This document shows positions 1 to 64,000 of a stretch of DNA of 64,000 nucleotides, piece by piece. The DNA lies in NCBI GenBank assembly GCA_019915015.1, contig JAHBBC010000029.1, positions 62,001 to 126,000 on the forward strand, written 5' to 3'. The position numbers and the translations under genes are program-made. The DNA is from Auriscalpium vulgare. Lineage: Eukaryota > Basidiomycota > Agaricomycetes > Russulales > Auriscalpiaceae. The notes beneath the pieces are model-generated. The model ran no database searches, was not told the origin of the DNA, and saw only the letters and a list, made by a program, of their open reading frames with translations. Within the stretch, counting starts at the first letter, position 1. Each line of letters opens with the position of its first letter.

Positions 1-32
1 TATTCGTCCACTGACCCATTCACATAACTCAG

Positions 33-1420
33 GTGGCATTAGAGCGTATCAAGGAGTACTCTGAGATAGAGCGCGAGCCAGCCGAATTCGTGGAGCCACG
101 CCCTCCTGCAACCTGGCCGTCAAATGGAGCAATAGAGTGTCAAGACCTTGTGATCAGATATGCTGTGAGGAAGTTTCTTGAGTCTTATGAGCCCGTTTCG
201 ACTCCACCTCCCAGCCGGAACTTCCTAACGTCCTTCATAATGTGAACTTCTCCGTCAAGCCCGGTGAGAAGGTAAGCGGCGATGTTATCCCAGTGCGCTT
301 GTTGGTCTCTCATATCGCCACAGGTCGGTATACTTGGAAGAACTGGCTCCGGGAAGAGTACTTTGGCTCTGTCTTTCTTCCGTTTTGTCGAGGCAACGGA
401 AGGTCGCATCCTTGTGGATGGCCTCGACATCTCCAAAGTCGGACTGACGGATTTGCGGAGCAAGTTGACTATCATACCTCGCAAGTTTCTTTTGCAACTG
501 CCATTTGGCTTGTGCTGATGGTTCACTTCAGAGGACCCAACGATCTTGAGTGGGACGCTGCGGTCAACCTTGGATGTGTTTGACGAGTACAAGGATCCTG
601 AGATAGTAAGGCATTCACGAGTTTGCGTTCACCTCATTCTCCGTTAACATGGGTGTACAGTATGAGGCGCTCCGGCGTGTTCATCTGATTCCGCCTGAGG
701 GCACTGCTCAAGAGGCGGAAGACACGGTCAACGCGAATGTATTCCGCGATTTGGACTCACCTGTTTCGGAAGGGGGCGAAAACTTCTCGACAGGGTTTGT
801 GCTTCATCGGCATATCTGAATTCCCACGATGGCTAATCTGACGGAACATGCAGCGAGAAGCAACTGCTCTGCATGGCGCGTGCGATTCTCAAGCGCTCAA
901 AAGTCTTGGTTATGGATGAGGTTGGTGGCAGTGTGAATTTTCTCAGACATGTCACAGATGGCTAATGTCTTTTTCCAGGCCACTGCTAGGTGATCAACGC
1001 CACTCAGTCCTTCTCTACCCCCCTGACTCAACCCGTATCTACAGCGTGGATTATGCGACCGATGAACTGATCAGCAAGACCATAAGACAGTACGTGATCT
1101 AGGGACTGGCGGTGGCATCGCCGCTCACGTCTGGTGCTAAACTTCCACCTCAGTGAATTTGCTGACAGCACGATCCTCACCATCGCGCATCGCCTTCGCA
1201 CCGTCATTGATTACAACCGAGTAAGCTGTCCCGTGGGATATTTGAATCCTGTTGACGCAGTTTTCCTCGTTAGGTGATGCTCCTTGACGAGGGAAAGATA
1301 GTAGAATTCGACAGCCCTGCCGCGCTCCTCTCCAACCCGAACTCAAAGTTTTACGCCTTGTGCAAAGCCACGGGTGGAAACGAGTTCGCGGTGCTTAAAA
1401 AGATGGCCGGGGCAAAATAG
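33..1420 (+). CDS. ABCC-family (Yor1/MRP type) ABC transporter, C-terminal part
   Basis: This is the second nucleotide-binding domain of a full ABC exporter; the gene starts outside the window. Exons read as 33-164, 215-271, 324-480, 532-605, 661-794, 854-920, 979-989, 1045-1089, 1154-1220 and 1274-1420, and they stay in frame throughout. In order they give the linker ERIKEYSEI, Walker [10 protein letters not shown], the Q-loop IIPQDPTIL, a short signature (FSTGEKQLL), Walker [19 protein letters not shown], the H-loop IAHRLRT and a tail ending KKMAGAK. The signature reads STGEK rather than the usual LSxGQ, a variation seen in ABCC NBD2. Bases 1-32 look like the end of an intron. ABCC proteins at the plasma or vacuolar membrane export conjugates and drugs; the substrate here cannot be told. 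The family call is firm. Confidence 0.9.
481..531 (+). other. GC-AG intron in the ABC transporter
   Basis: The exon ends ATC ATA CCT C and the next bases are GCAAGT, the usual form of a GC donor. Splicing to the AG at 530-531 gives IIPQDPTIL, the conserved Q-loop of ABCC proteins. No GT donor nearby keeps both the frame and the motif. Confidence 0.75.
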
Positions 1421-2440
1421 ACGCAGAAGAAACTCGGGGGACTCGGATCGTGTGTACACTCGAGATTTGGTAATTGACCGATACGTTCAGGCAGGAAACG
1501 GGAGCTTAGCTTTTTGAACGCGGCAAAGGCGCTTATAGTGACCTCGCGCGCGGCGCATCTGGCTGATGTGCATCAATCTGTGGCTTGACTGTCACCCACC
1601 TGGGACGATGCTACTGCCCACAATGTTCCGCAGTAACCATCGCTCCTGCTGAGAAGCTGACGGGCCGACTTCGAGCCTTTTTCTGACCACCTGGCTCGAT
1701 GACGTCTCCAGGTACGCACACTACCCGGTCAAGGAACCGGCGTTGCTATGTACGGGTTTCTCTGCCAGCCGGGCATTGCTGGTGAGCGTGCCACAGGCCT
1801 GGTTGCATAGGTTGGATTTGGAGTCCCCATTCGAGTCAGGATGTCTGATGATGGCGCAGTAGATCATCAGGATACGCAAGGGCGTGTCAGGTATGTAAGT
1901 AATTTGGTGCTTGACCATGGCGACACTATTGCCTGCTTTCTATAGGCACGGGTTCTCGTCTCCGGTTCCTTAGAGCTTCCCTTCTCCTCAGCTCGTGTCG
2001 CTCGGTATCAATGGAAAGACCTGGGAGAAGGCAACCGACCTTCGAAACATATATAGTTGGCCACCATGGGGAACAGACACAGTCACTCCTTTTCCGTGCC
2101 CCTTCGCTGCCCCTTCCCTGCGCTGGGATTTCGCTGGCCGTCGCCCTTCTGCCCTTGCCCACTTGACGTATGTTATTTGTCTGCGCAGGATTGTTTAAGA
2201 CTGACGCGTACTATATGTCGCAGGTGGTTTTCGAGGCTTTATATCCGTAGTGTCTTTCGCCCAGGATGGCGAACCGCGCAGACATTGCTGGACAGTCGAG
2301 GAGATCCTCTGGTGGCAGGCGTCGTCAGTCTTCTCGTTGTCCACTTATGCTGAGTCGCCCTACTGATCACGCATCGAACAGACTGGCACGTCTCACGGAT
2401 AAATCCGCCCTCTGAGAGGGATTCTTCCGATGGCCCGAAC
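1421..2440. other. Intergenic or unresolved 5' region
   Basis: No gene is recognised here. Short open frames exist, for example 2057-2353 on plus, but none has a recognisable domain. The frame of the following membrane protein stays open upstream of its first ATG to an AG at 2380-2381, so one or more 5' exons of that gene, possibly encoding a signal peptide, may lie in this stretch. Confidence 0.4.
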
Positions 2441-2551
2441 ATGTCTTCGGCGACAGCGCAGAATCAGTCATCTCATAACGATGATAAGGACGGTCACGGC
2501 GACGATCGCGACTCGAACGGCACCGGGGGTTCGAATGGTAACAGCGGCAGC

Positions 2552-2583
<32 letters not shown>

Positions 2584-3632
2584 TGGTGGCGGCAATAGTG
2601 GCGGTAACTCCAACGGCAATGCCATCAGCAGCAATGCGAGCAACAACGGCAATGCCGCCAAAGCGACCAAACCAAACACTCCCCCCTCGAAGCCGCCATG
2701 CTTCTATCCATGTGTGAGCAACAGCGACCCGAAACTTCTCTATTCCCCTGGTTGGACATTAGTGCCGCCATCGTTTTTCACATCCGCGATGACGCCTACC
2801 GACGTCCTGCACCGAACGTCGCTGTCGGGTTCGAATGTCACATTCACCTTCAACGGTGGGCCGCCTCTATTACGATTGCATGAGTGTCTCTGACTATCAA
2901 TGCCTTAGCCACTGCTATCGTCGTGTTCGGCATCGTCCCGAAGAACAACGGGACCACGGCAGTCGCGAGCTATACTGTCGACGGGCAGATACCGAGCACG
3001 CCGGTTGTCCCGAACTCTGAGCAGGAGCTCCTGCAGCCGCTCTTTACCTCCGGGGGCCTTCTTCCGGGTCAGTCACATAATCTGACAATTACCGTCACAG
3101 ACGGCAGCAATGCGCCATATACACTTTCGCATTTCTTGTTAGACGGTCCCCTGTCCATGCAGAAAATGAACCCACCCCATGCCGTGGGACCGGCTAGGGA
3201 CACCATCATCATCGCGGCCGCTTTGGGGTCTTTTATCGTCTTGCTGCTTGCGGGTATGCTGCTCTCCTGGTTCCTGCGAAGGAGACGAGCACGCGCGGGC
3301 CTCGCGCAGCCTTGGAGGCGCAACTTCCAGCAAGGCAGCAGTTCAGGTGTGTATGTGATCCCTGGACGAGCGAGAGAGTATTAACATGATGAGTTGCAGG
3401 CCCGACATTGACGTCCAGCGCGTCCATCGTGCGCGGTTACTCCGTCCGGGATTCCTCCTTCTACCCCTACGTCCCCCGGAGTCGCGACACCGCGATCACC
3501 TTCGATTTGCCGTCCGCCTCCCCTCCTGCGCGCGTGCCCAGTCTCCCTCCCCCGCCGCCCTCCGAACCCAAAGCCTCTTACTTGAAGTACGTGCCGCCGG
3601 AAGACAGCTTGTCGGGCAAGAATTGGTTCTGA
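2441..3632 (+). CDS. Single-pass membrane protein with Ser/Asn/Gly-rich N-terminus
   Basis: Exons 2441-2855, 2909-3346 and 3400-3632 give 361 residues. Residues 1-75 are Ser/Asn/Gly-rich with a poly-Ser run. Next comes a compact ectodomain holding YSPGWTL, SNVTFTFN and IVVFGIVPKNNGTTAV, a pattern common in Agaricomycete surface proteins. A transmembrane segment (IIIAAALGSFIVLLLAGMLL) is followed by Arg-rich LRRRRAR and a cytosolic Pro/Ser tail ending SLSGKNWF. No signal peptide precedes the first Met used here, so a missing 5' exon is likely. Similar proteins are usually annotated only as hypothetical transmembrane proteins; the function is unknown. Confidence 0.65.
2553..2582 (+). repeat. 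(GCA)n microsatellite encoding poly-Ser
   Basis: About ten uninterrupted trinucleotides, read as AGC (Ser) codons inside the first exon of the membrane protein. The track is likely to vary in length between strains. Confidence 0.85.
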
Positions 3633-4093
3633 TGTCCGAGCCGGATGTGAGTGGTTTGAGTGTCGCGCATGTCTTCTGCGATAGGGTTCTATGGCGTTGG
3701 TGGAGGATGAGGACTATTTGGACCAGCTTGGATACCGATCCCATATGCCGCGTGCACTGTTGGACCACAGCTTTCGCTCTTCGCATCCGGGGCATGTTAC
3801 TGTATCCACGTCAGAGAATGTAGCCTTAATATGTACATTGTACCAGGGATTTGTCTTGTATCCGTCGGCGACATGGCAGTTGGTGATGAACAGCGGCCGT
3901 GTGAATGTCGCCTCGCGCGGGCAGAAATATTGCGCATCGACCGCCACGTCGGTCTCGCGACCCGGTCACCGTCATTCCAGCTGCCTCGCCGGCTCTACGC
4001 AGTGAGGATATCGTGCTAGCGTTTTTCGCACGTCTTGCTGATACTATCTGCGCACCCATTACCGTCCCAGCCTCAGGCTTCTACGACCGAGCC
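3633..4093. other. Intergenic, no gene seen
   Basis: A 461 bp gap between the membrane protein stop and the ERV25 start. The open frame running into ERV25 from 3905 lacks conserved sequence and is taken as leader. Confidence 0.6.
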
Positions 4094-4943
4094 ATGCCAC
4101 CCCATTCTGCCCGAACGCTCTCCTTGCTCCCCATTTTCGCCCTCCTACTCCTCCTGCTATCACACCCGACAAGCGCCATCAAGTTCAACCTCCCCGCATA
4201 CCGCTACCCGCCTGCAAAGTGCATATGGAACGCTGCGCACCCGAACGCGCTGGTCATTGTCACCGCGAACGTCGGGCCCGGCCAGGACCAGCGCGTCGAC
4301 ATCGAGATCATTGACTCAAGCCCGCAGAAGAACGTGTACCTGCACAAGAAGGGAATAAAGGGCGAAACGCGGTTGGCCGTCACCGCACACTCAGAGGGCG
4401 AGGTTGGCGTGTGCTTCCGGAATTATCTGGATCATGGTGCGTTGCTTCACTCGTCGAATGTCACTTTCACTGGGTACTTATGCTGGGTGGAACGCAGACG
4501 TCCCTTCACAAGAGGCAAAAAAGCGCTCGAGGGTCATCGACTTGGACGTCGACATTGGTGCGGATGCTGTGGATTATAAGTGCGCAGTTTTATAACCTGT
4601 GGCTCCGGCGCACGAAGACTGACGGCACGAGCGCATAGTGCTATAGCAAACCAGGAGTCTCTATCGGGCCTCGAGACAGAGATGCGCAAACTTGAAGGTA
4701 TCATCAAGGAGGTTGTCGACGAACTTCAATACCTCAAGACCCGCGAAGAGCGGTTTCAAACTACGAATTGTGCGTCTCCGGTCTTGTACCTCTCGACCTA
4801 CACTCATGCCGCGCACAATAGTATCTACGAACATCCGTGTACAGAATTTCGCGTGGTTCTCGATCCTAGCCCTCGTGCTGCTCGGCATGTGGCAAATATT
4901 CCACTTGCGGGCGTTCTTTAAGCGCAAGTGGCTCATAGACTGA
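4094..4943 (+). CDS. ERV25: p24-family cargo receptor, Erv25 (p24 delta)
   Basis: Erv25 works in COPII/COPI vesicles between ER and Golgi, in a complex with other p24 proteins. Exons 4094-4436, 4498-4579, 4639-4769 and 4822-4943 give 225 residues, the usual size. It has a signal peptide (LLPIFALLLLLLSHPTSA), a GOLD domain starting IKFNLPAYRYPPAKC and including SPQKNVYLHKKGIKGETRLA and GEVGVCFRNYLDH, a coiled coil (SGLETEMRKLEGIIKEV), one transmembrane helix (FSILALVLLGMWQIF), and a short tail FFKRKWLID with the double-Phe and basic sorting signals. Paired Cys residues of the GOLD domain are present. The start is the ATG directly before the signal peptide. It converges on DUS1. Confidence 0.95.
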
Positions 4944-5180
4944 GCGTCGCCTTGACGGCGACAGTGGGATGGATGTATTTATGTATACAGGGCCTGAGTA
5001 ATGGATATCCGGCGTCGCTGAACGCCAACGTGTCTCCCGAGCGTGAATGCCGGCAGTTATCCAAGGAAGACGCTAAATCATCCGACAGTATTGGATGGCG
5101 AGTCGCCGGCTTACCTCCCGTCGCCCCGAAGGCATTCCCTGATAACAGCGGACCTTTTAATCGTCAAGCCCGGGTTGTCG

Positions 5181-6461
5181 CTATGGGCTTCTCGGCACGT
5201 CAAAAATATCATTGAGCCCGAAATTCTCATCTGTCCAACTCTCCGTTTTCTCTGCCTCTTCTTCATCGGACATTATCGAGGCCACTCCTCCTCGCCACCG
5301 GCGTACGCGATCACTCATGAGGACTTCAATCTCGTCGACGGATGCGCACTGCCCCAAGCGCGCATCAAACTGTCTGAACCAAGGCTGTCGTTGGCTATTT
5401 TCGAGGATCAAGACGGGAAACATGCTGACATGACAGAACTGACCATTGGAACGACATAATATGCCGTACATGTGTCTGTATGGTCTGAAGGGTGGCAGTG
5501 TCGGGATAGGCGCGACAGAACTCGAGATACTCAAGGGACATGGCGACCGGGTCCGACAGTTTAGCTTCGAAAAGACTGCGATTGTGTCAAAAATCGAGGG
5601 GATCACCCGACAGTCCAGCGAGACTCACTGCGGATTGCCGAGGAGCGTCTCGCCGACCATGACTCCACTTGCGCCAGTCTCTTCCATATTATGCTTCACG
5701 TCCTCCCATGTCCGTACGTTCCCATTACTGACGACCGGCACTTGAAGCTTTTGGACAAGGTTCTTCACAACCGAGAGATCCGCCGCGCCGTGTCGCCGCC
5801 GCCGAGCAGACGCATGGCGCGCGTGCAAGGTAACGTAGGCGGCACCAGATGCCGCGAGAGATTGCGCAAGGGGGAACGTGGCAACTGTCGGCGTGCAGAG
5901 ACGCAGCTTCGCCGACACAGGTACCGGAAGCGCATGCGAAAGCGACGACACTACAATGTGCACACATAAGGACAGACAAGACGCCGAATAGCAGTAAACG
6001 CACCGAGGTTTTGCACAAGCGGCCAGTCCTTCTGCCCGAGGAGGTACGCCCCGAAATGCTCATCCCGCGCGACCTCCTGCGGACATCCCAAGTTAAGATC
6101 TGCGCGGCTTCGCAGAGCCCATCAGAGCGCACCCTTTTCCCGCACGGAACAGAAACACCGCTGTCGCCGACGCACCTATCCCGTCGCACAGGTCCACCAC
6201 CGTCCGAGCGCCGCGCACGAGAGTCTCTGCGTCGTTCCCACAGAGCTGCACGACCACAGGCCCCGCGGTCTGCCTGCCCAATGCGAGCGCACGGCGATTG
6301 AAGGCGATGTAGTCGGGGTCAGAGAGAAGGAGGGAGGGCCGGAGCATCTGGGTGTATGAGAGCGTGGCGCCGTGCGCGTGCACGAGCGCCCGGAAGGGCG
6401 TGTCGGACTGTTTGACCATCGGTGCGGCTATGTAGCGCAAGTCGAGATTGTCGATATGCAT
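5181..6461 (-). CDS. DUS1: tRNA-dihydrouridine synthase, Dus1 type
   Basis: An FMN enzyme that reduces uridine in the tRNA D-loop (positions 16/17 in yeast Dus1). Exons 6461-6176, 6099-6004, 5950-5629, 5575-5444 and 5394-5181 give 349 residues. The TIM-barrel begins LRYIAAPMVKQSDTPFRALV, followed by PVVVQLCGND, the catalytic motif DLNLGCPQEVAR with its active-site Cys, the HARHASARRR segment (usually HGRTREQK in the family), PVVSNGNVRTWEDV and the FMN-phosphate region GASGVMVGETLLGNP. The C-terminus has a helical part (PWFRQFDARLGQCASVDEIE) and an acidic tail. The usual GRT segment is changed to ARHAS and deserves checking. Overall identity is secure. Confidence 0.93.
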
Positions 6462-7173
6462 GGTAGTGGTCGGAACGTAGCGGTGGCAGTTGAGATTACT
6501 GTGGTTATGGTTACCGGTTTCCGACTCGGAGGCAGCATCACCGCCCATCCGAGTCGCGAAACGATTATCTATCATATATAATATTTCCACGGTCCACGTC
6601 TTCATCGGCCATCCTAGACGACACAAGCCAAAGGAACGCCGTGCTCCCTCAAAGGATCTGATGCCATAGCATCTCGACACTTAACGTCAATAATAACTGT
6701 GCTGTACTTAGCCTTCCTGGTTCCCACATTGCCGCAGGCCTACTGCCACCAGGCTTTTGATCGTTGTAATTCCGATCGCCTAGATACTTACGCAGAGAAT
6801 CTCTTGGCGGCCCTTGGCATGATGGATCTTACAAGCCTGGGCTCAACCTAGGCGAAGTAGTTCTGCGCGCCGCCGACGTCTGCTCTGAACCTCCTGGGGC
6901 TATTTCGAGTCTTTCGACTGCAAGGCATTTCCATAAGTCTATCTTTCGCCACTTTCTAGACCCCGTTCTCTCACAGAAGTGGAGCAGACAACGACCATCA
7001 GCGCCGGGAAAGGCAGTCTCATATAATGTTAATGGTTGGTTGTAAGTACCTCACCGTGTGCACCGCATGCCGCTACATTACATTGAATTGTCTGATGGAT
7101 CCCCATCATCTTCGCGGAGGCCCATAGACTGTTTCACCGCTCGCACATCCGGCGTTCCTTGATCAACGAGCTC
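6462..7173. other. DUS1 upstream region and shared 5' flank of precursor gene 1
   Basis: No gene is seen. From about 6710 the sequence resembles, with gaps, the stretches before the second (11530-12056) and third (14150-14674) repeat-precursor genes. Shared words include TTTTGATCGT near 6760 and a CATCATC box before the TATA element. It therefore marks the upstream part of the duplicated block. Confidence 0.55.
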
Positions 7174-7179
7174 TATAAA
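7174..7179 (+). promoter_or_regulatory. TATA box of precursor gene 1
   Basis: TATAAA in the context CTCTATAAAAGTGGAGC, 155 bp before the ATG. The same word occurs at the same relative place before genes 2 and 3. Confidence 0.7.
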
Positions 7180-7333
7180 AGTGGAGCCTTCATGTTTTGG
7201 GATCTCCAGCTGAGCTCACCTTCGTTCATCCTTTTCTCGGTACAGGATACCATTGGTGCATTCTTCCACGATCCTTCCTGCAGTTTATCCTTTCGACGAT
7301 TTATCTTTCATCACATCCATTCTTTAATCGACA

Positions 7334-9131
7334 ATGCACGCCTCCACTGTTGCTCTGACTCTCGCCCTCGTGGCCGCCTCCGCATCCGCTGCACCCCTTC
7401 CGACGAACCCTCAGTGAGTTTCTGTCCGCTCGCACATCAAACGAGCCTGACAAGTGGACTATGTCCTCAGGCCTGTCTTCGCGCGCAGCGTCGGCCAGGA
7501 TATTGAGAACGTTGCCGGTGACGCCATCAGCGCCCTGCCCACGATCCTCAAGCTCGCCAAGTTCATCCCTTTCCGGTGCGTCCTCTGTGCGAATGTTTAC
7601 TTATACGCGGAAATCTAACTCGGGTCTACAGCCGCGAGGACGAGTTTGAGGCTCGCGATATTGGTTCAGACATCGAGAACGTTGCCGGTGATGCCATCAG
7701 CGCCCTGCCTACCATCCTCAAATTCGCCAAGTTCCTGAAGCGCGAGGAGGTCGACGTTCGCGGCATCGGCTCGGACATCGAGACCGTCGCCGGCGACGCG
7801 GCCAAGTTCCTCCCTCTCCTCGCTGGGTTCCTCAAGCGCGACGTCGGTTCAGACATCGAGAACATTGCCGGTGACGCGGCCAGCTTCCTCCCCACCATCC
7901 TCAAGTTCGCCAAGTTCCTGAAGCGCGAGGAGGTTGAGGAGCGCTCTGTTGGCTCAGACATCGAAAACGTTGCCGGTGACGCGATCAGCGTCCTGCCCAC
8001 CATCCTCAAGTTCGCCAAGTTCCTGAAGCGCGAGGAGGTCGACGTTCGCGGCATCGGCTCGGACATCGAGACCGTCGCCGGCGACGCGGCCAAGTTCCTC
8101 CCCCTCCTCGCTTCATTCCTCAAGCGCGAGGAGGTTGAGGGGCGCAGCATCGGCTCAGACATCGAGACCGTCGCCGGTGACGCTGCCAAGTTCCTCCCTC
8201 TTCTCGCTGGGTTCCTCAAGCGCGAGGAGGTTGAGGGGCGCTCTGTCGGTTCGGACATCGAGAACGTTGCCGGCGACGCCATCAGCGTCCTGCCCACCAT
8301 CCTCAAGTTCGCCAAGTTCCTGAAGCGCGAGGAGGTCGACGTTCGCGGCATCGGCTCGGACATCGAGACCGTCGCCGGCGACGCGGCCAAGTTCCTCCCT
8401 CTCCTCGCTGGGTTCCTCAAGCGCGACGTCGGTTCGGACATCGAGAACATCGCCGGCGACGCGGCCAGCTTCCTCCCCACCATCCTCAAGTTCGCCAAGT
8501 TCCTGAAGCGCGAGGAGGTTGAGGAGCGCTCTGTTGGCTCAGACATCGAGAACGTTGCCGGTGACGCGATCAGCGTCCTGCCCACCATCCTCAAGTTCGC
8601 CAAGTTCCTGAAGCGCGAGGAGGTCGACGTTCGCGGCATCGGCTCAGACATCGAGACCGTCGCCGGTGACGCGGCCAAGTTCCTCCCTCTCCTCGCTGGG
8701 TTCCTCAAGCGCGATGTCGGTTCGGACATCGAGAGCGTTGCCGGTGACGCGATCAGCGTCCTGCCCACCATCCTCAAGTTCGCCAAGTTCCTGAAGCGCG
8801 AGGAGGTCGACGTTCGCGGCATCGGCTCGGACATTGAGACCGTCGCCGGCGATGCGGCCAAGTTCCTCCCTCTCCTCGCTGGGTTCCTCAAGCGCGAGGA
8901 GGTTGAGGGGCGCTCTGTCGGTTCGGACATCGAGACCGTTGCCGGGGACGCCATCAGCGCATTGCCCACCATCCTCAAGTTCGCCAAATTCCTTCCCATC
9001 AGGTTCGTAATCGCACTGCTTCTTGTTGTCCCGAGCTTCATTCTGACGAGATCATCTCAACTTTGTCCAGGCGCGAGTACGAGAGCATCGTGGCAGACAT
9101 GGCCGCACGCTCGATTAACGACTTGGATTAG
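7334..9131 (+). CDS. KEX2-processed repeat peptide precursor 1
   Basis: Exons 7334-7413, 7471-7575, 7632-9002 and 9071-9131 give 538 residues. The signal peptide is MHASTVALTLALVAASASA. About 15 units of 28-36 residues follow, most ending FLKR. Typical units open with an acidic spacer ending in Arg (EEVDVR, EEVEGR, EEVEER), then GxGSDIExVAGDA and a hydrophobic end such as FLPLLAGFL or ISVLPTILKFAKFL. Three units lack the spacer and begin DVGSDIE. The tail REYESIVADMAARSINDLD is not repeated. Lys-Arg is the Kex2 site in the late Golgi, so the likely products are many secreted copies of amphipathic peptides. The layout matches fungal KEX2-processed repeat proteins, such as Ustilago Rep1, in design but not in sequence. 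The peptide function is unknown. Confidence 0.85.
7477..9008 (+). repeat. In-frame tandem repeats of precursor 1
   Basis: About 15 units of 84-108 bp. Two unit types alternate: one ending AAKFLPLLAGFLKR and one ending LPTILKFAKFLKR. Units starting GACGTTCGCGGCATCGGCTC recur at about 7753, 8041, 8341, 8629 and 8809. The near-identical DNA implies recent unit duplication or gene conversion. Confidence 0.9.
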
Positions 9132-9884
9132 ATTGATGACCTTCATGACCTTTTATTTTTGTCGATTTATTGGGATCTGCAGTATTTATCACTTCGTTAC
9201 ATCTCTCATTAATGGATGCACCTTTGGTTTTGTCTCGGGAATATTACTCGCGAATCGTGCTTGCTAGCGTTCTTCCTATCCCCTGCGCCTACAACAGCCA
9301 GAGCATGATAGAGGCGCACGATACTATAGTACATGTCCCTTGGCGGGTGAAGCTCCGCAACGTCCACTATATTGGCCGAAACCTCGGCCGTCATCGTGGG
9401 CCACTACTAGTCCTTTATTGGTCTCTCGTTGAAGACGGTCACCCCGGAGGTAAGTACCTGCTCCTCCGAGTCTAACATATGATTATCTTCGTGCTTGTTC
9501 CCGGAGCAGGGATGCTCCATTATTTACAGTCAGAGAAGAGGTTCCTAGTCACTAGTGGCCGCGTGGCAGCGAGTGTGACCGCATATATGTCAGTAATAGT
9601 CCTGCCAACTTTGAACTAAGTAGGGTGTCTTGTTCGGAATCCGATCGAAGCATAGGCATGACCCTCAAGGCACACCACACCATAGCCTCGCGCAAGAATA
9701 GCCTCAGCGCATTCCAGGATAGCTATGCGTGTGGTATTAGAAGAAGAGACACAAGACCTGAGCTGGGTAGCCGACGGCCGCAAAGCAAAGCAGACAGGGA
9801 ACAAAATGCACGGCAACAACGCGCTTCGCCAGGTCCGCAAGGAGTAGAGAAAAGGCGCGGCGAGTAAGGGGAGAGGTTTAAGGT
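9132..9884. other. 3' flank of precursor gene 1, shared between blocks
   Basis: No gene is seen. Segments match the 3' flanks of the other two blocks (13115-13796 and 16183-16850), including the stop-proximal ATTGATGACCTT and the CCGATC...CACACCAT stretch near 9640-9690. Confidence 0.6.
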
Positions 9885-9934
9885 AGACGAAGACGCGCCG
9901 GCGGCCGGGCGGGGTGCTCTTGCCCGTGCGCACG
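9885..9934 (-). pseudogene. Remnant of SRRM1-like 3' end, block 1
   Basis: About 50 bp resembles the last exon of the intact gene at 16851-16910, with shared GACGAGGACGC-like and GTGCTCTTGC...GTGCGCACGAC words. The similarity stops abruptly at about 9934. Confidence 0.5.
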
Positions 9935-10862
9935 ACTAGTAGTCTCCGTAGCTGACTTTGACATATGTTACTATCTGTCTTGTGCACAGCTCCTGTGTAT
10001 GTCGGCTGGTGTCATAATTGCCGCGGGGAACTTTCCTGTACTACTCACCGATTTCGAGTTCGGCGGACCAGATTGAAGTGCAATGGGCGAGCACGCAGCA
10101 GTCGTGAGCCGCGAAGGGCGTTATCGCCAAGATGCCGGCAGGTGACCGGCGACCAGTAACGTGTGTATCTTCGGTCTGAGGTCTCACGTCACAGTGCAGC
10201 GTGCGGGCCGCGAGATTCGGTTGGGCGGCCTAGTACGCATGTTCAGTCGTGGCAAGCGAAGGTGCATTTACATACTTACATGACACCTTGTATGCACCGA
10301 GTTGCTAGGCTGGCCTTTGCATCGAAACCGAATGCCCATGCTTTCTGAACGGCGGGAGACAGGGAAGGCCAGAGTAGGGGCTGCCGGAGGCCCCGGGGAC
10401 AAAATAAGCCAGGAAGCGTGAGGATGGTCGAACACCAGAGGAAATTGGATCAAATTTTCGTCCGGCACCCTGAAAAACACCGGCCACTCACATCTAAACT
10501 TCTCGAGTACCCGGCAACCCAAAGACGACGCAGCGGCGCGTTGTAGCCTCCATCGATCGCAAACGCACGTCCGCTCGTAGATAGATGCAGACTGACTAAA
10601 GACCACAGGTCGTTATGCAGGTTGAGCTCCTGGAGTAAAGCACTCTCAGAACCAAGTCCCAGGCTCACCAACGTCAAAGCCAAAGTAAGTATACATACAG
10701 GGATCCTGAACTCTGCAAAGCCAGCCCACGCGGCCACTGTTTCCGGTCCAGGTCCTGTCCCAGTCATATCCATTTGCTGGGAGTGGAAAAAGAGAGAACG
10801 CCATCTTGCCGCAGCCAGTGGAGAGAGGGAGAGCGAAGGGGCTGGTAGTCATGACTACTAGT
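9935..10862. mobile_element. Possible inserted segment with 10 bp inverted ends
   Basis: The similarity between blocks breaks here. The segment begins ACTAGTAGTC (9935-9944) and a perfect inverted copy, GACTACTAGT, lies at 10853-10862. No transposase was found and no clear target-site duplication. The inverted ends could be chance: a palindrome, TAGTCATGACTA, overlaps the right one. Treat it as unexplained inserted DNA of about 0.93 kb. Confidence 0.3.
10450..10773 (-). CDS. Unrecognised open frame inside the inserted segment
   Basis: A 107-residue frame beginning MDMTGTGPGPETVAAW, with a hydrophobic stretch (RIPVCILTLALTLVSLGLG) and a segment SGRAFAIDGGYNAPLRR. Two stretches could be introns: GTATGT...CTCCAG near 10630-10690, and GTGAGTGG...TTTCAG near 10470-10490. 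The coding status is therefore unclear. No family is recognised. It may be a small membrane protein, a gene fragment or noise. Confidence 0.2.
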   Translation of the reverse strand: MDMTGTGPGPETVAAWAGFAEFRIPVCILTLALTLVSLGLGSESALLQELNLHNDLWSLVSLHLSTSGRAFAIDGGYNAPLRRLWVAGYSRSLDVSGRCFSGCRTKI

Positions 10863-11034
10863 GTCGAGTCCACCATCCAGAATGACTTTTCACGTACTCA
10901 GCTGGCAATGCTCATCGGTCTAGACGCTAAAGCCTTAGCAGTGCAGACGGCTTACCTCCCTTTCTTGTTATCCAATATACTTCCAAAGCCTTCCAGCCTC
11001 AAGCTGGCCTTAAGCTCAAGCTTGGCGTGGAGGA

Positions 11035-11440
11035 GCCGCCGGCCGCCGGGGTGGAAAATTAGTCACGTGCACCGTGCTACCGCCAGAGCCGAGTGGCAGA
11101 GCCGAGTGGCATCAGGTGGCACCCCAGCGCGCTCCGGCGTCTTGCCTTCTTGGCATCACTGCCGTCCCGCCCGCTGTACGGCGAGCGCTCCACCGACGGC
11201 GAACGCCCACGACTTGCCTGGGGCTGGGCTCGCTTTCTGCCACCCGGGGCTCATGCCGCATGCGCCTCGGGCTCTCAGACTTGCCTTAGGTGCGCCTAGC
11301 GGGGCACTCCCGATCCAGATGCCGGTTGCGCGGTGAAGACGAGTACCGGCGGTGGCGTGCGGCTGCGCCGGCGGGGTGGCGGGCGCCGGGCTGCGCGTGC
11401 GCGAGTGGCCACGTGCGGGGATGGGGAGCGTGAGCGGGCG
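11035..11440 (-). pseudogene. Degenerate copy of SRRM1-like gene 3' part, block 1/2
   Basis: This stretch aligns by eye with 16860-17790 of the intact gene, with internal deletions. It shares GCGAGCGCTCCACCGACGGC, GGGGCTGGGCTCGCTTTCTG, the CTCGGGCTC runs, and GTGCGGCTGCGCCGG followed by CTGCGCGTGCGCGAG. The SR reading frame is broken. A short direct repeat, GCCGAGTGGCA, occurs at 11088-11110. Confidence 0.75.
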
Positions 11441-12056
11441 TACCATTTTTTTGTTCGGCCTACATGACCATCCTGGACAAGCCACAGGGACGTCGTGCGC
11501 TCTGGGAGGGTGGATATCAGAGCATCTCGAGATTGAAGCCACGAAGAGCTCTGCTACTATCTGGTCAGCAGTACTGCCACATTTTCTGCCACACTGCCTT
11601 TTGATCGTCGTAACTCTCGCCTAGTGCGGGCGGCCTTGGCGTCGCGAGGCCATCATGGTCGTGGTCCTGTCTGGAGGCGGCTAGTAGGCGGTGGAACGAC
11701 TGTCTTCCGTAATGGAGATTCGTTCTGCGCTTCCTCTGCTCTGTCCTCTGCTCCCACCGGTACCTGTGGCGTTTCACCTTCTGTGGCGTTTCGATTGCAG
11801 GGCATTACAGGTTTTTATTTTTGTTTGTTTCTAGACACAGACTGCTTCACAGAAATGGCTGGCACCCGCTGGTAGCGACCATCAGCGCGGAGAGAGCAAG
11901 CCAGTATGTAAGTACTATCTTTTTCGAGCGTTTCACTGACCAGAACCGTATGCCGCCGAACATCATATATGTTTGATTGATACCCAGCATCTTTACGGGA
12001 TGACGGAGGGTTCAGAGTTTGTTTCACAGCGCACTCGCCCGGCGTACGTCTTTCTC
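11441..12056. other. Upstream flank of precursor gene 2
   Basis: No gene is seen. The stretch is closely similar to 14140-14674, sharing AGCCACGAAGAGCTCTG, the GCCATCATGGTCGTGGTCCT word and TGTCTTCCGTAATGGA. It probably contains the promoter of gene 2. Confidence 0.6.
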
Positions 12057-12063
12057 TATAAAA
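12057..12063 (+). promoter_or_regulatory. TATA box of precursor gene 2
   Basis: TATAAAA within TTCTCTATAAAAGTAGAGC, 153 bp before the ATG. The context is identical to gene 3. Confidence 0.7.
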
Positions 12064-12215
12064 GTAGAGCTTTTATCTCTCGGGTCCTCCAGCTGCGCTC
12101 ACCTTCGTTCCATTCTTTCTCGGTACAGGCTACCACCGGTGCATTTTTGACGATCATTCCTGCAGTTTTTCTTTTTGACGACTCATCTTTCATCACCTCC
12201 ATCCATTAATCGACA

Positions 12216-13114
12216 ATGCACGCCTCCACTGTTGCTCTGACTCTCGCCCTCGTGGCCGCCACCGCGTCTGCTGCACCCAACCCTGAGTGAGTGTCTGTCC
12301 GCTCGCACATCACACGGCTCAGAGCCTAATCGAGTTCACTTCACCTTCAGACCTGTCTTCGCTCGCGGCATAGGCCATGACATCGAGAACGTTGCCGGCG
12401 ATGCGGCCAGCATCCTGCCTACGGTCCTGAAGTTCCTCAAGCGCCATGAGGAGGTCGACGCCCGCGGCATCGGCAAAACCATCGAGCATATCGCCGGTGA
12501 CGCGACGAACCTGCTCCCTCTCCTCCTCCTCAAGCGCGAGGTCGACGCGCGCGGCCTCGGCAAAACCCTCGAGCATGTCGCCGGTGACGCGGTGAACCTG
12601 CTCCCTCTCTTCCTCCTCAAGCGCGAGGCAGAGGCTCGCGGCATCGGCAAAACAATCGAGCATGTCGCCGGTGACGCGGCGAACCTGCTCCCTCTCTTCC
12701 TCCTCAAGCGCGACATAGAGGCTCGCGGCTTCGGCAAAACCCTCGAGCATGTCGCCGGTGACGCGGCGAACCTGCTCCCTCTCTTCCTCAAGCGCGAGGT
12801 AGAGGCTCGCGGCTTCGGCAAAACCCTCGAGCATATCGCCGGTGACGCGACGAACCTGCTCCCTCTCTTCCTCCTGAAGCGCGAGGAGGTTGAAGCTCGC
12901 GGTGTCGGCAAGGACATCGAGAACGTTGCCGGGGACGCTATCAACACATTGCCCACCATCCTCAAGTTCGCCAAATTCCTTCCAATCAGGTTCGTACTTG
13001 CACTGCTTGTTGCCCTAGCTTCATTTTGACGAGTTCACCTCGAATTTGTACAGGCGCGAGTACGAGAGCATCGTGACAGACATGGCTGCACGCTCGATTA
13101 ACGACTTGGATTAG
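12216..13114 (+). CDS. KEX2-processed repeat peptide precursor 2
   Basis: Exons 12216-12286, 12351-12989 and 13054-13114 give 256 residues. The signal peptide MHASTVALTLALVAATASA is nearly identical to that of gene 1. Seven units follow. The middle five are 28-31 residues long, have spacers such as EVEAR or HEEVDAR and cores of the type GxGKTxEHxAGDA, and end LLPLFLLKR. The first and last units keep DIENVAGDA as in gene 1. The tail REYESIVTDMAARSINDLD is shared. Compared with gene 1 the core replaces SD with KT and is shorter. Same inferred processing: signal peptidase, then Kex2 at Lys-Arg. Confidence 0.85.
12372..12988 (+). repeat. In-frame tandem repeats of precursor 2
   Basis: Seven units of about 84-96 bp; the middle five are nearly identical in DNA (GGCAAAAC...ATCGAGCAT...GCCGGTGACGCG). 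Confidence 0.9.
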
Positions 13115-13796
13115 ATTGATGACCTTACACATATTTGTCGATTTAACGGGACCTGCAGTATTTATCACTCTCGTTTATTAATGCACCTTTGCTTGTCTCG
13201 GGAATAATCTTCGCGCAGTGTGCTTGCCAACAAGCCGACATCGTGGGCTCACTGGGATCTTGGCATTGAAGATGCCAGACATAACGGAGGTACCTGCTCC
13301 CTTTAGCATACTACCTCTTCACACAATCTGCTGCCCTTGCCCCGGGCCCCGCGATGGTGGGGCTCCATGCTCAGAGAAGAGGTTCCTGAGTCAGTGAGTT
13401 GCCCGTGCGGCAGCGAGTGTGACCGTACAATCATGATGCGTACATATGTCATCCACGCGTCGCAGAGCACTTCCGCTTGTGTCGGTATGTTCTGCTCGGA
13501 GTCCGATCCTTCGAAGCATCCCACACCATGACCATGCGCAAGAATATCATCGAACACGTTCCATTGTACGCTGGTTGATATAGATACGTGCGGTACTATT
13601 AGAAGAAGCGCAGGGGGAGAAAAGGTAGACACAAGACCGGAGCGCCTGGGTGGCCGACGGCCGCAAAGCAAAGCAAGCGGGGAGCAAACTGCACGAAGAC
13701 AACGGCTTTCCCCGTCGAGATTCATATGGATCCAGGGAAAGTCCGGGGGGCGGCCCGGGGGGGGGGGGGGGGGGACGCGGTGAGAGGTTCCAGGCT
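13115..13796. other. 3' flank of precursor gene 2
   Basis: No gene is seen; similar to 16183-16850 over most of its length. It ends next to a G homopolymer. Confidence 0.6.
13757..13774 (+). repeat. G homopolymer, 18 bases
   Basis: An uninterrupted run of G. It sits where block 2 meets the SRRM1-like remnant. Its length is prone to sequencing error. Confidence 0.85.
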
Positions 13797-14115
13797 GAGG
13801 TAAGCGAGGACGCGCCGGCGGCCTGGCGGCGGGGGAATCACGTGCACGCTGCTACGCCACGCACGCGTCTTCCCTCGTCTTCCGTGCATTGCCGTCTCGC
13901 TGCTGCGGCGAGCGTTCCACCGACGTCGACCACCCACGACGCTGCCTGTGGCTGGGGTCTGCTTTCCGCCAACCGGGGCTCTTGCGGCTGATGGGGCTCG
14001 GGCTCACCTGCCAGCACCTGGGGCTCAGACTCACCTTCAAGTTGCGTCTTAACTGCATGCCTTTGCGCCTCACTGGGCTTCGGCTATGCATGCGCGGGGG
14101 ACATCGGCTGCCTGT
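13797..14115 (-). pseudogene. Degenerate copy of SRRM1-like gene 3' part, block 2/3
   Basis: Aligns by eye with 16855-17560 of the intact gene, with a large internal deletion. The start matches the last-exon region (GAGGACGCGCCGGCGGC); later parts match the SR-repeat region (GCGAGCGTTCCACCGACG, CGACCACCCACGACG, GGGGCTCGGGCTCACCTG). The frame is broken. Confidence 0.75.
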
Positions 14116-14674
14116 GAGGATGGATGCCGGAGCATCTTGAGACTTAAGCCACGAAGAGCTCTGTCTTGTGCTGTCTGGTCAGGCTGCCACATTTTCTGCC
14201 ATACTGTTTTTTTGATTGTCGTAACTGTCGCCTACGATACATGCAGAGGATCTCTTGGCAGGCGGTCTCGGCGTCGGGAAGCCATCATGGTCGTGGTCCT
14301 GTCTGGAGGCGGATAGCTTTGCTACGGAATGATTGTCTTCCGTAATGGATACTCGTTCTGCGCGTCATCTGCTCCCTCACCGGCACCTGTGGCATTTCGA
14401 CCGCAGGGCATTCTATGACTCTATCTTTCCTCACTTTGTAGACCATATTGCCTCACAGTAATGACTTTCGACCCTCAGGAAACGACAATAGTGCAGGGAA
14501 AGAGCAAACCAGTATGTAAGTACTATCTTTCTGGAGCGTTTTACTCACCCGCACCGTATGTCGCCGAACACCACATATGTTTGATAGATTCCCATCATCG
14601 TTATGGATTGACGGAGGGTGCCGAGTTTGTTTCACCGTGCACTCGCCTGCACTCGCCCGGCGTTCGTCTTTCTC
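14116..14674. other. Upstream flank of precursor gene 3
   Basis: No gene is seen; similar to 11525-12056. It probably contains the promoter of gene 3. Confidence 0.6.
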
Positions 14675-14680
14675 TATAAA
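14675..14680 (+). promoter_or_regulatory. TATA box of precursor gene 3
   Basis: TATAAA within TTTCTCTATAAAAGTAGAGC, about 164 bp before the ATG. Confidence 0.7.
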
Positions 14681-14843
14681 AGTAGAGCTTTGATGTCTCG
14701 GGTTCTCCAGCTGCGCTCACCTTCGTTTCATTCTTTCTCGGTACAGGCTACCACTGGTGCATTTTCTGACGACCCTTCCTGCATTTTCATTTGTTTTCGA
14801 CGACTTATCTTCCTTCACATCCATCCATTAATATTAATCGACA

Positions 14844-16182
14844 ATGCGCGCCTCTACTGTTGCTCTGACTCTCGCCCTCGCGGCTGCCTCCGCATCTGCT
14901 GCACCCCTTCCGCCGAGTCTTCCGTGAGTGTCTGTCCGCTCGCACATCATACGAGTCTAACCAAGTGCACTTCACCCATCATTAGCCTCCTCCGCATCTC
15001 CAAACCACCAGTCTCGGTCAGCGGCCTTGATCAGCGCAGCATTGGCTCAACCCTCGAGACCGTCGCAGGCGACGCGGCCAAGCTCCTACCTCTCCTCGCC
15101 GGTTTCCTCAAGCGCGAGGAGCTCGAAGGCCGCGATGTCGGCTCGACCATCGAGACCATTGCCGGCGATGCGGCCAGCATCCTGCCTACGGTTCTCAAGT
15201 TCGCCAAGTTCCTCAAGCGCGAGGAGGATGTTGAGGCTCGCAGCCTCGGCTCAACCCTCGAGGGCATCGCCGAGCACTTCATCCCTGTCATCGGCGGCTT
15301 CCTCAAGCGCGAGGACGTCGACATGGAGGCGCGTGGCCTCTTCGAAAGCTTCATTAAAAGCATCGTCGAGGACCAACCAGGCCCCCTTAATCGTCGCAGC
15401 GTTGGCTCAACCATCGAGACCGTCGCCGGCGACGCGGCCAAGCTCCTACCTCTCCTCGCCGGTTTCCTCAAGCGCGAGGAGCTCGAAGGCCGCGATGTCG
15501 GCTCGACCATCGAGAACATTGCCGGCGATGCGGCCAGCATCCTGCCTACGGTTCTCAAGTTCGCCAAGTTCCTCAAGCGCGAGGAGGATGTTGAGGCTCG
15601 CAGCCTCGGCTCAACCCTCGAGGGCATCGCCGAGCACTTCATCCCTGTCATCGGCAGCTTCCTCAAGCGCGAGGACATCGACATAGAGGCGCGTGGCCTC
15701 TTCGAAAGCTTCATTAAAAGCATCGTCGAGGACCAACCAGGCCCCCTTAACCGGCGCAGCGTTGGCTCAACCATCGAGACCGTCGCCGGCGACGCGGCCA
15801 AGCTCCTACCTCTCCTCGCCGGTTTCCTCAAGCGCGAGGAGCTCGAAGGCCGCGATGTCGGCTCGACCATCGAGACCATTGCCGGCGATGCGGCCAGCAT
15901 CCTGCCCACGGTTCTCAAGTTCGCCAAGTTCCTCAAGCGCGAGGAGGTTGAGGCGCGCGATATCATCGGCCCGGTCATCACGACCGCCGCCGGTGACGTG
16001 GCCAACCTCCTGCCCAGCATTATCCAGGCCATCAAGAACCATGGGCCCTTCACCACGTTCGTGCTCGCACTGCTTCTTCTCCCGAGCTTCATTCTGACGA
16101 AATCATCTCAATTTTTTGCAGGCGCGAGTACGAGAGCCTCGTGGCAGACATGGCTGCGCGCTCGATTAACGACTTGGATTAG
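14844..16182 (+). CDS. KEX2-processed repeat peptide precursor 3
   Basis: Exons 14844-14923, 14986-16056 and 16122-16182 give 403 residues. The signal peptide is MRASTVALTLALAAASASA. The protein is built on a 120-residue super-unit of four different peptides. These are SxGSTxETVAGDAAKLL...FLKR, EELEGRDVGSTIE...FLKR, EEDVEARSLGSTLEGIAEHF...FLKR, and one ending ESFIKSIVEDQPGPLNRR. The super-unit occurs twice in full and a third time in part. Both Lys-Arg and Arg-Arg sites are used. The last unit diverges (IIGPVITTAAGDVANLL), and the dibasic pair before the shared tail REYESLVADMAARSINDLD is Thr-Arg instead of Arg-Arg. Four peptide types from one precursor sets it apart from genes 1 and 2. Confidence 0.85.
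15037..15960 (+). repeat. 360 bp higher-order repeat of precursor 3
   Basis: The 360 bp super-unit starts near 15037, 15397 and 15757. The first two copies differ at only a few bases; the third is cut after two peptides. Confidence 0.9.
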
Positions 16183-16850
16183 ATTGATCTTCATGACCTT
16201 ACGACATCTTTGTCAATTTCACGGGATTTGCAGTATTTATCACGTCGTTACAACTCTCATTTACCAATGCACCTTTGGTTGTCTCGGGAATATTCCTCGC
16301 GCAGTGTGCACGCCAACATGGCCGCCATCGTGGGCCACTGGTATCTTAGCGGCCTTACGTTGAAGACGGTCGTAACGGAGGTACATGCTCCCTTACCGTA
16401 CCATCTATTCGCAGAATCTGCTGCCCTTCCCCGGGATGGCGGGGCTCCATATGCTCAGAGAAGAGAGGTTCCTAGTCAGTGATTTGCCCGTGCGGCAGCG
16501 AGTGTGACCGTACATATGTCATCCACGTGTCGCAGAGCACTTCCGCTCGTGTCGGTATGTTCTGCTCGGAGCCCGATCCTCCGATGCATCCCACACCATG
16601 ACCGTGCGCAAGAATAGCATCAAGCACATTCCATTGTACGCTGGCTAGCTATAGATACGTGCATTACGATTAGAAGAAGCGCAGTGAGAGAAAAGGGAGA
16701 GACACAAGACCGGAGCGTCTGGGTGGCCAATGGCCGCAAAGCAAAGCAAACGGGGAACAAACTGCACGACGACAATGCGCTTCTCCCGTCCACATGGGGC
16801 CGTTTTAAGGCGCTGAGAGAGAGGGGAGCGTGGGACGCGGGGAAAGGATT
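16183..16850. other. 3' flank of precursor gene 3, between convergent genes
   Basis: No gene is seen. This flank is shared with the other blocks and directly precedes the stop codon of the minus-strand SRRM1-like gene. Confidence 0.6.
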
Positions 16851-18731
16851 TCAGGTGGACGAGGACGCTCCGGCGGCGGTGCTGCTCTTGCGCGTGCGCA
16901 CGACCTTATTCCGCAGCGCGCGCTCCTTGAGCTCATTCTCGCGGCGCTCGAGCTCATCGCGGCTCGGCTCTTGCGGCCCCTTCACGCACAGCCAAAAAAC
17001 GACGAACACATGCACATTAACATTTCACGTCAGACGCGCTGCGAGGCTACGACGTACCTCCCCACCTTCGCCTCTCCGCTTCTCCGCCTCCGCCGCCTGG
17101 CCCTTGATCTTGAGCCCGCCCGCGCCGCTCGCGCTGTCTTTGCCCCTGCCCGCAGGCGAGCGCGACCGGCGCGGGCTGCGGCTCGCACTGCGCCGACGCT
17201 GCCTGTTGCGGTCGGCCCTCCGCCCTGAGGCACCCTGCCTGTCGGGCGTGCGGCTCCTCGACCGCGCCCTGCCGTCCTCCTTGTCCTTGCCGTTCCGCCT
17301 GCTGCGCTGCGGCAAGCGCTCTACGGACGGCGACCGCCCACGACGTCGTCTGGGGCTGGGGCTTGCTTTCCGCCGTCCAGGGCTCTTGCGCCTCGGGCTC
17401 GCCTTGCGCCTAACCGGGCTGCTCGGGCTTGACTTGCGCCTGATGGGGCTCGGGCTCGCCTGCCGCCTAGCGGGGCTGATACTTGCCTTGCGCCTTGCGG
17501 GGCTCGGGCTGGCTTTGCGCCTCACGGGGCTCGGGCTGGGCCTGCGCGGGCTCCCGGGGCTGCGGGAGCGGCTCCTGCTGTCGCTCAGCCGCCGCCGCCG
17601 CGCGGGCGGGCTGCGACTGTCGCGCTCGCGCTCCCGATCCCGGGTACGCGTGCGCCGGTCGCGCGGCGAGGACGAGTAGGAGGGCGAGCGGCGGCGGCGG
17701 CGCGTGGGCGGCGTGCGGCTGCGCGGGCGCGGTGGCGGGCTGCGCGTGCGCGAGCGGCCGCGGGTGCGTGGGGGCGGGGAGCGCGAGGAGCGCGCGCTGG
17801 AGGGCGTGCGGCGGCGCGGGGGCGGGGTGCGCGAGCGGAATCGCTGGCGCTGTGGTGTGCTGTCAGTTAGTTTGGTTTCTGATGCGTGGATGAGGGAGGC
17901 ACTGACCCCTCCACCACCTCCGCCTCCGCCTCCTCCGCCTCCACCATTTCCACCGCCTCCGCCTCTATTCCCCCACCCGCCATCGCGTGGTCGGTCGTTC
18001 CGGTCGTCGTTCCCGAACCCGCCGCGCCCACGACGCCCCCGTCCACCTCGTCCTCGTCCGCCGCCGCGGCTGTCGCGACCCTCTCGCTCACGATCGCGGA
18101 CCTCGTCGAGGCGGGCTCTGCGGTCGCGCTCCTCCAGTGCCCGATTGTCGTTCTGATTGTGCCGGCGCATTTCCTCCTTCTTCTCTTCGACAAACGCACT
18201 CGGGATACCCACGGTCGACTCCTGCGCATCTAGGAGCAGCGTCCATAACGCCTGCATGAATATTGCCGTTGAATTTGTGAGGAAACCAGTGAGGCTGATT
18301 TGTATCTTCTTCGGGTCGGGGAGCTGTGTGACGTAGCGTCAGGGGAGTAGAAAGACAGTATGGATGTACCACGCACCGGTTGGGAGTCATCCTCGAGGAG
18401 GCCCATAGCATATTCTACCACAACCTCGTCCTCAAAGCCTACGAGCTCGACGACCTTCTTCGCAACCCACGGCCGGATGACCTCCAGGTTCACTTTGCGC
18501 ATGTCGACCTGGTACGAGCTCAGATCATGTGGCCCACAACTCGTGCTGAGAAAGGACGTACCTTCTTGTCGAAGATGGCAGGAAACTTCATGCTCTTGAG
18601 CAGCTTGACCTCCTTGTCGGAGAACCTGCGGTCCTGGTCGGCAGAAGTGCCCTTGAAAAATCCTGGAGATGCAAACCGTGAGCACACTTGGACTATGGGC
18701 GAGTAAGAAGGGGCGCACCGGCGTCAGCCAT
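16851..18731 (-). CDS. SRRM1: PWI-domain SR-repeat splicing protein (SRRM1/SRm160 type)
   Basis: A nuclear splicing co-activator type: the PWI domain binds nucleic acid and the SR repeats bind other SR proteins. Exons 18731-18719 (13 bp), 18662-18562, 18508-18377, 18323-17907, 17849-17058 and 16979-16851 give 527 residues. The N-terminus MADAGFFKGTSADQDRRFSD leads into the PWI domain with VNLEVIRPWVAKKVVELVGF and PDPKKIQISLTGFL. A Gly/Arg-rich part follows, then long Arg-Ser-Pro repeats (residues about 200-480), and a conserved end including ELERRENELKERALRNKVV. The 57 bp stretch 17850-17906 is open in frame but has perfect intron ends and is taken as an intron. The last exon is confirmed by its charged helix. 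The start lies head-to-head with the gene at 19200. Confidence 0.85.
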
Positions 18732-19199
18732 CGCAATAAAAGAGTGCGCTGGGTATACTCGGTGTCTGGAACGACGTCGAGGGCAGCGGCAAGTCGTTCG
18801 CGCGTCTCCGACTCCGACGCGAAGCTCGTGGGAGCGTGGGAAGATGTCGTAAGAGGCGACAGTAAAAAGATAAAAAGATATATTCCTGTAGACAACAGTA
18901 CTTGAAAATACGAGGGGGTCTTGCAGGGACTAGTCGATGCCATTGTGCGCTGAGGACAGGCTGAAAGGGGATGCGATGGGTGCATATGGCGAGGCACGCG
19001 AGATGACGCGCGCGGGCAAGACGACGGCATCTAGGACCACGAAGCTGGGAAGGTGGATGGCCTATCATTCGCCATATCCTCCCGCGGCGACCGCCCGATC
19101 CTCCCTAGACCACCCTTTGCTTCCTCTTGTCTCCTCCCATCGCGTTCGGGGCAAACAGATGGGCTACAGAGCCTTCCGCTGCGCCTCTCATCCCCCTTC

Positions 19200-20049
19200 A
19201 TGTCCAACCCTCTCTCTCCCTTTCCTTCCCACACTGCCGGCTTCCGCCGCCCCACTCACACAGTCGTCCCCGCCGCAGAGGCCACCGCGACTGCCCCCGT
19301 CGCCGACAGCGACGGCGGGGGAGCAGGCATCAGTCACAACTCGCTCGGCATCATCTTCACATTTATCGCCGCTTTCTTCCTGCTGCTCGCCTTCGGCGTC
19401 GGCTCGCGCATCGTGCGACGCCGGAACCGCGCAGCGCGCGAGGCACTGACGCAGCCGATGAGGCGCCCGCGCCCGCCGGCGAAGCCAAAAATGTTCGAAG
19501 TCTGGCTCGACGACGACGGCCACGATAGGGCGCACGGCAGCGCTGCGGAGGGATGGCAGGTGCGTTGCGGGCTTGCTCGCAGTGTCGGTGAGCGTATATC
19601 TCACCCACGGCTCGGCTATATCGGTGCAGCCAATATCCGCCTGGACCGACGGTGCCCGCCCACGCCGACGGCGTCGTCCTCCACAGCCCGCGCAGCCCAC
19701 TGAGCACCACGCCATGATGTCTCAAGCCTGGTTCCGCGGGGTGTATGGCATGAACGAACCCGACGACCCCCCTGCACCACCGCAGCCGTCCGACGTCCAT
19801 GTCGCCGTCCTCATCGCGATGCCCTCGCAATCACGCTCCTCACGAAAGATCCCACTCCAAAGCACACGCAGCGTGGACACTGCCGGTACGAGCTCTACCG
19901 TCCTGCGGGATGCCGGAGATGTTGGGGAGTATGGGAAGGCGCGCTCCGAGGGAGGTATGGACGTGGCGGCAGAGGCCCCCGCGCTAGGTCACGACGGCGA
20001 GTACGTTCTTGGAGTGACACACGTCGGTTGTGCTCTGGAGGAGAGCTGA
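19200..20049 (+). CDS. Single-pass membrane protein, unknown function
   Basis: Exons 19200-19559 and 19630-20049 give 259 residues. A short Pro/Ser/Ala-rich N-terminus is followed by a transmembrane helix (SLGIIFTFIAAFFLLLAFGV), a basic stop-transfer stretch (RIVRRRNRAAREALTQPMRR) and a cytosolic part with KPKMFEVWLDDDG and SRSSRKIPLQST. An earlier in-frame ATG at 19053 is possible; 19200 was chosen because the upstream part reads as leader. No enzyme motif is seen. Fungal relatives of this layout are normally called hypothetical. It shares a promoter region of under 0.5 kb with the SRRM1-like gene. Confidence 0.5.
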
Positions 20050-20829
20050 CTACATGAAGCTTTTGGTCTTCAATTTCCTACATAGACGCTTTAGCACTAG
20101 AAGATGTATCTCAAGCACCAGCCCCACTGCCGCGCTAGGCGCAATATCCCACACAGTTCGGATGCACTTCACGGATGTACATATAGATACCCTACTACAC
20201 TACTACGCACCAATGTCACAGTTCTTCTGTTGCTTCGGGTTGCGGTGGGACTGCACTGGGTGGAATCGCGAGCTTCCCATCCTCAAGTCACTTGGAAGCG
20301 ACACCCCCCAGTCCCACACACACGCCGCATAGATCGGAAGATAGGCGAGAGCAGCAGATACGCGCACCGAGCCCGAAAGGGAACCATCCCGGCCATAGTT
20401 GTACAAAAACCACCATCTCCCGCTTGCTTACTGGTTCCCTTTCGCGCCCACTGCTTCGCTGCACGCACCTTGTGTGGAGGAAACAAGCTCCCTCTTTTGC
20501 TGCGACCAGGGCAGCTGGCTGAATTTGGTTCACCGTCTCTTGTACAAGGTTCGCCGCGTCTCTGACTCACGAGGCTCAAGCGCTCATACATGACGAGCTA
20601 ATTGAAAATAAATCCAACATGAGGCTCTCAGAACTGGGCCAGCGCCTCATTCATATCAACCTCGCCATGTACACTGCTTCTTCTGACACCTCGAACAATA
20701 TCAATCTTTGGTCCGACTCCGCTTGGCGCTCGCTGTGGCGCACGATGATACTTACAAGAATAACATAACGCCTGCTCATATCATATGGTGTGACAGAAAG
20801 AGCCACCTTTTATCTTCAGAAGGATGCCC
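20050..20829. other. Intergenic, no gene seen
   Basis: About 0.8 kb with only short frames on both strands, none with recognisable domains. It probably holds two 3' untranslated regions. Confidence 0.5.
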
Positions 20830-21604
20830 TCACAACCCCTCGTGGTCCGCCAACCGCGCATGCAGCACCTCGACCACCGCGAGCTCTTCCACCTCCGCCA
20901 TCAGGGCCTTGAACGCCGGACTCTGGCTCCTGCGGGCACACAGCTGCCCACAACACCAATACCGCACCTTCAGCCCTCGCTCTACGCCCCCAGACGGATC
21001 CGCGCGACGCACCTCTTCTTCCGGCCACCCGGTGAGCGCGACATACGTGTCCCGCGCGCCGACCGCTAACCCCCACACGTGCGGCATGCGCTGCCCCGTC
21101 TCCTGCGCCCAAATGCGCATGCCCGCGGCGAGCACGTCGAGGTGCCTCGCGAGCGCGCCGCGCTGCGCCGCGGCGTGCGGCCTGAGCGTGATCCACGCGA
21201 CCTCGGTGATGGGCGCGCGGAACGCGTGCGACGGGTCCTCGCGGAAGTGTACGAGCGTCGTGCCGCGGCTCGCCACAGGCAGGGCGTGGCACGCGTGCCC
21301 ACGGGCCCCCGCCCGCCCATGCGCAGACTCAAAGCCGTGGTACGTCCCGTCTCGTGCTGGCCGCCCAAGGCCGTGTCAGTGTGTGCGCGCGCTGAGGGCA
21401 TGCGCAGGGCTCACTCGCAACGAAGAGCACGCCGTCGGGCTCGGTCTCCCTGACGATAAGAACGCTGTGCATTGCAAGGAGTGGGTCAACGGCTGCCCTT
21501 GTGAGGGGGTCATGTGTACGCACCCGTGGGTATGCGCCGATAGCGCGGCGGGGTGTGTTTTCGACTGGCGGGTGCTGCACAGGCCCGTACGAGGATTGCA
21601 GCAT
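20830..21604 (-). CDS. ABM-like (dimeric alpha/beta barrel) protein
   Basis: Exons 21604-21415 and 21356-20830 join in frame to 238 residues. The first half has DPLLAMHSVLIVRETEPDGV followed by LFVATRDGTYHGFESAHGRA. Next come RGTTLVHFREDPSHAFRAP and ITEVAWITLRPHAAAQ, then PHVWGLAVGARDTYVALTGW. This strand-helix-strand pattern, with VTEVAW-like and GW motifs, is that of tandem antibiotic-biosynthesis-monooxygenase-like (stress-responsive alpha/beta barrel) proteins common in Agaricomycetes. The catalytic role is unknown for most of them. The start is uncertain: a TATAAAG word at about 21668-21674 supports a start near 21636-21604, but the first 40 residues look unlike the family. Confidence 0.5.
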
Positions 21605-23967
21605 CGGCCCATCGTCGTCGCGGAGTCTGGGCTCATGATACAGTGTCGGATACCCGGGGTGAGCGCGAACTTTATACCTTCACACACTCGTTGCTGGCTG
21701 ACGTGCGCCGGCTGTGCAGTACGTGATGGATTTGCATGGCGACGTGTGCGTGACTTGGCCATGACGCAGTGGCGCGCGCCTTGGGCTCGGCGTACTTGCC
21801 TCTGCGGGCCGGCGTAGGTGCAATGACTCCGCAGGAGGTCTGTGCTGGTGCGCTGAAGTGAGGCGGGCACTGGGTCCTGCTGCGAGGATAAAAGTCAAGC
21901 TCCCACCGTACCGGTAATATGCGGGACAGGCTACCAGTGAGACGTTCGTGGTAAAGTCCTTCTGTCCGCAGTGATGTATTCACCGAATTATGTTCGCCGC
22001 TGACAACCTCGCCAGTCCTATGGCTATTATTGGTGCCGATCGTCGTTCGCCGGTGGACCATATTACCCGCTTGCTATCACGAGCAACGTGCGTGCTCCCC
22101 GTCCTGCGCTGGGCGGCCGGGGAGTGACTTCACGCCTCCCGGTCCTTTTACGCGCTGGAGTAACGCTAACACGTCAGAAAACTTGACCCTGAGCTTGTCA
22201 GAAGTGCGGCTGTCTACTCTGACCTCGGAGAGACTAGCTAACACCGGTGAATAGCAGCAAAATTGACCACGGGGATACTAACCATCACCGGCCAAAGGCA
22301 ACAAAGCTTGAGCGCTGCAAGATCGGTGGCCAGGACCCCTCATGCCGCCGATTCGTCATGGAGATAATGACTAAACTCTCGACACCGCGGGACGCTTCCA
22401 TCTCAACTCTGTGCAATATTTAGCGGCCGTCCTCCCATCTTGGCTCGCTGTTTGCTCTCCGAGACCAGAAGGACCTTATCTGACACGCGCTTCCCGGACC
22501 TGTCGACACAGCCATTCGCACCTCTGTCTCCACCGGACCCACCCCACGACCACGGCACTGCGTTCTTGGAGAAAGCAGCGGAAGCGCTGGATCAAGGTCG
22601 AACAATCACGCCTGCATCTTCCTTCTAGGTCGAACGGCCGCCAGGCTGCCGTGAAACACCCGCGCTGCATCGCGCCCATGATCACCTCCTATTCTCCTCC
22701 CGGTATATCCTCTCGCACACGCTTGTCTCTCCCTCCCACACGACGTGGCGGTGCGGTACACTGGAACTTGTTTCAACAGCTGGCGCCTTCATGCAGAGCA
22801 CATGACCCCCATGCTCTTGTGCAGCGCGTGCGTTCTTAACGCCACTAGGGCCACGCCTGCCACGGCCCACTGGAGACTAGAGAGCCGTGGTGCTTACGTT
22901 CCTCGTATTTGGTACCACGCTCGGTGAGGAAAGGAAATGCGTTGACATGACTATGCCACCCCCGGGCCGCTATCTTCGCAGGAAGCTTGATATAGAGTGA
23001 GACGGGGACACGCGACTGACCACACAGCTTCTCCGCTCTTCGCAGTCGCTACATTGTCGCATGCTATGCCACCGCACCCTCATCCCGCGTCCATGCCCAG
23101 ATGCTTGGCGACATTTAAACCGCCGCGACGCATGAATCAGACGGCCACCACTGTCGGTGAGTATTTTTGCGTGCCAGATGTCGTCCTTGGCTTACCACGA
23201 CAGCGCTAGTGTCAATATCCCAAACACCCTTCGCAGCGTCCGCCGCCATGATCGCTTAGTAAATGCGTCAGCCTTGTATCGACGTCCACATGGCCATCGT
23301 CCTTCGTGTGGGTTGCATTCATCGCGTACAGCGAGGATGGCGCCGCTGACCCTGCTTCCACTCAAATGCCCCATCACCGCTCCTCTACCGACCCTCGATG
23401 GGCTCCCCGAACTCAGGCAAAGATCAGGCAACGCTCGTATTATATGCGGAAGGGCAGCCCGGCCATCCTGGGTCTGCTCAGAGGCCAAGCTCATTGTTGG
23501 TGGCGCACGCGGCCGGATTGTGTCGGTCTGCTTTGTACCCAATTGTGGCGGCATTGATAGCGATGTAAGTACGTCGCGATGACGTGTAAGTACGCCCTCT
23601 TTGGCTTTCGCTTTCCATGGAGTATTGGTCATCGACCATGGTGTTTGAATATATGGGAGGTATAGACCACCGTTGATCGTTGGCAAAGTGCCACGGCCTT
23701 CACAGCGATGAACAGAACTTATTGCGGTCGCCTTGTAATTTCCGCTTGTCTATGATATACTTATTGTATCTCCCTTCTCAAATGGCCACATCCATTTTCC
23801 CTTCGTTCGTTGTCGTCTGCAAGTCATCGGCTGCTTTACATTCAAGGGTACGATGGCAGAAAGAGACTGTTATAGACTGTTGGAGACTGTTGGTTACAAC
23901 ATACCACAAACATCCTTGACCTTGTGTCAAGATACAACAAAGGGGAGTTACCCTCCCTCTCGGAAAC
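21605..23967. other. Gene-poor stretch between ABM-like gene and COQ2
   Basis: About 2.4 kb. Short frames such as 22440-22628 (+) and 23157-23582 (+) read partly protein-like but match no family I recognise. They may be decayed gene pieces. No tRNA or repeat was recognised. Confidence 0.4.
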
Positions 23968-25407
23968 TTACCGGAAGATGGGGAACGAATGCCCCTTGGC
24001 CTTCGCCACATAGTCCAACATCAAGCCAGCCCACGTAAGCCACCCCATATGGCCGTTTCGCACAAAGAAGCCTGCATCCCGAAATACGTCAGTAAAAAAG
24101 ATCATTGAGCCGAGATGTACACGCACGCCAGCAGCTGTCCGGCTTCTCGAGATTGACATTCGAATACTGCCACACGATGTGCAGCGCAGTCCCGCCAACC
24201 GAAATGACGTAGTATAACACCGTCTGGTGGTTGATGAACCCGGCAACGGCGAGCGAGGCGACGAAGAGCACCGAGCACACGATCGTAAAAGGCTCGACGT
24301 AATCTCCAAGGAGGACGGCAGTAGACTTGACGCCCACTTTGACGTCATCCTCGCGGTCCTGGCATGCGTAGATGGTATCTGCAGCTGCGCGTCAATCACA
24401 ACACGTGAAGGCATGGGTATGCGAGGTACCGTAGTGCATGGTCCATCTGTGACAAAAGTGCTCGTCCGTCAGTCCCTTATCCAGCCATCGTGTGGGTTTG
24501 CGACGCACCCCCATGTGCCCGCCAGCAGGACGGATAAGAGGGGCCAGTTAATGTCGCCCGTGACCGCAATCCAGGTAACAGCGAGGCCGAAGTTCATGCA
24601 GATACCCAACCAGGCTTGCGGCCAGTACGTGATCCGCTTCATAAGAGGGTACACCAAGAACCTAGACACCAGGCCCCGTCAGCGTGGTTGACTGCAACGT
24701 AGTCAACCGATCGATACAGACAACGGAAGAAGCTGGATGATGGCCGCGTAGAAGCTAGAACCGAAATGAGTCCGATTTGCAAAGGCAAAAGAAGTACCAC
24801 ACATACGCAATCTCATTCAACCCGACGTAGATGGCAACTCCGGCAACATATTGGAGGATGAGATACACAGAGGCGGCGAAAACAGAGATGCGGCCGCTGG
24901 CAAGAGGCCGGCCCTTTGTCCTCTCTGTACGAAGAAGACGGGCGTTAGGACGTCGCAACAGCCGCTGGAGAGGCAGCTTACCAACGCCAGCGTCGTATTC
25001 GCGGTCGAAGATGTCGTTGATGGTGCATGCAGATCCGCGAAGAAGGAACGCCGCCAGAAGGTACCTTCCGAGCTGGGGCCAGTACTCTTCGAAAGGAAGG
25101 TTGACGTGGTACGCGGCCAGAGTCAATCCCCATGCTATCGGAGGTTGCGGTCAGCGTCTCCGTGATACATCGCACAGATAAGGTTACCGAAGGGCCAAAA
25201 CATTAAGACGGTTCCAGTGGGCTGTCCAGCCGATCAGGACCGCAGCGATATGTAGAACCATCTGGGACTTACTTTATGGAAGCGGATGAGCTCCAGGTAC
25301 GGGCGCACGCCAGGAGACATCAGGCCAAGCGGGAAAGGAAGTGAAGGGGGCGCATATGAAATGTCGGAGGGCGTTAGGAGGGGGCTTGTTTCGTCGTGAC
25401 GGGGCAT
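23968..25407 (-). CDS. COQ2: 4-hydroxybenzoate polyprenyltransferase, Coq2 type (UbiA family)
   Basis: Attaches the polyprenyl tail to 4-hydroxybenzoate in ubiquinone synthesis, in the mitochondrial inner membrane. Nine exons (25407-25273, 25221-25188, 25134-24982, 24924-24807, 24754-24725, 24661-24509, 24446-24430, 24378-24127, 24071-23968) give 331 residues. Motifs are PYLELIRFHKPTGTVLMFWP, the first Asp-rich motif NDIFDREYDAGVERTKGRPL, YPLMKRITYWPQAWLG, and the second Asp-rich motif DTIYACQDREDDVKVGVKST. Several hydrophobic helices are visible. Exon 7 is only 17 bp. A clear mitochondrial presequence is not seen, so a Coq2-like UbiA enzyme in a secondary pathway is a weaker alternative. The stop overlaps a GTAAGT word, so a further 3' exon cannot be excluded. 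Confidence 0.88.
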
Positions 25408-27670
25408 GATGAAGTGTAATAGTCAGTACAAGTGATGTACAGGTGGGGGAGAGGAGGTATCGTTGCAATGGATTCCCGCGCGGTCCACTTTAATGTTTCC
25501 AGCCCGTCATCCGACTCGGTGGCATAACGCAAATGCCCACACCCGCGTACCATTGTCTTGAAAGGGGCAGGCCACGTTGTGATGGCGCAGTCGCGATTTC
25601 CATCGGAGAGTTCTCGCATATAGAGAAGTTTGAACGTTTGCCGTATCATCGAACGCTTGACATAGCGTAACATGGGCCATCGAATCAGCTGAAAGGGCAC
25701 GTTGCAAACATGCCTGCGTGCCGAGTAAGTAATGTGACGGTCCTGGAGAAAATCGCGTTTGTCACAGGTCGGATCTCACTAGCACTAGGAACGCCAGCAT
25801 ATTACCGTAACATTTTTCTGCGATGGCCAACGTCGCCTTCCCTGACAAACGTATGTAGATCTTTAGATGCAGCCATCGGCTCGCTTGATTGGGCGTTAAT
25901 TTTGCCTTGGCGAATCTGGAGAATTACCTCCGTGAAACATACGCTGGCCGGCCGTCCGGGGAGGATCAGGAGCATGGATGCAAGAAGTATATGCCTTGCT
26001 TACTGGAGAGTCGGTGTGGAAAAAAACTCTTGGGCGCATACGGTTCGCGGGTTACGCGGTGACGGGCGCAAAGATAGCCAGAGCCCGGACTGTCGTCCAA
26101 CGTCAACGAAGACTTCTTTTTCACGTACTATGACCATGAGCCGAGTGGAAGGCGTCAATCATCCAGCTTCTAGTCAATCGATGGGCCACCTTCAGGTCCA
26201 ACGGCAAGTAGGCGGCCGTCGCAGGGCGAGGAAACAAACGAACCAGCTGCTGCGATATGGCAGCGGCGTTCAAGTTACGCGGAGGTGATAACGGCGGCTA
26301 CGATGAACACAGGTCCTCACTTGTGATTAACGATTGGTGCGACGGACATCGCGATTGGGAACCTACTTGGCTATACCGTTTACGCCGCTCTCAATCATGA
26401 AACGATATATCCGAGTGCACGACTTGCGCGTGTTCGAGCTATGGAAGACAGATGTTGCGCAATATGTCAGGAACAGTGGGACCGGCTACCATCCGCTCCA
26501 CCTGCTCGTGTTCTTAGATTTTCGAGACCACGCACTGTGCATTGGCAATTCATGAGCTGAATAAAAAGCAAGACACACCTAGGATGATGTCCAACCCGTG
26601 ATAGGAAGCAGACGAAGGTGTTTTATGTTAACCTGTACCTGTAGGCTCCTATAGGTCCCAATCACTTCATCATGCGAAGTTCGGCCCCTTCGCGGGCCTT
26701 AACGTAGCGCGGCCTCCGAAGGCCGCGGAGATGCGAGCTACTGATGATCAATCTTTTGCATCCGCCTTATCCGAGGCAGCACTTACGTTTGTCAAGCGCC
26801 TTCGTGCGCGCCAGTGGCAACACAGTCGAGATCAGTCGAAGGTTCGAAGCATTGCGATAAGAAGGAAATTGAGTGCCGGCCAGATGTAAGCGGCGATCCT
26901 TGTCGGTGCATAACAACCTGTTTGTTACTGCCACACCTCCGTAATTGCGAGGTTGGTCAGGTTGGTCGTTCGAAGCATTGCTTGTTCTTGTTATGCAAGA
27001 GCTTTGGAATCTAACAAGACCAAACAAACAGGCGTCGGAGCCGAATCACGCGGCGGCCTCGCGGCATGTGCGTTGACAAAATCCAGGGAAGACAGCTTCT
27101 TGACCGACGTGCGAACTTCGTAAGATAATTGATAATGCGCTTTGCCGCGGCTGGAGCTTGACAATCAGCGAGTTCGCATGCTGGGATGGCAGCAGACCAG
27201 TGAGCCGAGCGTGGGGGTTTGTGGTTGAAACATTGAAGGAAATGACATTAATGATCAGAGGATTCACCGCCGCCATCTTCAATTTGAAACACAGGGCGCA
27301 ACTTGACAACTTCGATAGCTAGGGGTAAGTAGGACATAAGACATGTCTGTTTGTACAGGCTCAGATTGACTCATAATACTAAGGAAGAGTAATAACTCGC
27401 CGACGATGCATTTGTTCCATCTGGCGATGTTGGGTACTGATGCGCGAGTAAATGCAAAACCCCCGACGCGTCGCATCGATTTCGTGAGAGTGAACAGAAG
27501 TGAACACGGCCAGGGATGGCTGCCAGCTCTATAAGCATCTGTGTCAGCGCTTCAGCAACTGCACGGTGTTGAGACAGTCGAACGTACGGCTAAGCATTCG
27601 CTAAGCCTGCTACAGCAAGCGGTGTACCTCTGGGCGACGCAGCAGGTCCCGCGCCGCCACGCGCACGATG
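25408..27670. other. Gene-poor stretch upstream of COQ2
   Basis: About 2.3 kb. The longest frame (25710-26288, plus, 192 codons, MPACRVSNVTVLEK...) has no recognisable domain and atypical composition. A minus frame at 25374-25700 is similarly unassigned. TTCGAAGCATTGC occurs twice (about 26849 and 26970). Nothing firm was recognised. Confidence 0.4.
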
Positions 27671-28379
27671 TCAGCGACCGTGTTCGGCATAGCCAGGGCC
27701 CGGCGCCTCATCGATGAAATGCGACGGCGGGCGCAGCGGCGTCCCCACCGCGAGCACACTCGCCATCGCGTACAGCGCGAGCACCGCGTACCACAGCGCA
27801 CGCAGCCCCGCCGGCTCAGCGTCCTCAAGGACCTCGCTGGGGAGCAGGAGCGTCGCCCCGAGCATGGTGGCCGCGAGCGTGCTCAGCGCTGCGGCGTGGG
27901 TGACCTCGCGCGCGTGGGCGGCGGGTGCGGTGCGGGTGAGCGCGAGGACGGCAAGGCACTGCAGGTAGGTGGCGGCGGCGGCGTGGAGGACGTGGGTCGC
28001 GCTGACGCGCAGGAGGCCGAGGTGCAGGTAAGATGAGTAACACAAGGAGATTTGGTGGAGGGCTCCGATAATCGTGACAGTGAACCCGAAGATCATCTCT
28101 CTACAGCGTGTCTGCAGGAGGTGCCGGTGAGCACCGACTAGGACCATGCTTTCGTCAACATACCCGCCTCCCAAATGCCTTCTCCTGTTCACCAAGTAGC
28201 TCCCCGTCTGCATTGTCCTTGGACTTGCTCACGTCGGCGTTGAGCACGGTCGCAGATTTGTCCGTCGCATTCGGCGTCACGGTGTCCGATGTCTTTAGCT
28301 GCCAAATCCGGATTATTGCCAGGCTGACGAGACAAGCAATTGCAAGTGAAAGAGCGATGGCCAGCTGGTACCGTGGCAT
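27671..28379 (-). pseudogene. Truncated ABCC transporter N-terminus (TMD0-like)
   Basis: Exons 28379-28164 and 28111-27671 join to 218 residues. They hold several hydrophobic helices: RYQLAIALSLAIACLVSLAI, then EMIFGFTVTIIGALHQISLC, then the helices around VLHAAAATYLQCLAVLAL and LRALWYAVLALYAMASVLAV. The end, TPLRPPSHFIDEAPGPGY, is the point where ABCC proteins normally go on to the linker before TMD1. The frame then stops, and no core transmembrane or nucleotide-binding domain follows in the 2.3 kb before COQ2. In-frame coding may extend upstream (LSGYVLPDAWTV precedes the Met). Either a broken gene remnant or a short polytopic protein; the family call is tentative. Confidence 0.45.
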
Positions 28380-28916
28380 GACGGTCCAAGCGTCTGGCAA
28401 GACATAGCCGGAGAGATTTGACGGCGCGTCGCGTCGTGACAATGACCTGATCGCCGGGGCCGACCGATTCAAGCGCTGAGCGCTGAGCGCTCTGCCCGGG
28501 CCACATTCAAAGCTCCTGGCCGACTCGCTGCACGGTAACTTATCACCTTGTTTGAATATGTGAAGGAGCGCAGACGCCCATGCTGAGCGCGCCTGGTTTC
28601 GGACAGAAAACTTGACATGGCTCGCGTATAAGTAGGGTTTACAGAATGCCATGCTACTGACATTAGACACGGAGCAGTGACGGCGCCAGGAGATGGGGAG
28701 ACGACGATGGCAAGCGCAAGGAAATAAAACAGAAGACACAACGGACAAACGCGACGCAACGGCATGCGGCAGCACAGCAACGTTCACTCAGACTGCTTCT
28801 ATCGATGCAAGGATGAGCAGAGACGCGCAAATACACAAGACAAGCCACACCCGATGTACCGAGTCACCGGCCGTAATTGAGTCAAGTTCTGGTAGTACTT
28901 CATTGTGCCGATTGGG
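28380..28916. other. Upstream of the truncated ABCC gene
   Basis: Frames on the minus strand run through here and may include a leader or first exon of the truncated gene, but nothing else is recognised. Confidence 0.4.
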
Positions 28917-29882
28917 CTAGCTATTAGCTCGCATCGCGAGGCCCGGCGGGATGGCCACCCATTCATTGACCCACATATACCTCGAGAACGACATATATAG
29001 CCACCGGAACCACACGAGCTGGCTGGTATGTTGCCGCAGGGCGCGGTGCGCTGTCCAGTACTCGCGCACGCCCGCGACGAACGCCGGCACGGGCACGCCG
29101 CCGAGGTGCCCGTAGCCCAAGTAACTGAGGATGCGCGGGGTGGCGAGGTCGAGCTTCGCGAGGACCGGTGCGAGGATGCCGACGTATTTGGTGGAGACGG
29201 GCACGGTGATGAGCGCGTAGGCACGCAGGGAGGGCTGCGAGGTGAGGAGGCGCGAGGTGCCGAAGAAGAGGGAGAGGTGGTTTGGGTGGGAGGAAACGCC
29301 GCGTGGATCGAATGTGAGTATCTGTGGATGCGAGGAGTGCTGAGTGCGGGGTATCCGTAATGTATGCGCGACGCACCGTGGTGATCTCGTTGTCCACGAC
29401 GTATGGCTCTACCGTCTCAGCTATGAGACTGGCGTCCCACGTTGCTGTGAAGTTGTCCTGCAGGCCACTGCAATACCTCATCAGCCTTACCCCACGCAGT
29501 CGATAGAGTGTGCATACGGATGGTCGACTATCCATCGGCGCGAAGAGTCTATGCCGAACACATCCAAGCTATTCCACATCTCGCCCTTCCGGCGCTCCCC
29601 CTGCCCGTCCGCATTCCCCGTCGAGAGAGAGAGCACGTAGAGCTCCGTCTCCGTGGTGTCATCAGCCAAGGCATTCTGACGACCTGTGAGGGCGGTGAGG
29701 GTAGGGCCAAAGAAGAAGCTTTCATCGTCTGGGTGTGCGATGAGCAAGAGCACGCGCTCGGGCTTGGACGGCAAGGATGGGGAGACTATGCGGAAGGCAT
29801 GTTCTGAGTGCCAGGGAGTAGATAAGACGGCCAAGAGGATGGGCGGGAGGAGGAGGAGCGGGTTGAGCAGGCCGGCGAACAT
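28917..29882 (-). CDS. GPI12: N-acetylglucosaminyl-phosphatidylinositol de-N-acetylase (PIG-L)
   Basis: Removes acetate from GlcNAc-PI, the second step of GPI-anchor synthesis, on the cytosolic face of the ER. Exons 29882-29518, 29467-29377 and 29321-28917 give 286 residues, the usual length. An N-terminal membrane helix (LLNPLLLLPPILLAVL) precedes the catalytic domain with RVLLLIAHPDDESFFFGPTL, whose AHPDDE carries the metal and catalytic residues, then LSLSTGNADGQGERRKGEM, DNEITTILTFDPRG and VSSHPNHLSLFFG, which supplies the second metal His. The start codon directly precedes the membrane helix. It lies 98 bp head-to-head with a small gene. Confidence 0.95.
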
Positions 29883-29979
29883 CGCGGTTCCACTCTTGCA
29901 GTGTCCGAGTCATGACGTCACGCGTGTACCCGCTGCACACTCTTCACAGGCTCCATATTTCTTTACAATACCAACCACG

Positions 29980-30321
29980 ATGAGCTCGAGTCCCCACAGT
30001 CGTCGTCTCGTGCGTGCCCCGCAGCCTCGCCTCGTCAACAGCTCACAGTCAGTCTGCTACAGGCGGTCATGACCATGTCTGCTATTGCACTGGCCGTTGG
30101 CGGCATGTACGCTGTCGGCAGACAGACCAAAGCTGAAGAGCAGCCCAAGCCGGCCTATGGTGTGTCGTCTTTTTTGGCATGCCTGCGAGGTGCTGAGATG
30201 GCTGGGACATGCAGGAAACAGCAGCCCTAACTCCAAGGATCCCGCACAGGCGGATTCGAGCACAGTCCGCGAGACAATGCACAAGCCTGTATCCGGCTCT
30301 GGTGGAATGTTGAAGCCCTAG
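29980..30321 (+). CDS. Small protein, 77 residues, unknown function
   Basis: Three exons (29980-30009, 30063-30159, 30215-30321) with good splice ends keep one frame and give 77 residues. MSSSPHSRRLAVMTMSAIAL is followed by a short hydrophobic stretch (IALAVGGMYAVG), then a polar tail with EEQPKPAYG and ending KPVSGSGGMLKP. The basic N-terminus plus one short hydrophobic stretch would suit a small mitochondrial membrane protein, but that is inference. An unspliced alternative would start at 30069 with the same tail. The gene is divergent from GPI12 with a shared promoter of about 100 bp. Confidence 0.5.
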
Positions 30322-30455
30322 TTTCCTATGGAGGCGCGTCGGGAAGGCACGAAGGAAGTTAGAACACCAATGGACACTAGCACATTATAAAAGTTGTAGC
30401 GTACAACTGCTAGGTAGTATACAATCGCCTAGACTTCTCAAATCCATCAGCAACC

Positions 30456-32265
30456 TCACGACTGAGCCTGGTACACCTCGAAGTACGAAGCATACTCCTC
30501 TGGCGTCATCAATTCTTGCTCCTCCTCCGTAACTGCCGAGAACGGCACCGGCCTCCCGTTCACTATGACCTGCTGTTAGCACTGCGCATCACAATGAATA
30601 ACACAAGCGAAACTTACCATAGACTATCGGGTCGTCCCCCGCCCCACCATTCGCCGACACCTCGTCCACGAGCGTCGCCGACGTCGCGGCACTCCACTGT
30701 GAGTCCGTGCGCTGTACCTTCGCCGCGGCAACGCCGTCATCCTCGCGCGAACGAGAGCGTTTATTGTTTTCGTTGAGCGAGTCGAGGTACGCGATGTTCG
30801 GCTTGCGGTCTTCCTCGAAGTCGTCCGCGGCGAGGGAGAAGTCGCCCGACGGCGTGTGCGTCGTGGACGGCGCGGCCGACGCGGCGAGGGACGCATAGTA
30901 AGAGTCGTAATCTGGGGGCAGTTAGTGTCCCGACGGAACAAAGGCGAGGTTAGGCACGCACAATCCAGCGCGGGCTTGCTCCCATTCACGTCTGGCTTGA
31001 CGTCCACTGCAATCTCGACGCTCTCATCCGGCAGCGGCGCCGTGCTCCCCACCCTTCCCAGTCCGCGCAGGCTCTCGTCCAGATTCACCGCGCTGCGCGC
31101 CTCGCCGCCCGACGCCGCCGCGGCCTGCGCGCTCTCCTTGACGCCCAGCGCGGTGAGGTCGCCCGTGATCGTGCTCTTCAGATGCCACGCGGGCATCGCG
31201 TTCTGCTGGCGCTTCGCGGCCGCCTCCTCGTCGCGCTCGCGCCGTAGCGTCTCGTCGTCCTTGTCCGTCGTGAGCACGATCCCCACGCCCTCGTCCTCGC
31301 GCGCCGCGCCGCCCTCGCCCGCGACCTTCAGCCCTGCGCCGGGCTCGCCCGCGGCCTTCTGCGCTGCCGCCTCGGACGTGATCCTGCGGATGGTCTGTGC
31401 GATGTCGAAGCTGCAAGGGTCTGTGAGGGGTCTATATGTACGGGAGGTAGGAGGCTGCGTACGCGGGCATCACCATCAACTCGCTCTTGCGCAGGCCATC
31501 GCGGACATATCGCATCTGATAGTTGAAGCGCTGCATGCGATCCTGGCTCCCGCGCACGTTCTCTGCGTTTTCGTTGTCGATAAGCTCGCCTTGGCACTGC
31601 TCGCAGATGAACACCCCGCGCCCGAAGTCCACGAGCTTGACGACCTCCAGGGGCAAGTAGCTTTTGCCACATTGCGGGCAGACGTAGCCTTTATTGCCCA
31701 GCTCCTACAGAAACTTGTCAATAGGACAGTCGAGGAGATCGTGCATCTGCACCGACGTTGCGCAGGCCGGTGTCAATGATACTTCGCATCTTGGACATCC
31801 GCCATTTGACAACGTTGCAGAAGTGGTGGAAGTCGACATAGTAGTACTGTCTTCCGACAGAGCGCTGTGCGCCTTCTTTCAGCTCGTTTTGACGGTGACT
31901 GGACGAGGGGATCAACGTGAGCAGTATTGAATAGCTCAGAAATAAGCCACGCACACTTGCACCAAGCCGTCTTTCTCGAGGACCGCCATCAACTTGTTCA
32001 GCTCCTTCAACTGCAAGCCCATTCGCCCCGCCAGGTCGTCGTCCTTGAGCCTAAGCACACACAGTCAACGTCTGCCTCAACCCGTCTACCACCGAGTCCG
32101 ACTGCCTTCTCTCCTCCCAGCCCACCCTCAAACGGCAGAAAAACGGACTTACACTTGATGCCGCGCCATTTGGTCCATGATGGCGATGTATCGCGGGTCG
32201 TAGAACGCACGGGTAACATGCTGAACAAAGAGGCGGAGCGAGCCCTTCTCCTCTTCACTTAGCAT
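30456..32265 (-). CDS. TFA1: Transcription initiation factor TFIIE, alpha subunit
   Basis: TFIIE-alpha recruits and stimulates TFIIH at RNA polymerase II promoters. Seven exons (32265-32153, 32050-31955, 31898-31757, 31704-31463, 31410-30962, 30911-30618, 30562-30456) give 480 residues. The N-terminal winged helix has FVQHVTRAFYDPRYIAIMDQ, then LKDDDLAGRMGLQLKELNKL and HRQNELKEGAQRSVGRQYYY. The zinc ribbon is YVCPQCGKSY followed by FICEQCQGELI (two CxxC pairs), then RMQRFNYQMRYVRDGLR. The Ala/acidic C-terminal half ends ELMTPEEYASYFEVYQAQS. Internal repeats and length are as expected for fungi. Assignment is firm. Confidence 0.93.
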
Positions 32266-33348
32266 CAGCCTACGGCAGGGCGGCAGGGACGGGGCTCGCG
32301 CGTGCGCTCCGGCGGGAAAGCGTCGGCCCTGCGGCTTCGTGCGCTGTCGTAGAGAGGGTGTGGTGGGAGGGTGGAAGGCGAGAATAGCCCCGCAGACACT
32401 GGTAGTCGTGCTACAAAAGACGGCCCTGTCGGCCGGGCCGGGCCCCGTTGTCCTTGTATTCGGTATGCTGGAGACTCGTGCCGGGCAGACTCGATGATCC
32501 TGAGCTGCGATTCAACTGTTTGGATGTGTCTATTCTGCGTCTACCTAGCGCACGAGCACTTCCGTCATGCGCGGACGTATCCTAACGACAGTTATACTGC
32601 AGAGAACGCGGGATCGCCCTTCAGGCCCGATAAAACATGGCATTAACAAGCGGCTGAGGCGGCCCACTCGGTTTTCCGGCCCGTCATGTGCATGACTCAG
32701 CGGCACGAGTTGCCAGTCGGCCAGGAAATCATAGTCTTGTACTAAGAACGACTGTCTTCTGTGGTAAGGTCAGCCACGGAGACTAGTCTTGTACTACTTA
32801 TCCCGCGTTCGTCTCGGCGGTAACTTCATCCTGGGGCTGCGATGTCTCTCGCTTCCCTGGGTTATTGACAATATAAGCTTTGAGCAATGATAGCGTGCTG
32901 TCATCCTCATAGCGTATCCCACAGGTGTCGACGACCCCATCGACATCTGCTCGGCCCACGTTGGCATGCCATAACTGAGCCCTTATAAGTATATGCGTGC
33001 GACGTTTGGGTATCTTCGCCTCGTGCGCGAGAAATGAAAAGCAAATGTGCGTAGGACTCGGAGCGGTATCATGCAAAACCCAATGATTGACACTTTCTGT
33101 GTAGGATCCCCATACATTCCGAGGCAGTGGGGAGTTGTCAGCTGGGCGCAACACAGGGCTGCATGCACCGTGGCGCTCGATAAACTCGCCCTCTGCGAAT
33201 CCCAACTCGTGACCACTCTATCGCGACTATCGCGACAGCTGCGCACAATTTCTATAAAATGACTTCCTCGAAGACCTGAAAGCTAGGGTTCCTCTGTGCT
33301 CCCAACGAACACCAACCCTTCTGATTATCCCAGCACGGCGATCTCACT
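32266..33348. other. Intergenic between TFA1 and aquaporin
   Basis: About 1.1 kb. A 135-codon minus frame at 32798-33205 has no family match and no splice support; it is not called. The stretch must hold both divergent promoters. Confidence 0.5.
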
Positions 33349-34885
33349 ATGTCGCAGGTGTTCATTCAGAAATCAGGCTCGGCGGAGACTGTGCTGCCTT
33401 CCGGCCATCGTCTTCACCTTGCGGATTTCGGGACCCGCCCGCAATTCCTGACCAAGTGGGAAAGCATCCGGTATCGACAGGCCCACTGCGCTGTTGAATG
33501 TCTAGCTGAGGCGGTGAGTTATCTCAATATCGCCATGTCAAAGCATACTGATGATGCTCACGACGTAGTTTGGCGTGTTTATCTTTTGTTATGCAGGTCC
33601 GCTCGGTTACTTGAGCATTTGTGCGCCATCATCTGAAGGGCTACGATAGGCATGGGTGCCACAGCCTCGTATATTCTGGGAGATATCCTCAAAATCCCAG
33701 GTATCGGATGTCAGTTTGTTTTCCTTGTAATGCGTCTAGGCAGCGCGCGGCCTGACATTCTTCGCGGACAGCGCTCCTCACCATCGGTCTGGCGTACATG
33801 GCCGGGATTGGTCTCTCTCTCGTCATCGCGAGCGGGACATCCGGTGGACACTTCAACCCTGCCCTCACAATCGTTCGAGTTTTGTTTGGAAAATTCCCCT
33901 TCTGGAAGGGCATCAGGTCAGGATGCACCTCATGCCATGCTACACAATCTCAGAGAGCTTGAGCTCATATGCAAGTCTACAGATACATCGTCGCGCAGAT
34001 ACTTGGAGGTTATTTCGCCGCATTGATGACATATTGGCAGTGGAAGCACTTGATCCAAGTCAGTCCTGCGTTTGACACCGGGCCAAGGTCGCATCTGGAT
34101 AATAAATCTGCAGGAGGCTGAGGGCGCTTTGGCAGCTGCGGGCTTGTACGGGCTTGCCAACTTCAGCGTGCAGGGCCCCGCAGGCATTTTCACTGCCTAT
34201 GTCAACCCTGCGTCGCCGTTGGGGCTCGCATGGGTTAACGAGTTCATGGTGGTATGTGGCCTAGTATCTTCCCTCCTGAGAAACCCCTCATGATTCTCTG
34301 TTCCGCAGGACTTCTTCATCGGCTTGGTCACATTCGCGTGCTTGGACCCTACCAACCTCCTTGCGCCTCCTTCCATGGGCCCATGGTTTGTGGGGCTTGC
34401 TTAGTGGGTGGTTAAATCATGATATTTAGCGTCAAATGACCATTAACTGATGCAGTGCCGTCGGGATCTGGTCGTATTCACCGAACGCATGTACGTATAC
34501 CACTGCTCTCATTCTGCCTTCGATACTAATCCCAATGCAGTGGCTGCAAATGCTGCACGCGACGTGGGCGGCCGTCTTGCCGTGATATCCATATGGGGGC
34601 TGAAAGCTAGCGGCGGGCGGTACGCTGCCATCGCTGCTCTGACCAATATTCCCGCTACCATCGTTGCCTACCTGGTTTACGAGGTGCTCTTTGTCGACTC
34701 AAGCCGGGGTGAGTCAGACTTATAGTGACTTTACTCGTCATTATTTACATGGCCCGTCCACAGTGGTCACTTATGCTCACAAGGAGCTGGTCGACGGGCG
34801 CATGGCGCATGAGGATCACCAGATGAAGACACATCTCGCCCGTCTCTTGTCTGGTGCGGAAGAGAAGGGCCCGGTCATGGCGTGA
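33349..34885 (+). CDS. Aquaporin / aquaglyceroporin (MIP family)
   Basis: Ten exons (33349-33513, 33569-33596, 33650-33709, 33772-33916, 33983-34058, 34114-34251, 34309-34403, 34456-34490, 34541-34708, 34764-34885) give 343 residues. Six helices can be traced. The first pore motif is normal: GTSGGHFNPALTIVRVLFGK. The second reads LAANAARDVGGRLAV, so the expected Asn-Pro-Ala is Asn-Ala-Ala; the following Arg-Asp, which forms the selectivity filter, is kept. Cytosolic ends are polar (ending SGAEEKGPVMA). Changes at the second NPA Pro are known in fungal MIPs, so the channel may still work. Whether it conducts water, glycerol or other solutes is not shown. Confidence 0.87.
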
Positions 34886-35423
34886 AAGACGCCCATTACT
34901 CTCATTCAGTACTGAAGATATTCGTGGTCTTACATTTTGTCACTCCTTGTAATCTATGCTAAACGGCGGGGCCGATTGAAGAGCGAAAAGCGGATAAGGC
35001 GACCCCGGAGGCGCACTCCGGTGTAGGAATAAGTACAAAAACAATATGGGCGAAGAAGAACAATATTCCATAGCCTGACATGCTTCGTGCCGAGCGTAGT
35101 ATTTCGTAACCAGCGAATTGGTGGCCAGATTGCTTGAAAACCTTTCTGCGAACCCATCTTGCCAACCTTTCACGCACGCGGCAACCTGCAGCTGCCTGGC
35201 CGACCGTGATCCGCTTCAAAAAGGTCGGTCGAGGCTGCCAATTGCGTCGCGCGAAGGCGAGGGTCAGATCTTGCTATGCCGACCGCGCGAGGTGAAGACA
35301 CTCCACCGAGGCCGTTAATAATGCTCAGAATGTTAAGCACGCCGTGCCGCCTTCAAGAAGTTCGCATACTGGTCCGATCTGCGGACTACAGCTTGATCGC
35401 GAGCAGGACAGCACCGAGGCATA
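34886..35423. other. Intergenic, no gene seen
   Basis: 0.54 kb between convergent genes; only short frames. Likely 3' untranslated sequence. Confidence 0.5.
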
Positions 35424-36523
35424 TCAGATCCAGTCAACGTGGTGGGCGCTCTGCATGTCGATTGTCAATACGTGCCACCATGCGAAATTCACCTGCGAGG
35501 ACTCACCGGGAATGGATACCACGATTCATAAAGTGCCAAGTCAACCCCGCGGTCGCGGCATGCGTCCTCCATCGTCTTCAGCAGTTCCGCAGACGTGCAA
35601 GTGAACAGCTGCAGACCGTCGGCCGTGCGCAACGCCAATTCAAGAAAGCTGGTGTCCATGCAGTTATTGAAAAGGTGGCACCCGATGTGGCGCAGAGTCC
35701 GCGGAAGCACAACGACCTCCACGGGCAGCTCGTCGCATACGATGCTCTCGACTTGTCCGAGCTCGTCCAGAATCTCCTGCGGCGGAAATGGTCCCTGAAT
35801 GGACAGGGTCTTGAGCCTGGTAAACGGGGCGAGCGCGCGGAGGCTGCCTGCAATGGCCCAAACAGGCCTGAGCAGCTCAAGATGGCGCAGCGCGGGGAGG
35901 CCATTCACCGGCAGTAGCATCTTGGGGGCGTCGGCTGCTGGCAACGACAGAGCCTCTATGGACGAGGGCACAGGGACCAGCCCTGCGTAGTCCGAGTTGA
36001 AGATGTCCCATACGAGCACCTCCAGCGCGCGTGGGGATGGCCACATCTCGAGGATGCGGCTGACCAGCCACCTCTCGCCCCACACTTTCAGGCTGAGGGG
36101 GCGTAGAGGGATTGCACGCAGGCGGGCTTCCATATGGGGATCCCAGGCTTTGAGGACGAGGCTCTCTGCAAAGAAGATGCCCGTAGCATGGGGGCAGAGC
36201 TCGAGCAGATCGATGTTGGCGGTGTCCTCGGCGATGCTCCTCCGACACCAAAGGGTGAGGTGGACGGCACGTACATGTACAGCAAGGTGCGGGCTGGTGC
36301 GGAGGGTGCGGAGGAGCAGTTCAATGGTAGAAACCGGCTTCCATTGGTAATTACCGTCGAGGAAGGGTACGCGTCGGAAGAGGAGGCGCTGCGCGATGTC
36401 CCGCCATGCGCGGCAGACAAGAGCAGACGCGAGGAGGGTAGGGTAGTCAACGGCAAGGTGTTGGGACGACCTGTAGACCAATTCGATGATGATGACCTGG
36501 ATGTCGAGGGGAAGGGTCGCCAT
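35424..36523 (-). CDS. F-box-like protein
   Basis: Exons 36523-35507 and 35450-35424 give 347 residues. The N-terminus MATLPLDIQVIIIELVYRSS followed by LLASALVCRAWRDIAQRLLF matches a degenerate F-box, which binds Skp1 in SCF ubiquitin ligases. The rest has irregular leucine-rich stretches (LRHLELLRPV, FTRLKTLSIQG), the usual substrate part of Agaricomycete F-box proteins, a very large and fast-evolving family. The last exon is short: the unspliced frame would end SPRR, but GTGAGT at 35506-35501 and an AG at 35451 give the better end SAHHVDWI. The start is 136 bp head-to-head from CAB2. Confidence 0.7.
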
Positions 36524-36659
36524 GCTGCAGCGACGGGGCCGGCGATGAGCCTATCGTCGTCGTCAACTTTGAGATCCGTTAGGGACGTGGGAGAGTACTA
36601 TGAGACGAGTCGACGGCCAGCACTAGACGCACAATTCCTTTGTTCTCAGTTCTCGCAAT

Positions 36660-38089
36660 ATGGCGTCCACATCGTCGTCGTCGACGACTCACTTCTCCGC
36701 AGAGTCCTACTTTGCCACGCAGCTCCCGCCGCCAACCCTCGCCCATGACATCGACGGCGTGCGTGCGTTTGTCGCGCGGCAGCGTGCCGCGGGGAAGAAG
36801 GTCGTCCTAGTCACTGTACGTTCCCCACCTTTTGGCCGGTCATCGCTGCTGACAACATGCGGTGTGTTTTGCTGATCACAACAGAGTGGGGGAACGACGG
36901 TGCCACTGGAGCTCAATGTGTGAGCGCCGTCCCGGCCTCTGTCTGACACGGGGTTCACGCGTATGCGATTTGCAGCGTGCGCTTCTTGGATAACTTCAGT
37001 GCCGGTGCGTATGCTACTGCTTATGCATAAAATTTTATCGCGCTCACAGTGCTCTCTGCAATGCGTAACAAATATCGCTCCTGTCCTGGCGCTTAGGCAC
37101 TCGCGGAGCGACATCTGCGGAGTATTTTCTCAAGGCCGGGTACGCTGTCGTGTTCATGCACCGTCAGTTCAGCCTGCAGCCATTCAGCCGGCATTATTCG
37201 CACTCGACAAACCCCTTCCTCGATCTTCTCGAGATCGAGACGCCCCCCGCGTCTTCTTCGGCTGCATCCTCGACACCCGACATCACTGTCACCTCCACCC
37301 AGCGCGCCGACCTCCTCGAGATCCTCACATCGTACAAGCATGCGCACGCTTCTGGCCTGCTGCACACCCTCACTTTTGTCACCGTCAACGATTACCTCTG
37401 GCTGCTCCGCGCTGTCGCGCAGGAGCTCGCTGTTCTGAAACACAGCGTGCTATATTACCTCGCGGCCGCAGTATCAGACTTTTTCTTGCCACGGCAGAAG
37501 ATGTCGGAGCACAAGATCCAGTCTGGAAAGGGAAGCTTGTTGATTGAGATGGACCAGGTGCCGAAGATCCTGAAGCCTATGGTTGATGAATGGAGTCCCG
37601 ATGGCTTCGTGGTATCATTCAAGGTATTCTATACGTCTTCGATTGCTCAAACTAGCACTGATGACATCTGTGTATCTTGCTTAATTGTTTTATCTCTTCC
37701 GCTATCGTGCATAACAGCTCGAGACCGACCCCACGTTGCTCATTCCCAAAGCCCGCGCCGCACTGGCGCGGTATGGGCACCAGATTGTCATTGGTAACGA
37801 TCTGAACCGACGCAAGCACGAGGTGGTTTTTGTCGCGCGGGCCGTTGCCCTCACTTCTCAAGTCCATGACGAGGCGCAACCCCCCACTGTCGCCCCCGCA
37901 CCGCCGTCAAGCGATCTCCCTTCGAGCGAGGAAAATGGCGATGTCGGGCTGAACACCGTGTCGTGGCTGCGCATCGCACCAGACGCAGTGGACGTGCGCG
38001 GGCGGCCGCGGGAAATTGAAGAAGATATCGTGCGGGAGCTTGTGGGCCGACATCAAGCATGGATAGATCGGTGGGGCGGCGATGCGTAG
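36660..38089 (+). CDS. CAB2: Phosphopantothenate-cysteine ligase (PPCS)
   Basis: Joins cysteine to 4'-phosphopantothenate in coenzyme A synthesis, cytosolic. Exons 36660-36815, 36885-36919, 36976-37004, 37097-37623 and 37718-38089 give 372 residues. Motifs are [36 protein letters not shown] (the nucleotide/substrate loop), the [13 protein letters not shown] segment typical of eukaryotic [18 protein letters not shown] (with the conserved Ala-Ala-Val-Ser-Asp), [10 protein letters not shown], and [20 protein letters not shown] followed by [14 protein letters not shown]. It is the stand-alone eukaryotic form with no decarboxylase domain. Assignment is firm. Confidence 0.95.
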
Positions 38090-38284
38090 TGGTTGGGATC
38101 CAGAAGAACAGATGGAGGGACAAGCACTTCCATCTCCTGGGCCAGCGCTGCGCTTGTCATGGTCGTTAATAAATTACATGTATAGTCTATAACAGACGTG
38201 GCATTGCGAGAAGGAGGTATGCATGGATGGTCCGAATTAGTAGTGAGAAACACAAGCAAGCAGCACACAGAAAGTGCATGTTGC

Positions 38285-41200
38285 TCAAGGCGCGAGAGAC
38301 TGGTCGGGATCCACCATCACCGTATCGTCGTCGTCCGCCTCCTCCACCTCCTTGAACTCTTCCATTAGCTGCTCTGTCTCTTGCGCCACGGCACGCAACG
38401 CCCCAACCCTCGACCACAGCCGCACCTCATCCGCGCCATCCCCACCCTCCTCCAATATTGGCAACAGCGTTGCATACCCCATCATTTGCTGCACGACCCT
38501 GATTCGCCTATACGTCGCACGCACGAGCACCGCCGAGCGCACTTTGGTCGTCTTCGCAAGGCCCCACATGCGCATCTGTCCAAGCCCGCTGCCGCCGCCC
38601 CCGCCGCCATGAGGCGATGGCGAGCGCCGGAAGAGCAGCGCATCTGCGTTGCGCACGGGGCCGAGGTGCACGATGCGCGGCCCACCGAGCGTGTCACCAC
38701 GTGGCGTTATCGGGCTGCGCGCGTACCCAGGCTGGCGCTCGTCCGCGCGCGGCGGCGTGAGGAAGAGCTCAGGCGGAGGCTGTGCTCTGAGCTTGGCGGG
38801 GGTGAGCAGCGGCGAGCCGTCGGGCGAGGGCGCGCCAGACCACTGGCCCGAGCGGCGGCGCGACTTCGAGAAGGCGGAGGCGAAAGAGAGTCGGTTCCCG
38901 GCGTGACCGAGTGGGTGCACTTGTTGCCGCAGCTGCTGATCGAGGAGGACAGCTTTCTCTTGCATGAGAATGCGCAGTTGGAGCATTAGCGGTGATCGGT
39001 GCAGACAGGCGAACTCGAGAATTGACCACAGGAGGTAGTCGAGGAGGCGCGGCTGGGAGAACGAAGTGAGCGTCGGAGTGCGGGAGCGGACGGATGGTGC
39101 GAATGGGTTGACGTCCTCAAAGCTTTGGGATTTCATCAGAGGCGAGCTGAGAGGAGATGGTGGGATAGAGACGTTCTGGGACTCCAGGGCAAACCTGGCG
39201 TTACCGTCGGAAAGCAGTTCTTTGAAGAACAGTCCTAACTGGATCCAAATACCGGGGATAGACGCAGACAAATCCTTTTCTGCACGGACAATGATGACCT
39301 TCATAATTTGTATAGATATGGACAGCGTTGTGGCAGATGGCGCCCGAGACACCTTTTTGCGATTTTCCTGTGAACGCGTTCGCTCGAGGGTCCGAGGCCG
39401 GTCAATGTCCTTGCGGGCAGATTCGGATTTGCGGCAGATATTCATGACGAGGCCTAGCAGACGTGTCCACGTCCGACTAGGTGTCGTACGCCTCCACTCC
39501 TCAGTCCATCGCACGTCCTGCAGGACATTTTCTGTCAATGGGAGTACCAAGGCTATGGGGTAGATGATGCCGGCGAGAAACTCGTAAGAGAGGGGTTGTC
39601 GCTCGAGCACGCCGATGATGTCCACTCCTTGGAAGAATAAAGCTTGGCAAAGCAGCTTAGTCAAAACGGGTCTAAGTGGCAAGGATAGTGACAGGCCCTC
39701 GGACGCTGCGAGCTCGCACACCTCTAGCCCGACGACGCAATATTGAGAAACAATCATGCGAGAGAATGCCGGTTCGTTGGCATATACGGGGTCACTGGCG
39801 ACCTGGGAGACGACAGACAGCACACCGGAGAGATCAATGACGGGGGCATATACTTTGAACACTGGGGCCATGAGGGATAGCCATCCAAGGACATGCTTGA
39901 GCCGTAGTCCATGTCGCAGGAGCGCATTTTGAGCATACTCCGAAAGAAAGGTTGATAAGCGATCGCTGTCCGCACGACTACTGTCCTTCGCCACGATCTT
40001 GACGAGTTCGAAGATGCGCTGCGACGCTGCTGATGAGAAGTAGCCTCCGGATTTTGTGAATGCAGCCACCAGCGAGAGACAGTCCAGTCGCATCGCTGCG
40101 AGGTCGCTTGGTCTCTTCGTTGCTCCGGATGGATCGGTCGCAAGATTGACCTCCTCATTGAGAGCATCCAAATTCATATCTTGACTGCGGAGCTGCGACG
40201 TCGCTTCGGGTACCTTCGCCTTTCCAGTACTGCGTGACAGGAAAATCATGGCCAACGCATTGATTCCATCACGGAGCACGTTGCGAGCGGGAGATGACGC
40301 TTCGTACAGGCTGGGTGCCATGAGTTGTAGCAGTCGCAAGAAATGTTCCGCGCGGCGAATACCAGGATCATGTCCTATCACCGTGAGGAAGAGGCGGACC
40401 AAGTCATCCATGTTCAGCCTCCCGCCTTCGTACTCCTCGGGCACGGGCAGGTCCGCGCGGTCACCCGAGCTATTTCCCCTTCTCAGGAGCGATAGGAAGG
40501 CTTGGGGCTTGTCCTCGGCAGTTGTAACCAGGAGCGCCTCCCTCTCTTGCGTCTTGTTGGAGTCATGGATGCCTGCTACATCCGGTGCGGAGAGAGGAGT
40601 CTTGTCCCGTAGAGTGTACAGAAGAGTGAACGCTTGCTCTGCCATCCAATTGCACTCGACGTCGGGCAACATGGAAATCTGGGACAGGATGTCGAGTGTC
40701 TGGAAGACAAATGCTTCTTGATGCAAAGCATAAAATCTGTTCGTCGCATACTCTATGGCTGCCCGGATGCCAAAGTTGAGCTCAGACTCAGCGTATACTT
40801 TCATGATGACTGGCATGAACAAAGTGTACCCGCCGCCCGAAAGGAATATTCGGCGAAATCGGGTGCTGGCGGTCATGAGGGCTAAAGAAAGTGCCATTAG
40901 ATACGACCATCACTATGACTGATTCCAACTGACCGACGAGAACATGGCCAACGATACCGATGTCGTCGCCATGAGCTAGCAAGATGCGGTTCAAACCGTT
41001 GATGAGGACTGCGAGTTCGTTTCGATCGTTGAGATGACGTGGCATAGATTTGAATATTTCGGCTACCAGTAGGACGTAGCTCCTCGCTAACATCAGAGAC
41101 AACCCAGCCACAGTCGCACTCTCTGGTGAGGGTGTTTGACTGTGTTCTTGCTTCCGAGGAATGTAATCTCGGAGCTCTATGAGCGGCGGATCGACAGCAT

Positions 41201-44200
41201 CTGTCATGGATGGGAGGACAAGCCGAGACATATTCTTTCTGATGGCCTGGACGTCTTGCGGGTTGCGCTGAAGCATGTTCAAGAAAAGGATATGTTGGGA
41301 TATTCGAATCACAGTGACGTAGGCTAGACGACGTATGGCATCGGGATCGGCTCTCGAACCGATCATCCCTGGTACTCTGGGGAACATTTCGCCAGGCGGT
41401 GCAGTCGGTGGGAACCACAAAGATCCCGAGGGGATGAGGAAAATCTCCACCTTCGCGCGGCGGATCTCGCGAATGGACATGTCGCTCACTTGCGTGACCA
41501 GCTTGGACAGTAAAGGCAAGGAATATGCAAATCCAAGGAGGGCATTGGGTATATCAGGTTGACGAGCGGCAAACTTCAAGAACCCGGTCAGGTGGTTGAA
41601 GAGGTGGTGTGCCATTGCCGGCGGCAAGATGCGCTGAATGTGCAGGAAGGCGCGCAGGACAGAGATGGCGGAGGATATCGACTGTTCATCTCCGGCGAAA
41701 GAGTCTAACACCGGCCGTGTAATTAGGGATGGATCGTCGCGCATAAGATCGAGGATGGTGCTTCGAGCAGCGCTGGCGACGGTGTAGTCGAGATCGTAAG
41801 TCATGAAAGCTACGTCCAGCAAAATTGAGGCAAGAGAAGGAGCAAAAATTGGCCTGCGTTTCACGGCTTGCTGAGTCGAAGAAGCGTTCGTTGTGTCCTG
41901 CATCAGCGAAGGCGAAGGAGGCCGCCCAACGCCATCGGCACCAGGGCTGAGGAGAGGAGACTTGGGAACAGATGATGTGGAGCCTCCATCCAGACGCTCA
42001 ACCTGTTGCAAGGGAAGGAGAGACAGCGGCGTGCGATCCCAATTGTGTTTCTGATCCACTTCGTTATCCTCCTGGGTCCATCCGATGTCAGCAAGCCTTT
42101 TCCGAAGCTCATGGGGAAGCACTGTGCCATCGTTCGTCTTGAGCCGCTCCGGGTCTTCCTCCAGTACAAACGTTCCGGACCCGATGTCCGTAGGCATGAA
42201 GGCGATGGGGCCGCGCGCCAGTTTAAAGGGCCGGCGGTGGTTCTTGTCGGTGATGTACGTTTGCGAGAGAAGTTGGAAACGCCAAGCGGACATGACACTG
42301 ATTCGCTTCGCAGCATCACGTCGAACGGAAGGCTGTGAGCTATTGAAGACATCAGTCGGACAACGAGCCCCGATCGTTCGCAGATGGAGCACGTACCTGG
42401 TGATATCGCTCCGCACTAAGGACAGAAACGCTTCGGGAATCTTCTCTGCGCTTTGCATGAGTAAAAACGTGGTCTGCCAGAATGTATCAGATAGAAGCGC
42501 AGGACATTGGCACGTTTGGGGACGAACCGCTGCCTGAACCTCTGTATCTGGAGACTGCAAGCCATCGCGCCAGAGGGTTTTACTCAGCCTTTCGTAATCT
42601 TCATCTGTAAGAAGACCGAATAGAACAACAAAGAGCCGGCAGGCGTTCCTCAATAGCCCTTTCCCGAAGCAATCGAATAGGGTACGTCGCTCCGACAACG
42701 TTACTGCTGGCACCGACTTTTTAACATCGTGTGTTGCTCTGAAACCGTCGTCTGACAGGGAGGGAGACAGAAGGAAAGCACTTTGACGCTATTGGCATGT
42801 CAACATGACTGCGTTTCGAAACGGGACGGCCCTCACCCTCTGGGTAGTCCGTGGAGTTTCTTGAGCCGCGGTGTACATGGATGCCATTCTCATGAAAGCA
42901 AGCGGAGGATCTTCATCTGTGATCTCGTCGACTTCAATACTGGCATCAACTACCCAGCGCACAAGACGAGGCAACCACGGCGCCCTAGTCGGTGTCAACA
43001 AATGCAGTCACCCATTGCATCAGAGTGAAACCCACTGTTTCAGAGATCGCAGCAAGACACGGATCTCGTAGAATAAGACGCTCAGCATGATACGCTGAGT
43101 CACTGGAGTCGAAGAGGAACGTTCCTAAGGGCCAGTCAGACACACAATGTATCAGTATCACCGCTAGTTACCTTGGCTTCCAAGAGATTGCCGAGCTTGT
43201 ATTCTAAGGCAAAGAAAAAGCGTGCCTTTGCCGTGAGCATGGCATCGGCGCCCTGAATGACCAAGACTGCGTCAAACGAGAACCAGGATCAGGCGTGCTG
43301 AGACATACAGATTGTGGGTCTCGTTCTTGCGCCACCTTCTGAACATGCGCGATGAGCTCCGCGAGGATGACGAGCTGACCCGGCCGCGCTTGGCCCCAGG
43401 GTTCATTGCCTTCTTGTCCGGCCTTCTTCGAAGCTGGGGTGGACCCGCTCATGAGCGCCACGAGCATCATGTCTACGTCACTTGTCCAGAAGCTCGGCAG
43501 GATTTTGGCTAATATCGCCACGATGCGGAGATGAGTGACGACTGTCATTTCTTTGGATGCGGCCGCACAAGCGAACAGAGGCTTGAAGAACAGCTTCGGA
43601 TATGCGTGCGACACTGTGTCCAGTAGCTCCGTGAGGGCCGGAGCAGGCAACGAGGGCGGATCTTGCACCAGTCGCTACAGGAAGAGAAATCAGTAACGAG
43701 CCGAAAGCGCATGACCATTACTGACCTCATTGAGAATCGGAAGGATAGCTGCTATGACAGGCGACCGTACTTCGTCTGGAAGCCCGTCAACGAGAACATT
43801 GAGAACTGTGGTCAGAGATGGCCACACATCTTCTTGAATCTTCTCAATATGTCACTTCGCGAACGTCGCAGGCACAAGAGTATATCACTCACCGTCCGCG
43901 TCAATGCCGCCTCAAAACCTGACTTCCACGGCCCGCCTTCCTCATACCAGTCCGCGATGAGAGAAGCAGCAGCATCCTGTTCAGCAGCAGATCCCACACA
44001 AAAGAGTTTCATCGACAGTCTCGCGATCGCCACTCGGCACTCGTGTACGGCGTCGTGGTCTTGCAAAGCTTGAGCCTCGGGCAAAAGGTGCGTCTGCATT
44101 AATCCGAGTATGACATCCGTATCTGGCACCCCCAGGTATCTTGAGTCGCCCACAGGCGGAAGAAGATTGAACAGCGCATGTGCGCAACGGACGAGTTTAC

Positions 44201-45885
44201 GAGCATAGAGGGGTATCAAATTAGCGGGCGGAAGCGCAACTTCGTTCATCGGAGACCAGAAGTCCTGTAATATCCATCAGTATTTTGAATTCGTTCTGTG
44301 AGCATGGACAGACAAACATTGGCAAGATATCGCAATAGATGTGGCCGCTGAGATTCTAAAACGTTCTCAGCAGCAGTCGATAATGCGATGACAACCAGGG
44401 CGTCCACCACAGCATGGCTGTCATCTGGGTTCATCCGAACGTCGTACTCCTGCTCGACAAGCTCGTGGTCGAGGTCGCTGAGCGAGCCCTGCAAGATACT
44501 TCCTATCAATTCTCGTAAGAATTGAGATTCTTCCAAAGTAGTTGGTGACGACGAGAATGACGCGAACAAGGAGAACAGAGTTTGGAGTAATGATTGAAAG
44601 ACAATGGGTGATCCGCCGCGGAAAGAACCTTCTGAGCTGAAGAGGCATGAAGATAGGACACCCAAAATCCTCATGCGCATTGGCCTGCTCTCGACGACGC
44701 CTTGCGCGGCTTTGCAGCACCAAGCGCAGCGTTCGAGTTCTCCCTATTGAAAATAATGATGAGAACGCCTATGAAGTAGCTATGACGAGACGATCACCTC
44801 ATTCGACCCAGGTATCCATGATTTGATGACCGTCTCGAACGTCTCTATCGCCTGAACTCGCTCCGACTCGAGTATTGCATCGGGAAGTGGGCTGAGAAAC
44901 GGCATCAACAAGGCTGACAAGACTTCGGCCTCATGTGGCAGAGGCGAGGTCGGCCTTCCGGCGAGCGACGCATATCGGATGATAACCGCATAGAGCGAGG
45001 ACGAAGCGGGCGCCCCGCGCGCCGCCGCAGTCATGACCGATTGCAGGGAAGGGGGTCTGCGTGGACCCTTCACGCGCGGCTGCGCGAAATTCGTTGTGCT
45101 CGAGCTTGCACTGGTCGCAAGACTCGTCGTTGTGTTCATGAAGTTCATGGCGGCCATAAGTCCGAGCGTTCCCTCCCGCTCGCGCTTCTGCCCCTTCTGT
45201 TCGCCAGAGCGTGCAATCAAGCACGCGCGCATCACCTCATCTGCAAAGCGCCTGGCCTGATCCACGGACACTTCCTGAGCTTGTTCCACGACTTGTTTGA
45301 AACCAAGACGAGGCATACGGAATTGTTTCGGCGTGGAAGGTCTTGGTGGGGTGGCTGAGCCTACGGACGACATTGCTTGATGCATGCGCGGTGGAGCGGC
45401 ACCATGAGGCAAGACATGGTGACGAAGACTATCCCATCGACGTTTCGACGGCGATGGAGGTTCGTCTGAAATTTCCGTCGCAGCGAGGGAGGAGAAAGTG
45501 GAGAGCATGGACGCTTTCTTGGAGGGCCGTGGCCTAGTTGAACCAGCAGGGCTGGCCGAACGAGCAGTGGGGGAAAAGGACCGACTTTCATCCTTCGGGC
45601 TAGGAGAGTCCACGACTGCCCTCCCAGTCCAACCGCGCACAGGGCTGTCGGAGAACGGGTCCAAGCCCTCCAGTGCCTTGTCCATGTACGCCAGGTCCAG
45701 AGGCTGCGAGGGAGTACGAGCACGCGTCTCTGTCTTCTCCGGGTCATACACTCGCGACCGCATGGACGACACCTCCGAGGTCTCCTGGATAGGCTCTGGC
45801 ATCGGTTTGGAGGTGCCCGAGAACAGTCGCCGCGGTACGGGCCTGCCGCCAGAGGGCCTCCTCTTCTGTTCAGGTCGAGACATGC
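38285..45885 (-). CDS. Very large HEAT/armadillo-like protein, probable fungal UNC80 homologue
   Basis: A gene of about 7.6 kb with at least nine exons. Large ones are 45885-44798, 44743-44318, 44264-43893, a block around 42700-40900 that contains short introns, and 40870-38285. The N-terminus MSRPEQKRRPSGGRPVPRRL and a Ser/Pro-rich part (to about residue 150) are followed by long alpha-helical repeats, including SLITRPVLDSFAGDEQSISS, HLFNHLTGFLKFAARQPDIP, SGSLWFPPTAPPGEMFPRVP and KVIIVRAEKDLSASIPGIWI. The end is acidic (DDDDTVMVDPDQSLAP). I recognise this as the fungal family annotated as UNC80-like. In animals UNC80 is a subunit of the NALCN cation channel; in fungi a link to the Cch1/Mid1 channel is only a guess. 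Divergent from RAD52. Confidence 0.6.
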
Positions 45886-46239
45886 CCACTCCGTCTACGG
45901 CAGAAGTATCTGAGACGAGATGCGCAGGTTGATGTGGTGAGCGTCCAGCAACAGTGAGATATTGACGCGGACATCGCCCGGCGCTGTCGAAGGGAACGCG
46001 CCCACTGCAGGACCCCGTAACTTTGCATCCGAACAAAATATTGGGAGTGGTCGAGGTCCTTTGGCATCATCACATGACTCGACGCGTTGTCCTTTTGCGG
46101 AAAGTTCACCGTTGCGTGGGCGCTCATCATCACGGCCGCACCTCTCTTGTCTCCTACTTCCATGATCTCCCTCTGTCCTCTTGATCTCTCTTGATTTTAC
46201 AGCAAAACTACTCAGTGACCGCATAGCTTGACCTCCGCC

Positions 46240-48047
46240 ATGTTCTCTACGCCTCAAACACCCAGCAATTTTCTTGATGCTTCGATCTTGTCCGCCGACT
46301 CCGATGTCAAGCCCAGTGTCGCTGAACTTGAAGCAGCTGGCGCCTCACGACATGCAGCGATCCAAACTAAGCTCAACCGTCGGCTCGGTCCCGAGTTTGT
46401 TTCTCAGCGCCCGTCGCCTGGAGGCGGACCGAAGTTCACTTACGTCGAGGGTTGGAGGATCATCGGCCTTGCGAACGAAGTCTTTGGGTACAACGGCTGG
46501 AGCTCGACAGTTACCAAGATGGAGACGGACTTCATGGACATGTGCGAGGAGACTAGACGGTGGAACGTGGGCGTGACGGCTATGGTGAAGATCACCCTGA
46601 AGGACGGGGCGTTTCATGAGGACGTGGGGTACGGGACGGGGGACAACCTGAAGAGCAAGGGGGCTGCCTTGGACAAGGTGCGTAGTATCTGAAACTGTTT
46701 GGTCTGCTCTGATTGTATCCGTCTGAAGGCCAAGAAGGAGGCAGTCACGGACGCAACGAAACGCGCACTGAGGAGCTTCGGTAACTTATTAGGCCTGTGT
46801 CTCTACGAGAAGTCCTATACCCATGAGATCGTGAAGATTAAAGTCCAGCAGGTGCGCTCATCGTTGCGTTTCGATGGCGCTGCAGCTTTACTTCCCTGAC
46901 TTACGCACCGTTCTCCACATCTCCACTGCCCGTCAGCCAAAGTTTGATCAGACCGACTTGCATCGCCAACCAGAATTCGAGAACAATGGTGCATCTACCT
47001 CCACCACCGCACCCGCGAGCGGTTCGCACAGTGGCTCGCGAGCTCCTGTGGGTTCCGGACCATCCAATTACGCCCAATCCTCTGGGCCCAGCACACCTAT
47101 GCCTGCTATACCGTCGCACATGCGACCTGGAGGCACAACGACTTCTTCGCCTTCATACAATCAAAGTAGCAAGGGCAAGTCCCCGCATACACCTCAGCAT
47201 TTCCCCTCCGCCGGCCAGGCGTCCAACACGAGGACCGGCCTCTATACCCCAGCACAAACCCCAACCACCTTCCCAAACCGAGGAGCGAATGCTCACCTGC
47301 AGCCTATACCCAAGCCCACCGTTCCAATTCCCCAACAACAGGGAGTCACCGCACAACCGATTGCGTCCGATCGCAGAGTGTCCTTTGCTCCTGCTGTTCA
47401 ACCGCGGCAGTCCGAACCAGCGGTCGATGCTACCAGCGCCTCTATGAAGGAGGAGATTCCGGACATGGATCCGGATTCGTACTTCAACTCGGACGACGAT
47501 GCCCTGTTCGCTGCCTTCGATATCATCGATGCGGCCAACGACAAAGACAGCGGGGCTGCGAGCGGTTCCGGGACTGGACAAACATCTACGACCTCTCATG
47601 CTGGTGCAAGTGCGTCCGGCGCAGGTAATCGCCCGCCAAGTTCCTCATCTGCGGGCGGCTTCCGATTCCCACCGGGCATGGTGCGCCCATTCCGCTATCT
47701 CACACAGACCCTTTCTTACGAGTCTTGAACTACGTCAGAACCCAGCGAGCAACCGCTCGACGATACCACCGCTACAGCCTCAGAACGCCGGGAGATCATA
47801 TGGACAGTCGTCTGCAGGCTCGTCGTCCGTCGCAGGTGTCAAACGGCCCGCAGATGCTATTCAGTCAGCAATATTCAATCTTGCTTCCATGCCAGCGCTG
47901 TACTCACCGGATGCCAGGCCCCCTCAACGCCCTCAGCCGCACACCGGGATGGGGCTCGCGAAGCAACAGCACGCGACCGGGCAGCGCGCACCGTTGGCGG
48001 CACTGCAAGTAGGGGACGGCGGGGACGTAAAGCGGATGCGGCACTAG
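46240..48047 (+). CDS. RAD52: DNA repair protein Rad52
   Basis: Mediates Rad51 loading and anneals single strands in homologous recombination. Exons 46240-46677, 46729-46851, 46937-47680 and 47739-48047 give 537 residues. The conserved N-terminal annealing domain holds [80 protein letters not shown] and [20 protein letters not shown]. The rest is a disordered Ser/Pro/Gln region with RRVSFAP, an acidic [20 protein letters not shown] (a likely protein-binding motif), and a basic end VKRMRH that may be a nuclear signal. The intron at 47681-47738 is supported by restored frame. Firm. Confidence 0.96.
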
Positions 48048-50096
48048 CCTTTGTTTCAGTTGTACGATGTTTATGTGGGTGTGGACATGGGGATAGACCG
48101 CGGACCACTTCTTGACGAGCCTGATGTTGGACTGTATGTTGTGTTTCTTGCTGTCGATTGCTCTGATTACCACCATGTTGGCTTGTATCGATATCACACT
48201 AACCCTGCGTTGCATTTGATCATTCGTATAGAGTTAGCGAATTTGTCCTCCCCTCCCGAAGTTTTTTTCTGTTGTCTTCAGGGCAACGACACGAACTCTC
48301 GTGCAGGGCTTACTTCGCTCCGAGAAGAAGCGCGCCATCGGAGCATCAGAACATCCGTGTCCGCCGACTCGTTGGAAGATGGACTAAACGCTACTAAACG
48401 TCGGCCGGATTTAACGCGCACATATACTCTATGCCAGGGTCGCAATCGATCTAAAATGGTCTGTAGGCGATGTCGACGTCGGCAACTACTTAGAGTGCGT
48501 AACTTCCTTCGGACTTCGATCGGACCGCCAAACGGGGCAAGCACTGCAGGACCCCGGCACAGTTGCGATACAGCGAGTAAAACCGGAACGCTGACGGAAC
48601 GCATCAATATTTCAGTCAAGGGTGGGTGGGAGTCGAGACCGACACATCCTCGACACAAGCAGAAAAGGGTCGGGCAAGCGCCACGCTCCCGCTCCGATCG
48701 GGATATGAACGTCAGCAAGAAGTTAGACCGCGACAGTGGCCAAGCCCCCGTCCGCCGACTGTCCAGAGGTGCGTGTTCCGGACACGGCGGCTGCGCCAAT
48801 GTGACCACCGTGCGGGACCTCTCGCGTGTGGATAGTCGGCCAAATTCTGCAGGTAGGTCACTTGTCCGAACGTAACCCGAGAGAAACATGAGACTCAGAG
48901 GGAAAAGGACCCACCGGGATCACAGCTACATGCCGAGTATGTATGTTCCAGTACTGTATGACGCGACTGGCCGAGGTCAGACGACGGATCTTCGGGTCGT
49001 TATCAAACGCATTTGCCGTCAGCGTCTTGATAGCGCTCGCTCTGGACCAACTGGATAATATGTAAGTAGTCAATAATTTTTGAACGGTGAAAAGGCTGTC
49101 ACAGATTCTTCGGACAGGCGACGAGCATCCTGATAGCGCTCTGGATCGACTGGAGAATCACTGGCCATGTGACGACGAAGACGAATTTAAAAGATTGTTC
49201 ACTCAACTCGTTGCCACGAGGTAAGGTCGAGGCAAGATACGCGCTCTACGATGACGCACACGGTGACGCACACGGTGACGACGGTGGCCAGGTGAGCAAG
49301 TCATGTTCTTGAAGTTTCTGCAGTTTGTGATATTCAAGTCACAGAAGAGAAGCTACGTCTTGTTCTAAGCTCTTCACAGCCGGCGTACGGCGTCTGCTCT
49401 TTCGACGATCCGAGTGTACGCCTGCAGGCGCTCTGGGTGGCAGAGCTAGAGCGCGAGGTGACTACTTAGTCCCAGCCGTTTCCGCGCGAGCCATGGGGAT
49501 GATCATGCGATAGTGGCGGAACGACTGTCTTCCGCGCCAGGTAGGCAACGGAGTCGGACTATCAATGCGAGAGCTTACTCCAAGTTGGTGCATACGCACC
49601 ATGAGAAGACAAGCCTTGGCCTTTGCAGAACGTGGCAGCCATACGACGTCCGCGAGGGAACTCGCATACCGCGCGAGCCGCCAGTTTCGGCCCAGACTAG
49701 ATGAAGATATCCGTCAGCCATTAGCTGAAAGATTGGAGCTGTGTTAATCATCGGGAAGAAAACGATGGAACCCAACGTCTCGTCAACATCAGCGCAGCAA
49801 AGTTGTAGCAAAGCATACAAAATTATTACGCGGGTCGTTCGACGCGTCTGTGGCTGAGGAGACAAGCCAATGGGGGCGTGCGAACTACCTTCCCGACGCG
49901 GAAAAGCCCGCCATGGGCCGATTTTCGTGGTGCCAGCGCTTCAGCGGCTTCAAAAGTCGACAGACTTTCTATTCTACCACACCTCCTGCTCTCCGCCCAC
50001 CACTCTCTTTACTTCATCTCTATACACCCTCCCGTATGTACGCACAAACATCTCGCCAGGTTTGCCGCTAACAATGTGCGCAGACCTCGTCCCAAA
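48048..50096. other. Intergenic, no gene seen
   Basis: About 2 kb. A long plus frame (48051-48875) begins directly after RAD52 but has no domain and looks like chance. A short tandem repeat GACGCACACGGT occurs near 49252-49280. A word shared with the precursor blocks (GGAACGACTGTCTTCCG) occurs near 49518. Confidence 0.5.
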
Positions 50097-51375
50097 ATGC
50101 CCGGCAGCACAACACAACTTGAGGACGGCCGCGTCGGCAACCGCATCGAAAACTACACCGGCTTCTGGAAGAAGGACCTCTCAAAGGAGGGCGAGCAGGA
50201 CAACACCGCGCGCGTCGACAACTACACCGACGTCGTCAACGGTGCGCACTCACCCGTCCACTCACCCACACCGACAGCCAGCTCACTGACGCGCGCCCAC
50301 GCAGGGTACTACGACGGCGCGACGGAGCTGTACGAGTACGGCTGGGCGCAGTCGTTCCACTTCTCGCGGTTCTACAAGGGCGAGGGCTTCGCGGCGTCGC
50401 TCGCGCGGCACGAGCACTACCTCGCCGCGCAGATGGGGCTGCGGCCGGGCATGCGCGTGCTCGACGTCGGGTGCGGCGTCGGCGGGCCCGCGCGCGAGAT
50501 CGCGCGCTTCGCGGACGTGCACATCGTCGGGCTCAACAACAACGACTTCCAGATCGGCCGCGCGCGCAAGTACACGAAGCAGGCGGGCCTCGAGGACCAG
50601 ATCCAGTACGTCAAGGGCGACTTTATGAAGCTTGCGGAGCAGTTTGGGGAGGGTTCCTTCGATGCGGGTAGGTGGTGCGCTGCTCTGCGGGAGGATGTGC
50701 GGCTGATGATATGCTGGTTTTAGTGTATGCCATTGAGGCGACAGTGCACGCGCCTACCTGGGAGGGTGTATATGGCGAAATCCTCAAGGTCCTCAAGCCC
50801 GGAGGAGTCGTAGGTCGCACGCGTTCATGCACATATACACACACTGACCGACGCGCTGCAGTTTGGTGTGTACGAGTGGTGCATGACGGACACCTGGGAC
50901 GCGTCGAACCCGGAGCACAAGAAGCTCGCGCACGAAATCGAGATCGGGAACGGGATCCCTGAGATGCGGCCGCTCGGCAAGGCGCGCGACGCGCTGAACG
51001 CGGTCGGGTTCACGATCGAGCACGAGGAGGACCTCGCGGAGCGCCCGGACGCGGTGCCGTGGTACTACCCGCTCGAGGGCGACATCTCCAAGGCGCAGAC
51101 CGCGTGGGACTACCTGACGGTGTGGCGCATGAGCTGGAGCGGGAAGCTCGTCACGCACAACGCGATGCGGCTGATGGAGCTCGTGGGCCTGCTGCCGAAG
51201 GGGACGTGGGAGGTCGGCGAGACGCTCAAGGTCGCGGGGGACGCGCTCGTCAAGGGTGGGCAGACGAAGGTCGGTGCCGTGTGTTCAACGCTGCGATGTC
51301 GCGTGCTGACGACGTTTCGTTTCGCTCCAGCTCTTCACACCGATGTGGCTCGCCATCAGCCGCAAGCCGCTCTGA
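50097..51375 (+). CDS. ERG6: Sterol 24-C-methyltransferase
   Basis: Adds the C24 methyl group in ergosterol synthesis, using S-adenosylmethionine, at the ER or lipid droplets. Exons 50097-50241, 50305-50667, 50724-50809, 50862-51269 and 51331-51375 give 348 residues. Signature segments are [20 protein letters not shown] followed by RFYKGEGF, the SAM-binding motif [58 protein letters not shown] and [11 protein letters not shown]. The end is [14 protein letters not shown]. Length and motifs fit Erg6. The intron 3 donor at 50810 (GTAGGT) is preferred because it gives PGGVFGVYEW. Firm. Confidence 0.96.
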
Positions 51376-52160
51376 ACGAGTCGTTCCTTGGATCTCCTTT
51401 TAGATATGCGGGCGGCTTCGTGGACCATCTCTTACTCACATCCTATACTGCACTGCCGTACTATTATACCATTGATGATTATTTGTTACCCCGACCGCTG
51501 CGGTCCATGCTGCTAATTGCCAAGCCCGCTGCTAGCCTGCTTCCCATGCGTGTCCTGCCCTCCTGAAAGGCAACCGTCGGACCACACCCAGCGCGATCAA
51601 TGGCATGACAGCGTCCACTCCGCTCGCAGTGACTCCCGCCCTCCGAGTCGGAGCGCGCAGTGGCACCAAGGGCATCTCGGACGGACCTTGGCACTTCGCC
51701 AAGAGCGCAGCGGAGTCTGACTCGAGAGAGGGATACGATCGCGCGCAGTTCACACAATATTGCTTGCGAACGTGCGCTGTGCGCTGTGCGCTGGGCACCG
51801 GCAGCTCCACGCTGGACGCCAGCGACAGGCCACCCCCGGCTGTCATCCTGTCAGTGGCACCGCACACCCAGCCCGCACCCACGCGGCGCAGATGGCTATT
51901 CCTCCAGGGCCCGGGGCCCATGTGTGCCACCCACGCCGTCTGCCACGGCTTGTCCATGCACGGCGGCCGTTGCCGCCAGCAAATGAACGAGAACGACACG
52001 CAGATGGATCAGAACAGGCCGCCGCAAGCTGGCCGTGGCACTGCATGCTTGTGGCGTCCGCATCGACGCCGCCGGCAACTCTCTCTTCAACTTCTTCTTC
52101 TTCATCTTCGTGGCCGATGGATCTCATGCCCGACCCCCGCCCGACCCCGCCGCCAGCCCG

Positions 52161-52188
52161 CCTCGCCTCGCCTCGCCTCGCCTCGCCT
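52161..52188 (+). repeat. (CCTCG)n pentanucleotide repeat
   Basis: Five full copies of CCTCG plus a partial one. Confidence 0.9.
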
Positions 52189-52492
52189 GGCGCCCGGCCG
52201 CCCCTTTCCAGCGGCGGCCCTCGCGCATGCGCACATTTCCCGACCATGCCTTTTCGAACCACGGCACCTTCCGCATTAGGCGCGCCGTGCCAGCGTCGGC
52301 CTGCGCTGCCTTACGTGGTGCGCGCGGCAGTCGGGGCGCACGATACGTGGAATGAAGGCATGGTGCGGAAGGGAAGAGAAGAGAACTCGCGAAGAGAAGG
52401 GAAGAGAAGGCTAGAGGGGGATGTGGAAAGGAAGCTTGTTCAGAGTTTGTTTGGATGTATCGTATATATATGTTACATACTGCTGTATGCAG

Positions 52493-52513
52493 GTATGTAT
52501 GTATGTATGTATA
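52493..52513 (+). repeat. (GTAT)n microsatellite
   Basis: Five tetranucleotide copies in the ERG6 to zinc-finger gap. Confidence 0.9.
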
Positions 52514-52970
52514 GCCACCGGGGCAGTTCGCGCCCACGCTGCTGGGCCGAATTTCAAACGATGCGGGGGCTTCGGGCGGGGGCTTCGACGTTCGAAGTTC
52601 GCGGCGCGCGCGGCAGAGCGGTTCCCCATTATTGCACGCGGGGCACGCTGCGTCCCGGACTCGGAGCTTCCCCAGCTGCATGTCCACACGTGCACCGCGC
52701 TCGATCCAATATTGTGCATTGCATGGTTGTAGATAATGACACTATATGCACAACAGCAATATATACGCACACGCCCGCCGCGCCGGCATGCAATAAATTA
52801 GATGCAATGCGCGCGCGCCCTCCCTCGTAGCCTTGGGTGACGATCCAATACTTATGATATACAGTAGACTTCAATGTACGTGCAGAGCCAGTGGAATGCG
52901 GAAGAAACAAACAATATGCACAACCCATGCTGGTAGTTCAATTATATCGCGCGGGGGCGGGTTAGGTCGG

Positions 52971-54242
52971 TCAGTAGGTGTACAGCCCGCTCTGCAGAGC
53001 AGGCGCGAGCGAGCTGGCGCTCCTCCCGTACATCAGCGCCTACCGAGCAACTGTCAGCACACGCGCGTGGCAAACGGGGCGGGGGATGCTCACCTGTGGC
53101 GAAGGCGCGGCGGCGATGCCCGCCGACGACGCCTCGCTCCCGTCGTCCTCGTCCGCGTCTGCGTCCTCGTCGCCCTCGCCCGCCACATCCCCGGGGTCCC
53201 ACCCGCCGTCGCCCGCCGCGGCGACGCCCGCGCCGTCCGCGTCGCCCTGCCCGACCCACCGGATGCGCACGCCCCCGTTGCCCGCGTCGGTGTCCGCGTC
53301 GAACGCGGCGGCGGCGGCGGCGGGCGGGGGGACGACGCCGTGCGTGCGGAGGTGGCGCTTCGCGTTCGAGCGCACGGTGAACGACTTTTCGCACGTCGCG
53401 ATGGGGCACTTGTACGCTGCAAGGGGGTCAGCACGGTGCGCGCGCGGGAGGGGCGGGGGGCGCACGTTTATCGCCCGAGTGGGAGTTCATGTGCGTGCGC
53501 AGGCCGCTGGGGCGCGGGAAGGCCTTCTCGCAGAGCTTGCAGTGATGCATCTTGACCTTTGCCTTCTTCTTGACGGGGGCGCCGGCCTCGCTGGCGCGGC
53601 CCTCGGCGTCGGACGCGCTGGTGTAGAGGTCGGGGGACGGGGAGCCGGGGGCGGAGGTGGCGGGGGAGCGGACGGAGAGCTGGAGGGCAAAGTGGGAGGA
53701 GAGGCCGAGGTACTCTGCCTCCTCGTGCGGGTGGGTGAGGTCGTGCATGGAGAGCGGGAAGGGGTCGTCGGCGGCGCGCACGGGCTGGAGGGTGGCGGCG
53801 TGGAAGGTGTGGAGGGTGGCCGGGTGGGGCGGGGCGGACTTGGCGGACTTGGCGGACTTTGGCTTGGGGGGGACGGGCGGGGAGGGCGCGGGCGGGGTGG
53901 TGTGCGCGCGGGCGTAGGGGGGTGGATGGGGGTGGGGGCGGCGATCTTGGGGCGGGCGAGGGCGAGGGCGGGGGCGAGGGCGGGGGCGGGGGCGGGGTGG
54001 GGCGCGTAGGAGGAGGCGAGGGCGGCGGCGGGGGTGGGGAAGGTCACGACGGGGTAGGCGGGGCCGGGGCGGGAGGCGACCTGGGGGACGAGTGCGCGGG
54101 GGTGCGGGGGGTAGTCCGGGGGCGGGTAGACGGGGGCGGCATAGTCGTGGTAGGCGGGGGGGCGGTCTGTGTAGAGGTGGGCGTCGGGGTAGCAGGGGGG
54201 CCACTGGTAGGCGGGCTGGTCGACGGGGTGGTGGGCGAACAT
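52971..54242 (-). CDS. C2H2 zinc-finger protein, probable transcription factor, with apparent frameshift
   Basis: Exons run 54242-53466, 53416-53094 and 53039-52971. Two C2H2 fingers span exons 1 and 2: HHCKLCEKAFPRPSGLRTHM then YKCPIATCEKSFTVRSNAKR followed by HLRTH. Upstream lies a Pro/Tyr-rich region starting MFAHHPVDQPAYQWPPCYPD. After the fingers come VRIRWVGQG, an acidic run (GDEDADADEDDGSEAS) and the end ALQSGLYTY. The first exon changes reading frame: the N-terminal frame is good to about 53985, but the finger frame is different from about 53920 onward, and exon 1 is one base out of phase with exon 2. The change lies in a G-rich track (53930-54000) with no usable intron signals. Either an assembly indel or a real mutation. 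Targets unknown. Confidence 0.65.
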
Positions 54243-57143
54243 GGGCGGCGCGGTGGGCAGCTCCGGGATCGGGATGCTTAAGAGGCATCGCCATCGCGGT
54301 GTCGTGCAGACGCGTTCGACGCGCCCGATCGGGACAGCGCGGCTTCGACCGCCTCCCACCGTCAACACGGCCATACAATGCGGATCCCATCACGAACATC
54401 TCCGCATGCGGCAGCTGCCCCCGCGTATCGGGCGCACCCAGCGCGCGTGCCTCGCCTGCATGCCGGCATCTGGGCCCTCCGAGGACTTGCCTCCCGCCGC
54501 ATTCCCACTCCGCGGCACCGCCCTCCCCGCGCTCCAATCCGGATTAGACTTTGCCTGTCTGCCCCCCGCGCGACGCACGCCGGGCCAGTGCCACCGCCCG
54601 CCCCCCGCCCCCCGCCGCCCACCGCACTGGCCACCCGTCCGCGCATCCAGCTGCAGGGTCACCCAAGGGCCATCTTGCGCACACACTTATCATCCCACCC
54701 CACCCGTGCGAACCACAATCCTCGGATCGATCACATCGCGATAGCCTCCCGGTGCCGGGGGTCCCCTCCCGCCGCCCTACCTCATCTCGCCTACCCGCAC
54801 ACCGTCCAGCCTGCCCTCGACGCGACTGCTCTCTGCCTCCCGCGACCGCTGCTCTCGGCCCTCGTCGCCCGCCGCCGCCCAGTCCTGACGCTGCCGCCCG
54901 CGTCGCCCTCCGTCTGCAAACTTCACCGCCCAGCATTCAGGACCCTCCCAGTGCCACAGACCGCTAACCGACCATGCTCGCAGCGCAACAGCCGAGGGTG
55001 GGGTACACCCGGGACGTCCTGGCCCCTACCACCCTGCCACCGGTCCCCGCCGCCCCCACGGCGCCCTCACCTCGCCCCACCGCCCCCACACACGTCCTCG
55101 ACACCCGCCCTTTTCTCGCCGCCGTCTCATGCCCCCGCGTCCCTGTCGGTCCCTGCCCTATCCCCCCGCCACAGTTCATTTGCACGCCCGTCCCGTCTGT
55201 CTCGGATACCCTGCCCCATCAGCCCGCCGCCGCTGGGTTCCGCATCATCATCGGACCTGCCGGGCTCCTGCACAGATGCTGCCTGGCCGACTGCCCTGCC
55301 TGCCCTGGTCTCCCAGACCCTGCAGCCTGCACCTGCGCTGCTGATGTGCCCGCATCAGAGCCTCGGCGCGGGACGCACCGCGCGCCGCGCACACACGAAC
55401 GCGCGAGGGCGCTGCCAGCGCGACGCAGGCGACGCAACGGCGACGGCGACGGCGACGGCAACGGGGTAGGCGTGCGCGCGTACGCGTACGCGTAGACGTC
55501 AGCGCGCACGGCATGCGCCTACTATAGCCTGAGCCTAGCGTAGCTCGCCGGAGGTGTTGGATCTGTCGATTCCTCCTCGACTCGACGCTCGCAATCTCAG
55601 ATCATGATGTATCTCCGCCAGCCCCGGGACGCCCGACGCACCTGCGCCCCGTTATCACCAACGGCCCGCCAAGCGCCTCGTTGCCCGCGCAAAAAAAAGG
55701 AAGAAAAAAAAAAACAGGAAAAAGGAAAATACCCATTATGAGCGGCGGCCCTGCCGACGCGCTCGGCCACTCACACACGCCCACGGCGACGTTTGTGCGG
55801 TCGGACGCCCGCCGCCGCCGACGCGACCGTTGCAGCGCGTCCGCCTCGTCGCGCGCGACTGAGCCCGCGGCGGGGGTGCCTGGCGGGATGTCTGCATCAC
55901 CAGGGCTACGCGGGCGCGCGCGGTTGATCACGACATGACATCTGCGCAGCCCTGTGGGCTCGCGAGGCGGAGCTTCGCTTCGCGTCGCGTGTGCGGGGCT
56001 CGGGCCGGGCGTCCTGGATTCTGAGATGCCGTGGCGGCGGGGGCACAATGACGCGCTTCTTTCATTTGATGCGCCCCTCGCCTTCGCGCCCCAGCGACTC
56101 CGAAGGCCCCAGCCCAGGCGGGCAGGCCGCACGATACACTTATCGATGGGGCGTCGGCCCCATTAGGCCCGGCGGCCCAGGCTAGTCTGCGGGTGTAATT
56201 GTTGTTGACATGGTCCGATCGTGCGTGGGCGACCGCGCACGCGATCGCGGCAGGGCAGCCCGGACGCTGTTGCCTGGACACGCACGCGGCGATAGGTAGC
56301 GATAGGTGTGCCCTGTGCTGTTGCTCCGAGGTTTTTCGCGCGTGATCGTGTGGCGTGGAATTTGGCCGAGGCCAGGACGAGGATAACGCGGACGCGTCCC
56401 TTCACAAGCCTGGACCGCGGAGGCCACGCACCGCAGGGCCTGCTCCGACTCCGCGCCGCCCCTTACGCACACACCCACTAAAAAATATCATTATTATTGG
56501 AACGGACGCCGCCTGACACGCCGGGCACGACGCGTGCGGAGCTGGTGCGCAGCGACACGTCGGTTTAGAGGAAGCGCGACGTAATTGATGCTGCCGCGTT
56601 CTGTGCTTCCTCGCGCGATCCGCACGCGTGTTTTTGACGTGCCGGCGTGAGATCTCGCGCGATCTCGCTGGGGGCGCGTTTCCATCCGCGTGCCGCCCGC
56701 GCAGGGACCGAGCCGACGGGGGCCGAGCTCCCGCGGGGCCTCCCCGTCTTGGCGCACGCGACGCGTCGTTCCCATCACGTGCACCCCTGACTCTCCCGGG
56801 AACGGTTTCCGCAGCTCGACGGCCGCCCTCCTCCGCAGATGCACCCCGCGCATCCAACAGGTGCGTGGCCGACGCGCTGTGCGGAACTGACACAACTGCA
56901 TTGATACCGTTGTTAGCTTTTCGAACGGGTGCCTATGACGCAGGTCCGTCGCTTAGCTCCTTTGACGCCCACATACACTCAGCTCACCTTCACTGTATCA
57001 CTCGTCGTCCGGCGCATGACAACCCCACCGCGCATCGGCATGCCTCCCCTCTCTCATGCGGCGCGCCGATCGCGCCTGGTGCCGCGCGATGTCTCCCACC
57101 ACCAGGAGGACCGCCGAGCAGGCAGACGGACCCGGTGTCTCTT
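54243..57143. other. Long GC-rich intergenic stretch, C-rich on the plus strand
   Basis: About 2.9 kb with no recognised gene. From 54380 to 55400 the plus strand is strongly C-rich, which keeps several frames open for 100-360 codons (Pro/Ala/Arg-rich) without conserved sequence. A/G-rich DNA (55689-55730) and (GGCGAC)n-like repeats (55436-55462) occur. It is probably the long regulatory region of the zinc-finger gene, but a weakly conserved gene at 54974-55495 (+) cannot be ruled out. Confidence 0.4.
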
Positions 57144-57663
57144 ATGTTCCAGTTCGGCGATGACATGCACGGCGACACGCCCAGCACGACCGCCTACCCC
57201 ACCTCCGCAGAGACCCGCCGCCGCGAGCTCGCCGCCGAGCGCGCGCGCTCGGCGGAGGTCAACCGCACGCTCATCCTGGTCCGTCCGGCTGCCCTCAACA
57301 TCCAATTTCTCACCGCTAACATGAACAACAATATTCCAGAGCGGCGCCGTCGCCGCCCTCTGCGCCTACCTCACGCTCCACTCCGTGCGCCCGCGCCTCG
57401 ACCCCGCCGCCCTCGCGCACGCGCACGCGCTCCTCCGCGCCGCGCCCACCGCGCCCGCCCCAGCCAGCCTCGCCGACCCGCTCGCCGCGCTCGTGGCGCG
57501 CCGCCCGCCGCCGAGCGCGTGCTGGCTCCTCGGCCTCGTGCTCAGCCTCCTGTGTGCGCTCGCCGCGGGCGCGCTGCCGCTGCGCGTCGTGCGCGCCGCG
57601 CTCAAGTGCGCGGTCGTGCTCGTCGGGGGCGGGTTTGTGAGCCGCATGCTGGGGGCGGGATAG
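57144..57663 (+). CDS. Small membrane protein, unknown function
   Basis: Exons 57144-57278 and 57340-57663 give 152 residues. The N-terminus is MFQFGDDMHGDTPSTTAYPT and is followed by charged ETRRRELAAERARSAEVNRT. The body is Ala/Leu-rich with hydrophobic stretches VAALCAYLTLHSV, ACWLLGLVLSLLCALAAGAL and LKCAVVLVGGGFVSRMLGAG, giving two or three likely membrane helices. The single intron has good ends and keeps the frame. No family is recognised. It converges on the MFS gene. Confidence 0.5.
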
Positions 57664-58167
57664 GAGGCTGCCGGTGGGCGGAGGTGGTTCGTGGATTGCT
57701 GCATCATACAGTCTCGGATGCCCGTGTATTTTTGTCGCTATACTGTACACTACTATTGCGGCTGCCGCTTACCCACTTTCTAATTAATATGGCAGTTAAT
57801 GGTGACCAAACTATCGCGTACTGGTGCTATTGCCCATCGTCTCGATCCCTTCGCCTGTCTTAGAATGGCTGTGGACTGGCCTCTGTTGACCAGGTGTCTG
57901 AGCCACCGAAGCCATCACGATATATGCGTCACCATTCCGAAGTTCTCCTAAACCGTCGGCGTCTTTCCATGCCTCACAAGTCGCTCGCCAACTGCAAACC
58001 CTGCACCCAGCGTCGTAAAATCCCATCTTCGTTACGTTCCAGATATACATACAGATACAAATACGGCAGTCGCAAAGCAGCAGCCCCAGCCCCCTGCGCC
58101 CCTTTTCCACGCCGCGCACGTCGGACGTCCGAGGCGTCCACTACGCCCTCTCGAGGCACGCGCGCCC
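57664..58167. other. Intergenic between convergent genes
   Basis: 0.5 kb; no gene is seen. Confidence 0.5.
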
Positions 58168-60809
58168 TCAGGGCACGTATCGGAAGCCCGGCGCCTGCAC
58201 AGACACACGGGGCGACGTTAGCACGCATGTCATTGTCACACCCGGGCACGCCGGCGACGCGGACGTCCCCGCAAGCAGGGGAGAACGCGCGGGCGAGAGG
58301 GGGACGTACCGCGTCGGCGAGCTCAGACGTGTCGACGCGCGTGTCGGGCACATGCGCGCCATGCACGCGGTCGCGGCGCGCGTTCTCTCTCCGGAAGTGG
58401 ATCTGTGGGTTTGGGCCCGGCAGCGTGCGTGCGATGTGGGGAAGAGAGTAAGTATGGTTAGATCGCGGCTGGCGCACGGACGGCGCACGGGACACGCACG
58501 GTGAGCACGAGCGCACACAGCGCGCCAAGGAATTCGAGTGCGGTAAGGACTAGGGTGCGGGAAGTAGCGGTTAAATGGGGCGCGCAGGACCGATGCGGAT
58601 GCGGGCTTGCCTGCGAATCCCTTGCTGCAGATGCATATCGCGTGTGGTCAGCGGGGGCGGCCGCAGGGGGTATGCAGACGGCTGCTTACATGTACCGCGG
58701 GCCCTCCGTGGCGGGGAAGAGGTGCGAGCCTAGAACGCTGCCGCATTGTCCGATGGCCATGTACAGCGGTGTCCCCGTCGCACGCTTCGTCTCGGAGCCA
58801 AGATTGTGCGCGTCTGGAGGTACCTCATATCAGCGCTGCACACACCCACGCTGCGACCGCGGTCGAGTCGACGTTCGCAAGTGGGAAAAGCACTTACACC
58901 ACGCGATAGTGATGCCGATGGTCGTGTATGTTCCCGCTACGATGCAGAACGTGGCAAAGTAGCGTACATGCGCATTGTCCGGCACGGTCAGCAGGATCCT
59001 GCAGCCCGGCATCAGCACCGACGTCACCGCACCCCGGCCATCGCCCGCGCTGATTGGCGCGCCGCGGGCCGTGTACGTGATGGGAGGACGTACAAGTATC
59101 CGATGCCGCCGATGGAGCTCGTCGTGGCGATGAACAGCCCGCGCGACAGCAGGCGATCGGAGCACCACGACGCGGCGGTTATGACGACCGCCGTCACGGC
59201 GTATGGCGGGACGGTCAGAAGCTGCGCGCGCGCGTTCGCTGTGGGGCCGCCGTGAGTAAGCCGCCGGCCGCATCCGCACGCAAGGAGCAAGAACACAGGC
59301 GAGAACGGGGCGCCGGGGCCTTGGCACACACAAGAGAAAGATGGACGCACTGTAGCCGAAGGTCTTGATAATGGTGGGCAGGAATGCGGAGATGGACGCG
59401 AGCGCGGCGTTGGCACCAAAGTAGATTACGCCGCCCATGTAGATCTAGCAAGGCCAATACGCTCAGTACCGCCGACGCCCACCCAAACGGCGGGGGCGTG
59501 TTTCCGATAGAAAACGCGAAGCAACTCACGCGCCAGTCCCTGAACGCGTTTCCGATGTGGCCTGGACACGGCGGTCAGTTAGTCCCTTGCGTGTGCCGTA
59601 ACGCAATATGATGGATACCAACTCTTGTTGACCATATATCCCACATCCCCGCTTGTGTCGCGGTTCGCACGCTCGAACGCCAATGCGCGCTCGTCTTCGG
59701 TCAGAAAGGTCGTCGAATCTGGCCTATTCGGCAGCAAGAAGAGCGCGACGACGCCCAACAGCACAGCAGGGATGCCCTGCAACGCAAGGGTCGTCAGTGC
59801 CGCACGTCGCACCTCAGGTAGAGTTGGAGCGTACTTCGATGATGAAAAGTAGCCGCCAGTTCGCTATCGTGTCATGTGCGTGCTGCACGCCGAACGCTAT
59901 CAGGCCGCCGAAGGCGCCAGCGACTGCGGCGAAGCCAAACCAGTACGCGAGGCGCAGGCCTAGCTCGTGCTTGGTGTAAAACAGAGCTGCGAAGCTCGAA
60001 TGAGTGATGCCGGCCCTTTGTGTTGTGCAGGGCGAACGTACAGAAGTACAGCGGGATCCCGGGCCCGAATCCCGCTTCAAAGGTGCCCAACCCGACCCGA
60101 CAGACGATAAGCCCCGCCTCGTTGAAGGCAGTGGACTGCCAACGTATGGTAAGTATGAATCTCGGCGAAAACGTAAAGGCTCTTACCATTAGGGTCGAAC
60201 AGATTCCCCAGCCTATCGCAGCGCTTCCTAACCACAGCCGGGGCGGAACCAGCTTCGCGAGGAGCGTGGCTGGTACCTGGCACAAGATCTGGGTGACGAG
60301 GTCAGCTGGGCAGGTCGGACGCGCAGGGGTGCACGCACGTAGGAAAAGAAGAACGACGAGTTGATCCAATCGAACTTCTTGCCCGTCGGGTCACCGTGCA
60401 GGACGTCCTGCGGCAGGCCCTGCAGGCGTGCGTTGCCCAAATTGCTTCGGTCCAGATCTGCAGGCGTGCCCAGCAAAGTTTTAGTTTGCCAGTTTCCAAT
60501 TCCCACAGAAGATGAGCCGAAGATACAGATACGAGGGCCGTCACATAGACTAGAATGAATGAAACTCAAACGGCGGGACTCACACGCGAAGAGGTACATG
60601 AGACAAGCAATCGGAAGGATTCGCGCGTCGAGCTTTCGAATCAAATGCCGCTCCTGGACAGACAATCGAAGACTCTGGTCGTCGGGGTCTGCGTCCACCT
60701 GCGATTCGTGGGATAGCCTCGCGTCTGTGGCGTCCTTCTCGGGATCGTTCGCCCGCGGCTTCTCAGGGGCATCTCCGGGCTGATATGCGTGCTTTTCATC
60801 TAGCGACAT
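58168..60809 (-). CDS. MFS transporter, anion:cation symporter (Dal5/allantoate permease) family
   Basis: A 12-helix permease for small organic anions such as allantoate, nicotinate or pantothenate-like compounds. At least ten exons; the first is 60809-60586. The cytosolic N-terminus MSLDEKHAYQPGDAPEKPRA leads to RKLDARILPIACLMYLFA, then the family signature LDRSNLGNARLQG. Next come NSSFFFSYILCQVPATLLAK, IVCRVGLGTFEAGFGPGIPL, YWFGFAAVAGAFGGLIAFGV, FLPNRPDSTTFLTEDERAL-like text (read as LLPNRPDSTTFLTEDERALA), VYMGGVIYFGANAALASISA, FLPTIIKTFGYS, and a C-terminal cytosolic tail ending APGFRYVP. The order and motifs match the Dal5 family. Substrate cannot be told. Exon boundaries in the last third are less certain. 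Confidence 0.85.
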
Positions 60810-61712
60810 GTCGAGCGCAAGGCAGATGGGCTGGGAGGCGTGGGGGAAGGGTGCGGGAGGGCGGCGGGGCAGCACGGGTGGAAGAAGGCAGGAGCGAGGG
60901 CTATATATGCCGGCTAGGAGCGTGATGCATCATCACCCGCGCGAGAAGCAGGGTGTCGTACACGAGCTTCTGGGGAGGGCGCGCACGGCGGCGCTGTGGT
61001 TGACGGTGTCACGTTGGCGGGTGCGGGGCATGCCAGGCACGAAGGTCAGGCGGAAGGCGGATAGAGAGATCCACCGTCTCCGACGGCTCGTCAAGCGGCT
61101 GTAGCGAGGCTGGGCAGCGCCACTCGGTGTGGGGCAGAGGACATGGCTACTGCGGCCCGGCCAAAGTGAATATCAAACGCAATATCACAAGCGGTATAAC
61201 ACTCACATCATCTTCTGCGGCGGACGCGGACGCATGAGATGTCCAGAACATGAAGGGAACACTGCCAGTCACTGCTTTGTGTCCATCATAATGCAAGGTC
61301 GGGGTGACAGACAGAAGTCGGGGAGCACATGGTGTGCCATCTTCTTGACGTTCTCGCTGCGAAGCGCCGTGGAGAGTTTGCGCTGAGGCTGTACATCGTC
61401 AGGCTCTAGTTCTCGAAGGACGTTAGCCAGCGCAAGGCTCGAGGGCTTCGAGTCTTCGTCGACAAACGTTTTCCATACTCCGGCCCGGCAGTGGCCGTTC
61501 ACGTGATGTCAGTCAGAACGCGGTCACACGCCTTCGTTCGACTTGCTGAGTTGCCGCGACGGTGGACGCGTTCCTAAATACCCTCCTAACAAAGTCGTCG
61601 CGAGAAGGGAGCATTTCAATACTCACTCACTCAGAGAAGGTCGGTCTGCATCTTCCCTCCTGTCTCTGCTCATCCAAAGGCCATTTCCTCAGCCACCACT
61701 TGCCCGGCACCT
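60810..61712. other. Divergent promoter region of MFS gene and MAD3
   Basis: 0.9 kb. A 77-codon minus frame (61269-61502) has no recognised domain and is not called. TATATA occurs near 60901, about 95 bp before the MFS start. Confidence 0.5.
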
Positions 61713-63183
61713 ATGTCCACCCCTCCTGAAGACGTTTTCACCGACGATGCGCCAGTCATCGTGGATGGAGATGTCCTCGAAGCCAAGAAGGAGAACATCC
61801 AGCCACTCGCCTCTGGCCGCCGTGCCACTACGCTGTCCGCCATCCTCTCCACCCCCCACGTGCACCGCGAGTCCAAGCTCGCGGCCACCCGCAACCGCCT
61901 CCGCATCAACGTAGAAGTTGCTCTCGAAGATGAAGATGACGACCCACTCGATGCCTACAGTCAGCTCGTGTACTGGACTGTAGAGAATTACCCGGAAGGT
62001 CACAGTGCCGAGTCCGGGCTGCTCGAGCTGCTCGAAGAGGCGACGCGCGTGCTCAAGGACGACCGAGACGGCCTTTGGCGGAGCGATATGCGGTATTTGA
62101 AGCTGTGGGTGCTCTATGCGAGCTATGTAGAGAAGCCCCAGATCATCTACCGCTACCTCATGGCGAATGACATCGGGACATGCTTTGCTCTGTTGTACGA
62201 AGAACACGCGATCGTCGTAGAACGCAATGGCCGGTATGTGTCCAGTATGCCTCTCCTCCAGCATTGGTCGCTCATACACGTCGCAGGCGCAATGAGGCGG
62301 ACGAAATATATCTTCTGGGGATACACCGTCAAGCCACGCCTCTCGAGCACCTCCAAATGCGACACCGCGAATTCCAGAAACGCATGATGCTCGCCTCGTC
62401 CCAGCCCGCTGCCCCGCCCTCCCCACAGGCTCCCTCCACCAAAGCCGCTTCCAAGCGCAAAGTCCTCGGCGAATCCAGCACGTCGCGCACAGCATCCTCC
62501 TCGTCATCGTCGCGCACCGCCCGCGCGCCCTCCGTCTCTACAGCCCCGCCCGTCACAGAGGACGTCTTTGGCGCGGGTGCGTCCACCCGCGCGCGGCCGA
62601 ATGCGCGCCTGCAGGTCTTCGTCGACCCGTCGGGGGAGGACTCGCAGGCCGCCGGGAACCCTTGGGAGGAGCTCGGCACGCGCAAGGCCCGCATCAAGGA
62701 GAACGTGCCGGACGTCGCGAAGATGGGCGGGACGACGCTGAAGCAGCCCGGCAAGCACCAGCGCCTCGCGTCTGCGGGCACGTCGCGCATCGCAGTGTTT
62801 AAGGATCCTGAGCCGGGCGACGGCGACGCTGCAGGAGAGGAGGCGATGCCGCCGCCGCGCGTGGCTGCGCCGCGTGCGAAAGAGAAGGTAAAGGAGCTGG
62901 CGCCGAAGACGCCTGCGAAGGGTGGGTTTGTGCCGTTCACGGACGAGGACAACGCGCCTGTGACGCCCTTCAGAGACGAGGTGAGCGTCGGGCAGTTGCG
63001 ATTTATGCGATTCGCTAACGGAAAGTTGACTCTTCTTAGGCCTCTTCTCCCGCCTCTGGTAGCGCCGTCCCAGACACGGTAATGAAGGCAAAGAGGGTCG
63101 GCGGAGACATGCCGAGCGAGGCTGAGGCGCTTAGGAAGGACCCCTTCAAGAACTACTCAGACAGGCCGGCCGACGTGGATTGA
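61713..63183 (+). CDS. MAD3: Spindle checkpoint protein Mad3 (BubR1-like, kinase-less)
   Basis: Part of the mitotic checkpoint complex that inhibits APC/C-Cdc20. Exons 61713-62233, 62287-62980 and 63040-63183 give 452 residues. A first KEN box lies in EAKKENIQPL near residue 27. The Bub1/Mad3 TPR domain follows: DDPLDAYSQLVYWTVENYPE, GLLELLEEATRVLKDD and YLKLWVLYASYVEKPQIIYR, with ADEIYLLGIHRQATPLEHLQ. A second KEN box is in RIKENVPD near residue 308. There is no kinase domain before the stop, so this is the Mad3 form rather than Bub1. The middle is Ser/Ala-rich and disordered. KEN1-TPR-KEN2 order is the family layout. Firm. Confidence 0.93.
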
Positions 63184-63473
63184 TTCCGATGAGGTGTAGC
63201 ATTGGCGCTCTTTTTTTGCTTGATTTTTGGTCTACAACATGCCTTCCACGACTTGTATACTTGTATCATTCGTCCTGACCACGAACGCGATCTTATCTTA
63301 TCTATGCAGTAGCAGGCCTGATATGGCCGATGCTCAGCGACCGCAGTTCCTCACCTTCGTGCATCGACATCACCACCATCGCGTCCATCGGCCCTCTCCC
63401 AACCTTCTCATTGACATCTCTTTGGCTAATTTGACCGCATCTGTGACACGTACCACCAGAAAACCCACCCGCG

Positions 63474-64000
63474 ATGTCGTTCACGAAAGCCGCGCTGTAC
63501 ACCGCGAACCCTACCACCACGCGCGGCGTCTCCACAAAGCTCAGCGCGACGAAGGAGAAGATCGTCTACACGAATGGAAAGGCTGTGTTTGTGCGTTTGC
63601 TTTCCTCTCATACTCGCAGTCCCTTTGATCCTCGACGCACAGATCCGCGATATAAGCGTACGTCTGCCCCATCTCGGTTGCAGCGGCGCTGGCGCTGACA
63701 CTGCGCTCGCCATCGCAGAACCCCGGACTTGGTGTGGCGTATACAGGCCACGTTCAAAACACGACCGTCGCTCGCGCGTCGCCCACAGGGTACTACGTCG
63801 CCTCCGCGGACGTCACGGGCACCGGTGCGCGCCGCATCTTTGCATGTCCCGCGTCCCACGCACATCGCTGACGCGCCATGCCTCTTGTATCTGTGCAGTG
63901 CGCGTGTGGGACACCGTTGGCGAGGACCAGTCGCTGAAGGGCGAGTACAAGGTGATCTCGGGACGAATGTGCGTGCGATTGTTCGTTGGAGATTATGAGG
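63474..64000 (+). CDS. AIP1: Actin-interacting protein 1 (WD40), N-terminal part
   Basis: Aip1 helps cofilin cut and disassemble actin filaments. Exons 63474-63590, 63643-63657 (15 bp), 63719-63824 and 63899-63968 are inside the window; the gene continues beyond base 64000. The protein starts MSFTKAALYTANPTTTRGVS followed by TKLSATKEKIVYTNGKAVF. Then come NPGLGVAYTGHVQNTTVARA, SPTGYYVASADVTG and the first full WD repeat end VRVWDTVGEDQSLKGEYKVI. All are typical of the Aip1 N-terminal propeller. A GTGCGT donor at 63969 opens the fourth intron. Confidence 0.92.

Follow-up and report, generated by a model that had tools for sequence, protein, structure and literature searches.

Three tandem genes for predicted KEX2-processed repeat precursors of amphipathic peptides in Auriscalpium vulgare

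The locus and its gene models

The window, a stretch of 64,000 nucleotides from the pinecone-rotting mushroom Auriscalpium vulgare, contains at 7334-16182 three intron-containing genes of the KEX2-processed repeat protein (KEP) type, all on the forward strand with open spliced frames and encoding 538, 256 and 403 amino acids. Gene 1 (15 units) runs from the ATG at 7334 to the stop at 9131 with introns at 7414-7470, 7576-7631 and 9003-9070; gene 2 (7 units) occupies 12216-13114 with introns at 12287-12350 and 12990-13053; gene 3 (11 units) occupies 14844-16182 with introns at 14924-14985 and 16057-16121. These introns are predictions from a hand-limited search for GT..AG pairs giving an open frame. 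The tandem repeat genes that a sequence-only reading had proposed for this interval could be placed exactly. Each precursor begins with a hydrophobic stretch ending in A-x-A (Kyte-Doolittle 11-residue maxima of 2.33, 2.33 and 2.11 in genes 1, 2 and 3), a predicted signal peptide called by composition only and with its cut site set by eye, which covers residues 1-19 in gene 1 (7334-7390, cut after A-S-A) and the same place in genes 2 and 3 (12216-12272 and 14844-14900). It had been described as the same in each gene; the position is shared, but the sequences are near-identical rather than identical.

Exon 2 of gene 1 (7471-7575) is a single unit flanked by two introns, and its P-F-R|R end resembles the P-I-R|R that closes the final unit of gene 1 and that of gene 2. 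The main repeat exons lie at 7632-9002 in gene 1 (14 units, 288-base higher-order repeat), 12351-12989 in gene 2 (7 units, 87-base repeat) and 14986-16056 in gene 3 (11 units, 360-base higher-order repeat), the periods being those given by TRF among other nested rows. The last exons (9071-9131, 13054-13114 and 16122-16182) encode the tail that the earlier reading had reported as shared, an acidic stretch of 18 residues common to all three precursors, EYES[IL]V[AT]DMAARSINDLD; the window has three copies of the final 34 coding bases, compared with none in 100 shuffles. Long antisense frames overlie the repeats and were rejected as a by-product of GC-rich repeats. The coding strand is settled by the introns, the signal peptide, the tail and an annotated A. 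vulgare relative. Over 28 cores, the coding frame has a dN/dS of 0.44, the two other sense frames give 0.95 and 1.96, and the antisense frames 1.31, 0.54 and 2.42; with one antisense frame also low, the selection signal is modest and would not fix the strand by itself.

The flanks carry probable traces of duplication. A TATAAAAG box lies on the forward strand 160 bases 5' of the gene 1 ATG (7174-7181), 159 bases 5' of that of gene 2 (12057-12064) and 169 bases 5' of that of gene 3 (14675-14682), and mean column identity among the three genes is 82% over part of the upstream region, the leader, exon 1 and intron 1. Between the forward-strand segment 11487-12345 upstream of gene 2 and the segment 14098-14976 upstream of gene 3, identity is 76%, a match that, judging by alignment, is accounted for by segmental duplication. 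Pieces at 11160-11274 and 11351-11434 are similar to 17288-17400 and 17707-17787 of a neighbouring PWI/SR-type gene, in which a PWI domain was found; with further such pieces at 13902-14098, they are read as putative relics of tandem duplication. A genome search found no further copies of the family elsewhere.

Repeat units and predicted products

The 15, 7 and 11 units are mostly of one main type; gene 3 holds eight of these, two of a GLFESF type and one of a DIIGPV type. Among the 30 main cores, AGDA is present in 28, and the proline found in all 30 is preceded by leucine in 28 and by isoleucine in the other two, which bears out the conserved AGDA core and central Leu-Pro described earlier. 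The three precursors contain 32 dibasic sites, each closing a unit, and, as had been stated, these are mostly Lys-Arg (27 KR, 5 RR); the main cores end in KR in 27 of 30 cases and in RR in three. An arginine also directly precedes every one of the 30 main cores. In a census of all 71 arginines, 32 occupy P1 of KR or RR, five are the first residue of RR, one (R2 of gene 3) belongs to a signal peptide, and 33 stand singly. All but one of the single arginines, that of LPLLR in the gene 3 leader, coincide with a predicted product boundary, three of these 32 boundaries (MAAR, in the tails) being called by motif alone. Residue P4 of a single arginine is V, I, L, M or F in 31 of 33 cases, against a background of 374 of 1137 residues, and by hand count in 13 of 15 distinct contexts.

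By its sequence, this hydrophobic-x-x-R context loosely follows the expanded Kex2 motif; extracts of PMC8528282 describe LxxR and an aliphatic P4 preference. The same extracts give Asp at P3 as unfavourable and place Ala, Gly and Val outside the five best P2 alternatives listed, and the Asp at P3 of VDVR, VDAR and LDQR counts against cutting at single arginines. For mushroom KEPs expressed in yeast, products were apparently cut after single R (PMC9769878). Such a second cut site, at which the cores would be detached from the acidic spacers, was absent from the sequence-only reading. Cutting at both kinds of site would give 33 long products (24 distinct, 19-33 residues), lacking W and C, and 25 acidic spacers, one of which reads EAEAR and is the only one to start with EAEA.

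The physical character of the cores was assessed on 11 of the 24 distinct long products. The helical moment at 100 degrees reached p<0.05 (uncorrected) in 10 of these, while at 170 degrees, the strand-type periodicity, none did. The residues had been described as alternating between hydrophobic and polar, which this periodicity contradicts; the suggested helical-moment check, in turn, came out positive. The tested cores are predicted to be alpha-helical rather than strand-type in their amphipathicity, with a hinge at the proline, and the evidence against amyloid-type strands is likewise a periodicity prediction and not a fibril test. Residues 5-31 are helical in the model of one 32-residue unit (pLDDT 76 on average, and 83-84 as block means over residues 11-30; pTM 0.29); short amphipathic pieces easily come out as helices in modelling. 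For the gene 2 repeat exon the model was strand-rich and, at pLDDT 38, too poor to use. Net charge of the tested cores is 0 to -2, neutral to weakly anionic, whereas the usual antimicrobial peptides are cationic.

Relatives, processing enzymes and known precursors

The only relative found was a hypothetical A. vulgare protein of 154 amino acids, P0001, in a search that scored the 7997 candidates sharing most words. Apart from three residues it equals gene 2 without 12497-12802, which holds most of the repeats and is taken out in the public model as an in-frame GT..AG intron, and it agrees with gene 2 in the start, both introns and the tail. The frame also survives two shorter trial introns that begin at this donor, as would be expected where a repeat array misleads a gene finder; the removal of repeats in the public model is probably an annotation error. 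The whole gene 3 protein gave no match up to E=10 (best 7994 word-sharing candidates scored), nor, with a limit of E=1, did gene 1 residues 465-538 (578 candidates), searches in which P0001 was too short to be a candidate. Since candidate sets and protein length limit such searches, they may overlook relatives that are distant or differ greatly in size. All 12 Pfam rows, four per precursor, were rejected as repeat artefacts: DsrH on gene 2 scored 28 against a cut-off of 24.4 bits, but with no single stretch passing; Fibrinogen_BP, also on gene 2, passed in one stretch but reached 19.4 bits where the cut-off is 50; the ten remaining rows fell under their cut-offs. A PDB sequence search with one core found no match up to E=10, and the two apparently designed repeat proteins returned for the gene 2 repeat exon (E 0.6-0.67) were set aside. 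Rfam gave no match in the window. Auriscalpium is absent from the main texts of the KEP surveys, to which this comparison was confined. The earlier statement that no described family has this AGDA core held in the protein searches, in Pfam (artefacts aside) and in the literature searched; the peptide family appears undescribed, while the precursor design is already known.

That design is the one defined for fungal KEPs (Le Marquer 2019, PMC6339444; Umemura 2020, PMC7329392; Vogt 2022, PMC9769878), namely a signal peptide, at least three near-identical units and Kex2 sites between them; three is the minimum of the Le Marquer pipeline, which all three precursors exceed. The genome has at least one kexin gene, on contig C4, with one P-domain match and an adjoining S8 frame, as well as DPPIV matches and 37 S10 peptidase matches, none singled out as Kex1. 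With the signal stretch, the 32 dibasic unit ends and this kexin, the KEX2-processed reading put forward earlier is upheld at the level of sequence. What sets the genes apart from other KEPs is that the protein searches matched them to nothing outside Auriscalpium, that their cores are long, amphipathic and predicted to be helical, and that a second boundary, of the hydrophobic-x-x-R kind, adjoins an acidic spacer. Dikaritin (ustiloxin-type) RiPP precursors share the KEP-type layout, but their cores are much shorter; of 14 UstYa (DUF3328) matches in the genome, not one falls on the contig that holds the window, from which linear products are expected.

Two further systems were compared by their published descriptions. 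Rep1 of Ustilago maydis, to which the genes had been likened, has ten conserved repeats between Kex2 sites and a distinct terminal fragment (PMC2515848), and the likeness stands for the layout: a secreted precursor with many amphipathic peptides, Kex2 sites and a distinct terminal part. It may not extend to the peptides, as those of Rep1 are described as water-repelling, amyloid-like fibrils (PMC8528282) whereas the present cores are predicted helices. Ece1p of Candida albicans is likewise a secreted precursor, processed by Kex2 and then Kex1, the order proposed here, to 31-residue membrane-damaging candidalysin (PMC5784256). The toxin of Ece1p is a single hidden stretch, whereas nearly every unit of genes 1-3 is alike, and their host, unlike C. 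albicans, is taken to be a saprotroph.

Proposed mechanism, alternatives and significance

In the proposed mechanism, tandem duplication would have produced three genes whose precursors enter the secretory pathway, where kexin would cut after the KR or RR at each unit end and, more slowly or partially, after the single R of the hydrophobic-x-x-R spacer at the unit start. A Kex1-type carboxypeptidase would then trim the basic residues. The main products would be amphipathic alpha-helices, mostly of 21-29 residues, with a Pro hinge and a neutral to weakly anionic charge, many of them near-identical and several diversified; acidic spacers 5-8 residues long would be freed alongside. Once outside the cell, the helices would most likely work on membranes or interfaces and serve a mushroom that decomposes litter in defence or competition. 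That the genes are expressed and the precursors exported, cut at each of the two kinds of site and trimmed is inferred, and the helix in solution or lipid, the membrane activity and the ecological role are likewise putative. We give this reading as a whole, from KEP precursor and two-site kexin release to defence or competition, a probability of roughly 0.6.

It has to be weighed against a coat function, in which the peptides would coat aerial hyphae or spores or serve there as surfactants, like the U. maydis repellents, rather than being membrane-active weapons. The Rep1-like layout (extracts of PMC2515848 and PMC8528282) and the many near-identical amphipathic copies fit such a coat; the helical periodicity, with nothing at 170 degrees in all 11 tested cores, and the helical single-unit model do not. 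As the cores look helical and Rep1 peptides amyloid-like, a Rep1-type amyloid coat is weakened and defence or competition is more likely, leaving the coat an unlikely but serious alternative. Results from C. cinerea, in turn, count against the preferred reading: knocking out six KEPs produced no phenotype, and those synthetic KEP peptides that were assayed were inactive on five bacterial strains (PMC9769878). Pheromone- or hormone-like signals with a receptor are improbable. Alpha-factor precursors share the KEP layout, basidiomycete KEPs with STE13 motifs exist (extracts of PMC6339444 and PMC9769878), and an EAEAR spacer is present; against this, EAEA occurs in only 1 of 25 spacers, where alpha-pheromone-type precursors would carry STE13 dipeptides (XA/XP) following the Kex2 sites, the long products lack W and C, and 24 distinct ones of several kinds in one genome fit a single receptor poorly.

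The two remaining alternatives concern the precursor itself. If the genes were expressed mainly in a short form, with an intron removing inner repeats, few peptides would result; P0001 is the case for this, but the two shorter in-frame introns are what a misled gene finder predicts and the removed part of gene 2 retains cut sites, which makes it quite improbable. Rsp3 of U. maydis is said to work uncut. The precursors might similarly act whole as repetitive secreted wall or effector proteins, Rsp3 being a repetitive secreted effector that acts on the fungal surface (extracts of PMC5923269), but the confinement of all dibasic sites to unit ends and a repeat array modelled without a confident fold in gene 2 make this the most improbable of these readings. 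Beyond the preferred defence or competition reading, it is conceivable, though doubtful, that a lineage-specific set of secreted, anionic, amphipathic helices with a hinge, released from their acidic spacers by paired dibasic and hydrophobic-x-x-R kexin cuts, permeabilise the membranes of competitors or grazers and have been overlooked since gene finders splice the repeats out.

To our knowledge, few mushroom KEP peptides have been detected so far. KEPs are widespread and most have no known function, as stated in the abstract of PMC9769878. The set of 24 long peptides is predictable by mass, with calculated monoisotopic values such as 2374.278, 2803.537, 2851.501 and 2261.278 for trimmed cores. 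The two-site excision rule is testable, and helix formation with membrane or interface activity of the cores is a testable biophysical prediction. In conclusion, gene 2 exemplifies a repeat precursor that its public gene model probably conceals, and if such hidden precursors are common, the published KEP counts, which are based on annotated proteins, would be too low.

Gene models and shared features of the precursors

Three genes on the forward strand, at 7334..9131 (gene 1), 12216..13114 (gene 2) and 14844..16182 (gene 3), were modelled from open frames and splice signals, and the span 7334..16182 of the sequence-only reading proved exact, running from the start codon of gene 1 to the stop codon of gene 3. 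Once their GT..AG introns are taken out, the modelled genes encode precursors of 538, 256 and 403 residues, in which cutting at dibasic sites yields 15, 7 and 11 units, as the expected 7-15 per gene. P0001, a public hypothetical protein of Auriscalpium vulgare, has the same start, first and last introns and tail as the gene 2 model. The proposed design of a KEX2-processed repeat protein (KEP), with signal peptide, repeated units and Kex2 sites, was matched, and by these sequence features the precursors would be of a kind already known; the signal peptide, claimed to be the same, is present in all three and near-identical rather than identical. The predicted shared tail was also found: all three precursors close with EYES[IL]V[AT]DMAARSINDLD (9071-9131, 13054-13114 and 16122-16182), nearly unchanged across the genes, and the window holds three copies of the nucleotide stretch that closes the coding sequence, versus 0 in 100 shuffles. 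The tail carries an extra hydrophobic-x-x-R site, MAAR ahead of SINDLD, and may itself be a released product. Antisense open frames of 471, 212 and 353 aa over the repeats (minus strand, 7626-9041, 12336-12974 and 15031-16092) probably arise as a side effect of the GC-rich codons used in the repeats.

Unit anatomy and predicted cutting sites

The repeated fragments are delimited by 27 KR and 5 RR sites across the precursors, and one alignable core type covers 30 of the 33 long units, ending in KR in 27 and RR in 3, which bears out the largely Lys-Arg ends that had been described. Among the 30, three residues never vary (G3, E7 and the hinge P), and the AGDA core held to be conserved was found in 28. 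R stands directly N-terminal to every aligned core (30/30), where it closes an acidic spacer (EEVDVR, EEVEGR, EELEGR etc.) or the leader, or in five cases is the R of KR/RR itself. Arginine is almost only found at boundaries: of 71, 32 occupy P1 of a dibasic site, 5 are the first R of RR, 1 lies in a signal peptide and 33 are single, and 32 of the single ones end a predicted product, three of these being the tail MAAR, assigned by motif alone. Lysine, unlike arginine, also occurs inside cores (46 K without a following R), and KK and RK are absent.

P4 is V/I/L/M/F for 31 of the 33 single arginines, against a background of 374/1137 residues; since repeats are not independent, the hand count of 13 out of 15 distinct four-residue contexts is the fairer figure. 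Hydrophobic-x-x-R can be read as a relaxed version of the expanded Kex2 motif LxxR; that motif and an unfavourable effect of Asp at P3 are described in PMC8528282; several single-R contexts have Asp at P3, which counts against Kex2 cutting there. Linear mushroom KEP peptides, and products apparently cut after a single R, were detected by Vogt 2022 (PMC9769878). The P domain has one match in the genome, in a kexin-type gene that also carries an S8 domain; DPPIV and S10 peptidase matches are present too. Kexin cutting followed by Kex1-type trimming would release 33 long products, 24 of them distinct, and 25 spacers.

Predicted helicity and possible activity of the peptides

Sequence-based tests covered 11 of the 24 distinct long products, whose net charge is 0 to -2. 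In ten, 14-17 residues precede Pro and a mostly more hydrophobic part follows, with two lysines in some. The cores had been described as amphipathic with alternating hydrophobic and polar residues; the amphipathic part stood, the hydrophobic moment at 100 degrees exceeding shuffles in 10 of 11 products (p<0.05, uncorrected), and the alternating pattern went unsupported, as none of the 11 reached p<0.05 at 170 degrees. The eleventh product, a gene 2 core, gave p=0.055 at 100 degrees and p=0.0016 for its pre-Pro part; the helical moment of the shared tail was not significant (p=0.088). A structure model from a six-row unit alignment places a helix over residues 5-31 of a 32-residue unit, with a block pLDDT of 83-84 for residues 11-30 and a pTM of 0.29, as a single-helix model that implies nothing about behaviour in water or lipid. 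A strand-rich model of the whole gene 2 repeat exon was set aside at pLDDT 38.

The predicted amphipathic helix, the hinge, the isoforms and the copy number together suggest that the peptides may act at membranes or interfaces; in Vogt 2022 (PMC9769878), six kep knock-outs had no phenotype and the synthetic KEP peptides tested had no antibacterial action. An amyloid coat like that from Rep1, the repellent precursor of Ustilago maydis, is less likely, as the periodicity of the cores counts against it, and a role as receptor signal is likewise less probable given the diversity of products.

Origin, neighbourhood and relatives

The three genes have in common their first exon and first intron, the leader and an upstream region that contains a TATA box (82% mean column identity, 445 columns), and aligned segments around them share 76-83% identity. 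Because fragments similar to the PWI/SR-type gene at 17025-18338 sit between the peptide genes (11160-11434 and 13902-14098), tandem duplication probably involved entire segments and left the fragments as likely relics, after which each gene would have grown its own repeat block, with periods of 288, 87 and 360 bases in genes 1, 2 and 3. In genes 1 and 2 the final unit stops at an intron with P-[IF]-R|R, and so does exon 2 of gene 1; the ancestral gene may therefore have had a single core flanked by a signal exon and a tail exon. Across 28 aligned cores dN/dS is 0.44 in the coding frame and 0.54 in one antisense frame; by gene pairs it is 0.48-0.82, highest within gene 3, with imperfect placement of alignment gaps.

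A domain scan of five frames identified p24/GOLD and dihydrouridine synthase genes upstream and the PWI/SR-type gene downstream, and no biosynthetic cluster was seen around the peptide genes in the annotated part of the window. UstYa, a DUF3328 protein of dikaritin-type RiPP clusters, accompanies cyclised KEPs; its 14 genome matches lie on contigs C1, C4, C9, C15, C18 and C25 (four each on C1 and C4), with none on the window's contig. These matches suggest cyclic RiPP clusters elsewhere in the genome.

In the genome searched for further copies (51.63 Mb, 96 contigs), gene 2 had 19 tblastn matches, every one inside the three genes (14 candidates scored). Protein searches, which require exact shared words and similar length, gave at E<=0.001 a single match among 7997 scored candidates, P0001, and none with gene 3 or the end of gene 1; restriction to Auriscalpium would hold for this database and method alone. 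That the family is undescribed, as first proposed, rests on these searches, the literature searched and the main texts of two KEP surveys, compared by description, not peptide letters. The three precursors make up a real, well-defined KEP family that is new and has a further, predicted excision rule. If 12497-12802 is spliced out of gene 2, the resulting 154-residue protein resembles P0001 (three differences by eye). Because two further trial introns from the same donor also keep the frame, this loss of most gene 2 repeats is most likely a gene-finder artefact, and artefacts of this type could hide repeat-precursor genes from surveys.
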